Shown here piece after piece: positions 1-64,000 of a DNA stretch of 64,000 bases. Position 1 is the first letter of the stretch. The number at the start of each line of letters is the position of its first letter. Source of the DNA: an uncultured bacterium. GTDB lineage: Bacteria; Bacillota; Clostridia; Lachnospirales; Lachnospiraceae. Below the pieces are notes generated by a model that saw only the letters and a list, made by a program, of their open reading frames with translations, had not been told where the DNA came from and did no database searches. The DNA lies in the NCBI GenBank assembly GCA_947643595.1, contig CANRWP010000002.1:51036-115035 (forward strand). Reading direction: 5' to 3'. The position numbers and the translations under genes were made by a program.

Positions 1-526
1 TTGTCAGCGCGGAAGTCGGCTCATCCAGCACCAGTATCCTGGGATTTTTGATGTAAGTCCGCATCAGCGCCAGCATCTGCATCTGCCCGCTGTTCAGCTT
101 TGCCACTTTATCAGTGGGTTTTGCGTCGATTCCCACCCGCTCCAGTATGCTTTTCGTCCCCGCGTACAGACTCTTAAAATCTACGCGCTGACCCCTTCCT
201 GGCAGATTTCCCAGATACAGATTCTCGGCTATGCTGGAGTGCAACACCATATTGATCTCCTGGTAGATCATCTCGATCCCGTACTTCTGGGCAACGGCCA
301 CGTCCGTGAGCTGAATAGTCTTTCCCTCGTACAGAATCTCCCCCTCATATGTGCCGAACGGGTAAGTTCCGCTCAATATTTTCATCAGTGTGGATTTTCC
401 GGCTCCATTCTCCCCACAGACACCCAGTATTTCCCCTTTCTTCAGCTGCAGCATAACCTTATTCAACGCCAGAACGCCGGGAAACTTTTTGGTGACATTT
501 TTCATTTCCAATAAATATTCCGCCAT
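1..526 (-). CDS. Sugar ABC transporter ATP-binding protein (RbsA/MglA/XylG-type), 3' part truncated by window edge
   Basis: Minus-strand translation from ATG at 526: MAEYLLEMKNVTKKFPGVLALNKVMLQLKKGEILGVCGENGAGKSTLMKILSG... with Walker A; reads off the left edge (LDEPTSALT). Not in the ORF track because it is open-ended. Confidence 0.92.
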   Translation of the reverse strand, partial: MAEYLLEMKNVTKKFPGVLALNKVMLQLKKGEILGVCGENGAGKSTLMKILSGTYPFGTYEGEILYEGKTIQLTDVAVAQKYGIEMIYQEINMVLHSSIAENLYLGNLPGRGQRVDFKSLYAGTKSILERVGIDAKPTDKVAKLNSGQMQMLALMRTYIKNPRILVLDEPTSALT

Positions 527-541
527 ATTCTCACCACCATT

Positions 542-1504
542 CTACGCAGCGCTGCTGAGTTTCTGTCTGTATTTGTCGATCGCAACGGAGATGAGCAGGA
601 TCACTCCAAAAATAAGATTCTGCCAGAAACTGTCCACGCGGATGAGCACCAGTCCGTTGCTTATCACCGCCAGAAGCAGACATCCCAGGATACTGCCGAC
701 CACGGAACCGCTTCCGCCGAACATGCTGGTTCCGCCGATGATCACTGCCGCCATCACCGTGAGCTCCGTTCCCGATCCCGCTGTCGTCTGTGCGCTGGCA
801 AACCTGGATGCCATCAAAATTCCTGCCAGCGCGGCGAAAACCGACACCAGAATATGCACCTCGCGGCGTCTCTTTTTCACGGGTATCCCAGCCAGCCTGG
901 CCGTCTCCGGGTTTCCTCCAACCGCAAAGAGGGAACGCCCGTACTTTGTGTAGGATAAGATCAACTGGAAGACAACGGCGATCACAAGTGCGATCACGAT
1001 CGTGATGTAGACGCTCCCGAAAATTCTGCCCTGTCCCAGCACCTTAAATCCTTCCGTCGCGCCGCTCACCGACATTCCCTTTGTCGTGATGGATACGATC
1101 CCGTTTACGGCATACTGAATACCGAGCGTCACTATCAGCGCCGGCAGTTCACAGTCCACAATAATCCACGCCTTAAAAATTCCCACGGCGGCTCCCGCCA
1201 GCAGTCCGATGACAATACAGAGAGCAGCCGGAACGCCGGCTTTCATCGCAAACATGCACGCCACGCCGCCCAGAGCAGTCACCGCGCCGATCGACAGATC
1301 CAGATCGGATGCCACCAGCAGAAAAGTCAGAGCTGCTCCCACGATCAGATAAAAGCTGGTCGTTCTGAAAATGTCCATTAAATTACTGAAGGAAATGAAA
1401 TTAGGATTGACTAACGTGACTACTATACACATGATGACTAACGGAAGCAGCGTCCCTATTTCATTTTTTGTTGCAAGTACCTGAATCCATCGATTCTTTT
1501 TCAT
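542..1504 (-). CDS. Ribose/xylose-type ABC transporter permease (RbsC family)
   Basis: ORF 542..1564; likely start MKKNRWIQVLATKNEIG at 1504 after an SD-like gaggag; multi-TM BPD_transp_2-like sequence, adjacent to ATPase and SBP. Confidence 0.9.
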   Translation of the reverse strand: MKKNRWIQVLATKNEIGTLLPLVIMCIVVTLVNPNFISFSNLMDIFRTTSFYLIVGAALTFLLVASDLDLSIGAVTALGGVACMFAMKAGVPAALCIVIGLLAGAAVGIFKAWIIVDCELPALIVTLGIQYAVNGIVSITTKGMSVSGATEGFKVLGQGRIFGSVYITIVIALVIAVVFQLILSYTKYGRSLFAVGGNPETARLAGIPVKKRRREVHILVSVFAALAGILMASRFASAQTTAGSGTELTVMAAVIIGGTSMFGGSGSVVGSILGCLLLAVISNGLVLIRVDSFWQNLIFGVILLISVAIDKYRQKLSSAA

Positions 1505-1572
1505 TATACTCTCCTCTTTTGAAAAATAAATGGGACCCACCCTCAGACAGGCCCCATTTGTCATTTTTACGC

Positions 1573-2655
1573 TTATAAAAGTCCACGCTCCTCCAAAATC
1601 TTCAGATGCTCTTCCACATCGCCCTCCTTGATGACGATCGTGCCGGAGTCATTTGCGAATGCAGGCTTATTTCCTTCCTTGATGTCCTTGATATAGTGTA
1701 CGGATTCATAAGCCATCTTGTAGAAGTCCTGCGCGATCGTGCAATCCAGCGCGCCGCTTGTCACATAATTCAGAATCTCCTCGGAGTCATCGATACCGAC
1801 TACGATCAGTTTATCGCTGAGATTTTCGCTCTCCACATAGTTTGCGATACCGGGGCATCCATATCCGTCCTGACTCACTACAACGTTGAGGTCGGGATAG
1901 CTCTTCAGCAAAGCAGCCAGTTTGTCCGACGCCACAGCCGCATCTGAATTACATTCTTCCTGGATCAGCGTCGCATCCGGATACTCCTTCTGGATCGTCT
2001 CACAGAACGCTTTATACTGAAGATTCTGGGTCTCTGTCTCCAGAGTCGTCTGGATATAACATGCTGTCACATGGTCGAAAGAACTGTACTTTTCTTCTTT
2101 CAGGTAGGACAGAACCGTCTCCGCCTGCGTCACACCCATGTTCACGGGATCCGTGCCGATCCAGCAGTCCTGCAGTTCTTCTGTCGTGTATGTATTGCAG
2201 GTAACCACCGGTATCTCCGCTTCTCTGGCCTTCGTCAGCACATCGGTAGCCTGATCCGTATCCAGAATAACGGTGATAATTCCATCCGCCTTGTTGGTCA
2301 CCGCTGTGTCCAGAAGGGTGATAACCCCGGCAGTGTCGTTCGGAGTTGTCGGTGATACGTACTGTCCCGTCCAGCCGATCTCGGCCAGTGCATCTTCAAA
2401 ACCTTTCTGAGCAGATCCCCACGCAACGCCGCCCGTAACGATGCTGACAAACATGATGTCCTGTGATTCCCCTGATGTTTCAGCTGCCTCCGCATTCTCT
2501 TCCTGCGCCGGTTCCGGAGCCTCCGTCTCCTCTTCCGTATTTTCCTGTGTCTCAGCCGGCTCCGTCGTCGCCTGCGGTTCCTCCGCACTGCTGCCGCACC
2601 CGGTGAGCACAAGCGCGCTTACCAGTAACAGTCCGATTAATTTTTTCAACTTCAT
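1573..2655 (-). CDS. Sugar ABC transporter substrate-binding lipoprotein (RbsB family)
   Basis: Start MKLKKLIGLLLVSALVLTGCGSS: lipobox LTGC and low-complexity linker; periplasmic-binding fold sequence. Confidence 0.92.
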   Translation of the reverse strand: MKLKKLIGLLLVSALVLTGCGSSAEEPQATTEPAETQENTEEETEAPEPAQEENAEAAETSGESQDIMFVSIVTGGVAWGSAQKGFEDALAEIGWTGQYVSPTTPNDTAGVITLLDTAVTNKADGIITVILDTDQATDVLTKAREAEIPVVTCNTYTTEELQDCWIGTDPVNMGVTQAETVLSYLKEEKYSSFDHVTACYIQTTLETETQNLQYKAFCETIQKEYPDATLIQEECNSDAAVASDKLAALLKSYPDLNVVVSQDGYGCPGIANYVESENLSDKLIVVGIDDSEEILNYVTSGALDCTIAQDFYKMAYESVHYIKDIKEGNKPAFANDSGTIVIKEGDVEEHLKILEERGLL

Positions 2656-2696
2656 TTTTAGACCTCCCTTTTCATCTGAATCTGAATTATTTTTAT

Positions 2697-2708
2697 GAGC
2701 ACGTGCTC
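2697..2708. promoter_or_regulatory. Candidate LacI-family operator 1 (GAGCACGTGCTC, perfect palindrome)
   Basis: gagcacgtgctc just downstream of a predicted minus-strand promoter (TTGCAA at 2741-2746, 17-nt spacer, TATGTT at 2718-2723) driving the SBP gene. Confidence 0.65.
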
Positions 2709-2848
2709 GATAACAAAAACATATCATTATTCCTTGTATTTTGCAATATATTTTTACTCATTTTTATGATTTCTACAAATTTAAACCTTAATTTTTGGTT
2801 ATTTTGTATATTAATTTTTTTGTATCCTCTATGATTATTTATTTTTAT

Positions 2849-2860
2849 GAGCACGAGACC
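2849..2860. promoter_or_regulatory. Candidate LacI-family operator 2 (GAGCACGAGACC, half conserved)
   Basis: Shares tttttatgagcacg with operator 1; lies just upstream of the -35 of the lacI-like gene. Confidence 0.5.
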
Positions 2861-2867
2861 ATTTTCT

Positions 2868-2896
2868 TTGACACAAAAATATAACTATGCTAAAAT
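2868..2896 (+). promoter_or_regulatory. Sigma-A-type promoter of the lacI-like regulator
   Basis: TTGACA (2868-2873), 17-nt spacer, TAAAAT (2891-2896), about 50 nt upstream of the ATG at 2947. Confidence 0.7.
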
Positions 2897-2946
2897 TATA
2901 GACAGATAACGCTTTTTCATATTTTCAAAACCTCAGGAGTATATAT

Positions 2947-3978
2947 ATGATCACACAAATTCAGATCGCCGAGATGGCCGGCGTTTCCCGGTCTACGGTT
3001 GGCCGGGTCCTCAACCACTGTGAGGACGTAAACGAAGAGACCCGCAAAAAAGTTACGGATATCATCGAGAGAATGGACTATCATCCCAATCGTGCCGGAA
3101 AGGCTCTCGCCATCAAGCAAAAGAATCTCAAGATCGGCTGCATCATCATACAGGCGGACAATCCGTTTTATGCTGAATTGAACAAGGGCATTCAGGAAAA
3201 GGCAGAAGAATTTAAGACATACGGCATCAGCGTTATCGTGGAGAGTGTTGTTTTTCGGACGGAAGATCAGATTCAGAAAATCGATGAACTGCTGGCCCAA
3301 AACATCACCGCCCTGGTCATCCAGCCCACCAACGAGACCGCCATAGCGGAAAAACTGCTGGAGGTGGAAAAGTCCGGTATCCCTATCGTGACGGTCAACA
3401 CGGACCTCCCCGACTTTCACTCTACTTTCTGTTATGTCGGGAACGATTTCTATTTATGCGGAAAGACGGCGGCCAATCTGATGGAGATGATAACGGACGG
3501 CCCCTGTAATATCGGCGTCATCACAGGTTTTTTCAAAGCGAAATCCCACGCCGACAGGATCAGGGGGTTCCAGGATTATATCCGGAATGTGCCCAGGATG
3601 TCCATCGCCGCCATAGCGGAAAATATGGACGATGAAATGGAATCTTACTTCGTCACAAAGACAATGTTGAAGGAACATCCCGAGATCAACACGATGTTCC
3701 TTGTCGCCGGCGGCGTGCACGGAGCGGGTACCGCCATCAAGAGCGTGGAGGAGGAACAGCACCGCCATATCAGGACGATCTCCTTTGATGATGTTCCGAC
3801 CACGCGCAGCCTGGTGCGGGACGGCACGATACAGGCCACCATCTGCCAGCAGCCCATCCGCCAGGGGCAGATGGCGCTCGCGGTTCTCTTTGAATATTTT
3901 GTCGATGGAAAACTACCTGACAGCAAACGTCTGTACACTGATATTCAGATAAAAATACAGGCAAATATTGATACTTAA
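2947..3978 (+). CDS. LacI-family transcriptional regulator
   Basis: N-terminal HTH IQIAEMAGVSRSTVGRVLNHCEDVNEETRKKV...; divergent from the sugar ABC operon. Confidence 0.93.
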   Translation: MITQIQIAEMAGVSRSTVGRVLNHCEDVNEETRKKVTDIIERMDYHPNRAGKALAIKQKNLKIGCIIIQADNPFYAELNKGIQEKAEEFKTYGISVIVESVVFRTEDQIQKIDELLAQNITALVIQPTNETAIAEKLLEVEKSGIPIVTVNTDLPDFHSTFCYVGNDFYLCGKTAANLMEMITDGPCNIGVITGFFKAKSHADRIRGFQDYIRNVPRMSIAAIAENMDDEMESYFVTKTMLKEHPEINTMFLVAGGVHGAGTAIKSVEEEQHRHIRTISFDDVPTTRSLVRDGTIQATICQQPIRQGQMALAVLFEYFVDGKLPDSKRLYTDIQIKIQANIDT

Positions 3979-3991
3979 CGGATTTGATTAC

Positions 3992-4020
3992 TTGTGATTT
4001 TTCTCCTGATATAGTATAAT
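3992..4020 (+). promoter_or_regulatory. Promoter of GntR-family gene
   Basis: TTGTGA, 17-nt spacer, TATAAT. Confidence 0.45.
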
Positions 4021-4070
4021 ATACGTGATTTATACAACACATTCCGTTTCATAAGTAGGAGTTTTATCGC

Positions 4071-4715
4071 ATGAATACGCCAGTAGAAACCAAACAAAAT
4101 TTAAAGATCCAAGCATACTTGATTTTAAAAGAAAAAATTGTCAGCTGTGAATACCGTCCCGGAAGCATGCTGAACGAAGCACAGCTCGCCGCAGAACTGG
4201 GCTTCAGCCGGACGCCCATCCGGGAAGCTATCAGTATTCTGGAAATGGACGGATTTCTTCGGATCGTTCCCAAAAAAGGAATTTTAGTCACTGATATTTT
4301 ACTTGGTGATATCGTTCAGATTTTTCAGGCCCGTATGGAGATCGAACCCATCGCCTTAAAACTGGCCGGCCCCAATATCCCGCAGGAAGAATTGCTCATG
4401 TGGAAAGAAAAATTCCAGTCTGATGTTTCCTCTGTTGAACATGGCTATCAAACAGATACCGCAATGCATCTCAGCATTATCGGATACTGCAATAACTCCT
4501 ACATTATCGATATGATGAAAAAGGTTTTTGATAAAAATACCCGAATTATTATCTGCAGTACTCAAAATAAAGCACATATGCAGGATGCCCGCAAAGAACA
4601 CCTTGAGATTTTGGATTATCTGCTGCAACAGGATTTCGACCAGGCGGCCATAAAAATGCGCACACATGTAGCCGGATGCCGAAACGCGGCAATGGATTTC
4701 TTTTATTCTACATAA
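4071..4715 (+). CDS. GntR-family (FadR/FCD-type) transcriptional regulator
   Basis: wHTH LILKEKIVSCEYRPGSMLNEAQLAAELGFSRTPIREAISILEMDGFL followed by FCD-like C-terminal domain. Confidence 0.9.
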   Translation: MNTPVETKQNLKIQAYLILKEKIVSCEYRPGSMLNEAQLAAELGFSRTPIREAISILEMDGFLRIVPKKGILVTDILLGDIVQIFQARMEIEPIALKLAGPNIPQEELLMWKEKFQSDVSSVEHGYQTDTAMHLSIIGYCNNSYIIDMMKKVFDKNTRIIICSTQNKAHMQDARKEHLEILDYLLQQDFDQAAIKMRTHVAGCRNAAMDFFYST

Positions 4716-4725
4716 TCACAGAAAA

Positions 4726-4750
4726 AAAGACGGGCTCAATGCCCGTCTTT
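4726..4750. terminator. Bidirectional intrinsic terminator between the gntR-like gene and the FGGY kinase
   Basis: AAAGACGGGC-tcaat-GCCCGTCTTT. Confidence 0.8.
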
Positions 4751-6268
4751 ATATTCCTGTATCGAATTCCAGAGTCCGCCCAAAGCTTCTATTGTCTTAC
4801 AATACAATTCGTATTTCTTATCATAGACAGCCGCTCTCTCCATATCCGGAAGAATCGGCGCCGAAATCTGGCACATATCTTTCGCCGCGCCCGCAATATC
4901 CGAATAGGCTCCGCTCGCTGTCGCTCCGATCAGAGCACACCCAAACGCTCCCGTCTCGTTTACCTGCACACTCTCCACAGGCAGTTTCATAATATCCGCA
5001 AACATCTGGGTCCACATGGAAGACCGCGCCGCGCCACCGGCAAGCCGGATCGATTTCACCTGTGTCTTTCTGGTCTTTAAAAGTTTTTCCAGATGATACC
5101 TGTGGCAGAAAGTGACGCCTTCATATACACTTCGCAGCAAATGCTTTCTGGTGTGAAAATTGCTGATTCCCACAAAGCTCCCGCTGGCGTTCGGATGGAC
5201 GTTGCTCGCCATCAGAAACGGCAGATACACCGGACAGAATTCTTCCACCGGTATTTCTTCCACCCAGGCGTTCATCTGCTCATAGATATTCGTTCCGCTC
5301 TTTTTGCACTCCTCCCGCAGTTCCGGCAGCAACGTTTTCATAAACCATTCATTGTTCCCGGCTGAGGTCGGACTGCATTCTTCCACAAGATAGTATCCTG
5401 GCAGGCAGAAGAAAGAATTCATCATGACACTACCGTCAGTTACTGGTTCCCGGCCGATGTACTCGTTGATGCTCCAGGTTCCCGCGATCATACAGATATA
5501 CTCCTCATCCGTGACACCCACCGCCACGGCGCAGGCATCGATATCAAAAGCACCTCCCGCCACAGGCGTTCCTGCTTTCAGACCTGTCTTCTCGGCCGCT
5601 TCCACTGTGACATATCCGCAGATATCTGTAGAATACCGAAGAGGCGGCAGCTTATCCATACATTCGGACAGTCCTAACAGCGCAAGTAGTTCCGGATCAT
5701 ACTCTCCGGTATGCAGATTTACCAGATTACAGCCTGAATAATCCGTGCGTTCCGCAAAGGCTTCACCAGTCAGACGAAATCTCACATAATCCTTGCAGGC
5801 AAATATCCACTGTGTCTTCTCCAGAGTCTCCGGCTCGTTGTCTTTCAGCCAGGCGAGCAGAGATACCGGCTGACTGCTCAGAATATGCTGACAGGATCTC
5901 TCAAATACCTTTTCCTCTGTCCCGTCTTTTTTCCACTTTACCGGATAGCTCCACGCTCTGTTGTCTGTGGAAATAATCCCGTTCCTAACCGGTCGGTCAT
6001 CTTTTCCCCAGAGATACAATCCTTTTCCATGGCCGCATACTGCCGCACAGACGATCTCCTCCCCGGTAATTCCAGCCTTTTCGATAGCCTTCCGGATCAC
6101 TTCGCAGTTGGCCTCCCACATCTCATCCATATCCCGCTCCGTAAAACCGGGCTTCGGTACCAGCATCGCCGTATCCATGCCGGCAACTGCCACTTCCCGT
6201 CCCGTCTCATCAAAAACTGCGGCTTTTGTGGATGTTCCACCATTATCCAAACCAAGATAATACCTCAT
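4736..6268 (-). CDS. FGGY-family carbohydrate kinase, LyxK (L-xylulose/3-keto-L-gulonate kinase)-like
   Basis: MRYYLGLDNGGTSTKAAVFDETGREV...; GxxGGAARSxMWxQMFADI C-terminal motif; resembles E. coli LyxK through the N-terminal half as recalled. Confidence 0.85.
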   Translation of the reverse strand: MRYYLGLDNGGTSTKAAVFDETGREVAVAGMDTAMLVPKPGFTERDMDEMWEANCEVIRKAIEKAGITGEEIVCAAVCGHGKGLYLWGKDDRPVRNGIISTDNRAWSYPVKWKKDGTEEKVFERSCQHILSSQPVSLLAWLKDNEPETLEKTQWIFACKDYVRFRLTGEAFAERTDYSGCNLVNLHTGEYDPELLALLGLSECMDKLPPLRYSTDICGYVTVEAAEKTGLKAGTPVAGGAFDIDACAVAVGVTDEEYICMIAGTWSINEYIGREPVTDGSVMMNSFFCLPGYYLVEECSPTSAGNNEWFMKTLLPELREECKKSGTNIYEQMNAWVEEIPVEEFCPVYLPFLMASNVHPNASGSFVGISNFHTRKHLLRSVYEGVTFCHRYHLEKLLKTRKTQVKSIRLAGGAARSSMWTQMFADIMKLPVESVQVNETGAFGCALIGATASGAYSDIAGAAKDMCQISAPILPDMERAAVYDKKYELYCKTIEALGGLWNSIQEYKDGH

Positions 6269-6311
6269 AATAATCCCTTATACCTTTCCGCTTGCTTTTT
6301 CCGGCAATACA

Positions 6312-7298
6312 TCAGGCATGATCTGCATAATCCCGATTTAAAATATGCGAGGAATCTTTCCCTGCAAAGAAATCTGCACTGATATCAATCGCCATTTTAT
6401 AAATATTCCATAAAGATTCTATCGTCTGGCTGGAGACATGCGGCGTGATTACCGCGTTTTCCAAAGTCAGAAGCGGACAATCCAAAGGCAACGGCTCTTT
6501 CGCAAACACATCCAACCCCGCACCCGCGATCTGGCCCGATTTCAAAGCATTATACAGCGCATCCTCATCAACAATATTTCCGCGGGCGGTATTGACAATC
6601 ACCGCTGTGGGCTTCATCAGCGCCAAAGTTTCTCTGTTTATCATATGATGAGTCTGTTCCGTATACGGGACGTGAATGCTCACAGCATCCGCCTGTCGAA
6701 GCAGTTCTTCCAGCGCCACCAACTCCACACCGTCTGCCTCCATCACATCCCTTTTGGGGAAAGGATCGTAAGCCAGAATCCTGCAATCAAAACCGCCAAG
6801 CAGTTTCGCCAGATGCCGTCCAATACAGCCATAGCCAATAATACCTACTGTACTTCCAATAATCTCATTTCCGATATCCTTTACCCATTCTCCGGCTTTT
6901 GCCCTCGCCTGATATGTATTAATCTTTCTGCGAGTAGAAAGAATCATGGTAAGTGCCATTTCTGCCACCGCCGTGGTATTAGCCCCTGTCGTTCTGGCAA
7001 TAGCCATCCCGTTTGCACTTGCTGCCTTAAGGTCTACTTTATCATATCCCACGCCAAAACGCACTAATAATTTTGCACTGTTTTTTACCTGACTAAATAT
7101 GGATTCTCCATAAGGTTCAATATCAATAATTCCCGCATCGGCATTTTGAAGCTCTTTTATTACATTTTCTTCAGAAAAAGGATTCTGGGGTGCCCAACGG
7201 TATTCCAATCCTAGGGACTTTGCATATTCTTCTGTTCTTTGATTCAGATCACAAAAAATCTTTGTTTGCTCTCCAAAAAATGAAACTATTTTTTTCAT
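6312..7298 (-). CDS. D-isomer-specific 2-hydroxyacid dehydrogenase (phosphoglycerate dehydrogenase-like)
   Basis: Start MKKIVSFFGEQTK at 7298; NAD-binding VGIIGYGCIGRHLAKLL, catalytic VNTARGNIVDEDAL, TPHVSSQT. Confidence 0.88.
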   Translation of the reverse strand: MKKIVSFFGEQTKIFCDLNQRTEEYAKSLGLEYRWAPQNPFSEENVIKELQNADAGIIDIEPYGESIFSQVKNSAKLLVRFGVGYDKVDLKAASANGMAIARTTGANTTAVAEMALTMILSTRRKINTYQARAKAGEWVKDIGNEIIGSTVGIIGYGCIGRHLAKLLGGFDCRILAYDPFPKRDVMEADGVELVALEELLRQADAVSIHVPYTEQTHHMINRETLALMKPTAVIVNTARGNIVDEDALYNALKSGQIAGAGLDVFAKEPLPLDCPLLTLENAVITPHVSSQTIESLWNIYKMAIDISADFFAGKDSSHILNRDYADHA

Positions 7299-7321
7299 GT
7301 CACTCCTTTTCTCCAACAATT

Positions 7322-8761
7322 TTATTTCTCTAACAAGTCATATGCAAGACCGTATGGTTTTCCAGGAATAAACTGTCCTTCCCCAGGTGTTCCAACATAT
7401 TTTGCATTTTCAACAACTACTTTCCCCCGTAGCAGAACAGTTTCAAAGCGGCCTTTCTGTTCCATGCCTTCAAAAATGCTGTACTCTACTCCAGACGGAT
7501 TTGTCTCAACAGAAAATGTCCCCCTATATTCCGGATCGAGAATAGCAATATCGGCATCTGAGCCCACAGCGATCGCTCCTTTGCGAGGATAAAGGCCATT
7601 CAGTTTCGCTGGTGTCGTGCAACACGCCTCTACATATTTCTTACGATTAATACGACCTGCCTCTACGCCATATGTCCAGATTACATGCATACGGTCCCCC
7701 GCTCCCGGACAGCCATTTGGAATTTTGCGGAAATCACAATGTTTATTTTCTTCATCCCATCCTGTATCCTTCTGTTCTTGATTTGTCATGGAATTATCAG
7801 AGCCAATTAAAGATATTGTCCCTTTATTCAGCGCATTCCAGAGATAATCCCGATCTTCCTGATCCCGCAACGGCGGCGAGCATACAAAATGAGAGGCGAC
7901 TCTCCAATCCGGATTGTCCATAAGGTGCCAGTCAAGAGTCAGCCAAGCCGTACACGCCTCACCGATAACTGCTTTCCCTTCTTCTTTGGCTTTGCGTATC
8001 TCTTCACCTGCCTCAATACAGCTGACGTGGCATATATTAATCGGGCAACGGGCCTGATCCGCAAAACGGATTGCACGAGATACGCACTCCGCCTCACCAA
8101 ATTCCGGTCTGGTATAATACTGATATTTTGGTTCAAAATGCCCAGCAGCGGCGGCTTCATTTCGATATTTGTCGAGAACATCCGAATTTTCCGCATGTAC
8201 CAGAACAAACATACCGCATTTCCCGGCTGCCTCCAGGCAATTCAAAAGTGCCATATCGTCCGCGTACATTTCTGTCCCCTTAAAACAGAGAAACAGCTTC
8301 AAAGAGGGAATTCCCATCTCCACCAACTTCGGAAGCTCACTCTTGGTTTCTTCGGTATAATTCGTGCAGCATGCATGCAATGCGATATCAGGAGCAAGCT
8401 TACCCTTGATTCTCGTATTCAGCCTGTAATTACAGGAATCGACCAAATTTAAAAAATTTCCATCTTCATCATGTTCATTGAAAGCCATATCGACAATGGT
8501 GGTCGTTCCGCCAAGCAAACATACATACGAAGTATTAAAGTCACCGTTATAAGTTACACCATCTGTATTAAGAGCTTCAAAATGACAATGGCTATCAACT
8601 CCGCCAGGCATAACATATTTTCCTGCCGCATCGATCACTCGATCAACATTCTCCGACAAATTTAATCCGATAGCAGAAATTTTCTCTCCATCTACCAATA
8701 TGTCCGCCTGAAACTCATCTGTGGCAGTTACAATAGTTCCATTTTTAATTAATGTTTTCAT
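7322..8761 (-). CDS. Dihydropyrimidinase/hydantoinase-like cyclic amidohydrolase
   Basis: MKTLIKNGTIVTATDEFQADILVDGEKISAIG; metal ligands present: HCH (DSHCHFE), Lys in CFKG, LVHAENSD, CHVSC, GSDN. Confidence 0.87.
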   Translation of the reverse strand: MKTLIKNGTIVTATDEFQADILVDGEKISAIGLNLSENVDRVIDAAGKYVMPGGVDSHCHFEALNTDGVTYNGDFNTSYVCLLGGTTTIVDMAFNEHDEDGNFLNLVDSCNYRLNTRIKGKLAPDIALHACCTNYTEETKSELPKLVEMGIPSLKLFLCFKGTEMYADDMALLNCLEAAGKCGMFVLVHAENSDVLDKYRNEAAAAGHFEPKYQYYTRPEFGEAECVSRAIRFADQARCPINICHVSCIEAGEEIRKAKEEGKAVIGEACTAWLTLDWHLMDNPDWRVASHFVCSPPLRDQEDRDYLWNALNKGTISLIGSDNSMTNQEQKDTGWDEENKHCDFRKIPNGCPGAGDRMHVIWTYGVEAGRINRKKYVEACCTTPAKLNGLYPRKGAIAVGSDADIAILDPEYRGTFSVETNPSGVEYSIFEGMEQKGRFETVLLRGKVVVENAKYVGTPGEGQFIPGKPYGLAYDLLEK

Positions 8762-8786
8762 TTTAGTACCTCCTTTATTTTTTCAT

Positions 8787-9758
8787 CTACTTTCTGTTAT
8801 TCCTCTGCATAGAGGATAAAATAACTGCGGCCAGGATAATCAAACCCGTCGCAATATCCTGGAAATAGTATTCCACATTCAAAATGGTAAGACCATTGGA
8901 CATTGTACCGATAATTAACGCCCCCAGCAAGGTTCCCGCAAGGTTCGGTTGTCCATCATGAAATGCTGTACTTCCAAGCCACACTGCGGCAATAGAGTTT
9001 AACAGATAATCTTCCGCAGCCTGTGGATGTGCTGATCCCAGGCGGGATGTCAACATAATTGCCGTAATTCCGCAGGTCATACCGGAAAGAACAAACGCCC
9101 AGGTAATCGTTTTTTTTGTATTAATGCCGGACATCATGGTAGCTTCTTCATTATCTCCAACACCATAAATATATCGGCCAAGTTTTGTCTGATTCAAAAT
9201 GACTCCGGCAACTGCCAATACAAGCAGCATAATAATAACGGCATTTGGAATCACACCAAACAATCTCTTTGCCCCAAACAATTCAAATTCCGCAGGAAGA
9301 TTGGTTACGGGATGCCCCTTTGTAAACGCCTGGTTAATTCCGGAAATGACATAACCAAAGCCCAGAGTACCAATGAAATCCGGAACACCGACATAGGCAA
9401 CCAGAAGGCCATTAATAAGACCTGCCAGACCAGCAACCAAAATTGTAATCAGTACAGCCAGCCACATATTGATTCCGCCATGTTTTACCATCAATGAGGC
9501 AACAAGGATTCCCATCGCACTCGCGCTGTATCCGACAGACAGATCTGTGCGACCAGTAATCATAACAAAGGTCTGTCCAATACTGATAACCGCCAACATA
9601 GCGATCTGCCGCAGAATCGTAATAATATTATTTGCTGTCAAAAACTTTCCTGATGCCAGTACCGTAAACGCTATTAAGAGGATCACATAACCAGCCAATG
9701 TTCCATAGGTCCGCACTAATTTTGACATATTCATATTTTTTCCAATAGCTTTTAACAT
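8787..9758 (-). CDS. Ribose-type ABC transporter permease (RbsC family)
   Basis: Multi-TM; VISIGQTFVMITGRTDLSVGYSASAMGILVA motif typical of the family. Confidence 0.9.
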   Translation of the reverse strand: MLKAIGKNMNMSKLVRTYGTLAGYVILLIAFTVLASGKFLTANNIITILRQIAMLAVISIGQTFVMITGRTDLSVGYSASAMGILVASLMVKHGGINMWLAVLITILVAGLAGLINGLLVAYVGVPDFIGTLGFGYVISGINQAFTKGHPVTNLPAEFELFGAKRLFGVIPNAVIIMLLVLAVAGVILNQTKLGRYIYGVGDNEEATMMSGINTKKTITWAFVLSGMTCGITAIMLTSRLGSAHPQAAEDYLLNSIAAVWLGSTAFHDGQPNLAGTLLGALIIGTMSNGLTILNVEYYFQDIATGLIILAAVILSSMQRNNRK

Positions 9759-9780
9759 TCTATCACTCCTTTATTGTTTA

Positions 9781-11283
9781 TCAGATGCCAATTGCATTCC
9801 GCAGAATTTTATCAGAATCGATAAACTCTTTTCTGCTAATCTCACTGGTCATTTTCCCTTCACTCATAACACAAATACGATCACATATACGCTGCAATTC
9901 CGGTATCTCAGAGGAGACGACAATCACTGCCATACCTTTTTTAGCAAGGCCTTCAATAACATGATAAATCTGTTCTTTTGCACCAACATCAATACCACGC
10001 GTCGGCTCATCAAGTATAAAAACCTTTACATTTCGATTAATATATTTGGAAATAACAACTTTTTGCTGATTGCCACCGCTCAGGCTGCCGACAGTCTGTT
10101 TGATGGAAGAGCATGCTACATTCAGCATGTCCGCAGATTCCTTTGCATACTCATATTCTTTCTTTTTGTTGATTAAACCAAACCTTTCAAAATTTTCCAG
10201 ACAACCCAGAGAGATATTTTTATAAATAGGTGTGTTTGGCAAAATACCCTGTTTTCTGCGTTCTTCCGGAACCAACACAATTCCTGCATCAAACGCCTGA
10301 CCAATATTTCTAAACTTAACCTGCTTTCCCTCCAATACGATCTTAGCCGAGTCACATTTATCAATACCAAGGACAGCCCGTATAGCTTCCGTTCTGCCTG
10401 CTCCAACGAGACCAAACATTCCTAAAATTTCACCCTTCCGCACATAAAACGAAACATCTTTTAAAACGCCTTTTTTATTGAGATGTTCTATCGATAATAC
10501 GACATCTCCGATATTACTGTCCCGTTCCACTTCTATATCTATTTTGGTGTTCCGATTGACCATCATATTGATCAGTTTGTCATTATCCAGATCACCAATG
10601 GGAAGTGTGTCAATCACCTGGCCGTCACGCATGATAGTCACTGTATCACACACGGCAAAAATTTCTTCCAATCTGTGAGAAATATAGATAATGGTCTTGC
10701 CTAGACTCTGCAGATACTTTATATAATCAAGCAGTTCCTGTACTTCTTCATGGCCAAGGCGGGCAGTTGGTTCGTCCATAATAATGATATCAGCCTTCTT
10801 TGATAAAACTCTGGCAATCACCATCATCTGCTGATCTGAAACATTCAATTCCGAAGCCTTTGCCTTTACCGGTAAATTTATTTTAAGTTCATTTAACTGT
10901 TCCTCACACTCTTTAAACAGCTTTTTCCAGTCAATAAATGTTTTTACTTTTCTTGTTGGTTCCTCACCGTAAAAAATATTTTCAGCTACGGTAAAATAAC
11001 TGACAAACGACAGTTCCTGTGGTATGATGGCAATTCCCATTTCTTCTGCCTGCAAAATACTATTTATATTGACATCTCTGCCATTGTATAAAACAGCACC
11101 GGTATCCTTTTTAACAACACCTGTGAGAATTTTCATCAACGTAGACTTTCCCGCACCATTTTCGCCGACAATTGCGTGACATGTCCCTCGTTTGATGTTG
11201 AGGTTTATATCTTTCAGGGCATTAACACCGCCAAACGCCTTATTAATACCTTTTATTTCAATGATATAATCTGTTTCAGGCAT
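9781..11283 (-). CDS. Ribose-type ABC transporter ATP-binding protein, two NBDs (RbsA family)
   Basis: GENGAGKSTLMKILTG, second-half SGGNQQKVVISKYI and FILDEPTRGIDVGAK. Confidence 0.93.
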   Translation of the reverse strand: MPETDYIIEIKGINKAFGGVNALKDINLNIKRGTCHAIVGENGAGKSTLMKILTGVVKKDTGAVLYNGRDVNINSILQAEEMGIAIIPQELSFVSYFTVAENIFYGEEPTRKVKTFIDWKKLFKECEEQLNELKINLPVKAKASELNVSDQQMMVIARVLSKKADIIIMDEPTARLGHEEVQELLDYIKYLQSLGKTIIYISHRLEEIFAVCDTVTIMRDGQVIDTLPIGDLDNDKLINMMVNRNTKIDIEVERDSNIGDVVLSIEHLNKKGVLKDVSFYVRKGEILGMFGLVGAGRTEAIRAVLGIDKCDSAKIVLEGKQVKFRNIGQAFDAGIVLVPEERRKQGILPNTPIYKNISLGCLENFERFGLINKKKEYEYAKESADMLNVACSSIKQTVGSLSGGNQQKVVISKYINRNVKVFILDEPTRGIDVGAKEQIYHVIEGLAKKGMAVIVVSSEIPELQRICDRICVMSEGKMTSEISRKEFIDSDKILRNAIGI

Positions 11284-11313
11284 CAGCTATACTCCTTTAC
11301 ATTTGTAATTTTA

Positions 11314-11344
11314 ATGGTGCAGCCCAGTTGTCGGGCCACACCAT
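11314..11344 (-). terminator. Stem-loop between SBP and ATPase genes (attenuator/processing stem)
   Basis: ATGGTG..GCCC-..-GGGC..CACCAT inverted repeat followed on the minus strand by an A/T-rich tract. Confidence 0.6.
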
Positions 11345-11376
11345 CCGAAATTCATTATAAACTACTACATTGTGAA

Positions 11377-12459
11377 CTATTCAGCATATTGAGCAGCTTC
11401 ATCCTCAGCCTTCTCCAAAAATTCATCTACATTGTCGATGGTAACAATGTCATACGGAACACTGATGTATTTCTGTACAGATTGTCCTGCCATAAGTTTC
11501 TCTGCGGTATTACATACTGCTTCATTCGCACCATCAATATCGGAAATAACCGTACATAATACACAGCCCTCAGCTTTAATATCACGAAGAACATCCACTT
11601 CCCCATCGATACCAACACATTTAACCTGCGGATAGAGATCATGTTCTTTTAACGCCTGAATCGCACCCATTGCTTCCAGGTCCTGAGAAGTAAAGATTGC
11701 ATCAACATCCGGATTTGCGGTCAGGGCGGAATCAAGTCCATTGTAAGTAACCTCTGTCGTTCCAGGATAAGTTGTCTGAACATGAGCAACTTCCTCAAAT
11801 CCCCACTCTTCAATCATGGCATCATGTACATAACCAGCGGCACGAAGAGCAAAGTTATCCTGATGTCCGGTCGTAATGATTTTACCTTCATAACCAATTT
11901 CAGCACCCAACATCATGCAGATATCTGTCTGAATAGAAAAATAGTTGAGCTGTACCATAGCACTGCATCCCTCAATCCAGCCGGCATCCTGAGAGATCAC
12001 GTAAATACCCTTGGACGCTGCATCTGCAACAACATTTTTCATTGAAAAGCTGTCTGCACATTGAATGACAATAACATCGCAGCCTGCTTGGATCAGATTT
12101 TCAACATCAGTAACCTGCTGAGTTGCATCACCATTTGCATTTACGCCTATAACCTCGTGTCCACGAGCCTCACAAGTCGCTTTTAATCCTTCAAACATGT
12201 GACGATTATGAATATTGCCAAGTGCATTGATAGAAATACCGATTGTCATACCGTCTGCCGTTGTCCCTTCTTGGGAAGCTTCTTTACTCGCCGTCTCATT
12301 TTCTACGGCCTCTGGTTCGTTTTCACTTTCTGTTTCTACGGTCTCCGTTGTCTCCACAGCTTCTTCTGTTGTCCCCTGGTTTTCTGATGATCCACAGCCA
12401 CTTACAAGCATTGTAAGTACTAAAGCTATTGCGCATACAGAAGCTAATTTCTTTTTCAT
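11377..12459 (-). CDS. Sugar ABC transporter substrate-binding lipoprotein (RbsB family)
   Basis: Start MKKKLASVCAIALVLTMLVSGCGSS with lipobox; TIGISINALGNIHNRHMFEGLKATCEARGHEV. Confidence 0.92.
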   Translation of the reverse strand: MKKKLASVCAIALVLTMLVSGCGSSENQGTTEEAVETTETVETESENEPEAVENETASKEASQEGTTADGMTIGISINALGNIHNRHMFEGLKATCEARGHEVIGVNANGDATQQVTDVENLIQAGCDVIVIQCADSFSMKNVVADAASKGIYVISQDAGWIEGCSAMVQLNYFSIQTDICMMLGAEIGYEGKIITTGHQDNFALRAAGYVHDAMIEEWGFEEVAHVQTTYPGTTEVTYNGLDSALTANPDVDAIFTSQDLEAMGAIQALKEHDLYPQVKCVGIDGEVDVLRDIKAEGCVLCTVISDIDGANEAVCNTAEKLMAGQSVQKYISVPYDIVTIDNVDEFLEKAEDEAAQYAE

Positions 12460-12501
12460 TCGTTTTACCTCCATTTGTTTTTTATTATTTCGAACTCAAT
12501 A

Positions 12502-12954
12502 TTAAATAGGAACTTTCATTACGATCTTTTTGACAGCCTTACACTCTCCTGCACTACAACGCGGTTTATGTGCGCATTCCGGCTCAACAACAATATATTC
12601 GCCCGTATGTAAGAAAACTTTTCCCGGAAATTCCGGTTCATGGTATAAAGTCCATTCTTTTTCATCATCATGCGGTACGCTGACTGTCAGATATTCTCGA
12701 CTGTATACCCCGATATATTCCTCACCCTCTGCCATGTAATGAATGTCAAACGCAAGATCATGTGTTTCAAAAGGGAGAGATTCTTCCGGACTGGTTACAT
12801 AGTGTTGAATATTTGCATACACACCATACTCCAAATCAATTCTTCCTTCCGGAAGGCTTGCCAAGTCCGGACGTTTTAAAAATTCAAATGCTGTCCGAAA
12901 CTTTGGCTCATTCATGTCATACTTATACACGCTGTCTATTGCGCCGCTAATCAT
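12502..12954 (-). CDS. YhcH/YjgK/YiaL family protein (DUF386, cupin-like)
   Basis: MISGAIDSVYKY...; ETHDLAFDIHYMAEGEEYIGV...; FLHTGEYIVVEPECAHKPRC, characteristic family signature. Confidence 0.8.
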   Translation of the reverse strand: MISGAIDSVYKYDMNEPKFRTAFEFLKRPDLASLPEGRIDLEYGVYANIQHYVTSPEESLPFETHDLAFDIHYMAEGEEYIGVYSREYLTVSVPHDDEKEWTLYHEPEFPGKVFLHTGEYIVVEPECAHKPRCSAGECKAVKKIVMKVPI

Positions 12955-13193
12955 TTTACATCCTCCTTTTGTTGTGTGTTTATCTGCGAAAATCATGCAG
13001 AATTCTTGTTTGTTGATATTTTTGAATAAATATTACAAATACTATTCAATAAACATACAAAATTTTTCTAACGTCTACAACCTCACTTTTTTCCAAAAAA
13101 TCCATATTTTTACAGAACTTTTTTTTTAATCCTGGATTATAATTTTAAAAATGAGATTTACGTTTTACCTCCCTCCTTTCTTAATATGCATAT

Positions 13194-13222
13194 AGTATAC
13201 AACAGTATTATAAGAAATGCAA
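13194..13222 (-). promoter_or_regulatory. Promoter of the yhcH-rbsBAC-amidohydrolase-dehydrogenase-kinase operon
   Basis: Minus strand TTGCAT (13222-13217), 17-nt spacer, TATACT (13199-13194). Confidence 0.6.
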
Positions 13223-13431
13223 CTTTACTTTTTACTAAAAATGCATCACTATTTTTGTACATTATTCCTAGTTCGCTTTCTATTGAAAATACTTTTTACT
13301 ATTTGATTTGAATTTAAGATTCCCTTGACTTTTTCTTTCCCTTTCGTTAGTGTCTTTAATAGGGATATCTCTATGGGATTCCTGAGTAACCAATAAAATC
13401 CACAGATTACGGAAAGGAAATGATTTAAATT

Positions 13432-14142
13432 ATGATAAAAACAGGTATCATAGGAGCAATGGAGCTGGAAGTGGCGACCCTGAAAAATTTGATGACCGTC
13501 CGTACGGTCACAGCAAAAGCCGGTATGGATTTTTACGACGGCACTCTGGACGGACATCCCGTCGTTGTTGTGCGGTGCGGTATAGGCAAGGTGAACGCCG
13601 CCATGTGCGTACAGATTCTGGCTGATTTGTTTGACGTGACTCATATCATCAATACCGGCGTAGCCGGTTCCCTAAATCCAAAGCTGGACATCGGCGATAT
13701 TCTCATCTCCGAAAAAGCGTTGCAACATGACATGGACTCCTCTCCCATAGGCTTCACACCCGGTCAGATTCCGGACATCGATGTGCTCGCTTTTCCCGCA
13801 GACCAGGCAATGATCGATACTGCCGTCGCCGCCTGCAAACGAGTTAATCCTGATATCCATGTGCTCACCGGGCTTGTGGTAACCGGCGACCAGTTTATTT
13901 CAAACAGAGAAGCGAAAGAACGGCTTGTCTCTGTATTTCAAGGCGACTGCGCAGAGATGGAGGGCGGAGCTATCGCACAGGTTTCCTACTTAAATAAGCT
14001 GCCCTTTCTCATCATTCGAGCTATATCGGACAAAGCCGATGATTCCGCAGGCGGAATAGACTTTCCGACTTTTGAAAGAAAGGCGGCGGAACATTGTGCA
14101 AAGCTGACAGTGGAATTTGTCAGAAATTTTGAATCTATCTGA
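13432..14142 (+). CDS. mtnN: 5'-methylthioadenosine/S-adenosylhomocysteine nucleosidase
   Basis: MIKTGIIGAMELEVATLKNLM...GIGKVNAAMCVQIL...INTGVAGSL...EMEGGAIAQVSY...IRAISDKAD. Confidence 0.92.
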   Translation: MIKTGIIGAMELEVATLKNLMTVRTVTAKAGMDFYDGTLDGHPVVVVRCGIGKVNAAMCVQILADLFDVTHIINTGVAGSLNPKLDIGDILISEKALQHDMDSSPIGFTPGQIPDIDVLAFPADQAMIDTAVAACKRVNPDIHVLTGLVVTGDQFISNREAKERLVSVFQGDCAEMEGGAIAQVSYLNKLPFLIIRAISDKADDSAGGIDFPTFERKAAEHCAKLTVEFVRNFESI

Positions 14143-14183
14143 AAACCGCCGAAGCAGTTTTTCATTTTCTGCTTCGGCGGTTT
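14143..14183. terminator. Bidirectional intrinsic terminator
   Basis: AAACCGCCGAAGCAG - 11-nt loop - CTGCTTCGGCGGTTT, perfect 15-bp stem. Confidence 0.88.
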
Positions 14184-14186
14184 CTT

Positions 14187-15065
14187 TTAGTTACTTTGAA
14201 GTCGCAGCTGTAATTCGGCAGCCTGTGCCTCCAATGATGCGATGAGAGTATCTTTTTTCTCATTTAATGATTCAAATTCTGTTATCGCTGTATCCTTTTC
14301 TTCAATTACTGCTGTCTTTTCTTTATTCGACAGCTTTAATTCATCCATTTCCAGCTTCACACCCTCCCATGTTCGGCGATAATCCTCCCTCGCCTCACAC
14401 AGATCACGGATCCTGTCATCCCTGTTGAGAGTAAAAAGTGTTTCTCCTGCTTCCTGCATGCTTTTATTTCCCTCTGAGATCATCTTAAAATCCTCCCATG
14501 CCAATGCTCTGAACAATTTTGCCCATTTATCGAGATCATGATCTTTATCCTCTCTGTCCGCCAGATGAATCTGAGTTAAGTCTAACACATGTATTATATA
14601 CTTTTCACTATATTTATAATAGTTTTTTATATTCATCATTTTATAGGTGGAGAAAAACTCAGAGTGCTCCGGAAACGGCGTAAAATTCAAAATTCCGATC
14701 TGAAATGCCGGTTTCACAGTTTTGTAAGCTTCTCCGGCATTCAGACTGTCAAAAAGGCGGGACAAATAGATCAGTGATCTCTCGGGCCAGTTATACTGGT
14801 TATTCATCTGCATTTCCAGATTTATAACAGTATTATTATTCATCAATATCTTGATGTCCAGAATAAACTCCTTATCGCTGATTTTTTTACCCAGCTCGAT
14901 GGGATTGAGTATCTGCACTTCCCGCACATTAGCTGGATCCAAATGTAGCAGGAAACATAAAAGCTCCTTCAATACATTTTTATTGCTCTGCATGACGCTC
15001 CGAAACATGTAGTCATTCATAAGAGGATAATCGATCGCGCCGGTGAAAGATGCCAATTTAGGCAT
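14187..15065 (-). CDS. Rpn family / PD-(D/E)XK nuclease-domain protein
   Basis: DYMFRSVMQSNKNVLKELLCFLLHL...EFILDIKILMNNNTVINLEMQMNNQYNWPERSLIYLSRLF core; C-terminal coiled coil. Confidence 0.82.
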   Translation of the reverse strand: MPKLASFTGAIDYPLMNDYMFRSVMQSNKNVLKELLCFLLHLDPANVREVQILNPIELGKKISDKEFILDIKILMNNNTVINLEMQMNNQYNWPERSLIYLSRLFDSLNAGEAYKTVKPAFQIGILNFTPFPEHSEFFSTYKMMNIKNYYKYSEKYIIHVLDLTQIHLADREDKDHDLDKWAKLFRALAWEDFKMISEGNKSMQEAGETLFTLNRDDRIRDLCEAREDYRRTWEGVKLEMDELKLSNKEKTAVIEEKDTAITEFESLNEKKDTLIASLEAQAAELQLRLQSN

Positions 15066-15312
15066 GCTGTCAGAATTTTTCAGATTATTTATAAGATATG
15101 CTCCTTTGTGATGTGATTTAAGAAATATACATCATTTTTATCATAAAACACAATGAAAAAACAAGTACAAAATAGACAAAACCATGTAGAAAAAGAAAGA
15201 TGGGCCTCAAAGGAAATCAAAAGAAAAACTACATGATATAGTTCCAATGATTCCTATCAGGCCCAAACTCCATACTAAATCTTGTATTGTGCAATGTTTT
15301 TGTCAGACAGTT

Positions 15313-16563
15313 TTACGCCAGCGTATAGCTGTTCAGATATTTCTCCTGCTCCGATGTGAGAACATCGATCTCCTTGCCGAGGAACGCCAGTTTTCTCTTC
15401 GCTACATCGATGTCCACCTCACGGGGCACATCGATCAGTTTCTCGGTGAGCTCACTGCCGTGCTCCACCAGATATTTCGCGGACAGCGCCTGGATCGCGA
15501 AACTCATATCCATGATCTCCGCCGGGTGTCCGTCGCCTGCCGCCAGATTTACGAGGCGTCCCTCCGCCAGCACAAAGATCCACTGACCGGTGGGAAGCTT
15601 ATAACCCATGATATTCTTTCTCTGTTCTCTTGTCTCCAGAGCGATCTCTCTGAGGCGCGCCATATCGATCTCACAGTCAAAATGCCCTGCGTTACAGAGG
15701 ATCGCGCCGTCTTTCATCACCGCGAAGTCCTCCTCATCGATGACTTTATCACATCCCGTAACCGTCACGAAGAAATCGCCTATCTTTGCCGCTTCGTTCA
15801 TCGGCATCACATCAAAACCGTCCATCACCGCCTCGATCGCCTTGATCGGATCGATCTCCGTGACGATGACACGCGCGCCGAGCCCCTTTGCCCTCATGGC
15901 GGTTCCCTTACCGCACCAGCCGTAGCCGGCAACTACCACGATCTTTCCCGCCACGATCAGATTGGTCGTGCGGTTAATGCCATCCCACACGGACTGTCCC
16001 GTGCCGTAACGATTGTCAAAGAAGTGCTTGCAGTCCGCATTGTTCACGCGCACCATCGGGAATTTCAATTCTCCGGCCTGGTTCATCGCCTCCAAGCGGA
16101 TAATACCGGTGGTTGTCTCCTCGCAGCCGCCGATGATCGCCGGGATCAGCTCCGGCATCTTCGTGTGCACCATGTTGACAAGATCTCCGCCGTCATCGAT
16201 GATGATGTTGGGTCCTGCCTCCAGCACATGCTGAATATGTGAATCATATTCCTCCGGCGTGCTGTTATACCACGCGTGGACTTCCAGCCCATCCTTCACC
16301 AACGCCGCAGCCACATCGTCCTGCGTGGAGAGAGGATTGGAGCCGGTCACATACATATCTGCTCCGCCCGCCTTTAAAACCTTGCAGAGGTAAGCCGTCT
16401 TTGCCTCCAGATGTACGGAGAGGGCGATCTTTTTTCCCGCAAAGGGTTTTGTCTCCGAAAATTCTTTTTCCAGAGTGCGCAGCAGATCGCAGTTGCGTTT
16501 TACCCATTCAATCTTTCTCTCGCCGGATTCGGCTAAATGGATGTCTCTGATTTCACTGTTCAT
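15313..16563 (-). CDS. ahcY: S-adenosylhomocysteine hydrolase family protein (AhcY, archaeal/Thermotoga-like form; possible S-inosylhomocysteine hydrolase)
   Basis: NPLSTQDDVAAAL, DDGGDLVNMVHT, EETTTGIIRL, VVAGYGWCGKGTAMRAKGLGARVIVTEIDPIKAIEA, NAGHFDCEID; HLEAKTA adenine-pocket motif; lacks the C-terminal KPxHYRY. Confidence 0.9.
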   Translation of the reverse strand: MNSEIRDIHLAESGERKIEWVKRNCDLLRTLEKEFSETKPFAGKKIALSVHLEAKTAYLCKVLKAGGADMYVTGSNPLSTQDDVAAALVKDGLEVHAWYNSTPEEYDSHIQHVLEAGPNIIIDDGGDLVNMVHTKMPELIPAIIGGCEETTTGIIRLEAMNQAGELKFPMVRVNNADCKHFFDNRYGTGQSVWDGINRTTNLIVAGKIVVVAGYGWCGKGTAMRAKGLGARVIVTEIDPIKAIEAVMDGFDVMPMNEAAKIGDFFVTVTGCDKVIDEEDFAVMKDGAILCNAGHFDCEIDMARLREIALETREQRKNIMGYKLPTGQWIFVLAEGRLVNLAAGDGHPAEIMDMSFAIQALSAKYLVEHGSELTEKLIDVPREVDIDVAKRKLAFLGKEIDVLTSEQEKYLNSYTLA

Positions 16564-16647
16564 TTCTTTTCCTCCAGTATAATTATGAGATATTCAGCCG
16601 AATTTTTATTATAGTGATGGTCGTCTGTCCTGTCATCACTCAGATGG

Positions 16648-17949
16648 TTAATACTCTTTTTTGTCAAGTCCCATCCGGACGATTATTTCGTCTATCTTTT
16701 TATACACCAGTTCCTCATCCATCGTCAATATCTTTCGGTCTTCCATCGTAATTTTTCCATCGATGATCACCGTCTCCACCTCGGAACCGTTGGCGGAGTA
16801 GGAGAGTCCCGCGATCAGGTTGTTCCGCGGTGTCAAAGAAGCCGTATTCAGATTGAGAATGGCAATGTCCGCCTTCTTTCCCTCCTCCAGAGAGCCGATC
16901 TCCTTCTCCAGACCGAGAGCTTTCGCGCCGTTTATCGTGGCAATACGGATCACTTCCCCCGCGCTGATACATTGGGGCGTTCTCTTTACTCCTTTGTGGA
17001 TCAGGGCGAGCAGGCTCATCTCGTGAAAGAGGTTCAGACTGTTGTTGGAAGCGGCTCCGTCCGTGCCGATACACACATTGATCCCTTTCTTCAGCATCTC
17101 CGGAACCGGCGCGAAACCGTTCCCCAGTTTCATGTTGCTGGCCGGGTTTGTCACCACGCTGACATTTCTTCTTCTCAGAATATCCATGTCATCCTCTGTG
17201 ATCTGCACACAGTGGGCTGCCACCGCCGGCACATCGAACAGTCCGTTTTTCTCCGCCATCTCGATCGGCGTACAGTGATATTTCTCCCTGATCTGCTCTA
17301 TCTCGCTCTCGCTCTCGGAGAGGTGTACATGGATCCTCATATTGTTTTTCTTTGCTTCCTCAGACACAATGCGCATAAATCCGTCGTCACAGGTATAGGG
17401 AGCATGGGGACCCAGCATAAAGGTCAGTCTGTCGCAGTCCGCCGCCGCGTCCCTCTCCTCATACGCCTGTTTAAGCCGCATCTGTCCAGCCTCATCATTG
17501 CCGCTTCCCACCAGTCCGCGGCTGATCACGGCGCGCATGCCGGATTCTTTCACCGCCCTGGTCGTCTGATGGATATTCATCTGCATATCGTTAAAACAGG
17601 TTGTACCGCTCTTCATCATCTCGATAATGGCAAGGCAGGCCCCCCAGTAAGTATCCTCGTCTGTCATCTGCTGTTCGATCGGATCGATCGTCCCGAACAG
17701 CCAGTCCATAAAGCTCAGATCATCCGCCACATTCCGCATGAAGGACATGTAGGAGTGCGTATGGCAGTTTACAAGCCCCGGTATGGCAAGCCTGTCCTTC
17801 CCGTCGATCACCTTATCCTCCGAAAAAACCTCCGGTCTTTTTCCGATCGAGACGATCCTGTCTCCCTCAATATAGATATCCGTCTCGCGAATGACATCAC
17901 TGTCATTTTCCGGCAAGAGCGCCAGAATATTTTTCAATACGATTCCCAT
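16648..17949 (-). CDS. mtaD: 5-methylthioadenosine/S-adenosylhomocysteine deaminase (amidohydrolase)
   Basis: GLVNCHTHSYMSFMRNVADDLSFMDWL...GPHAPYTCDDGFM...HVHLSESESEIEQI...CIGTDGAASNNSLNLFHEM. Confidence 0.9.
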   Translation of the reverse strand: MGIVLKNILALLPENDSDVIRETDIYIEGDRIVSIGKRPEVFSEDKVIDGKDRLAIPGLVNCHTHSYMSFMRNVADDLSFMDWLFGTIDPIEQQMTDEDTYWGACLAIIEMMKSGTTCFNDMQMNIHQTTRAVKESGMRAVISRGLVGSGNDEAGQMRLKQAYEERDAAADCDRLTFMLGPHAPYTCDDGFMRIVSEEAKKNNMRIHVHLSESESEIEQIREKYHCTPIEMAEKNGLFDVPAVAAHCVQITEDDMDILRRRNVSVVTNPASNMKLGNGFAPVPEMLKKGINVCIGTDGAASNNSLNLFHEMSLLALIHKGVKRTPQCISAGEVIRIATINGAKALGLEKEIGSLEEGKKADIAILNLNTASLTPRNNLIAGLSYSANGSEVETVIIDGKITMEDRKILTMDEELVYKKIDEIIVRMGLDKKEY

Positions 17950-17996
17950 GATATTTTCTGCCTCCTGTAATATGTGAATTGCCTGTCGATATATTT

Positions 17997-18025
17997 ATTT
18001 TGCTGGGTTTTTTTAAAGATGTCAA
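17997..18025 (-). promoter_or_regulatory. Promoter of mtaD(-ahcY)
   Basis: Minus strand TTGACA (18025-18020), 17-nt spacer, CAAAAT (18002-17997). Confidence 0.55.
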
Positions 18026-18123
18026 GGGGAACGAACAAGTTTTTCTTTCCGCCAATCAGTTCCCATGCTACAATAAGGGGAACCACCTACAAAATTTCAT
18101 GTGAACAGGAGAATGAATGCCAT

Positions 18124-19119
18124 ATGTACACAGCAGCACAGACAAGATATGATTCCATGCAGTACCCGCACTGCGGAAACAGCGGTCTCAGACTTCCCGC
18201 CATCTCGCTGGGTTTCTGGCACAACTTCGGCAGCACCGGCAATTACGACAATATGCGGAATATGTGTTTTACCGCCTTTGACAACGGTATCGCCCATTTT
18301 GACTTGGCGAACAATTACGGGCCGGAGGACGGCAGCGCCGAGACAAACACCGGGCGCATTTTAAAAGAGAATTTTTCCGCTTACCGGGATGAGCTTGTGA
18401 TCAGTACAAAAGCCGGTTATTATATGTGGCCGGGCCCCTACGGGGAGTGGGGAAGCCGCAAATATCTGCTCGCGAGTCTCGACCAGAGTTTAAAACGCCT
18501 GCAGCTCGATTATGTAGATATTTTTTATCATCACCGCATGGATCCGAATACTCCTCTGGAAGAAACCATGGGCGCTCTCGCGCAGGCGGTAAAAAGCGGC
18601 AAAGCTCTCTACGCGGGACTTTCCAATTATGACGGGCCTACTCTTGAAAAAGCGGCGGCTATCCTGGATTCCCTGCATTGTCCTTTTATCATCAACCAGA
18701 ACCGCTATTCCATTTTTGACCGCACGATCGAGGAGAACGGTCTGAAAGAAACCTCCGCCAGACTGAAAAAAGGCATCATCGCTTTCAGTCCTCTGGCGCA
18801 GGGTATGCTGACTGACCGCTATCTGCACGGGATCCCGGACGATTCCCGGGTGAAAACGGACGGCAGATTCTTAAAGGCGGATTCCGTCACAGAAGAAAAG
18901 CTCGCGAAGATACGTGCTCTGAACGATCTCGCCACGGAGCGCGGACAGACGCTGGCGGAGATGGCTCTCGCATGGGTTTTGAAAGACGGTATGGTGACAA
19001 GCGTCCTGATCGGCGCCTCTAAGCCGGAACAGATCCTCGATAATATCAAGGCCATTCGGAATACGAAGTTTTCCGAGGAGGAACTGCGAAGGATCGACGA
19101 GATCTGTGGAATCTTATAA
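18124..19119 (+). CDS. Aldo/keto reductase (YghZ-like)
   Basis: ORF 17974..19119; likely start MYTAAQTRYDSMQYPHCGNSGLRLPAISLGFWHNFG; FDLANNYGPEDGSAE, STKAGYYMWPGPYG, FYHHRMDPNTPLEET. Confidence 0.9.
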   Translation: MYTAAQTRYDSMQYPHCGNSGLRLPAISLGFWHNFGSTGNYDNMRNMCFTAFDNGIAHFDLANNYGPEDGSAETNTGRILKENFSAYRDELVISTKAGYYMWPGPYGEWGSRKYLLASLDQSLKRLQLDYVDIFYHHRMDPNTPLEETMGALAQAVKSGKALYAGLSNYDGPTLEKAAAILDSLHCPFIINQNRYSIFDRTIEENGLKETSARLKKGIIAFSPLAQGMLTDRYLHGIPDDSRVKTDGRFLKADSVTEEKLAKIRALNDLATERGQTLAEMALAWVLKDGMVTSVLIGASKPEQILDNIKAIRNTKFSEEELRRIDEICGIL

Positions 19120-19151
19120 AACTTTCCGTGCGAAATATATTGAACTGTCCA

Positions 19152-19188
19152 AAAAACTGCCGCGGGCAATCTTCCCGCGGCAGTTTTT
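19152..19188. terminator. Bidirectional intrinsic terminator
   Basis: AAAAACTGCCGCGGG - caatctt - CCCGCGGCAGTTTTT perfect stem. Confidence 0.9.
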
Positions 19189-19201
19189 ATCTCACAGCGC
19201 T

Positions 19202-20164
19202 CTATCCGTTTACCACATTGCTCGGTGTCCCCGCAATGAAATTCTTAATATTTTGATAAACGCCGTCCACACAGCGCTCTCTCGCCTCCAGACTCGCCCA
19301 TGCCATATGAGGCGTAATAATCAGACGCCTGCTGTCCGTAAACTTACTCAGAGGATTCTCCGCCGTGATCGGCTCCTTCTCCAACACGTCCAAACCTGCC
19401 GCAGCGATCTCTCCCTTTGTCAAAGCGGTATATAAATCGCCGCTGTTTACCACAGGTCCCCTCGCCACGTTGATCAGAACGGCTGATTTTTTCATCTTTC
19501 TCATCGCCGCCAGATCGATCAGATTCCTCGTCCGATCACTCAGAGGACAGTGCAGAGAAAGTACGTCAGACTGTTCCAGCAGAGTGTCAAAATCCACCCG
19601 CTCATAATCCGTACAGGTGCTGTTTCCGGAAGCGGAATAGAAGATCACCCTGCAGCCGAAGCTCTCCGCGATCTTCGCCACACTTCTCCCAATGTTGCCC
19701 ATGCCTACTATACCCCACGTCTTCCCGTCCAACTCCCAGAAAGACTCATCAAAATGGGAAAATCGGCTCTGTGCCATGTAAGCGCCGGATTTTACATATT
19801 CATCATAATAATGTAATTTTTCTATCAGAAAAAGAGCCATCGCGATACTGTGCTGTGCCACCATCGCTGTGGAATAATTACGCACGTTACAGACAAGAAT
19901 ACCTCTGCTTTTACAGTATTCAATATCTACATTGTCATAACCTGTGGCAAATTCACATACCAGTTTTACATTCTGTGCATCTTTCAGAGATTCCTCCCGT
20001 ATCGGCGCTTTATTGGATACTACGATATCCGCATCCTTCACTCTCTCAGCGACTTCTTCCACTGTAACGGTATTCGGATAGATATCCACTTCTCCCAGCT
20101 CCCGGATACGCTCCACATCGATATCGAGCCCCACACTGTTTCTCTCCAAAATGACAATCTTCAA
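19202..20164 (-). CDS. D-2-hydroxyacid dehydrogenase
   Basis: Probable TTG start (LKIVILERNSVGLDI) preceded by GGAGGAG; WGIVGMGNIGRSVAKIAESFG, INVARGPVVNSGDL, TPHMAWASLEAR. Confidence 0.85.
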   Translation of the reverse strand: MKIVILERNSVGLDIDVERIRELGEVDIYPNTVTVEEVAERVKDADIVVSNKAPIREESLKDAQNVKLVCEFATGYDNVDIEYCKSRGILVCNVRNYSTAMVAQHSIAMALFLIEKLHYYDEYVKSGAYMAQSRFSHFDESFWELDGKTWGIVGMGNIGRSVAKIAESFGCRVIFYSASGNSTCTDYERVDFDTLLEQSDVLSLHCPLSDRTRNLIDLAAMRKMKKSAVLINVARGPVVNSGDLYTALTKGEIAAAGLDVLEKEPITAENPLSKFTDSRRLIITPHMAWASLEARERCVDGVYQNIKNFIAGTPSNVVNG

Positions 20165-20215
20165 TTTCTCCTCCGTTCTGCTGCAGTAAGCAGCCTGTTT
20201 GCTGTGTACTCTCTT

Positions 20216-20244
20216 ATTTTGCGGATTTTTCCTGAAGATGTCAA
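20216..20244 (-). promoter_or_regulatory. Promoter of the D-2-hydroxyacid dehydrogenase gene
   Basis: Minus strand TTGACA (20244-20239), 17-nt spacer, CAAAAT (20221-20216). Confidence 0.55.
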
Positions 20245-20261
20245 GTGGGGACTGCAAGTAA

Positions 20262-21152
20262 TTACAGATATTGTTCCTGCAAAAACATCAGAAATCGTTC
20301 TACGCTCCCCCCAACTTTGATCACTCCGTCCGGCCTTTTTCCGGGGACTTCCGAAACGTCAAAAAAATCTCCGTCTCTCGTCAACTCCGTTACCATAAAA
20401 CTGTCGCTTCCGAAAATACCTTCTTCTATACCCACAAACTCATCTCCCCAGAAAGCACATTCTTCCGCCCTGATTCCGGTCTCCTTCCGAATCTTTTGAA
20501 ATATAACATCCACATTGTCACTTTTGCTGCTGATTCCAACTTCCAGATATTTCGCATCACAGGTAGGTTTCACTTCCATGCCAAACTCTCTTCCTGTATT
20601 GACTGCTAGTTCTATCAATCCATTCAATCCGCCCACTATTTCATGCCGACAGAGGCTCTCTTTCAATATTTCCAGTTCATTCTCCTGCAAAAAGAGATTT
20701 TCTCCCCGAAATGAATTTGGCATCAGATCGATTTTACAGTAATTTGGTCTGCTGAATACGATATCCGTATCAAATCCATACTGCTTTTTTAAATCCACAT
20801 GGATCTCAAAACAAATCCGATGAATTTTTTCAAGACATTCTATGTCCGGCAGCATATCATAAAATATGCAGGCCTTTCCCTCCTGAAAAGCATAGTTGTA
20901 GGCTCCTCTGCCCAACCCCAGATACAGGTTATCCAGCTCTTGTTCCGTGAAATATTCTTCGATCTTTCCGCCTGCTATATTTTCTATCGTAGTACCGCTG
21001 ACAATCACAAGTTTTACCCCCTGCCTTAACAGAGGCTTCATCTTCTCCACCGCTTCTCCCACAGGCGCTTTTCTGGACCGTACTGCCGTTCCATCCCAGT
21101 CGAAAAATATTGCCCTATATTTTTTATATTTTCCCAATAAATTCTCCTCCAT
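20262..21152 (-). CDS. HAD-superfamily hydrolase
   Basis: AIFFDWDGTAV motif I, VIVSGTT motif II, CAFWGDEFVGIEEGIFGSDSFMV motif IV-like. Confidence 0.8.
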   Translation of the reverse strand: MEENLLGKYKKYRAIFFDWDGTAVRSRKAPVGEAVEKMKPLLRQGVKLVIVSGTTIENIAGGKIEEYFTEQELDNLYLGLGRGAYNYAFQEGKACIFYDMLPDIECLEKIHRICFEIHVDLKKQYGFDTDIVFSRPNYCKIDLMPNSFRGENLFLQENELEILKESLCRHEIVGGLNGLIELAVNTGREFGMEVKPTCDAKYLEVGISSKSDNVDVIFQKIRKETGIRAEECAFWGDEFVGIEEGIFGSDSFMVTELTRDGDFFDVSEVPGKRPDGVIKVGGSVERFLMFLQEQYL

Positions 21153-23481
21153 TTTTTAATTCAATCTTTTTGTCCTCCAGGAAAAAGCAGACATGTTCTC
21201 CTTCCAACAGAGAAAATTTTGCTGTTTCCTTCGTGAAAGTCACCTCCAGCAGACATCCCTGATATTTGACGCAGAAGGAACAACCTGTCCATCTCTCCGG
21301 CAGGCGCGGCTTGAAGCGAAGTTTCCCCTTCTGGCAGCGCATACCGCCGAATCCGTTTACCACCGCCTGCCATGTCCCTGCCATATTCGCCGCATGGATT
21401 CCCGCATAAAAATTGTTGTGATAATCATCCAGATCCATTCTGGCGGACTGCATAAAATAATCGTATGCCTCCTCCAGATAACCTATATCACAGGCTACGA
21501 TTCCGAAAATACAGGTGGAGAGCGACGAATGATGCAGAGTCACTTCCTGATAAAAATCATAGTTTCTTTTGATCTCCTCCTCCGTAAAAAGGTCGCTGTG
21601 CAGATACATCCCTAAAACAGCGTCCGCCTGCTTGGACATCCGATGCCGCATAATAAACAGCGGATGATAATTCTCATAAAGCCACGCTCTCTTTTCTACC
21701 GGTATCTTCTCTTCGTCCCACTGTTTCCGCATCATAAAACTGTCATCCATGGGATATATCTTCCTTTTTTTATCATAGGGAAAATACATTTTTTCTATAA
21801 TTTCATCCCAGACGGAGAGTTCCTCCTCGTTAAAAACCAGCTTTTCTTTCAATTTTTTATATTCATCCGGCTCTTTTTCCATCAGCCATCGCACAGCTCC
21901 CGCCGCATCTCTCAGATGTTCCCTTGCCATCAGATTCGTATAAAAGTTGTTATCTGTCAGTACGTTATATTCATCCGGTCCTGTTACACAGCAAATACAA
22001 TATCTGCCGTTTCGGCATTCCGCGAAGCTCCCCACATCCGCCCATATTCTGGCAGTCTCTATCAATAGCTCCGCCCCTTTATTCTTAAAATATTCTCTGT
22101 CTCCTGTCACCTGCAGATACAGAGAAAGGGCATAGGCAATATCTGCATTGATATGATACTGTGCCGTTCCTAACGGATAATAGGTAGATGCCTCCTCCCC
22201 ATTGATCGTACGCCACGGAAACAGCGCTCCTTTCTCGTGCCCTAATACTCTTGCCCTCTCTCTCGCCTTATCCAGTGTATAATATCTGTAATCCAACAGT
22301 TTCTTAGCCACCTCCGGTTCGGTATAGAGAAACACCGGCAGAACGTACATCTCCGTATCCCAAAAATAATGTCCCTCATACCCTTCCCCTGACAATCCCT
22401 TTGCTCCCATTCCAACTTTTCCGCTCCGCCCCGCAGATTGCAGAATATGAAACAAGTTAAAACGCAATCCCTGTACCAGCGCGCTGCTTCCCTCTCCCTC
22501 GATTTTGATATCCGCTGTTTTCCAAAAGCGGCGCATATAGATACTCTGATTTTTTTTCAGGTCTGTATATCCCAGTTTTTCTGCCCTGTCAAGTTCTCCC
22601 TCCACAAAACTTTCCAGGTCTGCTTTTTCCATATCCTTTGATGTGGCATAGCAAATCACTTTTTCCAGTGTGACCGACTCAAACTTCCCTGCTACTGTCT
22701 CCAGTATACAGGATGCCTCAAGCGCAGCTTTCTCTCCCTGCACGGTTAGTTCTGTGGCAGATTCCCCGTTCCTCATCAGTCTATGGCTGCTCCCGCATCC
22801 CACGGTCAATTTGCTTGTCTGCGTAGTCCCCTCGTAATAGAGTAAAAGTCCATTCTGCCACAGCTTATCCCTCTCCAGTTTTCGCCCGAAAGGACCATAA
22901 TCCACAATAGGATTTGTCTTCCTCGTATGATTTTCCACATCTCCCTGAAGCTTTGATACAAAGCGGATCTTTCCGGAAAAATTCAGCGGAGTTACCTCAA
23001 ATTTCATTGCCATGATATGCTCCATCGCAAATGAAACAAGACGTTCCGTCTGTATTCTTACAGTTTTTCCGCCGGGGGATGTCCACACAAGCCTTCTCTC
23101 CAAAAAGCCTTCTCTCAAATGCAGTATCCTGGCATAATCTGATATTTTCCCCTGCTCCATATCAAATTCTTCGCCGTCAATATACAACTTTGTCTCTTTC
23201 AAATTCGGCAGATTCAACAGGGATTGACTGTACAGCGGGGAACCGAAATTTGCCTCCCCGTAACGGATCTTTTCACTCTCATAAAAGCCGTTTACAAAAT
23301 TTCCTTCCAGTCCGGTATCGATGTCAAAAGGATATGCCTCCTCAAAAGTCCCTCTTGTTCCAATATATCCGTTGGACAGTGAAAATGTCGTTTCGTTCCG
23401 ATAATTTGTCCTCCTGTCAAATACCGTCTCCGTAATTGTCCACGGCTCTATCGGATAAATCGGTTCTTTTCCTTTCATCAT
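21124..23481 (-). CDS. Glycoside hydrolase family 65 protein (maltose/kojibiose-type disaccharide phosphorylase)
   Basis: Start MMKGKEPIYPIEPWTITETVFDRRTNYRNETTFSLSNGYIGTRGTFEE; KGLSGEGYEGHYFWDTEMYVLP; CVTGPDEYNVLTDNNFYTNLMA (catalytic Glu); HHSSLSTCIFGIVACDIG. Confidence 0.9.
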   Translation of the reverse strand: MMKGKEPIYPIEPWTITETVFDRRTNYRNETTFSLSNGYIGTRGTFEEAYPFDIDTGLEGNFVNGFYESEKIRYGEANFGSPLYSQSLLNLPNLKETKLYIDGEEFDMEQGKISDYARILHLREGFLERRLVWTSPGGKTVRIQTERLVSFAMEHIMAMKFEVTPLNFSGKIRFVSKLQGDVENHTRKTNPIVDYGPFGRKLERDKLWQNGLLLYYEGTTQTSKLTVGCGSSHRLMRNGESATELTVQGEKAALEASCILETVAGKFESVTLEKVICYATSKDMEKADLESFVEGELDRAEKLGYTDLKKNQSIYMRRFWKTADIKIEGEGSSALVQGLRFNLFHILQSAGRSGKVGMGAKGLSGEGYEGHYFWDTEMYVLPVFLYTEPEVAKKLLDYRYYTLDKARERARVLGHEKGALFPWRTINGEEASTYYPLGTAQYHINADIAYALSLYLQVTGDREYFKNKGAELLIETARIWADVGSFAECRNGRYCICCVTGPDEYNVLTDNNFYTNLMAREHLRDAAGAVRWLMEKEPDEYKKLKEKLVFNEEELSVWDEIIEKMYFPYDKKRKIYPMDDSFMMRKQWDEEKIPVEKRAWLYENYHPLFIMRHRMSKQADAVLGMYLHSDLFTEEEIKRNYDFYQEVTLHHSSLSTCIFGIVACDIGYLEEAYDYFMQSARMDLDDYHNNFYAGIHAANMAGTWQAVVNGFGGMRCQKGKLRFKPRLPERWTGCSFCVKYQGCLLEVTFTKETAKFSLLEGEHVCFFLEDKKIELKNGGEFIGKI

Positions 23482-23483
23482 AA

Positions 23484-24122
23484 TTATTCCTCCTCTACAA
23501 GCCCATACTTTATGAAAGCCCGCCTGTAAACATACACTTTCACATAATCCAGAAGCGGTATTCCAAACAATAAAAATAAAGGTATTCCATATGCTAAAAT
23601 ATATCTGTTTCCCCTTACAATAAACAAAATGGGGATGCATGTAATCAATAAATTCAAGATAAGCCACGGCGAACTGCCCACTGTGATCAACACCGCGCTT
23701 TGAATCGCCCTTCTCACTGTAATTTCTGTCCAGGATATCAAAATCAAACCGAAAGACAGCATACCTGTCCACACAAAGAACAGCAGCACAAAGACAGCCT
23801 GAAAGATCACCCTGCCTCTGCGGTCCATATACGCAGATCCCCACAATCCCAAAATCAGAAACACAGCCAAAGACAGACAAACAAGCCAATAGACGGTTGC
23901 TCTGCGAAAATGTTTTTGAAACGCCTGCACATACCTGCGGAAACAACTGCCATCCTTTCCTCTTTTCATATCAAATAATACTTCATACAGTGCACTCACT
24001 GACGCCCCCGCCGTGACAATCGGCAGGGATGTCAGGAGGTAGAAAACATTCAGACACATGAAATCCCCAAGTTTTCCCATCAGCCTGAAAAATAAATTTT
24101 CTCCGTTAAATAATCTTCGCAT
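23484..24122 (-). CDS. DUF624 (YesL-like) membrane protein
   Basis: MRRLFNGENLFFRLMGKLGDFMCLNVFYLLTSLPIVTAGASVSALYEVLFDMKRGKDG is characteristic of the YesL family; multi-TM. Confidence 0.85.
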   Translation of the reverse strand: MRRLFNGENLFFRLMGKLGDFMCLNVFYLLTSLPIVTAGASVSALYEVLFDMKRGKDGSCFRRYVQAFQKHFRRATVYWLVCLSLAVFLILGLWGSAYMDRRGRVIFQAVFVLLFFVWTGMLSFGLILISWTEITVRRAIQSAVLITVGSSPWLILNLLITCIPILFIVRGNRYILAYGIPLFLLFGIPLLDYVKVYVYRRAFIKYGLVEEE

Positions 24123-24126
24123 TCTC

Positions 24127-24981
24127 TTACCATCTCATTTTCCAGAAAATTTCTTCATCTTTGATAAATGCTCTCAAAAACTCACAGGCACTCGGTTCCA
24201 AAGCTGTCTTATATTCCTCCAGCGCCCGATATTTCAGATTTTCTTTTCCCATTTTCTGCATCATTTCTTCCGGCAGCATAAAGTAATATCTCTCTTCCCA
24301 CTTGATATCTCCAATATTCTTCGGACAGGTAAATCTCTCTCCCTTTCTTTCCGGCCAGAGATCATCCCCTGCCTTCGAATGTACCAGTCCGCAAAAAACC
24401 ATCGGATAATCATTTTCTTTCTTGCCGGACTCCTTTAATATCTCCCGCAAAAATAAGCACAGTCCGGCATGATCTCCATGAATGTCTTCACTGCAGGTTG
24501 TAATCACACAGGAGGGCTGATACTGCAGAAGCAATTCTCTCAAGTCCTGCTTTACCATACTTCTTGTATAAAGAGCATGTTCTCCATATTTTTCCATATG
24601 GTATTCGTCTTTCTCCGGCAGGGCATACGTCCTCTTTCCACAATCAGACCGCTTTACTTTGTTCTGATCTTTTTCCTGATACAACGCCCAGAGAAAACTC
24701 TCTTCTTTTGGCATGCCCGTATCCGCATATCCCAAAAAAATCAGATCTTTCTCAGAAATGCCAAGTATTTTCATTCCCCTTACAGTCTCTCTGAGCCTTG
24801 TCTGTCCCTTTGTATGGTCACTGCAGCCGCAATCCCCGTTTGTCACAATGACGACCTTTACATCCCGCCCAAGTTTCTTTGCCTGATATAAAATACCTGC
24901 GCTGAGAAGCACTTCATCGTCCTGATGGGGCACAACGACCATAATTCCCCCCGCTATTTCTTCCAGTCTCAAACACTTCAT
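24127..24981 (-). CDS. PIG-L/LmbE family deacetylase
   Basis: VVVPHQDDEVLLSAGILYQAKKLG (PHQDDE) and ...EDIHGDHAGLCLFLRE. Confidence 0.85.
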   Translation of the reverse strand: MKCLRLEEIAGGIMVVVPHQDDEVLLSAGILYQAKKLGRDVKVVIVTNGDCGCSDHTKGQTRLRETVRGMKILGISEKDLIFLGYADTGMPKEESFLWALYQEKDQNKVKRSDCGKRTYALPEKDEYHMEKYGEHALYTRSMVKQDLRELLLQYQPSCVITTCSEDIHGDHAGLCLFLREILKESGKKENDYPMVFCGLVHSKAGDDLWPERKGERFTCPKNIGDIKWEERYYFMLPEEMMQKMGKENLKYRALEEYKTALEPSACEFLRAFIKDEEIFWKMRW

Positions 24982-24985
24982 TCTT

Positions 24986-25816
24986 TTACCCCTTTACGCC
25001 GCCTGCCGCTACGCCTGCGATAATATATTTCTGCATAAATACATAGAAGATCATCAAAGGAGCCACACCCAGCATCAGCATCGGAAACAGTGCCGTCCAG
25101 TCTGTAGAAAACTGTCCGATATTCCTTGTCACTTCCTGCAGGATCACATCGTTTTCCCTGCTCTGCAAAAACAAAAGCGGTGTCATAAATTCATTCCAGA
25201 CATTCAATGTGATCAGGATGACCACCGTAGAGATGACCGATTTTAAAAGCGGAAATACTATCGTAAAAAATCTTTTCAATACGGAACAGCCATCGATGGA
25301 CGCTGCTTCCTCCAGTTCCTTTGGCACTGTAGATTCCACAAATTCTTTAAACAGAAAGATAGCCTGAGGTGTGTTGATTGCCACGTCTACCAAAATTACT
25401 GCAAGCAGTGTATTCATCAGATGCAGATTTTTCACAATACGATACAAACTGACAATATTCATCTGGAAAGGTACGGTAAGTCCTGCCAGAAATAATAAAA
25501 AGATAACTGTACTGTATTTTGTCTTCGTCCTTGCGAGAGCATAACCCGCCATGGAACCCAGAATAACCACCAGAAAAACCGCAGACGCGGTAATGATGAA
25601 TGTGTTGGCAAAAGCTCTGGGGAACTGCATGTTCTTCCACGCATTTATGTAATTCTCCACCCCAGGAGAAGAAGGCAGAGCAAGCGGGTGGTTTGTAGCT
25701 TCCTGCGGCGTTTTCAGTGTTGTGACGATCAGATAATAAATCGGCACAAACCATATCACCGCGATGATTATCATAACAATTTCTGTTATCAGTAAACTTC
25801 TATTTCTCTTTTTCAT
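24986..25816 (-). CDS. Carbohydrate ABC transporter permease (MalG/CUT1 type)
   Basis: ELEEAASIDGCSVLKRFFTIVFPLLKSVI EAA motif; multi-TM. Confidence 0.92.
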   Translation of the reverse strand: MKKRNRSLLITEIVMIIIAVIWFVPIYYLIVTTLKTPQEATNHPLALPSSPGVENYINAWKNMQFPRAFANTFIITASAVFLVVILGSMAGYALARTKTKYSTVIFLLFLAGLTVPFQMNIVSLYRIVKNLHLMNTLLAVILVDVAINTPQAIFLFKEFVESTVPKELEEAASIDGCSVLKRFFTIVFPLLKSVISTVVILITLNVWNEFMTPLLFLQSRENDVILQEVTRNIGQFSTDWTALFPMLMLGVAPLMIFYVFMQKYIIAGVAAGGVKG

Positions 25817-26712
25817 TGTATCGCATCACTCCATTTCCCCATGAGCCATGTCACAGTTGCACTGATTGCCAGAACGATCACAAAGAAAATCACGCCGAAC
25901 GCGGCACCTTGACTGTAAAATCCGTCAGAAATACCCTTTTTCATCATGACCATCATCACCGTCTGTGTCGCATTGCCGGGCCCTCCGGACGTCATGGAAT
26001 AAATAATATCGAAAACTTTCATACCGCCGATCAGTCCTGTCACAACAATAATCTTTACGGACGGACACATAAGAGGCAATGTCACCCGCCAGAACTTTTG
26101 CATTCCCGAAGCGCCGTCAATATCCGCAGCCTCATACAGATCCTCGGATATACTCTGAAGATTGGCGAGAAAAATAACCATTCCCCATCCCGTCCACTGC
26201 CATATCTGAGTGAAAATAACGGAATAAAGCGCCCTCTCGGAAGTAAAGAAATTGACAGTTCCAATCCCCATCTGATGCAGCAGGTTATTGATCAACCCAA
26301 AGTCTGAAGAGGACATAATAAAATTCCATAAATAGCCGATGATCAGGGAACTGAAAACCGCTGGGAAGAAAAATACCGCGCGCAGTAAATTTTTTGTTTT
26401 CAGTTTCCTGTTCAGAACCACCGCCAGCGGCAGTCCCAATATCGCCTGAAAACCGGTCAGCAGGATCGCATAGATCACTGAATTTTTGATAGCCGTCATC
26501 ATCAGGGGCGTATCAAATACCTTTATATAGTTTTTTAACCCGACAAAATGAAGATTGATCGGATTCATATCCGTATAATCCGTAAAGCTGAAATAAATGG
26601 TATATAAAAACGGCGTTATACTGAAAATCAGATAAATCGCCAATGCCGGAATAATAAACAGAAAGAAATATTTTCCCAGTTCGCCGGCCCGTAATTTTTT
26701 CCTTTTTGTCAT
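25813..26712 (-). CDS. Carbohydrate ABC transporter permease (MalF/CUT1 type)
   Basis: LYEAADIDGASGMQKFWRVTLPLMCPSV EAA motif; overlaps the next permease by 4 nt. Confidence 0.92.
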   Translation of the reverse strand: MTKRKKLRAGELGKYFFLFIIPALAIYLIFSITPFLYTIYFSFTDYTDMNPINLHFVGLKNYIKVFDTPLMMTAIKNSVIYAILLTGFQAILGLPLAVVLNRKLKTKNLLRAVFFFPAVFSSLIIGYLWNFIMSSSDFGLINNLLHQMGIGTVNFFTSERALYSVIFTQIWQWTGWGMVIFLANLQSISEDLYEAADIDGASGMQKFWRVTLPLMCPSVKIIVVTGLIGGMKVFDIIYSMTSGGPGNATQTVMMVMMKKGISDGFYSQGAAFGVIFFVIVLAISATVTWLMGKWSDAIQ

Positions 26713-26734
26713 TACACTTCTCCCAATTTTTAAA

Positions 26735-26764
26735 AGCGCCCCTTATCACCGGATAAAGGGCGCT
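26735..26764 (-). terminator. Stem-loop between SBP and permease genes
   Basis: AGCGCCCTTTATC-cggt-GATAAGGGGCGCT on minus strand (one G-U) followed by TTTTAAAAA. Confidence 0.65.
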
Positions 26765-26771
26765 CCCAGAA

Positions 26772-28082
26772 TTATTTTTCAAGCAATTCCTGTACGGCAT
26801 TATCAACATTTGTCAATGTCTGGCTCAGATCCTGCTCTCCCAATAAATAGGACTGCATTTCTGTTCCATACGTCTCATGTGCGCCTGCCGCATCACCCCA
26901 TTCATTCCACGGACAATATACATTGCCTGCAGCAAGAGCGCTCGATGCACTGTTGTAAGCCTCGGGAAGTTCAAACTCAACACCTTCCAGATAAGAAGAA
27001 CCGCCCTGATTGTTTTCCCAGAAAGCTCTCTGTCCTTCCTCCGTAGAAATTGCTGCAAGAACTTTCATTGCCGCCTCCTGGTTTTCAGACGCCGAATTTA
27101 CCGCAATACCACAGCCAGGTCCTCCTATCAGCCATCCTGCACTTGCTTTTGTGCCGTAAAACGGCATCATATCCACCACAAGATCCGGATTTTTGCTCTG
27201 AATCGTATCCAGATCCCAGGGACCTGAGCAGAACATCGCCGCTTTGCCTGTCGCAAATTCCTCCAGCGCCTGATCATGATCGATACCTGTCATATCTGTC
27301 GTATATACGCCTGAACTAATCATCTCAGACCATTTTTCAAGATATGTATTCCATGTTCCTTCCAGTTTAACCTCTCCATTCCGGTAATCTTCCCCGAAAG
27401 AGGAACCCACATCCGTAGACAGGTATTCCGCTGTCACAAAAGCCATGGAATTTTTTAACATCGGCTCCCACGATTTCAATCCTGCTGCCAAAGGTTTGAT
27501 TCCGAGATCCTGGAACTGCTTACAGACTGCAAGATACTCGTCAAAAGTCGTCGGAAGAGCAATATTGTTTTCCTCAAACATGGTTTTGTTGAAATAGATG
27601 CCTTCAAACCAACTGATACCGGGCAGAGCATAAATATTCCCGTCATAGCTGTATACATTCGTTCCCGCACTGGAATATTTTGCTCCGAGATCATTTACTT
27701 CGGCCAGATATCCCAGCTTTGCGTGCTTGAGTGCCGATGCCGGAGATTCACATATAATATCCGGTCCTTCCCCGGCGGAGAGCTGCGTATCTACGATCGT
27801 GTCATAATTTGAATTATCAATAAATTGAAATTCAATCTCAACATCTGGTACTTCTTCCCCCAGATAGTCAAGCAGCGCCTGTATTGTATCTTCGCTGTTC
27901 CAGTAAGTCATTCTGACTTTTGTCTTCCCTTCACTGTCGGCTTCCGTCACTGCCTCTTCACCGGTTTCCTCCGTCACATTCTCAGACGCGTTATCCGCCG
28001 GTTCTGAACTGTTCCCACAGCCAGATAAAAGCGTCGCCGCCATAGCAGTGCAAAGTAACACACTTAATAGTTTCCTTTTCAT
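26772..28082 (-). CDS. CUT1-type extracellular solute-binding lipoprotein
   Basis: MKRKLLSVLLCTAMAATLLSGCGNSSEPADN lipobox; VRMTYWNSEDTIQALLDYLGEEVPDVEIEFQF. Confidence 0.92.
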   Translation of the reverse strand: MKRKLLSVLLCTAMAATLLSGCGNSSEPADNASENVTEETGEEAVTEADSEGKTKVRMTYWNSEDTIQALLDYLGEEVPDVEIEFQFIDNSNYDTIVDTQLSAGEGPDIICESPASALKHAKLGYLAEVNDLGAKYSSAGTNVYSYDGNIYALPGISWFEGIYFNKTMFEENNIALPTTFDEYLAVCKQFQDLGIKPLAAGLKSWEPMLKNSMAFVTAEYLSTDVGSSFGEDYRNGEVKLEGTWNTYLEKWSEMISSGVYTTDMTGIDHDQALEEFATGKAAMFCSGPWDLDTIQSKNPDLVVDMMPFYGTKASAGWLIGGPGCGIAVNSASENQEAAMKVLAAISTEEGQRAFWENNQGGSSYLEGVEFELPEAYNSASSALAAGNVYCPWNEWGDAAGAHETYGTEMQSYLLGEQDLSQTLTNVDNAVQELLEK

Positions 28083-28224
28083 GAATCTTCCTCCTTCTAT
28101 GTTTTATCAGCATAAGGATGTTCTGCAATGCATACTATCCGTTGTTTTTATTATAATTGCAGAATTTTTATAAAAAAATGGAACTTTTTTTCGATTTTTA
28201 ACAAATTTTTAGTCATCTGCAATA

Positions 28225-28252
28225 AAAACCGGACTAAAATCAGTCCGGCTTT
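28225..28252 (-). terminator. Intrinsic terminator at the end of the histidine kinase gene
   Basis: aaaaccggact-aaaatc-agtccggcttt. Confidence 0.6.
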
Positions 28253-29979
28253 TCCTCCTCTAAATCCATTTCCTGTTTTAATTTTACGGTGAAACAGACC
28301 ATGCCGTTTGAGGCAAGTCCACCGAATATTCCGCAGTTTGGATCACTGCCATAATACATTTTCACCCTCTCCCGAATATTGTGAAGTCCATATCCTTTTC
28401 CCGGAGTGTTCAACAGACGTTCCGCTTCCTCATTGCTCAAAGATGGCCCATTGTTCATAATCTCAAAAATAAGGTAATCCCCTTCCAGATTATAGCGTAT
28501 TATGATTTTACCCTCTGTGCCCTCCTTGCGGTAATCGATTCCATGACATATGGCGTTTTCCACAATAGGCTGCAGTAAAAAATTCGGCATGGAAAGCTGG
28601 AGTCCCTCTTCCGACAGAAAAAATTCCACATCCAGATTTCCGTCATGCGTTCTCTTCTGCAATTCCAGATATGCCCTGATGTTATTGATCTCGTTCTCGA
28701 CAGTCGTGATCTGCCGTCCGCTGTTCAACGTTGTCCTGTAGAATTTCGCCAGAAGGCTGGTAACCTCCGCGATCTCATCCTGATTGGAGCGGATCGCTTT
28801 CCATTTTATACTGGACAGACAGTTATATAAAAAATGCGGATTGATTTTTGCCTGCAGTGCTTTCAACTCTTCCGCCCTCTTTTTCAAACCCAGCTGATAC
28901 ATCTCTTCCATCATCTGATTGATGCGGTTGCACATCTCCTGAAAGCTGTTCGTCACAATGCCAATCTCATCTGTACATTCGGTCGTCAACCGCATACCGT
29001 AATTTCCCTTGCTTACTTCCTCCGCATAATACTTCAACTGCAAAATACGGGAACTTAATATTCTGGAAATGATTCCAATCAAGACAAATATTACGAGCAG
29101 GCATATTCCTACCATCAGCCCCGTGGAAATATATATGGCGTACATCTGCACCGATATCTCATTTTTATCTACATAATAATACAGCTGCCACCCATTTAAT
29201 AACTCATCTGATGCCACCAGCATATAATCTGATGTTTCTCTGAATCCGGATTCCTTATTTTCCCGTATTTCTCTCAAAACCCTTTCGTCCAGTTTCGCGT
29301 CCTCAAGACTTCTTTTTCCGATAATATTCTTTTTCTCATCCAGCAATGCCACTCCGTTATTTAAAAATCTCGACTGAAAGAGCGGCGCCAGAAAATTATC
29401 TGAGGCAAGCTCAATATTTATAACTCCTATCGGTTCCGAAGACCTGTTTGCGTCCAGAATAACTCTTGAAGCAAAAATCTGCTTATTTTGATATTCCCAT
29501 CTGGTTCTGAAACTCTGCCGATGATCCCCATACCATCTGATTTCTTCCTCTGTGATCGGCGGCTGCAAAAACGAACCCACCGCATTCTCAATACGATCCG
29601 AATATATCTTAATATCCTTCAGGTTTTCATCACTGGTCTTGAAATACCAAAAGGCCGGTTCTACCGAATCATTTAACTCTTTTACCAGAGAATTTATATC
29701 CTTATCCGCCCCCTGCAGTTTTTCCCTGAATCCTGTATTATAAGACAGATATTTTATGTTGTCATTCTCACGCTGAATATTATTGTTCAGACTTGATGCA
29801 ATAATGGAAACATTGTTTTTTATTGTATCTTCTGTCTGCTCCAGCAGATTCTGCCTTGATATCTGATAAGAATATATCCCGAGAACCAAAAGAGGTATCG
29901 CTACCAACAGCGCATAACTGAGTATTAATTTATTTCGGATAGACGCGTTTCCGTAATACCACCTTAAAAGTTTTTTCAT
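28240..29979 (-). CDS. YesM-type sensor histidine kinase
   Basis: HAMP region, LKALQAKINPHFLYNCLSSIKWKAI (His_kinase family), LQPIVENAICHGIDY, HATPase. Confidence 0.92.
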   Translation of the reverse strand: MKKLLRWYYGNASIRNKLILSYALLVAIPLLVLGIYSYQISRQNLLEQTEDTIKNNVSIIASSLNNNIQRENDNIKYLSYNTGFREKLQGADKDINSLVKELNDSVEPAFWYFKTSDENLKDIKIYSDRIENAVGSFLQPPITEEEIRWYGDHRQSFRTRWEYQNKQIFASRVILDANRSSEPIGVINIELASDNFLAPLFQSRFLNNGVALLDEKKNIIGKRSLEDAKLDERVLREIRENKESGFRETSDYMLVASDELLNGWQLYYYVDKNEISVQMYAIYISTGLMVGICLLVIFVLIGIISRILSSRILQLKYYAEEVSKGNYGMRLTTECTDEIGIVTNSFQEMCNRINQMMEEMYQLGLKKRAEELKALQAKINPHFLYNCLSSIKWKAIRSNQDEIAEVTSLLAKFYRTTLNSGRQITTVENEINNIRAYLELQKRTHDGNLDVEFFLSEEGLQLSMPNFLLQPIVENAICHGIDYRKEGTEGKIIIRYNLEGDYLIFEIMNNGPSLSNEEAERLLNTPGKGYGLHNIRERVKMYYGSDPNCGIFGGLASNGMVCFTVKLKQEMDLEEEKPD

Positions 29980-31496
29980 AAATTTTCCCTGTATTGTTTG
30001 GGTGTAATCCCAAAATAATTTTTGAACAGTTTATTGAAATAGGACTGGTTTTCATAGCCGCAGCTTTTTGCCACCTGCATAATTTTCAGATTTCGATCTC
30101 CCAACATCTTTTTCGCTCTGTCCATCTTTTTGTCGGTAATATATTTCACAAGAGTCTGTCCTGTCTCCTTTTTAAATAAATAACTGACATAAGTCGGCGA
30201 CAGATTTACTTTATCCGCCACATAGTCCAGGCTGATATCTTTTCTGTACTCCAGCTCCACCACATTTTTAATCTCGGAGATAATGCCGGATTTATCTTCC
30301 TTTAAACCGACCTGAATCAACAGCATATTTATGGCTTCTCCGTATTCTTTCAGCATTCCTCCCGGCTCTTTCAACTGGAATAATCTCTCGGCTCTGATAA
30401 GCAGTTCATCCAGATTTTCCGGCTTTGCTCTGTCACACAGGGCTTTAATTATGGAATACAGCATATTCTGGATATAAAGCCGGCTGATCTGTTCTGATTT
30501 TTCTATCGCGTTTATCAAATTTCCGCTCTCTTTTTCAATCAGCTCAGCATCCAGTATATCTATGGCTTCCATCAGTTCCCTGCTGACTATTTCAATATCT
30601 TTGACATAGTGCTCCGCATTTGTAAAATAATCATCTACAAAAATAATTTTTCCGTGATAACCAAAAATTTCATCCTGTATACATGCGATTCTTTTCTGCT
30701 GTGCCAACAGTTCTTCAACCGTATTGACTGTCCGGCTCACAATAACTACCGACTGATTATCCTTCGATACGCTATCTCGAATATCTCTGAATATTTTTTT
30801 AAGCTGCTCTGACAGTTCTTTTTTTTGCGGAAATTTTTTCCCCCCAAGTAAAAGATAAGCTTCATTGGGATAAAATTCTATATAATTTAATTCTTTTCCC
30901 AGATACATTTCTGCGCAGCGCATAAATTCGTCCTCATGCATATCAAAATAGCTGTCCATAAATTCAATATGGATGAGTATATAAGAATCATAACTCTCAA
31001 AAAGATATGTCTGGATATCCTTCATCTCAAATTCATTTATTTTAGAAAGTGTAAATGCTTTATATATAATATTGTGAAAATAATACTTGTCCTTTTCCTC
31101 CCTCTCCCTCCGCTCCTCCTTCTCCGCTGTTATCGTATGCAGCACATGATCCATCAATTTCTGAAACTCATCCAACTCAATAGGTTTTAAAAGATAGCTG
31201 ACAGCATTCGCTTCCAAAGCCTGTTTTGCATAATCAAATTCTCCATAAGCGCTGAATATAATGATCTTTATATTGGAATCATATTCACAGACCAGCCGCG
31301 CCAGTTCAAGCCCGTCCATCACAGGCATTTTTACATCCGTAAAAAGAATATCCACATCATTATGATATATATAATTTAACGCCTCTCTCCCGTTAGCGGC
31401 ATATGTAATCCTGAGAGGATATCCGTATTTTTCGATCAAATATGCTATACCTTCCCTCTCTTCTCTCTCATCATCCGCCAAAACAATCCTGAACAT
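29976..31496 (-). CDS. YesN-type response regulator with AraC-family HTH
   Basis: FRIVLADDEREEREGIAYLI...DILFTDVKMPVMDGLEL; C-terminal LSPTYVSYLFKKETGQTLVKYITDKKMDRAKKML. Confidence 0.93.
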   Translation of the reverse strand: MFRIVLADDEREEREGIAYLIEKYGYPLRITYAANGREALNYIYHNDVDILFTDVKMPVMDGLELARLVCEYDSNIKIIIFSAYGEFDYAKQALEANAVSYLLKPIELDEFQKLMDHVLHTITAEKEERREREEKDKYYFHNIIYKAFTLSKINEFEMKDIQTYLFESYDSYILIHIEFMDSYFDMHEDEFMRCAEMYLGKELNYIEFYPNEAYLLLGGKKFPQKKELSEQLKKIFRDIRDSVSKDNQSVVIVSRTVNTVEELLAQQKRIACIQDEIFGYHGKIIFVDDYFTNAEHYVKDIEIVSRELMEAIDILDAELIEKESGNLINAIEKSEQISRLYIQNMLYSIIKALCDRAKPENLDELLIRAERLFQLKEPGGMLKEYGEAINMLLIQVGLKEDKSGIISEIKNVVELEYRKDISLDYVADKVNLSPTYVSYLFKKETGQTLVKYITDKKMDRAKKMLGDRNLKIMQVAKSCGYENQSYFNKLFKNYFGITPKQYRENL

Positions 31497-31576
31497 GATA
31501 TCTACTCCTGTATTTTCTCTTATAGACAGTGTACCATTTCCTTAAAATTTTTACCAGATAATCCGGTAAATTCAAA

Positions 31577-31604
31577 ACCCCCGCACTTATCAAAATGCGG
31601 GGGT
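31577..31604 (-). terminator. Hairpin/terminator downstream of oppA
   Basis: ACCCCCGCA..TGCGGGGGT with T-rich tract on the minus strand (GGGGGTTTTGAATTT). Confidence 0.7.
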
Positions 31605-31634
31605 AAATTTATTACAATATATAGTTTTCGGGAA

Positions 31635-31662
31635 ACTTCACATTTTTGAAAAAATGTGAAGT
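31635..31662. repeat. Inverted repeat in oppA 3' region
   Basis: ACTTCACATTTTT-ga-AAAAATGTGAAGT, 13-bp perfect arms. Confidence 0.75.
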
Positions 31663-31665
31663 AGC

Positions 31666-31694
31666 GTGAAAAATTGTCATAAACAATTTTTCAC
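31666..31694. repeat. Inverted repeat immediately after the oppA stop codon
   Basis: GTGAAAAATTG - 7 nt - CAATTTTTCAC, 11-bp perfect arms. Confidence 0.7.
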
Positions 31695-31695
31695 T

Positions 31696-33399
31696 TTACT
31701 CTGCAATATCAGCATACATGAAGTACCAGTAACCATATGCGGAATGCCACATACCTGTGATCTTACTGCTCTGCAGCCAGAAGTCATTGTAGTAAGCAAC
31801 CGGCACGCAGCCTGCCTGATCCATCAGGATATCCTCTGCTTTGTGCAGTGCCTCGGAACGCTCTGCAGCGTCCAGAGTTGTTCTGGAGATATCCATAGCA
31901 GCGTCGTACTCAGCGTTGTTGAACTTACCGTCGTTGTTGCCGTTTGTGGAGTACAGCAGATCCAGCATGTTGGAAGGATCGGAGTAGTCGCCCACCCAGC
32001 CGTTACGGGATGCTTCGTAGTCGCCGTTACGTCTCATCGGTGTGAAGCTTGCCCACTCAACGATATCTACGTCGAGCGTGATACCAAGCTCAGCCCATGC
32101 CTGCTGCAGATACTCAGCAACCACTTTGTGGTAACCTGCATCGTTGGTGCTGTAGGTGATAGCCGGGAAACCTTCGCCGTCAGGATAACCTGCGTCCGCA
32201 AGGAGCTTCTTCGCCTCCTCCAGATTTGCCTCGTAGTTTGCCGTATCAATATAGGGCTGTCCGCCGTTTGCATTGTCGATAAACTCAGATCCGTCCGTAT
32301 CGATCCAGCCCGGACCCATGAAGTTGGACGCCGGGGAATAAGTTCCCTGCATCAGGGTATTCGCCACATATTCGCGGTCGATCGCAAGGCTTAACGCTTT
32401 ACGAACGTTAGCGTCGTCAAAAGGAGCTTTCTGTGTATTTAAGCTCAGGTAGTAAGTTCCGATGATCGGATCAACATAAAACTCAGGATTGCCTTCCAGG
32501 GAAGGGATCTCCTCTGTCGGAACGTCCTTGATGAAAAGAACTTCGCCTGTCTGGTATGCGCTGTAGGAAGCGTTAGCATCCTCGATCAGGTTGAACTTGA
32601 TCGCATCCAGTTTAATAGCGTCCGCATTCCAGTAGTTGGGGTTCTTTGTGCACATAATATAAGAACCGGGAACCCACTCGGAAATGTAGAAAGAACCGTT
32701 GCAGACATAAGTGTCTGCATCTACTGCCCACGCATCGCCGTTCGCCTCTACTGTCGCCTGCTGTACAGGGCTCAGGGTAGCGAATGCCGCCAGGGAACCG
32801 AAGTAGGAACATGCAGATGTCAGATGTACTTCCAGTGTGGAATCATCTACTGCCACCACGTTCAGCTTTGTGATATCGCCTGCGATAGCATCCTCATAAC
32901 CCTCTACCATGCTGAGAACTGTCTCTGCATAGGGAGCTGCCACGTTGGGATCGCAGACACGCTGCCAGCTGTATACGAAATCGTTTGCTGTCAGGTCGGA
33001 ACCGTCGGACCATTTCAGGCCGTCTCTCAGATGGAATGTCCATGTCAGGCCATCCTCGGATACTTCCCAGCTCTCAGCCTGTCCAGGAGCAAGTTTGCCC
33101 TCCTCGTCAACTGTCAGAAGACACTCAAAAGTGTGTAAGATCATGTTACCGCCGTCAACCGCGCTGTTCAGTGCGGGATCCAGTGTCTCAGGGTTAGGTC
33201 CGATCTGTACGGAAAGAACCTTCTCACCTGTGGAAGCTGCCCCCCCGTCAGATTCTGCTGCAGTATCATCGCCGGATTCTGCTGTCTCACCGGCGCTCTC
33301 GCTCGGTGCCGCGGGTTCTTCAGTTGAAGAATTGCCACATGCCGTCACGCTGACAACCATAACCGCTGCCAGAAAAAGAGCTGCTACTCTTTTTTTCAT
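31696..33399 (-). CDS. oppA: Oligopeptide ABC transporter substrate-binding lipoprotein
   Basis: MKKRVAALFLAAVMVVSVTACGNSS; VLSVQIGPNPETLDPALNSAVDGGNMILHTFECLL; WTFHLRDGLKWSDGSDLTANDFVYSWQR. Confidence 0.93.
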   Translation of the reverse strand: MKKRVAALFLAAVMVVSVTACGNSSTEEPAAPSESAGETAESGDDTAAESDGGAASTGEKVLSVQIGPNPETLDPALNSAVDGGNMILHTFECLLTVDEEGKLAPGQAESWEVSEDGLTWTFHLRDGLKWSDGSDLTANDFVYSWQRVCDPNVAAPYAETVLSMVEGYEDAIAGDITKLNVVAVDDSTLEVHLTSACSYFGSLAAFATLSPVQQATVEANGDAWAVDADTYVCNGSFYISEWVPGSYIMCTKNPNYWNADAIKLDAIKFNLIEDANASYSAYQTGEVLFIKDVPTEEIPSLEGNPEFYVDPIIGTYYLSLNTQKAPFDDANVRKALSLAIDREYVANTLMQGTYSPASNFMGPGWIDTDGSEFIDNANGGQPYIDTANYEANLEEAKKLLADAGYPDGEGFPAITYSTNDAGYHKVVAEYLQQAWAELGITLDVDIVEWASFTPMRRNGDYEASRNGWVGDYSDPSNMLDLLYSTNGNNDGKFNNAEYDAAMDISRTTLDAAERSEALHKAEDILMDQAGCVPVAYYNDFWLQSSKITGMWHSAYGYWYFMYADIAE

Positions 33400-33485
33400 A
33401 ATGTTTCCTCCTTATTATTTATTATTAAAAAAGTGTATCACTTTTCAGTGTTACCATATTTCATAGCGTTTGTCAATCCTGTTTT

Positions 33486-34475
33486 TCAGTTTATTTTATC
33501 TATATTATGACAAGCCGCAAAATGATCCTTCTCAATTTCTTTCCACTCCGGCACCTTCTCCGCACATTCTGCGGTGGCATAAGGACACCTGGTACGGAAT
33601 GTACAGCCAGAAGGAGGATTTAACGGACTCGGCACATCGCCCTCCAAAACAATACGATTGCTCTTTCTGGCCTGCTTCGGATCGGCGATCGGGATAGCCG
33701 AGATCAGACTCTTTGTGTAGGGGTGGAGCGGTCTGTCGATCAGCTTGTAGCTGTCCGCAAGTTCTACCATCCTGCCCAGATACATCACACCGATACGGTT
33801 TGATATATGTTTTACGGCCGAGAGATCATGGGCGATAAACAGGTAGGTCAGCCCCATCTGCTCCTGCAGGTCTTCAAACATATTGATAACCTGTGCCTGA
33901 ATCGAAACGTCCAGCGCAGAGATCGGTTCATCACAGACAATAAACTCCGGATTTACCGCAAGCGCCCTGGCAATGCCGACACGCTGCCTCTGTCCGCCGG
34001 AAAACTCATGGGGATAACGGTTTGCATGTTCGGAGTTGAGCCCTACCCTTTCCAGCATGTGAATGATCATGTCATAGCGCTCTTTATCATCCTTTGCGAG
34101 TTTATGCACATCGATCGCTTCCCCTACGATATCACCCACCGTCATACGGGGATCAAGGCTTGCATAAGGATCCTGAAATACGATCTGCATCCGTTTCCGA
34201 AAAGGCAGCATATTTGGAAATTCCTTTTTATCCACATCAAAGACCGTTTCACCGTCAAATGTAAATTTTCCGCCCGTGGGATCGTAGAGCCGCAGCATCG
34301 TACGTCCCGTAGTTGTCTTTCCGCAGCCGGATTCTCCCACCAGTCCCAGGGTTTCCCCTTTATTGATAAAAAAGGAGACATCATCTACCGCGCGCACATA
34401 TTTTTTTCTGCTGCCGAAACCGCCCGCAGGAAAATACTGACGAAGATGTTCTACTTCAATAAAATGTTCACTCAT
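33486..34475 (-). CDS. oppF: Oligopeptide ABC transporter ATP-binding protein
   Basis: [64 protein letters not shown]. Confidence 0.93.
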
Positions 34476-35469
34476 GGGATGCTCCTTTCTCCATTTCTTC
34501 TTTCTGGTTCAGCCAGCACTGTGTATAATGCACTTCCCCGAATTCCGTAACAGGCGGCATCTCACGGAGACAGATCTTCATCGCTTCATCACATCTTGGC
34601 GCGAAGGGACAGCCCTTCGGCGGATTCAGCATATCCACAGGCGTTCCCTCGATGGGTATAAGCCTCTCATGTTCTTTTGTATCCAGTCTCGGAATAGAAC
34701 GGATCAACCCCTTTGTATACTGATGCTTCGGATGATAGAAGATATCGTCAGCCGTGCCATACTCTATGATTTTTCCGGCATACATAACCGCAATCCTCTC
34801 GCACATGCTTGCAACCACGCCCAGGTCATGGGTAATCATAATGATTGCCATGCCGAGTTTTTCTTTCAGTTCCATCATCAGTTCCAGAATCTGCGCCTGG
34901 ATCGTCACATCCAGCGCCGTTGTCGGCTCATCCGCGATCAGGAGCTTTGGTTCACATGCAAGTGCGATGGCGATCATCACACGCTGCCGCATACCGCCGG
35001 ACAATTCATGAGGATACTGTTTCAGACGTTTTTCAGGTTCATTGATACCTACCAGCTCAAGCAATTCCTTTGCCCGCTCTTTTGCCTCCTGTTTTGTCTT
35101 ATCCGTGTGAAGACGGATCACTTCCATGATCTGATTGCCCACTGTATAAACCGGATTTAAGCTTGTCATAGGATCCTGGAAGATAATGGATATCTCATTA
35201 CCGCGGATCTTACGCATCTCCTTCTCCGTCATATTTTCAATCTGATGTCCATTAAAATTAAGATTGCCGCCCAACAGTTTTCCGGGATGCGCTGTCAGCC
35301 CCATCAGAGAGTATGCGGTAACGGACTTACCCGATCCGCTCTCTCCTACGATACCCAGCACTTCTCCTTCTTTCAGATGGATGGAAACATCATTTAATGC
35401 CTTTACTTCTCCCGCGGGAGTAAAGAAAGAAAGCCGTTCATTTTTTATATCAACAAGATATTCCGCCAT
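34468..35469 (-). CDS. oppD: Oligopeptide ABC transporter ATP-binding protein
   Basis: [58 protein letters not shown]; 8-nt overlap with oppF. Confidence 0.93.
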
Positions 35470-35486
35470 TTTTCACTTTCCTCCTT

Positions 35487-36533
35487 TTAATTTTTCAGCT
35501 TCGGATCGAATGCATCACGCAGGCCGTCACCAAACAGGTTAAAGCTCAGAATGATCAAACTGATCAGAATCGCCGGAATAAACAACAGATGCGGATAGGT
35601 ACCCATACCGTTGATCGCATCGGATGCCAGGGAACCGAGGGAAGGAAGCGGCACTGCCACGCCCATACCCAGGAAGCTCAAAAAGCTCTCTGTAAAAATG
35701 GAGGACGGGATCTGCAGAGTCGTCGTCACGATCAATGTACCGATACAGTTGGTCAGCAGGTGCTTTTTAATGATCCTGCCGTTGCCAACACCCAGCGCCC
35801 TTGCCGCCGTGACATATTCACTCTCTTTTAATGTCAGTATCTGACTTCGCACCATTCTCGCCATACCAACCCAGTAGAGCAGTGCGAACACCAGGAAAAT
35901 GCTGATCAGGTTACTTCCCACCACATTGATCCAGCTAAAGCCCGGCACCGTCGCAAGCCGGGTAAGAGGATCATCCAGCGCAAATTTTAACAGAACGATC
36001 AGAAGAATATCCGGAATCGTATAGATAATATCCACGATACGCATCATGATCAGATCCACCCAGCCGCCGAAAAACGCCGCCACAGAACCATAGATGGAAC
36101 CGATGATCAGGATGATTCCTGTCGCGATCAGGCCGACCAGCAGGGAAATACGGCTTCCCATCATCACGCGGATCGCGTAGTCACGCCCCATCTTATCCGT
36201 CCCGAAAATATGGGGAAATACTTTCTCGCCGGCGTCGATCCTCTCCTGTTCTCCTGCCGAATATTCCATCGGTCCCAGATTGTTTGCTCCCTTGATCTGC
36301 TCCTTGTAGCTGTAGGGATAAAACATCGGAACGATAAAAGAAAAGATCATGACTAAAATAATAACGACCAGAGAGACCATCGCCACTTTATTTTTGCGCA
36401 GGCGCCGCATACCGTCCTTCCAGAAGCTCACGCTCTCACGCATGATGACCTGACTTTGTTTTTCTTCCTCCGTAGCGGGAATGAAATCTTCAGGTTTTAG
36501 TTTTAACTGAAAACTTAAAGCATTCTCTTTCAT
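35487..36533 (-). CDS. oppC: Oligopeptide ABC transporter permease
   Basis: SFWKDGMRRLRKNKVAMVSLVVIILVMIFSFIVPMFYPYSY; SEYVTAARALGVGNGRIIKKHLLTN. Confidence 0.92.
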   Translation of the reverse strand: MKENALSFQLKLKPEDFIPATEEEKQSQVIMRESVSFWKDGMRRLRKNKVAMVSLVVIILVMIFSFIVPMFYPYSYKEQIKGANNLGPMEYSAGEQERIDAGEKVFPHIFGTDKMGRDYAIRVMMGSRISLLVGLIATGIILIIGSIYGSVAAFFGGWVDLIMMRIVDIIYTIPDILLIVLLKFALDDPLTRLATVPGFSWINVVGSNLISIFLVFALLYWVGMARMVRSQILTLKESEYVTAARALGVGNGRIIKKHLLTNCIGTLIVTTTLQIPSSIFTESFLSFLGMGVAVPLPSLGSLASDAINGMGTYPHLLFIPAILISLIILSFNLFGDGLRDAFDPKLKN

Positions 36534-36555
36534 TTTATCATTGTGCCTTTCTACT

Positions 36556-37473
36556 TTATTTCAATTTTATCCGCGGATCGACGATCTTGTAAGCGATATC
36601 CACAAACACATTCATAATAATCACGAGGGTAGCTAAGAAGATCGTAGTTCCCATGATCATCGTGTAGTCACGCCCGTTGATCGCCTTGATAAACTCTCCG
36701 CCAAGTCCCGGAATAACGAAGATCTTCTCCACCACAAAACTTCCGGTGATTGTGTAGGCAAGCATCGGTCCCACGTAAGTGATGACCGGAAGGATCGCAT
36801 TGCGCAGCGCATGTTTAAACAGGATAACACCGCCCGCAAGTCCCTTCGCCCGCGCTGTCCGCATATAATCCTGCCCCAACACATCCAGCATGGAAGAACG
36901 CATCAGTCTCATGATGTAAGCCGTGGGATAGAAAGAAAGCGCTGCCACCGGCATGATATAATGTTTTATACTGTCAAGCCCGATGGTCGGCAAAATCGCC
37001 AGTTTTACACCCAAAAAGTACATAAGCACCGTACAGATCACGAAACTCGGCACCGCGATACCACAGGTAGCCACCACGCTGATCAGCGAATCCGCAAATT
37101 TACCTCTCTTTAATGCTGCAATACACCCAAGCGGGATACCGAGAATCATAGAAACCAGAACACAGGAACCGCCAAGCCTTGCGGATACCGGAAATCTTGA
37201 TGTAATGATAGATGTAACCGTACGCCCCCTCTGTTTTAAACTGTCACCAAAATCTCCCTTCAGGGCGTCTGTCATATAAGTAAAATATCTCTGTGACATC
37301 GGCTTATCCAGGCCGTACTTCGCCTCCAATGCAGCCGTCGCCTGGGGACTTATCGCTTTCTCTGACAGAAACGGACCACCCGGCACCATGTTCATCAGAA
37401 AGAAGGTCAGTGTTGCCACCGCCCAGATCGTCACGATCCCCAGAACAATTCTTTTAACGATGTACTTAAACAT
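36556..37473 (-). CDS. oppB: Oligopeptide ABC transporter permease
   Basis: MFKYIVKRIVLGIVTIWAVATLTFFLMNMVPGGPF; QDYMRTARAKGLAGGVILFKHALRNA. Confidence 0.92.
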   Translation of the reverse strand: MFKYIVKRIVLGIVTIWAVATLTFFLMNMVPGGPFLSEKAISPQATAALEAKYGLDKPMSQRYFTYMTDALKGDFGDSLKQRGRTVTSIITSRFPVSARLGGSCVLVSMILGIPLGCIAALKRGKFADSLISVVATCGIAVPSFVICTVLMYFLGVKLAILPTIGLDSIKHYIMPVAALSFYPTAYIMRLMRSSMLDVLGQDYMRTARAKGLAGGVILFKHALRNAILPVITYVGPMLAYTITGSFVVEKIFVIPGLGGEFIKAINGRDYTMIMGTTIFLATLVIIMNVFVDIAYKIVDPRIKLK

Positions 37474-37779
37474 AGTTAAAACTCCTTTACTCTTAAAAAG
37501 ATGTTATATTTATGACGTATATATACTTTATCACATTAATCTACGATAGCACAAAAATCAAACAATGTCCAATGTTTCGTAGGTTTTCCAGAAATTTTCT
37601 GCAAATTTTTACTATAAACGGAAAATGGCAGGCAGTTTTATTATGTAAATTTATGCAGAATTTTGGAGGATAACAAACGCTGCTTTTCAAAATATGGAGC
37701 AGTTGACCGTTCTTTTAAAAATATGTTATCGTTATAAGAGCGTTTGTTTCACTTTTATGGAAAGGCAAAGATTATCGTT

Positions 37780-38457
37780 ATGAAGAACATTCTCATTATT
37801 GAAGACGATTCCGCTCTGACAGCGGGGCTCTGCAGAGCTCTCGCATCCGACGAATGTCGCTGCGCGGGATGCCGCTGTCTCCACGAGGCAAGATTACTCC
37901 TTAAGGACAATTCTTATGATCTTGTCGTTCTGGATGTAAATCTTCCGGACGGAAACGGCTTTGATTTTTTACAGGAAATAAAATGCGCCTGCTCTACTCC
38001 GGTCATCCTGCTGACCGCCAACGATATGGAAACCGATATTGTGACAGGACTGGAGCTTGGCGCCGAGGATTACATCACAAAACCTTTTTCCCTCGCTGTC
38101 CTGCGTGCCAGAGTAAACGCCGTCCTGCGCAGAAATCTTTCTGGAAAATCGGCATCTTTCTTTCAGATAAACAGTTATCTTTTTGATTTTGATAAAATGG
38201 AATTTTTCTGCGGGAATGAGAAGGTGGAACTGAGTAAAACGGAACAAAAACTTCTCCGTCTTTTGGTGGAGAATCCCGGCATCACGTTAAGCCGGGACAG
38301 ACTGATCGATTCCGTATGGACCGACGGGGCGGAATATGTGGATGAAAATGCTCTCTCCGTGACAATAAAACGCCTCCGGGATAAGCTGAAGGCGCAGGAG
38401 AATATAAAAACGGTCTATGGCATCGGGTACGTCTGGAAAAATGAAGCGTACTGCTGA
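37780..38457 (+). CDS. OmpR-family response regulator
   Basis: MKNILIIEDDSALTAGLCRAL...LVVLDVNLPDGNGFD; winged-helix C-terminus. Confidence 0.92.
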   Translation: MKNILIIEDDSALTAGLCRALASDECRCAGCRCLHEARLLLKDNSYDLVVLDVNLPDGNGFDFLQEIKCACSTPVILLTANDMETDIVTGLELGAEDYITKPFSLAVLRARVNAVLRRNLSGKSASFFQINSYLFDFDKMEFFCGNEKVELSKTEQKLLRLLVENPGITLSRDRLIDSVWTDGAEYVDENALSVTIKRLRDKLKAQENIKTVYGIGYVWKNEAYC

Positions 38458-38487
38458 CTTTTCACAAAAGTTCAGGGAGATTTTCAA

Positions 38488-39399
38488 ATGAAAGAATTTG
38501 TTTTTATCATGTTGTTCCTGTGCACTATCCTGTCGCTTTTCGGCATTTTTCTTTATCATTGCCACACTCTGCGGATCATGCGCCGTCTGGAGGAAATGAT
38601 AGACGCTGCCATCGACGGTTCTTTTTCAGAACATACCTTTGACGAAAGCAGGCTTTCCGCCCTGGAAAGCCGTTTTGCGAAATATCTGTCCGCGTCCGAG
38701 ACTTCCTTCAAAAACACGACGATGGAAAAAGACAAAATAAAGACACTGATCTCCGATATCTCCCATCAGACGAAGACTCCTGTCTCCAACATTCTTTTGT
38801 ATTCCGAACTGCTGGCCGAGCAGGATCTCCCGGAGGAATCGAGACAGTATATCTCCGCTCTCACCGTTCAGGCAGAAAAGCTGAAATTTCTGATTATCTC
38901 GCTGGTAAAACTTTCCCGTCTGGAGACAGGAATCCTCACTCTGTCTCCTCAAAAAACCCCCGTTCTCCCGATGTTGGAAAATCTCGCCGCCCAATACGCC
39001 CATCCGGCGAAAGAAAAGAGGCTCACTCTGTCCATCTCGGAACCGGAAAGCCTGTATAATCTGTCCGCCGTATTCGATGAAAAATGGACTGCGGAAGCTG
39101 TCGGCAACCTTATCGACAACGCCGTAAAGTATACAGAACAGGGCAAGATTACCATCTCTGTCATTCCCTACGAGATATTCCTCTGCATCCGGATCGGGGA
39201 CACCGGCATTGGCATCCCTGAGCAGGAGCATACAAAGATATTTTCCCGCTTTTACCGTTCCGGATCTGTCCATGAAAAACCCGGTGTCGGCATCGGCCTC
39301 TTTCTTGCCAGGGAAATCGTCACACTGGAAGGCGGCTATATGAAGGTCTCCTCTAGGCCGGGAAAAGGTTCTGTCTTTTCCGTATATCTGCCATTATAA
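38488..39399 (+). CDS. Sensor histidine kinase (short, no large extracellular domain)
   Basis: N-terminal TM, TLISDISHQTKTPVSNILLYSELL H-box, DNAVKYT N-box, GVGIGLFLAREIV G-box. Confidence 0.92.
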   Translation: MKEFVFIMLFLCTILSLFGIFLYHCHTLRIMRRLEEMIDAAIDGSFSEHTFDESRLSALESRFAKYLSASETSFKNTTMEKDKIKTLISDISHQTKTPVSNILLYSELLAEQDLPEESRQYISALTVQAEKLKFLIISLVKLSRLETGILTLSPQKTPVLPMLENLAAQYAHPAKEKRLTLSISEPESLYNLSAVFDEKWTAEAVGNLIDNAVKYTEQGKITISVIPYEIFLCIRIGDTGIGIPEQEHTKIFSRFYRSGSVHEKPGVGIGLFLAREIVTLEGGYMKVSSRPGKGSVFSVYLPL

Positions 39400-39591
39400 T
39401 TTTTTTAATAAGAGTAGACATTTTTTATCGAATATGATATATTTTAGTTACGTTCAAAACCCGTCCGGCAGAATATACAGAAGTGTAAAGGAAACGGATC
39501 TTATCTGCTGCATATCTTATTTCTGTAAAAAGCAGTCAAAAAACTTATTTCAAATTATTCCGCATTTTTTGCATAGAAAGGAGATACCTCT

Positions 39592-40014
39592 ATGACACTT
39601 ACAAACGAAGATTTACTGGCTATTTCACAGGTTGTCGATACAAGACTTGAAAAAAGGCTGAAACCTATTGAAAAAGATATTAAAGAGTTAAAGGACGATG
39701 TCGCTGGTCTGAAAGTTGATATCATCGTTTTGAATGACAAAGTTCAGTCCTTAGACGACAAAGTTCAATCCTTAGACGACAAAGTTCAATCCTTAGACGA
39801 CAAAGTTCAATCTCTGGAAGCAGGTCTTCACAATGTCAGGCTGTTTCAGGAAAACATTATATTGCCGCGTCTGAACACGATCGAATCCTGCTATACCGAC
39901 ACTTATCACAGATATCAAAGAGACTGTGATAGAATGGAAACAGTTTTTGACGATGTCGATCTGTTAAAAAAAGTAGTCGCCGAGCACAGCGAAAAACTTC
40001 AAAAATTAGCATGA
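39592..40014 (+). CDS. Coiled-coil hypothetical protein with tandem heptad repeats
   Basis: ORF with SD (aaaggag); VQSLDDK heptads encoded by 21-bp tandem DNA repeats. Confidence 0.7.
   Translation: MTLTNEDLLAISQVVDTRLEKRLKPIEKDIKELKDDVAGLKVDIIVLNDKVQSLDDKVQSLDDKVQSLDDKVQSLEAGLHNVRLFQENIILPRLNTIESCYTDTYHRYQRDCDRMETVFDDVDLLKKVVAEHSEKLQKLA
39739..39822 (+). repeat. 21-bp tandem repeat, about 4 copies (last degenerate)
   Basis: AAAGTTCARTCCTTAGACGAC at 39739, 39760, 39781; degenerate fourth copy AAAGTTCAATCTCTGGAAGCA at 39802. Confidence 0.95.
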
Positions 40015-40173
40015 TCTACATTTTTTGCATATAATTTTCATTCTTTTTTATTTCTGAAAACAAATCTGCAAAACTTACAAAACTGTTATAATTTCTTTTC
40101 TTTTGGAAAGAATCTGGTAAGATTGTTATGAAAAAATAGTACTTAACATAAAAGAAAAGGAGACTATTTTTCT

Positions 40174-40851
40174 ATGGCTATCTTGTCAACAACAAACCTC
40201 AAAAAAATTTACGGAAATGGCGAGAACGCGGTACATGCCCTCGACGGCGTAACTCTCTCTATTGAACCGGGAGAGTTTACAGCGATTATCGGCACTTCCG
40301 GCAGCGGTAAATCCACACTTCTGCATATGCTGGGAGGGCTGGACAGACCTACTTCGGGCAGCGTAACCGTGGATGGAAAAGATATCTTTTCTCTAAAAGA
40401 CGAAGCTCTGACCATATTCAGACGGCGTAAGATCGGTTTTGTATTCCAGAATTACAATCTGGTACCGGTGTTAAATGTTTACGAAAACATTGTGCTGCCG
40501 ATCCAGTTGGACGGCAATGAACCGGACGCTGCTTACATCGACAATATCATCGAGACACTGGGGCTTTCCGAAAAGCTCTCCAATCTTCCTAATAACCTCT
40601 CCGGCGGTCAGCAGCAGAGAGTGGCAATCGCCAGAGCCATCGCCTCCAAACCAGCTATCATTTTAGCGGATGAACCCACCGGCAATCTGGACAGCAAGAC
40701 TTCCCAGGATGTTCTCGGCCTGTTAAAGCTGACCAGCAAGAAATTCTCCCAGACTATCGTTATGATCACCCACAATGAGGAGATCGCCCAGCTCGCCGAC
40801 CGGATCATCCGCATTGAGGACGGCAAAATCGTAACCAGAGAGAATATGTGA
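40174..40851 (+). CDS. MacB/LolD-type ABC transporter ATP-binding protein
   Basis: AIIGTSGSGKSTLLHMLGGLDRPTSGSVTVDGKDI; LSGGQQQRVAIARAIASKPAIILADEPTGNLDSKT. Confidence 0.94.
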   Translation: MAILSTTNLKKIYGNGENAVHALDGVTLSIEPGEFTAIIGTSGSGKSTLLHMLGGLDRPTSGSVTVDGKDIFSLKDEALTIFRRRKIGFVFQNYNLVPVLNVYENIVLPIQLDGNEPDAAYIDNIIETLGLSEKLSNLPNNLSGGQQQRVAIARAIASKPAIILADEPTGNLDSKTSQDVLGLLKLTSKKFSQTIVMITHNEEIAQLADRIIRIEDGKIVTRENM

Positions 40852-40865
40852 GAGGAGGCGTACCA

Positions 40866-43553
40866 ATGAGAGTAGCAAACAGAAAATGTATCTACAGGCT
40901 TGCCTTTAAAAATCTGCAGGCTGCAAAACTCCGCAACCTGATCACAGTCCTTGCCGTGGCCCTGACCACAATCCTCTTTACAACGCTTTTTACGATCGCT
41001 CTGTCCATGGTGGAAAATTTTCAGCAGAGCAATTTCAGGCAGGTGGGCACTTACGCCCACGGAATTTTTAAGGAGCTTACAAAAGAACAGTTTGATGAAC
41101 TGAAGGACGACCCCCTTATTAAGGAATGGGGACTGCGCCGCATAGCAGGTCTGGCGACAGACGACGTCTTCAATAAATCCCAGGTGGAAGTCAGCTATAT
41201 GGACGAAAATTACGCAAAATTCGGCTTTACTACCCCCGCTGTGGGACATCTTCCCGAGGAGGGAACCAACCAGGCGGCAACAGATCTGAAATTATTATCG
41301 TTGCTCGGAGTGGAGCCTGAACTTGGAAACGAATTCACCGTCACTATCGATGTGGACGGCACCGAGACGACGGAAACCTTCACCCTCTGCGGCTACTGGG
41401 AGTATGATGAAGTCACGGTGGCAAACCATATCGTCATGGCGGAAAGCCGTCTGGATGAGATTCTCGAAAAATGCAACAATCAGAATCGCAACGGCAGAAC
41501 CGGATCTTATCAGCTCAATGTCATGTTCCGGAACGCCTCTTCCATTGAAAACGACTTAAAAACTGTTCTGAAAAAACATGGATTTCAAAATGATGAAGTG
41601 GGAAAAGACAATTATATCAAACTCGGCATCAACTGGGGTTATGTGGGAGCGCAGCTTTTTGATTCCATAGATTTTTCCGTTATCCTTGGCATCATAGTGG
41701 TGGTCATTCTGATCATTTTCACCGGATATCTGATCATTTACAATATTTTTCAGATCTCGGTAGCGGGAGACATCCGCCATTACGGTCTTTTAAAGACCAT
41801 CGGTACAACAGGAAAACAAATCAAAAAGATCGTGAGAATTCAATCTCTGCTGCTCTCGGGGATCGGTATCCCCATAGGGCTCCTTCTCGGCTATGGAACC
41901 GGCGTGCTTCTTGCACCTGTCGTCATAGGAGCGGTATCGAACAACGACAGCATTTATTACGCCTCCGTTTCCGCAAATCCGGCTATCTTTATCGGTGCGG
42001 CACTCTTTTCTGTCATCACAGTGCTGATTTCCTGCAGGAAGCCGAGCAAAATGGCGGGAAAAGTCTCTCCGATCGAAGCGTTGCGCTACACGGAGTCGGA
42101 CAGTCTCTCTAAAAAGAGAAAGGTTAAAAAAGTATCAAGAAAAGGGATTTCCATTTTTTCCATGGCATTTGCCAATATGGGCAGAAACCGAAAAAAAACA
42201 TTTGTCACAGTATTATCTATGTCCCTGTCCATCGTACTTTTCACTCTGACGGTCATCCTGTCAAACGGTTTCAGCATGGAAAAATATCTAAGTAATATGA
42301 TCAGCACGGATTTTATCGTCGCGGATGCCAGCTATTTCAATGTGAGGATGCACTGGGGAGACAGGACGCCTGTGTCGGACGATATCGTCGCACTGTTAGA
42401 AAATATGGACGGTATCACAGGTGCTGGAAAAACTTATGGGGAAGCAGATTTTTTTGTCTACGATTTTATTGAGGAAGATTATATCAGAAGCGGCCATCTG
42501 TCGAGATATTACAGTGCAGAAGATATTGAGCACTACATCAGTTCCATGCCAAGAGAAGGAAACCAGATTTTAAACGAGATAGACATCTATGGAATGGATG
42601 AGTTCTGTCTGGACGAACTGAAAGTGTGGGATGGAGATATCTCCCGCCTGAAAACCGAAGAAAATGTGATAGCCGCCGTCTATTTCGAGGACGACTACGG
42701 CAATATGGAAGACTGGACGAACTGGGCGAAAGTCGGCGACACGGTTAAGATCCGATACAGCAGGGAGACCGAATATTATGATACACAGACAGGAGAAATA
42801 TACGAGGCGGACAATTTAGACAGCCTGCCCGCAACCGCTTCCATATCCAAGCGCCCCAAGGAAGGGACATTTAAGGACATGGAATACGAGGTCGCCGCTG
42901 TCGTCTCCATACCAACCAGCCTGAATTATCGCTTCTACGCCAATGAGCAGTTTGTCCTAAACTCCGAGCAGTTCATCAGAGATACCGGGACTTCCGTGCC
43001 GATGTACTATACCTTTGATATGGTGGACGATGAGGCCGTCAAACAGGACATGGAACATTTTATGGCAGACTATACGAACAATGTGGATCCCTCTCTGGAC
43101 TATGAGAGCCGTTATACTTACGCTGGGGAATTTGAATCCTTCCGCAATATGTTTCTGCTGATGGGAAGCATTCTGAGCTTTATCGTGGGACTGATCGGCA
43201 TTCTGAACTTCTTAAACGCTGTTCTCACCGGCATTATCACCCGCCACAGGGAATTTGCCATGCTGCAGTCCATCGGTATGACCGGAAAACAGTTAAAAAA
43301 GATGCTGGTACTGGAAGGACTTTACTATACTCTGGGTTCCGTTGTCATCTCCTTTATTCTGGCGGTCACAATAAGCCCCTCCGCCGCGAATGTGGTAGAG
43401 AATATGTTCTGGTTTTTTGAGTACCATTTCATGATAACGCCCCTCTTTATCACAGTACCGATCTTCACACTGCTCGGCATCCTGCTGCCGTTGATCAGCT
43501 ATCGGTTTTTGGCGAAGAAGTCCATCGTGGAAAGGCTGCGGGAAACGGAGTAA
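40866..43553 (+). CDS. FtsX/MacB-like ABC transporter permease, two FtsX domains
   Basis: MRVANRKCIYRLAFKNLQAAKLRNLITVLAVALTTILFTTLF; second FtsX block near the C-terminus (GILNFLNAVLTGIITRHREFAMLQSIGMTGKQLKKML); ATG at 40866 has an upstream gaggagg SD. Confidence 0.92.
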   Translation: MRVANRKCIYRLAFKNLQAAKLRNLITVLAVALTTILFTTLFTIALSMVENFQQSNFRQVGTYAHGIFKELTKEQFDELKDDPLIKEWGLRRIAGLATDDVFNKSQVEVSYMDENYAKFGFTTPAVGHLPEEGTNQAATDLKLLSLLGVEPELGNEFTVTIDVDGTETTETFTLCGYWEYDEVTVANHIVMAESRLDEILEKCNNQNRNGRTGSYQLNVMFRNASSIENDLKTVLKKHGFQNDEVGKDNYIKLGINWGYVGAQLFDSIDFSVILGIIVVVILIIFTGYLIIYNIFQISVAGDIRHYGLLKTIGTTGKQIKKIVRIQSLLLSGIGIPIGLLLGYGTGVLLAPVVIGAVSNNDSIYYASVSANPAIFIGAALFSVITVLISCRKPSKMAGKVSPIEALRYTESDSLSKKRKVKKVSRKGISIFSMAFANMGRNRKKTFVTVLSMSLSIVLFTLTVILSNGFSMEKYLSNMISTDFIVADASYFNVRMHWGDRTPVSDDIVALLENMDGITGAGKTYGEADFFVYDFIEEDYIRSGHLSRYYSAEDIEHYISSMPREGNQILNEIDIYGMDEFCLDELKVWDGDISRLKTEENVIAAVYFEDDYGNMEDWTNWAKVGDTVKIRYSRETEYYDTQTGEIYEADNLDSLPATASISKRPKEGTFKDMEYEVAAVVSIPTSLNYRFYANEQFVLNSEQFIRDTGTSVPMYYTFDMVDDEAVKQDMEHFMADYTNNVDPSLDYESRYTYAGEFESFRNMFLLMGSILSFIVGLIGILNFLNAVLTGIITRHREFAMLQSIGMTGKQLKKMLVLEGLYYTLGSVVISFILAVTISPSAANVVENMFWFFEYHFMITPLFITVPIFTLLGILLPLISYRFLAKKSIVERLRETE

Positions 43554-43640
43554 AATTTTATGACATGAAAACAGGCAGTTGCTTTATATGGTAACTGCCT
43601 GCCATTTCTCGACAATAAAAGATTTAAAAATAGTATGTCT

Positions 43641-44624
43641 TTATCTGCTCTTAATCAGTTTTTCCACTTCTTCCCTTCCGGGCATCACTCTCAGAGCACC
43701 TTTCCTCGTAGTGATGATCGAAGCAGCTCCGTTGGCAAAAGTCAACATATCTCTCAGATCATCTTCCGACAGATTATTCAGTCCCTTATCCAGTATATAA
43801 TTCAACACACATCCGCCAAAGGTATCTCCGGCACCTGTTGTCTCGATCGTATTCTCCTGCAGGAAAGGCATAACCTCCACCATGATCTCTTCTCCGCCGC
43901 CCGGTTTTTTATAATATGCCCTGCTGCCTTCTCTTCCGAGGGAAACCAGAATAAGAGGAATATCATTTTCTTCCCTGATCTTCTTTACTCCTGCTGTATA
44001 ATCTTCCTCCCCTGTCAGCCACTGGATCTCATTATCCGAAATTTTCAGAACATCACACTTTGTAAGCCCATAAAGTACCTGCTCCTTCGCGTCATCCAGA
44101 CTGTTCCAGAGAGGCTCCCGCAGATTCGGATCAAAAGAGATAATCGCTCCCGCTTTTTTTGCCTCATCGATTCCAAACTTTGTCGCTTCCCTCACCTCGG
44201 GATGAGTCATGGAGAGTGTACCAAAATGGAAAATCGTTGTATCCTGCAGCAGTGATACATCCACTTCCTCTTTTTTCAGCATCATATCCGCACCGGGATT
44301 CCTGTAGAACGAGAAATCTCTGTCTCCATCCTCAAAAGTCTGCACAAAGGCGAGCGTTGTCCGGGCTTCCTTATCGATGATCAGATTACCCGTATCGATT
44401 CCCACTTCATCCAGTACTTTTTTCAGCTTATGACCGAAAATATCATCGCCGACTTTTCCGATAAATCCTACTTTACGGCCCAGTTTATTCAGCATTGCAA
44501 GCACATTGCAGGGGGCTCCTCCCGGATTTGCCTCGAACAGCGTATTTCCCTGACCGGACACGCCGTTGTCTGTCATATCGATCAGCAATTCTCCAAGTGC
44601 GATCACATCAAATTTTTTACCCAT
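43641..44624 (-). CDS. PfkB-family carbohydrate kinase (fructokinase-like)
   Basis: FDVIALGELLIDMTDNG...NPGGAPCNVLAMLNKLGRKVGFIGKVGDDIFG; ETTGAGDTFGGCVLNYIL. Confidence 0.9.
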   Translation of the reverse strand: MGKKFDVIALGELLIDMTDNGVSGQGNTLFEANPGGAPCNVLAMLNKLGRKVGFIGKVGDDIFGHKLKKVLDEVGIDTGNLIIDKEARTTLAFVQTFEDGDRDFSFYRNPGADMMLKKEEVDVSLLQDTTIFHFGTLSMTHPEVREATKFGIDEAKKAGAIISFDPNLREPLWNSLDDAKEQVLYGLTKCDVLKISDNEIQWLTGEEDYTAGVKKIREENDIPLILVSLGREGSRAYYKKPGGGEEIMVEVMPFLQENTIETTGAGDTFGGCVLNYILDKGLNNLSEDDLRDMLTFANGAASIITTRKGALRVMPGREEVEKLIKSR

Positions 44625-44644
44625 TCCTCTTTCCCTCCTTATTT

Positions 44645-47119
44645 TTATTTTTCGGAATTTTCTTCCTCTTCAACTTCCTCGCGTACTTTCGCTATCTTGG
44701 CTACTTTTACACCCTTCTCCAGATTGATCAACTTCACACCGGAGGTAATTCTTCCCAGAACGGAAACATCGCTCATTCTGATCTGAATGATAATGCCTTC
44801 CGTTGTGATCATCATTATCTCATGCTCTTCGTTCACAGCCTTCACGCCGACCACATTGCCGGTCTTTTCTACGATCTTATAACATTTTATTCCCTTACCG
44901 CCGCGACGCTGTACCGTAAACTCATTGATATTAGTCCGTTTCCCCATACCGTTCTCGGAGACGATCAGCAGTTCATCTCCCTGTGTGTTGAGCTGCATGC
45001 CGATCACCTCATCTCTGTCGGCAAGATTCATACCGATCACACCCATAGAACTTCTGCCGGTTCCCCTGACATCGGTCTCTTTAAAACGGATGCACATACC
45101 AAATTTTGTCACAAGAAGAATGTCGGTATCTTTGTTGGTTGTCTTGACTTCGATCAGTTCATCGTCATCCCGCAGATTGATGGCTATCAATCCGTTTTTC
45201 CGCACATTGCTGTATTCTACAATGGATGTCTTTTTCACGATACCTTTCTTTGTCACCATAAACAGATTCTGGTCGTCATCGTAGGTCATAACAGGAATCA
45301 TAGCGGAAATCTTTTCCCCGGGGTTCAGCTGCAGCAGATTAATGATCGCCGTCCCCCTCGCTGTTCTGCCGGCTTCCGGAATCTCGTAAGCTTTCATCCG
45401 GTAGACCCTGCCCATATTGGTGAAGAACATCACATATTGATGGGTATCCATCATAAGAAGATCTTCAATATAATCCTCCTCGATAGTGGTCATTCCTTTG
45501 ATGCCTTTTCCGCCTCTGTTCTGCGTTTTAAAGTTATCCACTGTCATGCGCTTGATATAGCCGAGACTCGTCATCGCAATGACTGTATTTCCCCTGGGGA
45601 TGAGATCCTCCATATTGATATCGTATACGTCATATCCGATCTTACTTCTCCTGTCATCTCCGTACTTATCGGCTATCACCTGGATCTCCGTCCTGATCAC
45701 ACCGAGAAGCAGTTTTTCATCGGCAAGTATGGCTTTCAATTCCTTAATTTTTGCCATCAGCTCTCTATGTTCGTTCTCCAGCTTTTCCCGCTCCAGACCT
45801 GTCAGAGCGCGCAGTCTCATATCTACGATCGCCTGCGCCTGTACATCGGTAAACTCAAATCTTTCTATCAGATTCAACTTCGCTTCCGCGGTGGAAGCGC
45901 TGGCACGGATAATGCGAATCACTTCATCGATGTGATCCAAAGCTTTCAAAAGTCCCTGCAAGATATGATCCCGCTCCTCCGCCTTGTTCAGGTCATATTT
46001 TGTTCTTCTCGTCACGACGTCTTTCTGGTGCTCCAGATAATAATTTAACATATCCAGAAGATTCATAACTTTGGGCTGATTATCCACAAGGGCGAGCATA
46101 ATCACACCGAAGGAATCCTGCAGCTGAGTATGTTTGTAAAGCTGATTCAAAACGACATTGGCATTCGCATCTTTTCTCAGCTCTATCACAATTCTCATAC
46201 CTTCCCTGCTGGACTCGTCCCGCAGGTCTGTGATACCTTCGATCTTTTTGTTTTTGACAAGATCGGCAATCTTCAACACCAGATTCGCCTTGTTTACCAT
46301 ATAGGGGAGTTCCGATACCACGATACGGGTTTTTCCATTGCTCATGGTTTCCATATCTGTCACGGCGCGCACCCTCACTTTTCCTCTTCCTGTGCGGTAA
46401 GCCTCCTCGCTCCCCCTTGTGCCCAGGATCACGCCGCCGGTAGGGAAATCCGGTGCTTTCACAAGCTGCAGGATCTCATCTATGTCGGTCTTTCTGTCCT
46501 CGTTCACCTGGTTGTCAATGATCCTCACCACAGCACCCACGATTTCCCGCAGATTGTGGGGAGGTATATTTGTCGCCATACCGACTGCGATACCGGAAGT
46601 ACCATTAACCAGAAGATTCGGATAACGGCTGGGAAGCACCACAGGTTCCTTCTCGGTATTGTCAAAGTTCGGCACAAAATCCACAGTATTTTTATTGATA
46701 TCCGCCAACAGTTCCATGGAAATTTTAGACAGCCTCGCCTCCGTATAACGCATGGCGGCAGCGCCGTCTCCGTCCATAGAACCAAAGTTTCCGTGTCCAT
46801 CCACAAGAGGATATCTTGTAGACCAGTCCTGAGCCATATTGACCAGAGCTCCGTAGATAGAACTGTCCCCGTGAGGATGATATTTACCCATCGTATCGCC
46901 GACGATACGGGCACTTTTTCTGTGCGGTTTATCAGGTCCGTTGTTCAATTCAATCATAGAATAAAGCACGCGCCTCTGCACTGGCTTTAATCCATCCTTT
47001 ACATCGGGAAGCGCGCGAGCTGCGATAACGCTCATCGCGTAATCGATGTAGGAATCTTCCATTTTTTTCTTCAGGTCAACTTCTTCTATTTTGTCAAAAT
47101 CGAAGATCTTGTCATCCAT
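44645..47119 (-). CDS. gyrA: DNA gyrase subunit A
   Basis: [69 protein letters not shown]-like [12 protein letters not shown]; GyrA-box QRRGGKG. Confidence 0.97.
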
Positions 47120-47185
47120 ATTTCCTCTCATTCTGCCGTTCTCAAACGACGCTGAAACCCACTATTGTTCCAAAGCCTGCAAAGA

Positions 47186-49117
<1,932 letters not shown>

Positions 49118-49132
49118 CTAAAATGTCCTTTC

Positions 49133-50212
49133 TCAACTCTCTATAGCTCCATTTACCACTTTAAATACTTTGTTAATTTCAAAACGATTCTTCACAAACT
49201 CGTCAAGCCCCGTACAGGTTATGATCGTCTGAATATCTCCGATACTGTTCAACAGATAATTTTGTCTGTTGCTGTCGAGTTCCGACAACACATCGTCGAG
49301 AAGCAATACCGGCGTATCTTTTATCGACTTTTTCACGAGCTCTATCTCCGATAATTTCAGAGAAAGAGCCGCTGTCCTCTGCTGTCCCTGGGATCCAAAC
49401 TTACGGATATCCACATCGTTTACTATAAAAATTATATCATCTCTGTGAGGACCTACTGTGGTCTGCTTTAAAATAATATCTTTTTCCCTGTTTTTCTTCA
49501 ATCTTTCTTCCAGATCATCTATCTCCGCATTCTTTTCATAGACTATCTTAATTTTTTCTTTTCCGCCGGACAGCTTTGCGTGCAGCTCGCCTATAATTTC
49601 AGAGAGCTGATCTATAAAAATCTCACGCCTCTCAATCAGTTTACTTCCGAAAGAAGCGAGCTGAGAATCCCAGATGGAAAGAGTTTCCTTTAAACTCGGA
49701 TTTAGATGAAGATCCTTCAATAATTTATTTCTCTGATTTATAATTTTATTATAATGATTCAAATTATACAGATAAAAGGCATCCAGCTGACACAGCTCCA
49801 TATCTATGAAACGTCTTCTCTCGGAAGGGCCATTCTTGATAATACTCATATCTTCCGGAGAAAAAAACACAACATTCAAAAGTCCCATCAGCTCAGCCGC
49901 TTTTTTTATCCTCTGGGAATCTATCGCGATACCTTTCGTCTTCCCTTTTCTCAAATGCATATCTATCTGTCTTGTTATTTCTTCCCTGTACAGACAGCTC
50001 CTGATATGCGCCTCATCGCATCCGAACTGAATAATATCCTGATCTTTGCTTCCCTTGTGGGATTTCGTGGTAGCTGTCATAAAAATAGCTTCCAGAATAT
50101 TTGTCTTTCCCTGGGCATTGTCACCGTAAAAAATATTGGTGCCGCTGTCAAAATAGATCTCCAAAGCGTTATAATTTCTGAAATTTAGAAGTTCCAGATA
50201 TTTAATAATCAT
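49133..50212 (-). CDS. recF: DNA replication and repair protein RecF
   Basis: MIIKYLELLNFRNYNALEIYFDSGTNIFYGDNAQGKTNILEAIF; GSQGQQRTAALSLKLSEIEL; LLLDDVLSELDSNRQ. Confidence 0.96.
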   Translation of the reverse strand: MIIKYLELLNFRNYNALEIYFDSGTNIFYGDNAQGKTNILEAIFMTATTKSHKGSKDQDIIQFGCDEAHIRSCLYREEITRQIDMHLRKGKTKGIAIDSQRIKKAAELMGLLNVVFFSPEDMSIIKNGPSERRRFIDMELCQLDAFYLYNLNHYNKIINQRNKLLKDLHLNPSLKETLSIWDSQLASFGSKLIERREIFIDQLSEIIGELHAKLSGGKEKIKIVYEKNAEIDDLEERLKKNREKDIILKQTTVGPHRDDIIFIVNDVDIRKFGSQGQQRTAALSLKLSEIELVKKSIKDTPVLLLDDVLSELDSNRQNYLLNSIGDIQTIITCTGLDEFVKNRFEINKVFKVVNGAIES

Positions 50213-50442
50213 AAATAATTGTTTTCCTGCTTTTCCTTTTTTATTATAAACTCTTTTCCGCCATAGGAAAAGATATCGTCCCTGTAGAGTTTTCTCCCAC
50301 GACGCGTCTCCGTCTCATCATTTACTTTCACTTTTCCATCCTGAATCAAAAATTTTGCATCTATACCGGAATCTGCTTCCCCGGAGAGCTTCAACGCCTG
50401 TCCCAGTTTTATAAATTCATCTTTTATTTTTATTTCTTTCAT
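50209..50442 (-). CDS. yaaA: S4-domain RNA-binding protein (YaaA family)
   Basis: IKLGQALKLSGEADSGIDAKFLIQDGKVKVNDETETRRGRKLYRDD; between dnaN and recF. Confidence 0.9.
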   Translation of the reverse strand: MKEIKIKDEFIKLGQALKLSGEADSGIDAKFLIQDGKVKVNDETETRRGRKLYRDDIFSYGGKEFIIKKEKQENNYL

Positions 50443-50472
50443 CTCAAAAGCCTCTCAATCCATCAAAACATC

Positions 50473-51579
50473 CTATGAGACTGTCGTAAAGTTGACCGGC
50501 AGGATCATATAGACATAGCTGTCCTCAGAATCTTTGATAAAGCAGGGAGCTTTCGGATTGACAAGATAAATATCCACTTCCTCCTCATCGATAACCCGCA
50601 GAGCATCAATCAAAAACTTCGGATTAAAACCGATCATCAGATCCTTACCATTCTTGCTGATATCGATCTCCTCCCGCATGCTGCCCAGCGTAGAATTAAT
50701 TTTTAACTCCATATTTTCATCTGTGATATTGATGATGATAGGTTTCTTATCCCCCTCTTTCACAAGAACGGTAGCCCGCCCGATGCCGTCGAGGAATTTC
50801 CGCTTATTCACTGTCACTTTCGTCTCATAATCTGAGGAAAGCATCTGATCGATATTAAAATAGTCGCCCTCTATCAATCTGGAAACCACAGTCGTATTAT
50901 CAAACTCAAACACGATATGTTTATTCGTAAAGAAAATAACCACATCTTTGTCCGTTTCACCCGGCAATATCTTACTTATCTCATTCAATGTCTTTCCCGG
51001 GACAACCACCTTTTTCCTTGGATAGGCATTTTTCAGGTAAACTTTTCTGATGGAAATACGATGGCCATCCAGAGAAGCGACTCTGAGTTTATCTTCGTTG
51101 ATCTCAAACAGCTCACCTGTCATCAGTTTGTTCGTGTCGTTGTCAGCGATCGAAAAGAGCGTCTGGCGGATCAGCTCACGCAGCGTAAACTGAGATAAGA
51201 TAATGGAATCCAGTTTTTCAATACCCGGAAGATTGGAAAAATCTTCTCCCGATTTTCCAACGATCTTATAATTTGCCTTCTCACATCTCAATATTGTCTC
51301 ATAGGAAGAATTTGTTTCTATTGTAATTTCGTCGCCGGTAAAACTTCGTACAATATCGAGAAACGTCTTGGCGTCCAACGCAACTGTTCCCGGTTCAATA
51401 ATATCGCCTTCCACTATCGTCTCAATCCCAAGTTCCATATCGTTCGCTGTCAATCTTATCTCTTTGGAGGCATTCACCAGAATGCACTGCAAAATAGACA
51501 TCGTCGTTTTATTTGGGACAGCTTTTGACACTGTCTGAACACCGTTTAAAAGATTTGATTTGGAACATACTAATTTCAT
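50473..51579 (-). CDS. dnaN: DNA polymerase III beta clamp
   Basis: MKLVCSKSNLLNGVQTVSKAVPNKTTMSILQCILVNASKEIRLTANDMELGIE; C-terminal YMILPV. Confidence 0.97.
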   Translation of the reverse strand: MKLVCSKSNLLNGVQTVSKAVPNKTTMSILQCILVNASKEIRLTANDMELGIETIVEGDIIEPGTVALDAKTFLDIVRSFTGDEITIETNSSYETILRCEKANYKIVGKSGEDFSNLPGIEKLDSIILSQFTLRELIRQTLFSIADNDTNKLMTGELFEINEDKLRVASLDGHRISIRKVYLKNAYPRKKVVVPGKTLNEISKILPGETDKDVVIFFTNKHIVFEFDNTTVVSRLIEGDYFNIDQMLSSDYETKVTVNKRKFLDGIGRATVLVKEGDKKPIIINITDENMELKINSTLGSMREEIDISKNGKDLMIGFNPKFLIDALRVIDEEEVDIYLVNPKAPCFIKDSEDSYVYMILPVNFTTVS

Positions 51580-51746
51580 CTGTGCATAATCCTTTCTTTT
51601 GAATTTCGTGTTATGTGGTTATCTGGTCGTCTGACAATAACTATATATATACAATGAATTTCATAATACATCTTAGTAAAGGATGTTGAAATGTTCATAA
51701 GTCAAAAATGTTGCGTTGATAAGCCTTAAAAGGAAAAGAATAAACC

Positions 51747-51856
51747 CATGGATAACGACGGAAAAACTTTGGATAAACTGCCTGTTATACACTTTTTCTT
51801 TTTCTGATGCCAAAACTTTTTAGATAACTTAACGATGAATTTTTAAGTTGTACACA
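51747..51856. promoter_or_regulatory. Secondary cluster of degenerate DnaA boxes in the dnaA-dnaN gap
   Basis: catggataa (51747-51755), tttggataa (51768-51776), ttatacact (51785-51793), ttgtacaca (51848-51856): 1-2 mismatches to TTATNCACA or its reverse complement. Confidence 0.45.
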
Positions 51857-51883
51857 GGGGATGTCTATAAAATTGTGGAAATA

Positions 51884-53266
51884 TCAGGAGGGGCTTAAAA
51901 TGTTTTTTATGATGTTGATCCTGTTTTTCAGCTCCTCATTGTATTCTATTTCCTCTTCTATCTTTTTGATGCCGTGGATGATCGTAGTGTGATCTTTTTT
52001 TCCGATGGTTTTTGCTATACTGGTGAGCGGAGTATCTATCAGTTCTCTGCAAAGGTACATGTAGACCTGTCTCGGCATGACAAACTCAGCGTTTCTTTTT
52101 TTAGATCGGATATCATCAGGTGAAACTTCAAAATGTTCCGCTACAATATTGATGATGAGATCTGTTGTGATCTCTTTTGATGCGGAGGGATATATAATAT
52201 CCTTCAGGGCATCTTTTGCATGATCCATGGTCAGCTCATCGAGAGGTATTTTGTTGATCTTGGAGAAAGCGATTATCTTGTTGAAAGCTCCCTCCAGTTC
52301 TCTGATATTTGACTGGATATTGTTGGCGATGTATTCAAAGATAGCGTTGTCTATCTTTCTTTCATAAATCTCGGCATTCTTGCGCAGAATTGCCACTTTT
52401 GTCTCGTAATCGGGGGACTGGATGTCCGCGATGAGCCCCCACTCAAAACGGGATCGGAAACGCTCCTCCAGGGTTTCCATTTCTTTCGGAGGTTTATCGG
52501 AGGAGAGCACAATCTGTTTACCGGCTCCGTGGAGCACATTGAAAGTGTGAAAAAATTCTTCCTGGGTGCTCTCTTTTCCGATGATGAACTGTACATCGTC
52601 GATCATCAGTACATCGACAGTTCTGTATTTTTCCCTCAGTTTTGTCATCGTTGCGGCGTTGCCGCTTCGGATGGATTCGATCACTTCGTTTGTAAATTGT
52701 TCTGAAGTGACGTAGAGAACTTTCATTTCGGAATTCTGTTCCAGTATGAACCGACCGATGGAATGCATCAGGTGGGTTTTGCCGAGTCCGGCGCCGCCGT
52801 AGATAAACAGCGGATTGTATGCGCCGCCCGGGGTTTCCGCGACAGCAAGTGCTGCGGAATGTGCGAACTTATTGTTGTTTCCCACGACAAATGTGTCGAA
52901 TGTATATTTCGGATTTAAATTTGCTCTGTCATAGATAATATTGTAGGTGGACAGTTTGCTCTTATCCTTTTTATCGTTTTCATCTTCAATATCTTTTTCC
53001 AGTATAAAAGAGACGGTATAGTTTTTATCCATCATCTCCGTGATCGTAACCTGGAAAAAACTTGTGTATTTATTGGAGATGTAGTTGATGGCGTGGGCCT
53101 GGTCTATCGGAATAATGATAAGTACATTATCGCCGTCCACTTTATAAAATTTCAGGGGTTCTATCCATGTGGAATAGGAGATATTGGATAATTCATATTC
53201 TTTTCTTATTGTTTCTTTAATTAAATTCCATTTTTCACGGATGGGATCCGATAAAATACTTTCCAT
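51884..53266 (-). CDS. dnaA: Chromosomal replication initiator DnaA
   Basis: NPLFIYGGAGLGKTHLMHSIGRFI; DVLMIDDVQFIIGKESTQEEFFHTFN; KKDHTTIIHGIKKIEEE. Confidence 0.98.
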   Translation of the reverse strand: MESILSDPIREKWNLIKETIRKEYELSNISYSTWIEPLKFYKVDGDNVLIIIPIDQAHAINYISNKYTSFFQVTITEMMDKNYTVSFILEKDIEDENDKKDKSKLSTYNIIYDRANLNPKYTFDTFVVGNNNKFAHSAALAVAETPGGAYNPLFIYGGAGLGKTHLMHSIGRFILEQNSEMKVLYVTSEQFTNEVIESIRSGNAATMTKLREKYRTVDVLMIDDVQFIIGKESTQEEFFHTFNVLHGAGKQIVLSSDKPPKEMETLEERFRSRFEWGLIADIQSPDYETKVAILRKNAEIYERKIDNAIFEYIANNIQSNIRELEGAFNKIIAFSKINKIPLDELTMDHAKDALKDIIYPSASKEITTDLIINIVAEHFEVSPDDIRSKKRNAEFVMPRQVYMYLCRELIDTPLTSIAKTIGKKDHTTIIHGIKKIEEEIEYNEELKNRINIIKNILSPS

Positions 53267-53313
53267 TATTATCCCCGTTTCTGTGTCTGCTTTTTAAAAG
53301 AGCGTTGAGCTCT

Positions 53314-53342
53314 ATTATAATATAAAACAGTCGTTTTTTCAA
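53314..53342 (-). promoter_or_regulatory. dnaA promoter
   Basis: Minus strand TTGAAA (53342-53337), 17-nt spacer, TATAAT (53319-53314). Confidence 0.65.
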
Positions 53343-53347
53343 ATTAT

Positions 53348-53564
53348 TTATACACATTTTATTGTAGCACAAAAGATTTGAAAGTAGCAATGTGTTTGTG
53401 GATAAGTCGGTCTAAATAAAGAGATATTTTGTAATAATAGGGATAAATAGTGCGAAAAGTATGAATTAATTATAAAAAAGAGTATGGAAAAGATAATTTT
53501 AATAATATTATCCACAACTTATCCACATTTTGTGGATATATTTATATAAAATGAGTTATCCACA
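53348..53564. promoter_or_regulatory. oriC: Chromosomal origin (oriC) with DnaA boxes and AT-rich unwinding region
   Basis: TTATACACA 53348-53356; TGTGGATAA 53397-53405; TTATCCACA 53508-53516, 53519-53527, 53556-53564; near-match TGTGGATAT 53531-53539; AT-rich tract 53430-53510; at the strand-switch point of the gene order. Confidence 0.9.
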
Positions 53565-53580
53565 TTTTCAAATAATCATC

Positions 53581-53609
53581 TTGACGAAAAAGGTAATTAC
53601 TTATATAAT
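53581..53609 (+). promoter_or_regulatory. rpmH operon promoter
   Basis: TTGACG, 17-nt spacer, TATAAT. Confidence 0.75.
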
Positions 53610-53711
53610 GAAAAACGATATTTTCCACGGACAGCCGCTTTTTATGCGGTAATGCGAGCAGAAAGCAAATTGTTTGAATATTTATTATTTTGATAAGGAG
53701 GTGTATAGAAT

Positions 53712-53846
53712 ATGAAAATGACATTTCAACCGAAAAAAAGACAGAGATCTAAAGTTCATGGCTTTAGAGCGAGAATGAGCACTCCGGGCGGAAGAAAGGT
53801 TTTGGCTGCCAGAAGGAGAAAAGGAAGAAAAAGATTATCTGCATAA
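53712..53846 (+). CDS. rpmH: 50S ribosomal protein L34
   Basis: 44-aa ORF below the track's size cutoff: [46 protein letters not shown] aaggagg upstream. Confidence 0.98.
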
Positions 53847-53918
53847 GGTATTTACATGGGCCACAAAATGGATTTGTGGCCTGTTTCTTTAAAACAAAGT
53901 TGGAAATGGTAAATAATA

Positions 53919-54257
53919 ATGGAATTTTCGACATCATTAAAGAAAAATGAAGACTTCCGGTATGTTTATAGAAATGGAAAAGTGAAAGCGAATCGTTATC
54001 TCGTTATGTATGTTGTGGAAAATAATCAGACTATAAACAGACTGGGCATTTCTGCCAGTAAAAAGATAGGGAACAGCGTGGTAAGGCATCATTTTTACAG
54101 ACTGGTAAGAGAAAGTTATCGACTACATGAAAAAATATTTAATAGTGGTTTAGATATTGTAGTCGTTGCAAAAAAGAGTGCGGCCGATGTAGGTTTTAAG
54201 GAGATCGAGAGCGCACTGTTACATCTTGGAAAGCTGCATCATATATGTAAAGTTTAA
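53919..54257 (+). CDS. rnpA: Ribonuclease P protein component
   Basis: LKKNEDFRYVYRNGKVKANRYLVMYVVEN...RLGISASKKIGNSVVRHHFYRLVRESYRLHE. Confidence 0.95.
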   Translation: MEFSTSLKKNEDFRYVYRNGKVKANRYLVMYVVENNQTINRLGISASKKIGNSVVRHHFYRLVRESYRLHEKIFNSGLDIVVVAKKSAADVGFKEIESALLHLGKLHHICKV

Positions 54258-54287
54258 GAGGAAAGGTGCAGAAAAATCGTTATTACT

Positions 54288-54497
54288 ATGAAAAGTATTA
54301 TGATTTGGCTAATAAAAATTTATAGAAAATATTTATCTCCTCTGAAGAGTACAAGATGCCCTTATTTTCCCACCTGTTCGGAATATGGTCTTGAGGCGGT
54401 GGAAAAGTACGGCGTGTTTAAAGGGGGGATGCTGGCTTTATGGAGAATTTTGAGATGTAATCCTTTTTCCAAGGGAGGATATGATCCGGTTCCATGA
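54288..54497 (+). CDS. yidD: Membrane protein insertion efficiency factor YidD
   Basis: [64 protein letters not shown]. Confidence 0.95.
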
Positions 54498-54527
54498 CGC
54501 GTAAAGCCGGAAAAATGAGGAGGCTAA

Positions 54528-55820
54528 ATGTCTAATATTTTATTAACACAATATCAGGGTATGTTTATAGGTCCGATTGCGAAAATACTCGGTTATCTGA
54601 TGGAAGGCATATTTTATGTGCTGGATATGATAGGAATTCATAATTCCGGCCTTTCCATCATCTTGTTTACCATTGTCATTTATCTGTGTTTGACGCCGCT
54701 CACCTATAAGCAGCAGAAGTTTTCTAAACTTCAGGCAAAGATGAGCCCTGAAATTCAGGCCATTCAGGCAAAGTACAAAAATAAAAAAGATAATGATTCC
54801 ATGATGGCTATGAATCAGGAGACGCAGGCGGTTTATGCCAAGTACGGTGTCTCCGCTTCGGGAAGCTGTATTCAGCTTATTATCCAGATGCCTATTCTGC
54901 TCGCTTTGTACCGTGTCATAAATGTGATTCCCGCTTATGTTGCATCGGTAAAAGAAGTATTTTTTCCCTTTGTGGACAAACTGATCGCTCAGAAAGGCAG
55001 CGCGGAGTTTATTCAGAATTTTGCAAATGCGGGTATGTACGCAAAGCAGTTTGAAAATGAGAATTTTATCGGCGGTGTGACGAGTTATATTCAGAATACT
55101 TATATCGATGTGCTAAACAGAGCGAGTACGGCGGACTGGCTCAGCTTAAAGACGCAGTATCCGTCCCTCTCCTCCGATGTGGATATGACTCTGTCTGCTC
55201 TCGACAGGTACAATAACTTTTTGGGTTTGAATATATCGAACTCTCCTTCCTTTATTATTAAGGATGCTTTTTCAAACGGCGCCTATCTTCTCGTGATCGG
55301 TGCAATACTGATCCCTGTTCTGGCAGCTGCCACACAGTGGATCAATACAAAGCTGATGCCGACACAGGCGAACAGCGGAAATGAACAGGCTGATCAGATG
55401 GCCGCTCAGATGAAGATGATGAATACGATGATGCCGCTGATGTCCGCGGTTTTCTGTTTCACGCTCCCTGCAGGTATGGGTATCTACTGGATAGCCGGTG
55501 CGGTGATCCGAAGCATTCAGCAGGTTATTCTCAATAAGCATATTGATAAGATGGATATCAATGCCGTGATTGAGAAGAACAAAGATAAAGCGGCAAAGAA
55601 GATGGAGAAGAAAAAAGTCCAGACAGAGAAAATGCAGCAGTATGCAAACATAAACACTAGAAGTATCAATGTGAATAAGACTTCGGGAATCAGTGAAGAA
55701 GAGAGAGAAGCCGCATTGAAAAAGGCAAACGAGTATTACAATAAAAATGCGAAACCCGGTTCCATGGCGGCAAAGGCTAATATGGTGAGGGAATACAATG
55801 AAAAGAATACCAGAAAATAA
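54528..55820 (+). CDS. yidC: YidC/Oxa1 membrane protein insertase
   Basis: GLSIILFTIVIYLCLTPLTYKQQKFSKLQAKMSPEIQAIQAKYKNKKD; MPILLALYRVI; lysine-rich C-terminal tail. Confidence 0.95.
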   Translation: MSNILLTQYQGMFIGPIAKILGYLMEGIFYVLDMIGIHNSGLSIILFTIVIYLCLTPLTYKQQKFSKLQAKMSPEIQAIQAKYKNKKDNDSMMAMNQETQAVYAKYGVSASGSCIQLIIQMPILLALYRVINVIPAYVASVKEVFFPFVDKLIAQKGSAEFIQNFANAGMYAKQFENENFIGGVTSYIQNTYIDVLNRASTADWLSLKTQYPSLSSDVDMTLSALDRYNNFLGLNISNSPSFIIKDAFSNGAYLLVIGAILIPVLAAATQWINTKLMPTQANSGNEQADQMAAQMKMMNTMMPLMSAVFCFTLPAGMGIYWIAGAVIRSIQQVILNKHIDKMDINAVIEKNKDKAAKKMEKKKVQTEKMQQYANINTRSINVNKTSGISEEEREAALKKANEYYNKNAKPGSMAAKANMVREYNEKNTRK

Positions 55821-55838
55821 TTGTTGGGGGAATAAGAA

Positions 55839-56468
55839 ATGGAATTTGTTGAATTTTCTGCAAAGACAGTGAATGATGCTATTATTGAAGCCTGTCAGAA
55901 ATTTACGGTAGCGAGCGATAAGCTGGAATATGAAGTGCTGGAGGAAGGTTCCTCAGGATTTTTGGGTATCGGTTCAAAGCCTGCTGTCATCAGAGCGAGA
56001 GTAAAATCTTCTGTGGCGGATACGGCGAAGGAATTTTTAAACAGTGTATTTGAAGCGATGAATATGATTGTTGTCTCCGATGTGAAATACGATGAGGACG
56101 AGAGAACGATGGATATCGAATTGAGCGGTGACGAGATGGGAGTCCTGATCGGAAAGAGAGGACAGACTCTGGATTCTCTGCAGTATCTGGTATCTCTTGT
56201 CGTAAATAAGGATACGGAGGATTATATCAGAGTCAAGGTGGATACCGAGAATTACAGACAGAGAAGAAAAGAGACTCTGGAAAATCTCGCCAAGAATATT
56301 TCTTTTAAAGTAAAGAGAACAAAGAGAGCGGTTTCTCTCGAGCCGATGAATCCCTATGAGAGAAGAATTATCCATTCTGCTCTTCAGAATGACAAATATG
56401 TTACTACACACAGTGAAGGGAATGATCCTTACAGACATGTGGTTGTGACGATTAAGAGAGAGAGATAA
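55839..56468 (+). CDS. jag: Jag/KhpB RNA-binding protein (Jag-N, KH, R3H)
   Basis: MEFVEFSAKTVNDAIIEACQKF...GSSGFLGIGSKPAVIRAR; GVLIGKRGQTLDSLQYLVSLVVNK; EPMNPYERRIIHSALQNDKYVTTHSEGNDPYRHVVVTIK. Confidence 0.95.
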   Translation: MEFVEFSAKTVNDAIIEACQKFTVASDKLEYEVLEEGSSGFLGIGSKPAVIRARVKSSVADTAKEFLNSVFEAMNMIVVSDVKYDEDERTMDIELSGDEMGVLIGKRGQTLDSLQYLVSLVVNKDTEDYIRVKVDTENYRQRRKETLENLAKNISFKVKRTKRAVSLEPMNPYERRIIHSALQNDKYVTTHSEGNDPYRHVVVTIKRER

Positions 56469-56491
56469 ATTTAATTTAAGATGCTATGATA

Positions 56492-56529
56492 AAAATATCC
56501 CTGCGGTAAATTTGCTTCAGGGATATTTT
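56492..56529 (+). terminator. Intrinsic terminator/attenuator between jag and mnmE
   Basis: AAAATATCCCTG - 14 nt - CAGGGATATTTT. Confidence 0.7.
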
Positions 56530-56545
56530 CGATATGAGGATCGTT

Positions 56546-57934
56546 ATGAAGACAGATACGATTGCGGCGATTTCCACCGCTTACTCCGAATCGGGGATAG
56601 GAATTATCCGGATCAGCGGGGAAGAAGCTTTTAAAATTGCGGACAATATATTTTGTGGCAAAAAAGAAAATTTTTCTTTGGAAAATGCGAAGACATATAC
56701 GATGCATTATGGTTTCATTGTGGATAATGGGATAGTGATCGATGAGGTACTGGTTTCCGTCATGCGGGCTCCGGGGAGTTATACTGCGGAAAATGTGGTG
56801 GAGATCAACTGTCATGGCGGTATTCTTATCTTACAGAAAATTATGAACCTGGTGATCAGAAACGGAGCCAGAGTGGCTGAACCGGGAGAATTTACAAAGA
56901 GAGCTTTTTTGAATGGACGTATGGATCTGTCGGAGGCGGAAGCCGTGATGGACCTGATTAAATCAAAAAATGAATTTGCACTGCAGGCTTCTGTAAATCA
57001 GTTGAAAGGTTCTGTCTCTTCTGTTATAAAAGAATTGAGGAGTAAAATTATCTATGAGATCGCCTTTATTGAGTCCGCCCTGGATGATCCGGAAAATTAT
57101 GATACGGATGGTTACGGGGAAAAGCTTTTTGGTATTTTGGAGGAGATCGAAGAGAAGGTGGAAGATCTGATAAGCCATGCGGATGACGGAAGAATTTTGA
57201 AGGAGGGCATTCGCACTGTTATTATTGGAAAACCAAATGCGGGAAAATCTTCTTTTTTGAATGAATTGATTGGAGAGGAGAGAGCTATCGTCACAGATAT
57301 TGCCGGGACGACTAGAGATGTCCTGGAAGAGAATATAAAACTCGGCGGAATCAGTCTGCATATAATAGATACGGCGGGGATCCGAAAGACGGAGGATACC
57401 GTGGAGAAAATCGGCGTGGAGAGGGCGAGAAAACATGCGAAGGAAGCCGACCTGATTATTTATATTGTGGATTCTTCCGTGGATCTGGATGAGAGCGATG
57501 AGGAGATTCTGGAAATTCTGCGGGATAAGCATTTTATTGTGCTTCTCAATAAATCTGATCTGGATATGGCTGTGACAGAGAGGGATATAAAAGAGAAACT
57601 GCATGGTTTTTCAGATTTTGAGATGATGAGAATATCTGCTTTAAAACACAGGGGAATAGAGGAGTTTGAGGAAGCGGTTAAAAGACTGTTTTTCAGAGGA
57701 AAAGTTTCTTTTAACAGTGAAGTGATCATCACAAGTATGCGCCATAAGGAAGCTCTGCTTGAGACAGCGGAAAGTCTCTCCATGGTGAACAAAAGTATTA
57801 TGGCAGGTATGTCCGAAGACTTTTATTCGATTGATTTGATGAATGCGTACGCGGCGCTTGGAAAAATTATCGGGGAAGAGGTCGGAGATGACCTTGTGAA
57901 TGAGATATTTGAAAAATTTTGTATGGGTAAATAG
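56546..57934 (+). CDS. mnmE: tRNA modification GTPase MnmE
   Basis: [61 protein letters not shown]-terminal FEKFCMGK. Confidence 0.96.
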
Positions 57935-57945
57935 GAGAGAGAAAT

Positions 57946-59835
57946 ATGCCGGAGTTTAGGGAAAAAGCGGATGTCTGTGTGGTGGGCGCCGGTCACGCGG
58001 GATGTGAGGCGGCGCTCGCCTGTGCGAGGCTTGGATTTCGCACGGTCATTTTTACCGTCAATATAGAAAGCATAGCAATGATGCCATGCAATCCCCATAT
58101 AGGCGGATCCTCCAAGGGACATCTTGTGAGGGAAATAGATGCGCTCGGCGGGGAGATGGGAAAAAATATAGATAAGACGTTTTTGCAGTCAAAGATGTTG
58201 AATAAGTCCAAGGGACCTGCGGTACATTCTCTGCGCTGTCAGGCGGACAAGGCGGAGTACAGCCGTTCCATGAGAATGATACTGGAAAGTCAGGACAATC
58301 TGACGATCAAGCAGGCGGAGGTCTGTGATTTTTTACTGGATGAAGTTTCCGGTGAAAAGAAAATTGTCGGCGTCAAAATTCTGACAGGCGGTATCTATGA
58401 GTGTAAAGCGGTGATTTTATGTACGGGTACATATCTGAATGCGAGATGTCTCTGCGGAGAGGCTATCACTTATACAGGGCCTAACGGCATGCAGTCTTCG
58501 ACTCATCTCTCGAAAGCTTTGGAGAATGCCGGTATTAAACTCAGAAGATTTAAGACGGGAACTCCTGCAAGGATGGACAGGCGTTCCATCGACTTTTCGA
58601 AAATGGAAGAACAGTTTGGGGATGAGAGGGTGATTCCTTTTTCTTATGAGACGGATCCTGAGGATGTTCAGATAAAACAGGAATCGTGTTATCTCACCTA
58701 TACAAATGAAGAGACCCACGATATTATCAGGGCAAATTTGGACAGGTCTCCTATTTATGCGGGCGTGATAGAAGGGACAGGTCCGAGATACTGTCCGTCG
58801 ATTGAGGATAAGGTCGTGAAATTTTCCGATAAGAACAGACATCAGGTTTTTATTGAACCGGAAGGCAGATATACAAATGAGATGTATGTGGATGGTATGT
58901 CCTCGTCTCTGCCGGAGGATGTGCAGCTTGCCATGTACCGGACTGTGCCGGGTCTTGAGAATTGTAAGATAGTCAGAAATGCTTATGCGATAGAGTACGA
59001 TTGTATTGATCCGGGGCAGCTTCATCTGACTCTGGAGTTTAAGGAAATAAAAGGTCTTTTCAGCGCCGGTCAGTTTAACGGAAGCAGCGGTTACGAGGAA
59101 GCGGCTGCTCAGGGTCTGATGGCAGGCATCAATGCAGTGCGTGGAATTCAGGGGAAAGAGCAGATTGTTTTGGATCGCTCCCAGGCTTATATCGGTGTCC
59201 TGATTGATGATCTTGTCACAAAAGAAAACACGGAACCTTATAGGATGATGACTTCCCGAGCGGAGTACAGGTTGCTGCTGCGACAGGATAACGCGGATCT
59301 GAGACTTCGGAAAATAGGATATGAGACAGGATTGATTTCAAGAGAACAGTATGAGTATGTCTGTGAAAAGGAGAGACAGATCACACAGGAAATTGACAGA
59401 TTGAAAAACACGGTGATAGGTGCCTCCAGGGAAGTGCAGGAGTTTATGGTTTCCATGGGAAGTTCACCTTTGAGGACTGGGACCAGTCTTGCGGAAATCA
59501 TATGCAGACCGGAGTTTACTTATGAGGCAGTGGCTGCCATTGATAAAGAGCGAAGACCTCTCGAAGAGGCAGTGATAGAACAGATTAATATTTCCATAAA
59601 GTACGAGGGATATATCGAGAGACAGATCCGTCAGGTGGAACAGTTTAAAAAGTTGGAGAAACGTTTGATCCCTGAAGATATATGCTACGAAGATATTTCG
59701 GGAATCCGTATCGAGGCAAGACAGAAGCTTGCAAAGTACAGACCGGTATCGATCGGACAGGCTTCCAGGATATCCGGTGTTTCCCCGGCGGATATCTCTG
59801 TGCTTTTGGTCTATATTTCTTCTAAGATGAAATAG
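57946..59835 (+). CDS. mnmG: tRNA uridine-5-carboxymethylaminomethyl modification enzyme MnmG
   Basis: [77 protein letters not shown]. Confidence 0.97.
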
Positions 59836-59851
59836 AAAGGTCAGTCTGATT

Positions 59852-60586
59852 ATGAGTTTGTACAGTGCGGATAATTTTATCGAAAAAAGTAAAATGTTGG
59901 GGATCGATCTGTCTGAGGAACAGATTGAAAAGTTTATGGATTACTATGAACTTTTGGTGGAGTGGAATTCTTTTATGAATTTGACTGCCATCACGGATTT
60001 TGAGGAAGTGGTGTTGAAACATTTCGTCGACAGTCTGGCGATTTATCAGATCGAAGTCTTCCGGAAAAATTTAAATTCATCTTTGATCGATGTGGGGACA
60101 GGAGCCGGATTTCCCGGAATTCCGTTGAAGATCATGTTTCCGGAACGGAGGATCACACTGTTGGATTCCTTAAATAAAAGAGTAAAGTTTTTAAATACAA
60201 TAATTGAAAAATTGGATATGAAGAATATAGAGGCAGTTCACGGCAGAGCGGAAGATTTTGCAAGGCAGAAGTCCCACAGAGAGCAATATCAGTTTTGTGT
60301 TTCGAGAGCGGTTGCCAATCTTTCCACTCTGTCGGAGCTTTGTATTCCCTTTGTGAGAGAAGGCGGTTATTTTATTTCTTATAAATCGGAGAAAGTGAGA
60401 GAGGAATTGTCCGCCGGGAAGAAGGCGATGGAGATACTCGGCGGGAAGATGGAGGATCAACTGGAGTATCAGCTTCCGGGTACGGATATGAAGAGAAGTC
60501 TGTTGATCGTTAAAAAAGAAAAAAGTACGCCGGTGAAATATCCGAGAAAGGCGGGGACACCTGCGAAAGAGCCGCTGCAAAATTAG
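59852..60586 (+). CDS. rsmG: 16S rRNA (guanine527-N7)-methyltransferase RsmG
   Basis: MNLTAITDFEEVVLKHFVDSLAIYQ; LIDVGTGAGFPGIPLKIMFPERRITLLDSLNKRVKFL. Confidence 0.95.
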   Translation: MSLYSADNFIEKSKMLGIDLSEEQIEKFMDYYELLVEWNSFMNLTAITDFEEVVLKHFVDSLAIYQIEVFRKNLNSSLIDVGTGAGFPGIPLKIMFPERRITLLDSLNKRVKFLNTIIEKLDMKNIEAVHGRAEDFARQKSHREQYQFCVSRAVANLSTLSELCIPFVREGGYFISYKSEKVREELSAGKKAMEILGGKMEDQLEYQLPGTDMKRSLLIVKKEKSTPVKYPRKAGTPAKEPLQN

Positions 60587-60598
60587 TGGAGGAGGAAA

Positions 60599-61345
60599 AT
60601 GATCGTGAATGAAATTGTAAAATCTTTGTACGACAGAAAATCGGTGAGGGTATTTGAGGAGCGTTCCATATCGGAGGAATGTAAAAAAGAAATTCTGATG
60701 GCAGCGCTGCAGGCGCCCAGTGCCGGGAATCAACAGCTTTATACTATTCTGGATATTACGGATCAGAATTTGAAGGACAGACTTGCGGTGAGTTGTGATA
60801 ACCAGCCTTTTATTGCGAAGGCGCCCATGGTACTTATTTTTTGTGCGGATATCTTAAAGTGGATTGATTTGTTTGAGGAGGGGGGATCTGCTCCGAGAAA
60901 GCCCGGATGCGGTGATCTGATTCTGGCGATCGATGACGCTTTGATCGCAGCGCAGAATGCAGTGGTCGCGGCGGAGAGCATGGGCATCGGTTCCTGCTAT
61001 ATCGGAGATATCATGGAACAGTGTGAACAGCACCGGGAGATGCTGCATCTTCCGGAGTATGTTTTTCCGGCGGCCATGTTGGTTTTCGGTTATCCGACCA
61101 GACAGCAGACGGAGAGAAAGAAACCGGAACGATGCAGACTGGAAGATATGGTGCAGGAAAATACCTACTGGAGAAGAGATGGACAGTCTCTTCGAATCAT
61201 GTTTGATAAAGAGACAAAGAATAAAAGTTTTGAGGAGTGGAGCCAGGCATTTTGCAAGAGAAAATACAATTCTGATTTTTCAAGAGAGATGAGTCGGTCG
61301 GTTCAGGAGTATATAAAAGATTATTTGGATGGGAGACAGGGATGA
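60599..61345 (+). CDS. Nitroreductase-family protein
   Basis: IVKSLYDRKSVRVFEERSISEECKKEILMAALQAPSAGNQQLYTILDI; AQNAVVAAESMGIGSCYIGDI. Confidence 0.88.
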   Translation: MIVNEIVKSLYDRKSVRVFEERSISEECKKEILMAALQAPSAGNQQLYTILDITDQNLKDRLAVSCDNQPFIAKAPMVLIFCADILKWIDLFEEGGSAPRKPGCGDLILAIDDALIAAQNAVVAAESMGIGSCYIGDIMEQCEQHREMLHLPEYVFPAAMLVFGYPTRQQTERKKPERCRLEDMVQENTYWRRDGQSLRIMFDKETKNKSFEEWSQAFCKRKYNSDFSREMSRSVQEYIKDYLDGRQG

Positions 61346-61845
61346 ACAATAATATAGAAGTATTGGAAGAAGTATTGGATGTTTTGGAGGATGAGAGAAA
61401 ACATTTTCTGGATCTTGTAAATCAGAATGAATTTAGAATGGAAGAAATAAATTCTTATTTGAGAGAGCTCTCTAAAAGTGAAGATGAAGATTTTAAAGTT
61501 TTTTCTCCCAGAAACGTAGAAAATATGCATAGAGAACAGATTGAGGCGGATGTCTCGGAAAAGAAAAAGTATGAGGAAGAGAATAAAGAGTATCTTAAGA
61601 AGATAAGTTTTCTGAAAAAATTGATAGATAAGGTCAATATTGTGATTGCAAACTTGCAGTATGAGGAAGAACCAGATATCCCGGAAGAAAATAAAAATGA
61701 AGATAAGGATACTTTGGAAAGTGATCATATTGCTCATCAGATATTAAATTGTGTATCTTTTATTATACCTGATGCGGATCGAGCAAAAGTGGAACTCACT
61801 GCCCTGGCAAAAAAATTGTCCGATGACACTATATATAGAAAATAA
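61342..61845 (+). CDS. Coiled-coil hypothetical protein
   Basis: ATG overlaps the upstream TGA (ATGA); Glu/Lys-rich helical sequence; no family recognised. Confidence 0.65.
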   Translation: MNNNIEVLEEVLDVLEDERKHFLDLVNQNEFRMEEINSYLRELSKSEDEDFKVFSPRNVENMHREQIEADVSEKKKYEEENKEYLKKISFLKKLIDKVNIVIANLQYEEEPDIPEENKNEDKDTLESDHIAHQILNCVSFIIPDADRAKVELTALAKKLSDDTIYRK

Positions 61846-61875
61846 TACAGCTGCATACATTGTACGGCATTACTG

Positions 61876-61913
61876 CAAAAATGAAATGTTTCACGTGAAA
61901 CATTTCATTTTTG
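61876..61913. promoter_or_regulatory. parS: parS site 1 within a 38-bp perfect palindrome (core 61887-61902)
   Basis: CAAAAATGAAATGTTTCACGTGAAACATTTCATTTTTG; core TGTTTCACGTGAAACA is an exact match to the bacterial parS consensus. Confidence 0.92.
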
Positions 61914-61932
61914 GATACTCTCACCACAATAT

Positions 61933-61952
61933 AATGTTTCACGTGAAACATT
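61933..61952. promoter_or_regulatory. parS: parS site 2 (core 61935-61950)
   Basis: AATGTTTCACGTGAAACATT, exact parS core. Confidence 0.92.
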
Positions 61953-62090
61953 TTAACCACAATATATTGAAATAAAATTTGTGAAACATTTATATTATGT
62001 AAAATGTTTTGTGAAACATTATATGGATAGATTATTAAAGTATAAAAAAAGATAAATGGATGGACACAATATATAGTAAAAAAATATGTG

Positions 62091-62119
62091 TTGACAAAGA
62101 ATAACTTATGGGGTATATT
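62091..62119 (+). promoter_or_regulatory. Promoter of the ABC-F gene
   Basis: TTGACA (62091-62096), 17-nt spacer, TATATT (62114-62119). Confidence 0.8.
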
Positions 62120-62152
62120 AAGAAACAGAAATAAAAGGAAAGAGGTGTGAGT

Positions 62153-62173
62153 GTGATTATTATTACCTGCTAA
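62153..62173 (+). CDS. Putative leader peptide (GTG start, MIIITC*)
   Basis: SD-like aaaggaaagagg ending at 62145, 7 nt before GTG ATT ATT ATT ACC TGC TAA; lies between promoter and terminator of the ABC-F gene. Confidence 0.4.
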   Translation: MIIITC

Positions 62174-62295
62174 ATTATTAATTTTAGAATGGCATGATGG
62201 AGTCAGTTTGTCATGCGGCAGGAATATTTTCACATTAGGCCTTTAAATAGGGATAGATCAATACTGAGAAAGTCTCTCGATTTTTCAGAACAATG

Positions 62296-62325
62296 AAGAT
62301 GCAGAAAATATTTCTGCATCTTTTT
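62296..62325 (+). terminator. Intrinsic terminator in the 5' leader of the ABC-F gene
   Basis: AAGATGCAGAAA-ata-TTTCTGCATCTT followed by TTT; about 30 nt upstream of the ATG at 62356. Confidence 0.82.
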
Positions 62326-62355
62326 ATCTTATGTGAAAGAAAGTGAGGAATAATA

Positions 62356-63921
62356 ATGTCATTGATCAGTGTAAACAATTTAACTTTTCATTATGAGGGA
62401 AGCTTTGATGAGATTTTTGAGGATGTATCTTTTCAGATAGATACTGACTGGAAGCTGGGATTTACAGCGAGAAATGGAAGAGGAAAGACAACATTTTTAA
62501 AATTGCTGATGGGAGAGTACGAATACAGAGGAAGTATCAGCTGCAATGAAAGTTTTGATTATTTTCCGTTTGAAATAAGAGACAGGGAGAGGTCTTTTCT
62601 TGAGATCATCGAAGAGCTATATCCGGAATATGAGTTGTGGAAAGTTTGTAAAGAGTTATCTCTGCTGCAGGCAGAGGAGGAAATCTTGTATCGTCCCTTT
62701 TATACATTGAGCAACGGAGAACAGACAAAGGCGATGCTGGCAGTTTTATTTTCCCAGGAGAGCAGATTTCTTCTGATAGATGAACCGACCAACCATCTGG
62801 ATGTGAGAGGAAGAAAAAGTATCAGAGAATATTTAAAACAAAAGAAGGGCTTTATTGTCGTCTCTCACGACAGAGATCTTTTGGATGAGTGTGTGGATCA
62901 TATTCTTGTCATCAATAAGACTGATATCGAAGTGTATAAAGGAAATTTCTCTACATGGTGGGAGGAAAAGAAACGAAGGGATAACTGGGAGCGGGAGGAA
63001 AATGAACGGCTGAAAAAGGATATTAAGAGATTAAAGGAATCAGCCCGTGTAAAGGAGGAGTGGGCGGATAATATCGAGTCCAGAAAGATCGGAAAAAAAG
63101 CCTATGAGGAGGTAAAGAGAAAAGGAATTTCCACAAAAGGACGAAGGGCTTATATCGGGGAAAAGACGAGAAGAATGGAGAAGCGCCGAAAAAATCTGGA
63201 AAATCGGGAGGAGAGAGCAATCGAGGAAAAGTCAAAGCTTCTCAAGAATCTGGAGACAGCGGAGGATTTAAAGCTTTTTCCGTTGAGGCATTACAAAGAT
63301 GTCTCTGTAAGTCTGTCCGATGTCTGCATCTACTATGGACAGGAGGATGGAAGCCAAAAAAATCTGGGCACAGTCAGCTTTGATATAAGGAACGGAGAAT
63401 GCGTGGTTCTGTGTGGAAAAAATGGCTGTGGGAAATCCAGTATCTTGAAGGCAGTCATACAGGCGGCGGAAGAAAAAGAGGGAATGGTTCCCGGGGAAAG
63501 CCTTTCGATGACAGAGCCGATCTGTTATACCGGAACGATCACTACGGCGGGAGGACTTAAAATTTCTTATGTACCGCAGGATACAAGTCATCTGCGGGGA
63601 AGTCTCATCGATTATGCTGAGCAATATCACCTGAATCTGAGTTCTTTTCTGATGCTTCTTCGAAAACTGGATCTGGAGAGGGAACAGTTTGAAAAGAATT
63701 TGGAGGAATACAGCGGCGGACAGAAGAAGAAGGTGTTGATTGCCAGAAGCCTGAGCGAGCAGGCGCATCTGTATATATGGGATGAATCCTTAAATTTTAT
63801 CGACGTGTTTTCCAGAATGCAGATAGAAGAGCTTCTTACAAAATATCGTCCTACCATGCTGCTTGTGGAGCATGACACGGCTTTCGTGGAAAAGGTGGGG
63901 AGCAAGATAATTGAAATGTAG
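62356..63921 (+). CDS. ABC-F family ATPase, Lsa-type (putative ribosome-protection/antibiotic-resistance protein)
   Basis: Two NBDs: NGRGKTTFLKLLMG, TLSNGEQTKAMLAVLF, FLLIDEPTNHLD; CGKNGCGKSSILKAV, YSGGQKKKVLIARSL, LYIWDESLNFIDVFSRMQIEELL (Lsa/Vga-like second Walker B); basic linker. Confidence 0.88.
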   Translation: MSLISVNNLTFHYEGSFDEIFEDVSFQIDTDWKLGFTARNGRGKTTFLKLLMGEYEYRGSISCNESFDYFPFEIRDRERSFLEIIEELYPEYELWKVCKELSLLQAEEEILYRPFYTLSNGEQTKAMLAVLFSQESRFLLIDEPTNHLDVRGRKSIREYLKQKKGFIVVSHDRDLLDECVDHILVINKTDIEVYKGNFSTWWEEKKRRDNWEREENERLKKDIKRLKESARVKEEWADNIESRKIGKKAYEEVKRKGISTKGRRAYIGEKTRRMEKRRKNLENREERAIEEKSKLLKNLETAEDLKLFPLRHYKDVSVSLSDVCIYYGQEDGSQKNLGTVSFDIRNGECVVLCGKNGCGKSSILKAVIQAAEEKEGMVPGESLSMTEPICYTGTITTAGGLKISYVPQDTSHLRGSLIDYAEQYHLNLSSFLMLLRKLDLEREQFEKNLEEYSGGQKKKVLIARSLSEQAHLYIWDESLNFIDVFSRMQIEELLTKYRPTMLLVEHDTAFVEKVGSKIIEM

Positions 63922-64000
63922 AAATTTTCGTGATAAAATAATATTTGGTGTTAGTCAGCAAATGGGTTGGTAAGGTTATATGGCCAGTAAACCGGCTTTC

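Follow-up and report, generated by a model that had tools for sequence, protein, structure and literature searches.

The leaders of several ABC-F genes have been described, and three of them are close to the system analyzed here. In the vmlR leader of Bacillus subtilis, a short upstream open reading frame (uORF) encoding MIN lies within an anti-antiterminator hairpin, and formation of the intrinsic terminator immediately preceding the ABC-F gene is opposed by an antiterminator (PMC9226507). Drugs that act at the initiation stage stall the ribosome on this uORF. The cplR leader of Clostridioides difficile (uORF MRI; PMC10201436) also controls a drug-inducible ABC-F gene. It is about 210–230 nt long, has its uORF in a 5' hairpin, and ends in a 3' terminator; the published consensus of CplR uORFs is MR[I/M]. 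The lsa(A) gene of Enterococcus faecalis is preceded by a short predicted uORF encoding MAGN (PMC10201436). The class of mechanism proposed below is already known from the VmlR, CplR, and VgaL leaders.

The locus is located at the end of the window, which is the whole 64,000-nucleotide stretch of DNA that was analyzed and which ends with its contig in a Lachnospiraceae genome. All features described below are on the forward strand. The last gene of the window (62356–63921) encodes a 521-residue ABC-F protein with two ABC domains and a linker, for which Lsa is the best family match. Its top match in NCBIfam is ABCF_Lsa_all (NF000167), with 647 bits over the full length, and the next subfamily scores 194.5. 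The strict Lsa cut-off (750 bits) is not reached, and the general cut-off for ribosomal protection ABC-F proteins (380) is passed with a score of 412. In a search of the PDB, Lsa(A) (7nhk) ranked first with 396 bits, and the second chain had 152 bits. Its sequence identity is 51% with Lsa(B), 49% with Lsa(E), and 99% with the counterpart in the nearest named genome, Bacterium 1XD8-76. A preliminary description of this DNA had labeled the gene Lsa-type. The closest relatives agree with this label, but we call the protein Lsa-like because its score is under the NCBIfam Lsa cut-off. It presumably protects the ribosome, as a ribosomal protection ATPase of this kind would. Several genomes in the Paenibacillaceae search described below have two Lsa-like ABC-F copies; in G404, for example, their identities with the query are 100% and 82%.

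The leader of this gene resembles that of vmlR in the position of the uORF within an anti-antiterminator hairpin and in the competition between antiterminator and terminator. For vmlR the stalling is known, whereas for the window it is proposed from the sequence. The uORF of the window encodes MIIITC with a GTG start, and the core ACCTGC / GCAGGAATATTTTC / GAAAATATTTCTGC differs in sequence from that of vmlR. Moreover, VmlR belongs to another ABC-F subfamily (ARE2), and its translation-attenuation layer is unsupported in the window. The cplR leader is similar in length and in the placement of its uORF and terminator; drug inducibility of the window gene is predicted by sequence. However, the cplR terminator hairpin also hides the Shine-Dalgarno (SD) sequence of the gene, which is downstream of the terminator in the window, and CplR belongs to ARE1. 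Some Lachnospiraceae Lsa-like genes have cplR-like MR[I/K]-stop uORFs, which the window does not. These uORFs, together with MKL- or MKR-stop uORFs, form a second leader class (L023, L027, L044, L056, L069, L072, and L098). Lsa(A) shares its family (ARE3) with the window protein, but the uORF sequences are unrelated. The published survey of lsa(A) uORFs would miss the group of the window because it was limited to homologues with at least 80% identity to Lsa(A) (PMC10201436). Our literature search did not find the uORF class, the core sequences, or the spread of the window leader family described.

Elements of the leader

The leader begins with a sigma-A type promoter, TTGACA-17-TATATT (62091–62119; −35 element at 62091–62096, −10 element at 62114–62119), as the preliminary description had proposed. 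It matches 11 of 12 consensus positions and is the best promoter-like site within 60–64 kb, and sites passing a loose threshold of 9/12 are frequent by chance. The promoter and its distance to the uORF (31–35 nt) are kept in several distant relatives (L011, L112, L115, and L117). Transcription would start at approximately 62126. Two perfect parS-like sites, TGTTTCACGTGAAACA (61887–61902 and 61935–61950), lie between rnpA-yidC-jag-mnmE-mnmG-rsmG-like genes and the leader, immediately before the latter; zero are expected by chance. They are probably binding sites of a ParB/Noc-type chromosome-partition protein. Degenerate GTGAAACAT copies of this site are present at about 61980–62025 and in L010.

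The mini-ORF claimed earlier is present as GTG ATT ATT ATT ACC TGC TAA (62153–62173), preceded by the SD sequence AGAGGTG (62141–62147). We regard it as a putative ribosome sensor. It is invariant in the genus, with a stop codon that varies among TAA, TAG, and TGA, and it is a member of a family-wide set of uORFs ending in [S/T]C-stop. The SD sequence is kept in the genus and in relatives with an ATG start at the same position; in an alignment, the ATG of L014, L106, and L107 falls on the GTG at 62153. Two other starts were considered and set aside. An in-frame GTG at 62147 (VSVIIITC) is absent from L010 and overlaps the SD sequence. A GTG-TGA start-stop at 62151 is conserved in the genus, but its spacing from the SD sequence is short. 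The hexamer GTGTGA (62151–62156) thus contains overlapping GTG starts, of which the upstream one is GTG-stop, and it is kept throughout the genus. Ambiguous GUGUGA start-stop sites have been reported in Escherichia coli (PMC9841429).

An intrinsic terminator precedes the gene, in agreement with the earlier claim of a terminator about 30 nt before the ABC-F start. Its hairpin (62295–62323) has a stem of 12–13 bp and a stability of −15.3 kcal/mol and is followed by a U-tract (to 62328). At the sequence level, 32 nt separate the hairpin end from the ATG at 62356. The SD region of the ABC-F gene, GTGAGGA (62343–62349), was recognized from sequence and fold.

Two mutually exclusive pairings

Three segments appear to form the switch. 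Segment A (62151–62170) is the RNA of the uORF, segment B (62218–62233, GCAGGAATATTTTCAC) is the switch strand, and segment C (62304–62317, GAAAATATTTCTGC) lies inside the terminator, where it takes in some of the 5' arm, the loop, and the larger part of the 3' arm. In the minimum-energy fold, B pairs with A and forms an anti-antiterminator. Alternatively, 62218–62231 of B pairs with C through 14 contiguous base pairs, including one G-U pair, and forms an antiterminator. As read from the sequence, the order A-B-C is the classical arrangement of anti-antiterminator, antiterminator, and terminator. The B:C pairing is the central part of the switch and was absent from the preliminary description.

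The leader fold is more stable than expected (z = −3.8), and an equal stability was reached in 1 of 200 shuffles. The match between the terminator and B was equalled in 1 of 1000 dinucleotide shuffles (terminator vs spacer). Taken alone, the A:B pairing that the window allows without gaps does not exceed chance, and we therefore do not use it as stand-alone evidence; the evidence for A:B is the bulged fold and the relatives.

Two smaller structures had been listed as parts of the attenuator. The hairpin GCATGA/TCATGC is present (62192–62216), with a fold of −11.0 kcal/mol and a variable loop, and it is conserved in the genus; it is the tip of the anti-antiterminator and not a separate element. 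The stem CTGAGAAA / TTTTTCAG (62264–62271 / 62281–62288) exists in the sequence but is not conserved within the genus. It was rejected as the antiterminator because it is not kept in congeners and lies outside the B:C pairing, and it has no evident role.

Within the family, 174 of the 397 genomes carry a homologue of the ABC-F gene. In the genus (L001 and L010–L013), the spacers are too diverged to align, yet there is almost no variation in the SD-GTGATTATTATTACCTGC-stop region, in GCAGGAATATTTTCAC, or in the core of the terminator. We scored the pattern SD-start-(1–6 codons)-[S/T]C-(0–2 codons)-stop in distinct homologous leaders. It was found in 69 of 162 leaders vs 1–5 (about 3) in shuffled sets; the remaining leaders have different or no recognized uORFs. 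We recovered A/B/C triples from 90 leaders, with a low-scoring end that is not wholly convincing, and the same B segment was chosen by A and by C in 58 of 62 leaders.

The relatives also contain compensatory changes. Among 49 distinct B/C pairs, double changes that keep pairing occur at positions 3, 7, 8, 9, and 11 (17, 11, 11, 9, and 9 times, respectively), and these counts were reached by 0, 0, 0, 0, and 1 of 500 shuffles. In the true register 88% of the positions are paired, compared with 41–58% when the register is slid. The B:C covariation is supporting rather than independent evidence because B and C were picked partly by pairing. Covariation of A with B was observed at three positions (3, 7, and 9). 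No Rfam covariance model matched the window or 14 related loci at the gathering score, and sub-threshold matches were at the level of chance.

Modelled ribosome footprint and proposed mechanism

The leader was folded at equilibrium with and without a ribosome footprint, which was modelled by keeping positions −15 to +15 around the GTG at 62153 unpaired. For the free RNA up to the terminator end, the terminated state is favored by 7.8 kcal/mol (−57.3 vs −49.5 kcal/mol). With the footprint, the order is inverted and the antiterminated state has the lowest energy (−41.5 vs −39.2 kcal/mol), and the ensemble probability of the terminator decreases from 0.93 to 0.42. The folding into mutually exclusive structures that had been suggested as a check thus yields A:B against B:C. 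Extending the folded RNA beyond the terminator reverses the margin of 2.3 kcal/mol, and the terminated state returns despite the footprint. For two congeners, L011 and L012, no switch is seen at equilibrium. Because the margin is small and reversed in this manner, the switch must act during transcription.

The same calculation was applied to 56 leaders chosen solely by their uORF peptide pattern. The mean terminator probability decreased from 0.94 to 0.68 with the footprint, and the decrease was at least 0.3 in 18 leaders. No decrease of this size occurred in the controls with a shuffled spacer (mean 0.93) or with the footprint moved 40 nt downstream (0.94). These data bear on the simplest alternative, a plain terminator with a chance short ORF and low constitutive expression of the ABC-F gene by read-through. 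Terminators and short ORFs do arise often, and the promoter match by itself is within chance at the loose threshold. However, conservation of the uORF, B, and C across divergent leaders, the covariation, and the controlled footprint test make this alternative extremely improbable.

We propose that the region is a ribosome-sensing transcription attenuator, in which a ribosome held by a drug at or just after the uORF start turns on the Lsa-like ABC-F gene. Based on the sequence comparisons and the folding models, we assign this reading a probability of roughly 0.86. The attenuator layout suggested earlier is supported in silico by the exclusive antiterminator/terminator pair, conservation, covariation, and footprint folding. 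Without drug, ribosomes would initiate at the GTG at 62153, translate six codons, and depart. Segment A would then pair with B, the terminator would form, and transcription would stop near 62325. A peptidyl-transferase inhibitor, most likely a pleuromutilin, lincosamide, or streptogramin A, would trap the ribosome on the start codon or immediately beyond it. The footprint of the held ribosome, extending to about +15, would cover A and free B, which could pair with C inside the terminator and block it. The Lsa-like gene would then be transcribed and the ribosome protected. Termination in vivo, ribosome stalling, and the inducing drugs are predicted here from the sequence.

A drug-stalled ribosome might instead act chiefly by exposing the SD sequence of the ABC-F gene, as second, translational layers are known in VmlR and CplR (PMC9226507, PMC10201436). 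Most of this SD sequence is base-paired when the RNA folds freely (mean unpaired 0.26), as such a mechanism would need. However, its exposure barely moves with modelled stalling (0.32, and 0.43 with the antiterminator forced), the congeners have no consistent stalling effect on it, and a strong terminator precedes the gene. Dominant translation attenuation is therefore highly improbable, and a translational layer added to the transcription attenuator was also rejected because the modelled shifts are small and inconsistent.

Possible start-codon sensing and spread of the leader family

In nearly all leaders, 12–18 nt (mode 15) separate the start codon from the TGC of A, with ORFs of 1–8 codons alike. 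Two values of 21, in the window and a near-copy, are artefacts because the upstream in-frame GTG was taken; in L011–L013, likewise, the GTG-TGA at the position equivalent to 62151 was used as the start. The published toeprint edge of an initiating ribosome on the vmlR uORF is at +16 (PMC9226507). At other ABC-F uORFs, the ribosome is arrested on the start codon by lincosamides, streptogramin A, and pleuromutilins (PMC12421871). The near-constant spacing, whatever the length of the ORF, suggests that the initiating ribosome is the sensed state. In the simplest reading, the encoded peptide need not matter because a ribosome held at the start codon would cover A.

The codons of the uORF, three consecutive Ile codons followed by Thr and Cys, could also suggest attenuation by charged tRNA, in which slow decoding of ATT ATT ATT or of the Thr/Cys codons would stall the ribosome and free B with no drug. 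However, the switch is kept in relatives with other codons (MKTTSC, MRTASC, MINFSCK, MYNFSC, and MDFSC) or with none (AUG-stop), and the kept feature is the start-to-core spacing and not the codon content. The gene also encodes a ribosome protector and is neither biosynthetic nor a tRNA synthetase gene. We consider amino-acid attenuation quite improbable and retain the drug-held ribosome as the signal.

The leaders without sense codons after the start were found in Paenibacillaceae, where a homologue is present in 86 of 105 genomes searched. Among the 61 retrieved Paenibacillaceae leaders with the motif, 49 have AUG immediately followed by a stop codon (TAA in 33, TAG in 13, and TGA in 3; for example, L160, L163, L167, L190–L198, and L222). 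The others have short ORFs, such as MYISC, MYNFSC, and MDFSC. Codon 2 tends to be T-purine-purine in this group, so part of the AUG-stop excess could be a sequence constraint; one leader (L180) has TGG at this codon. The spacing between SD and AUG is 11–14 nt, which is above the usual. In all 15 modelled Paenibacillaceae leaders, which were picked for having A/B/C, a footprint on the AUG eliminated the terminator (probability 0.97 without and 0.006 with the footprint). It is an even call, from sequence and modelling, that the leader family senses a ribosome at the start codon with a dispensable peptide and that the Paenibacillaceae uORF has been reduced to AUG UAA/UAG/UGA, a minimal start-stop sensor. 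If so, this sensor would report inhibition of the first reaction catalyzed on fMet-tRNA, which here is the release of fMet driven by a release factor and not the formation of a peptide bond. Our literature search retrieved no description of an ABC-F leader with a start-stop uORF. The default minimum of uORF4u is nine nucleotides (PMC10219788), and AUG-stop uORFs would therefore escape a listing of this type.

The same A/B/C core precedes lsa(E), a mobile and clinically known resistance gene, on plasmid p3 of Enterococcus faecium Aus0085 (L185, CP006623.1, bases ~337–560). The uORF is MYNFSC-stop, B is GCAAGAAAGTTAAG, and the terminator contains ...TTTACTTTCTTGC. This leader differs from that of the window in its ATG start and in having about 150 nt more between terminator and gene, and the protein is 49% identical. 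Plasmid-borne homologues in Monoglobus (MRNFSC) and Paenibacillus urinalis (AUG-stop) also have this core in their leaders. The leaders of lsa(B) and of a homologue on a Priestia plasmid are different, as judged by eye.

The range of uORFs, from MIIITC to a bare AUG-stop, poses the question of whether the encoded peptide is read or whether the sensor responds just to a ribosome trapped on the start codon. The comparative evidence defines a leader family for Lsa-type ABC-F genes that extends from gut Lachnospiraceae through Paenibacillaceae to plasmid-borne lsa(E). With this family defined, sequence would allow the prediction of resistance to pleuromutilins, lincosamides, and streptogramin A that is drug-inducible and hidden in the phenotype.
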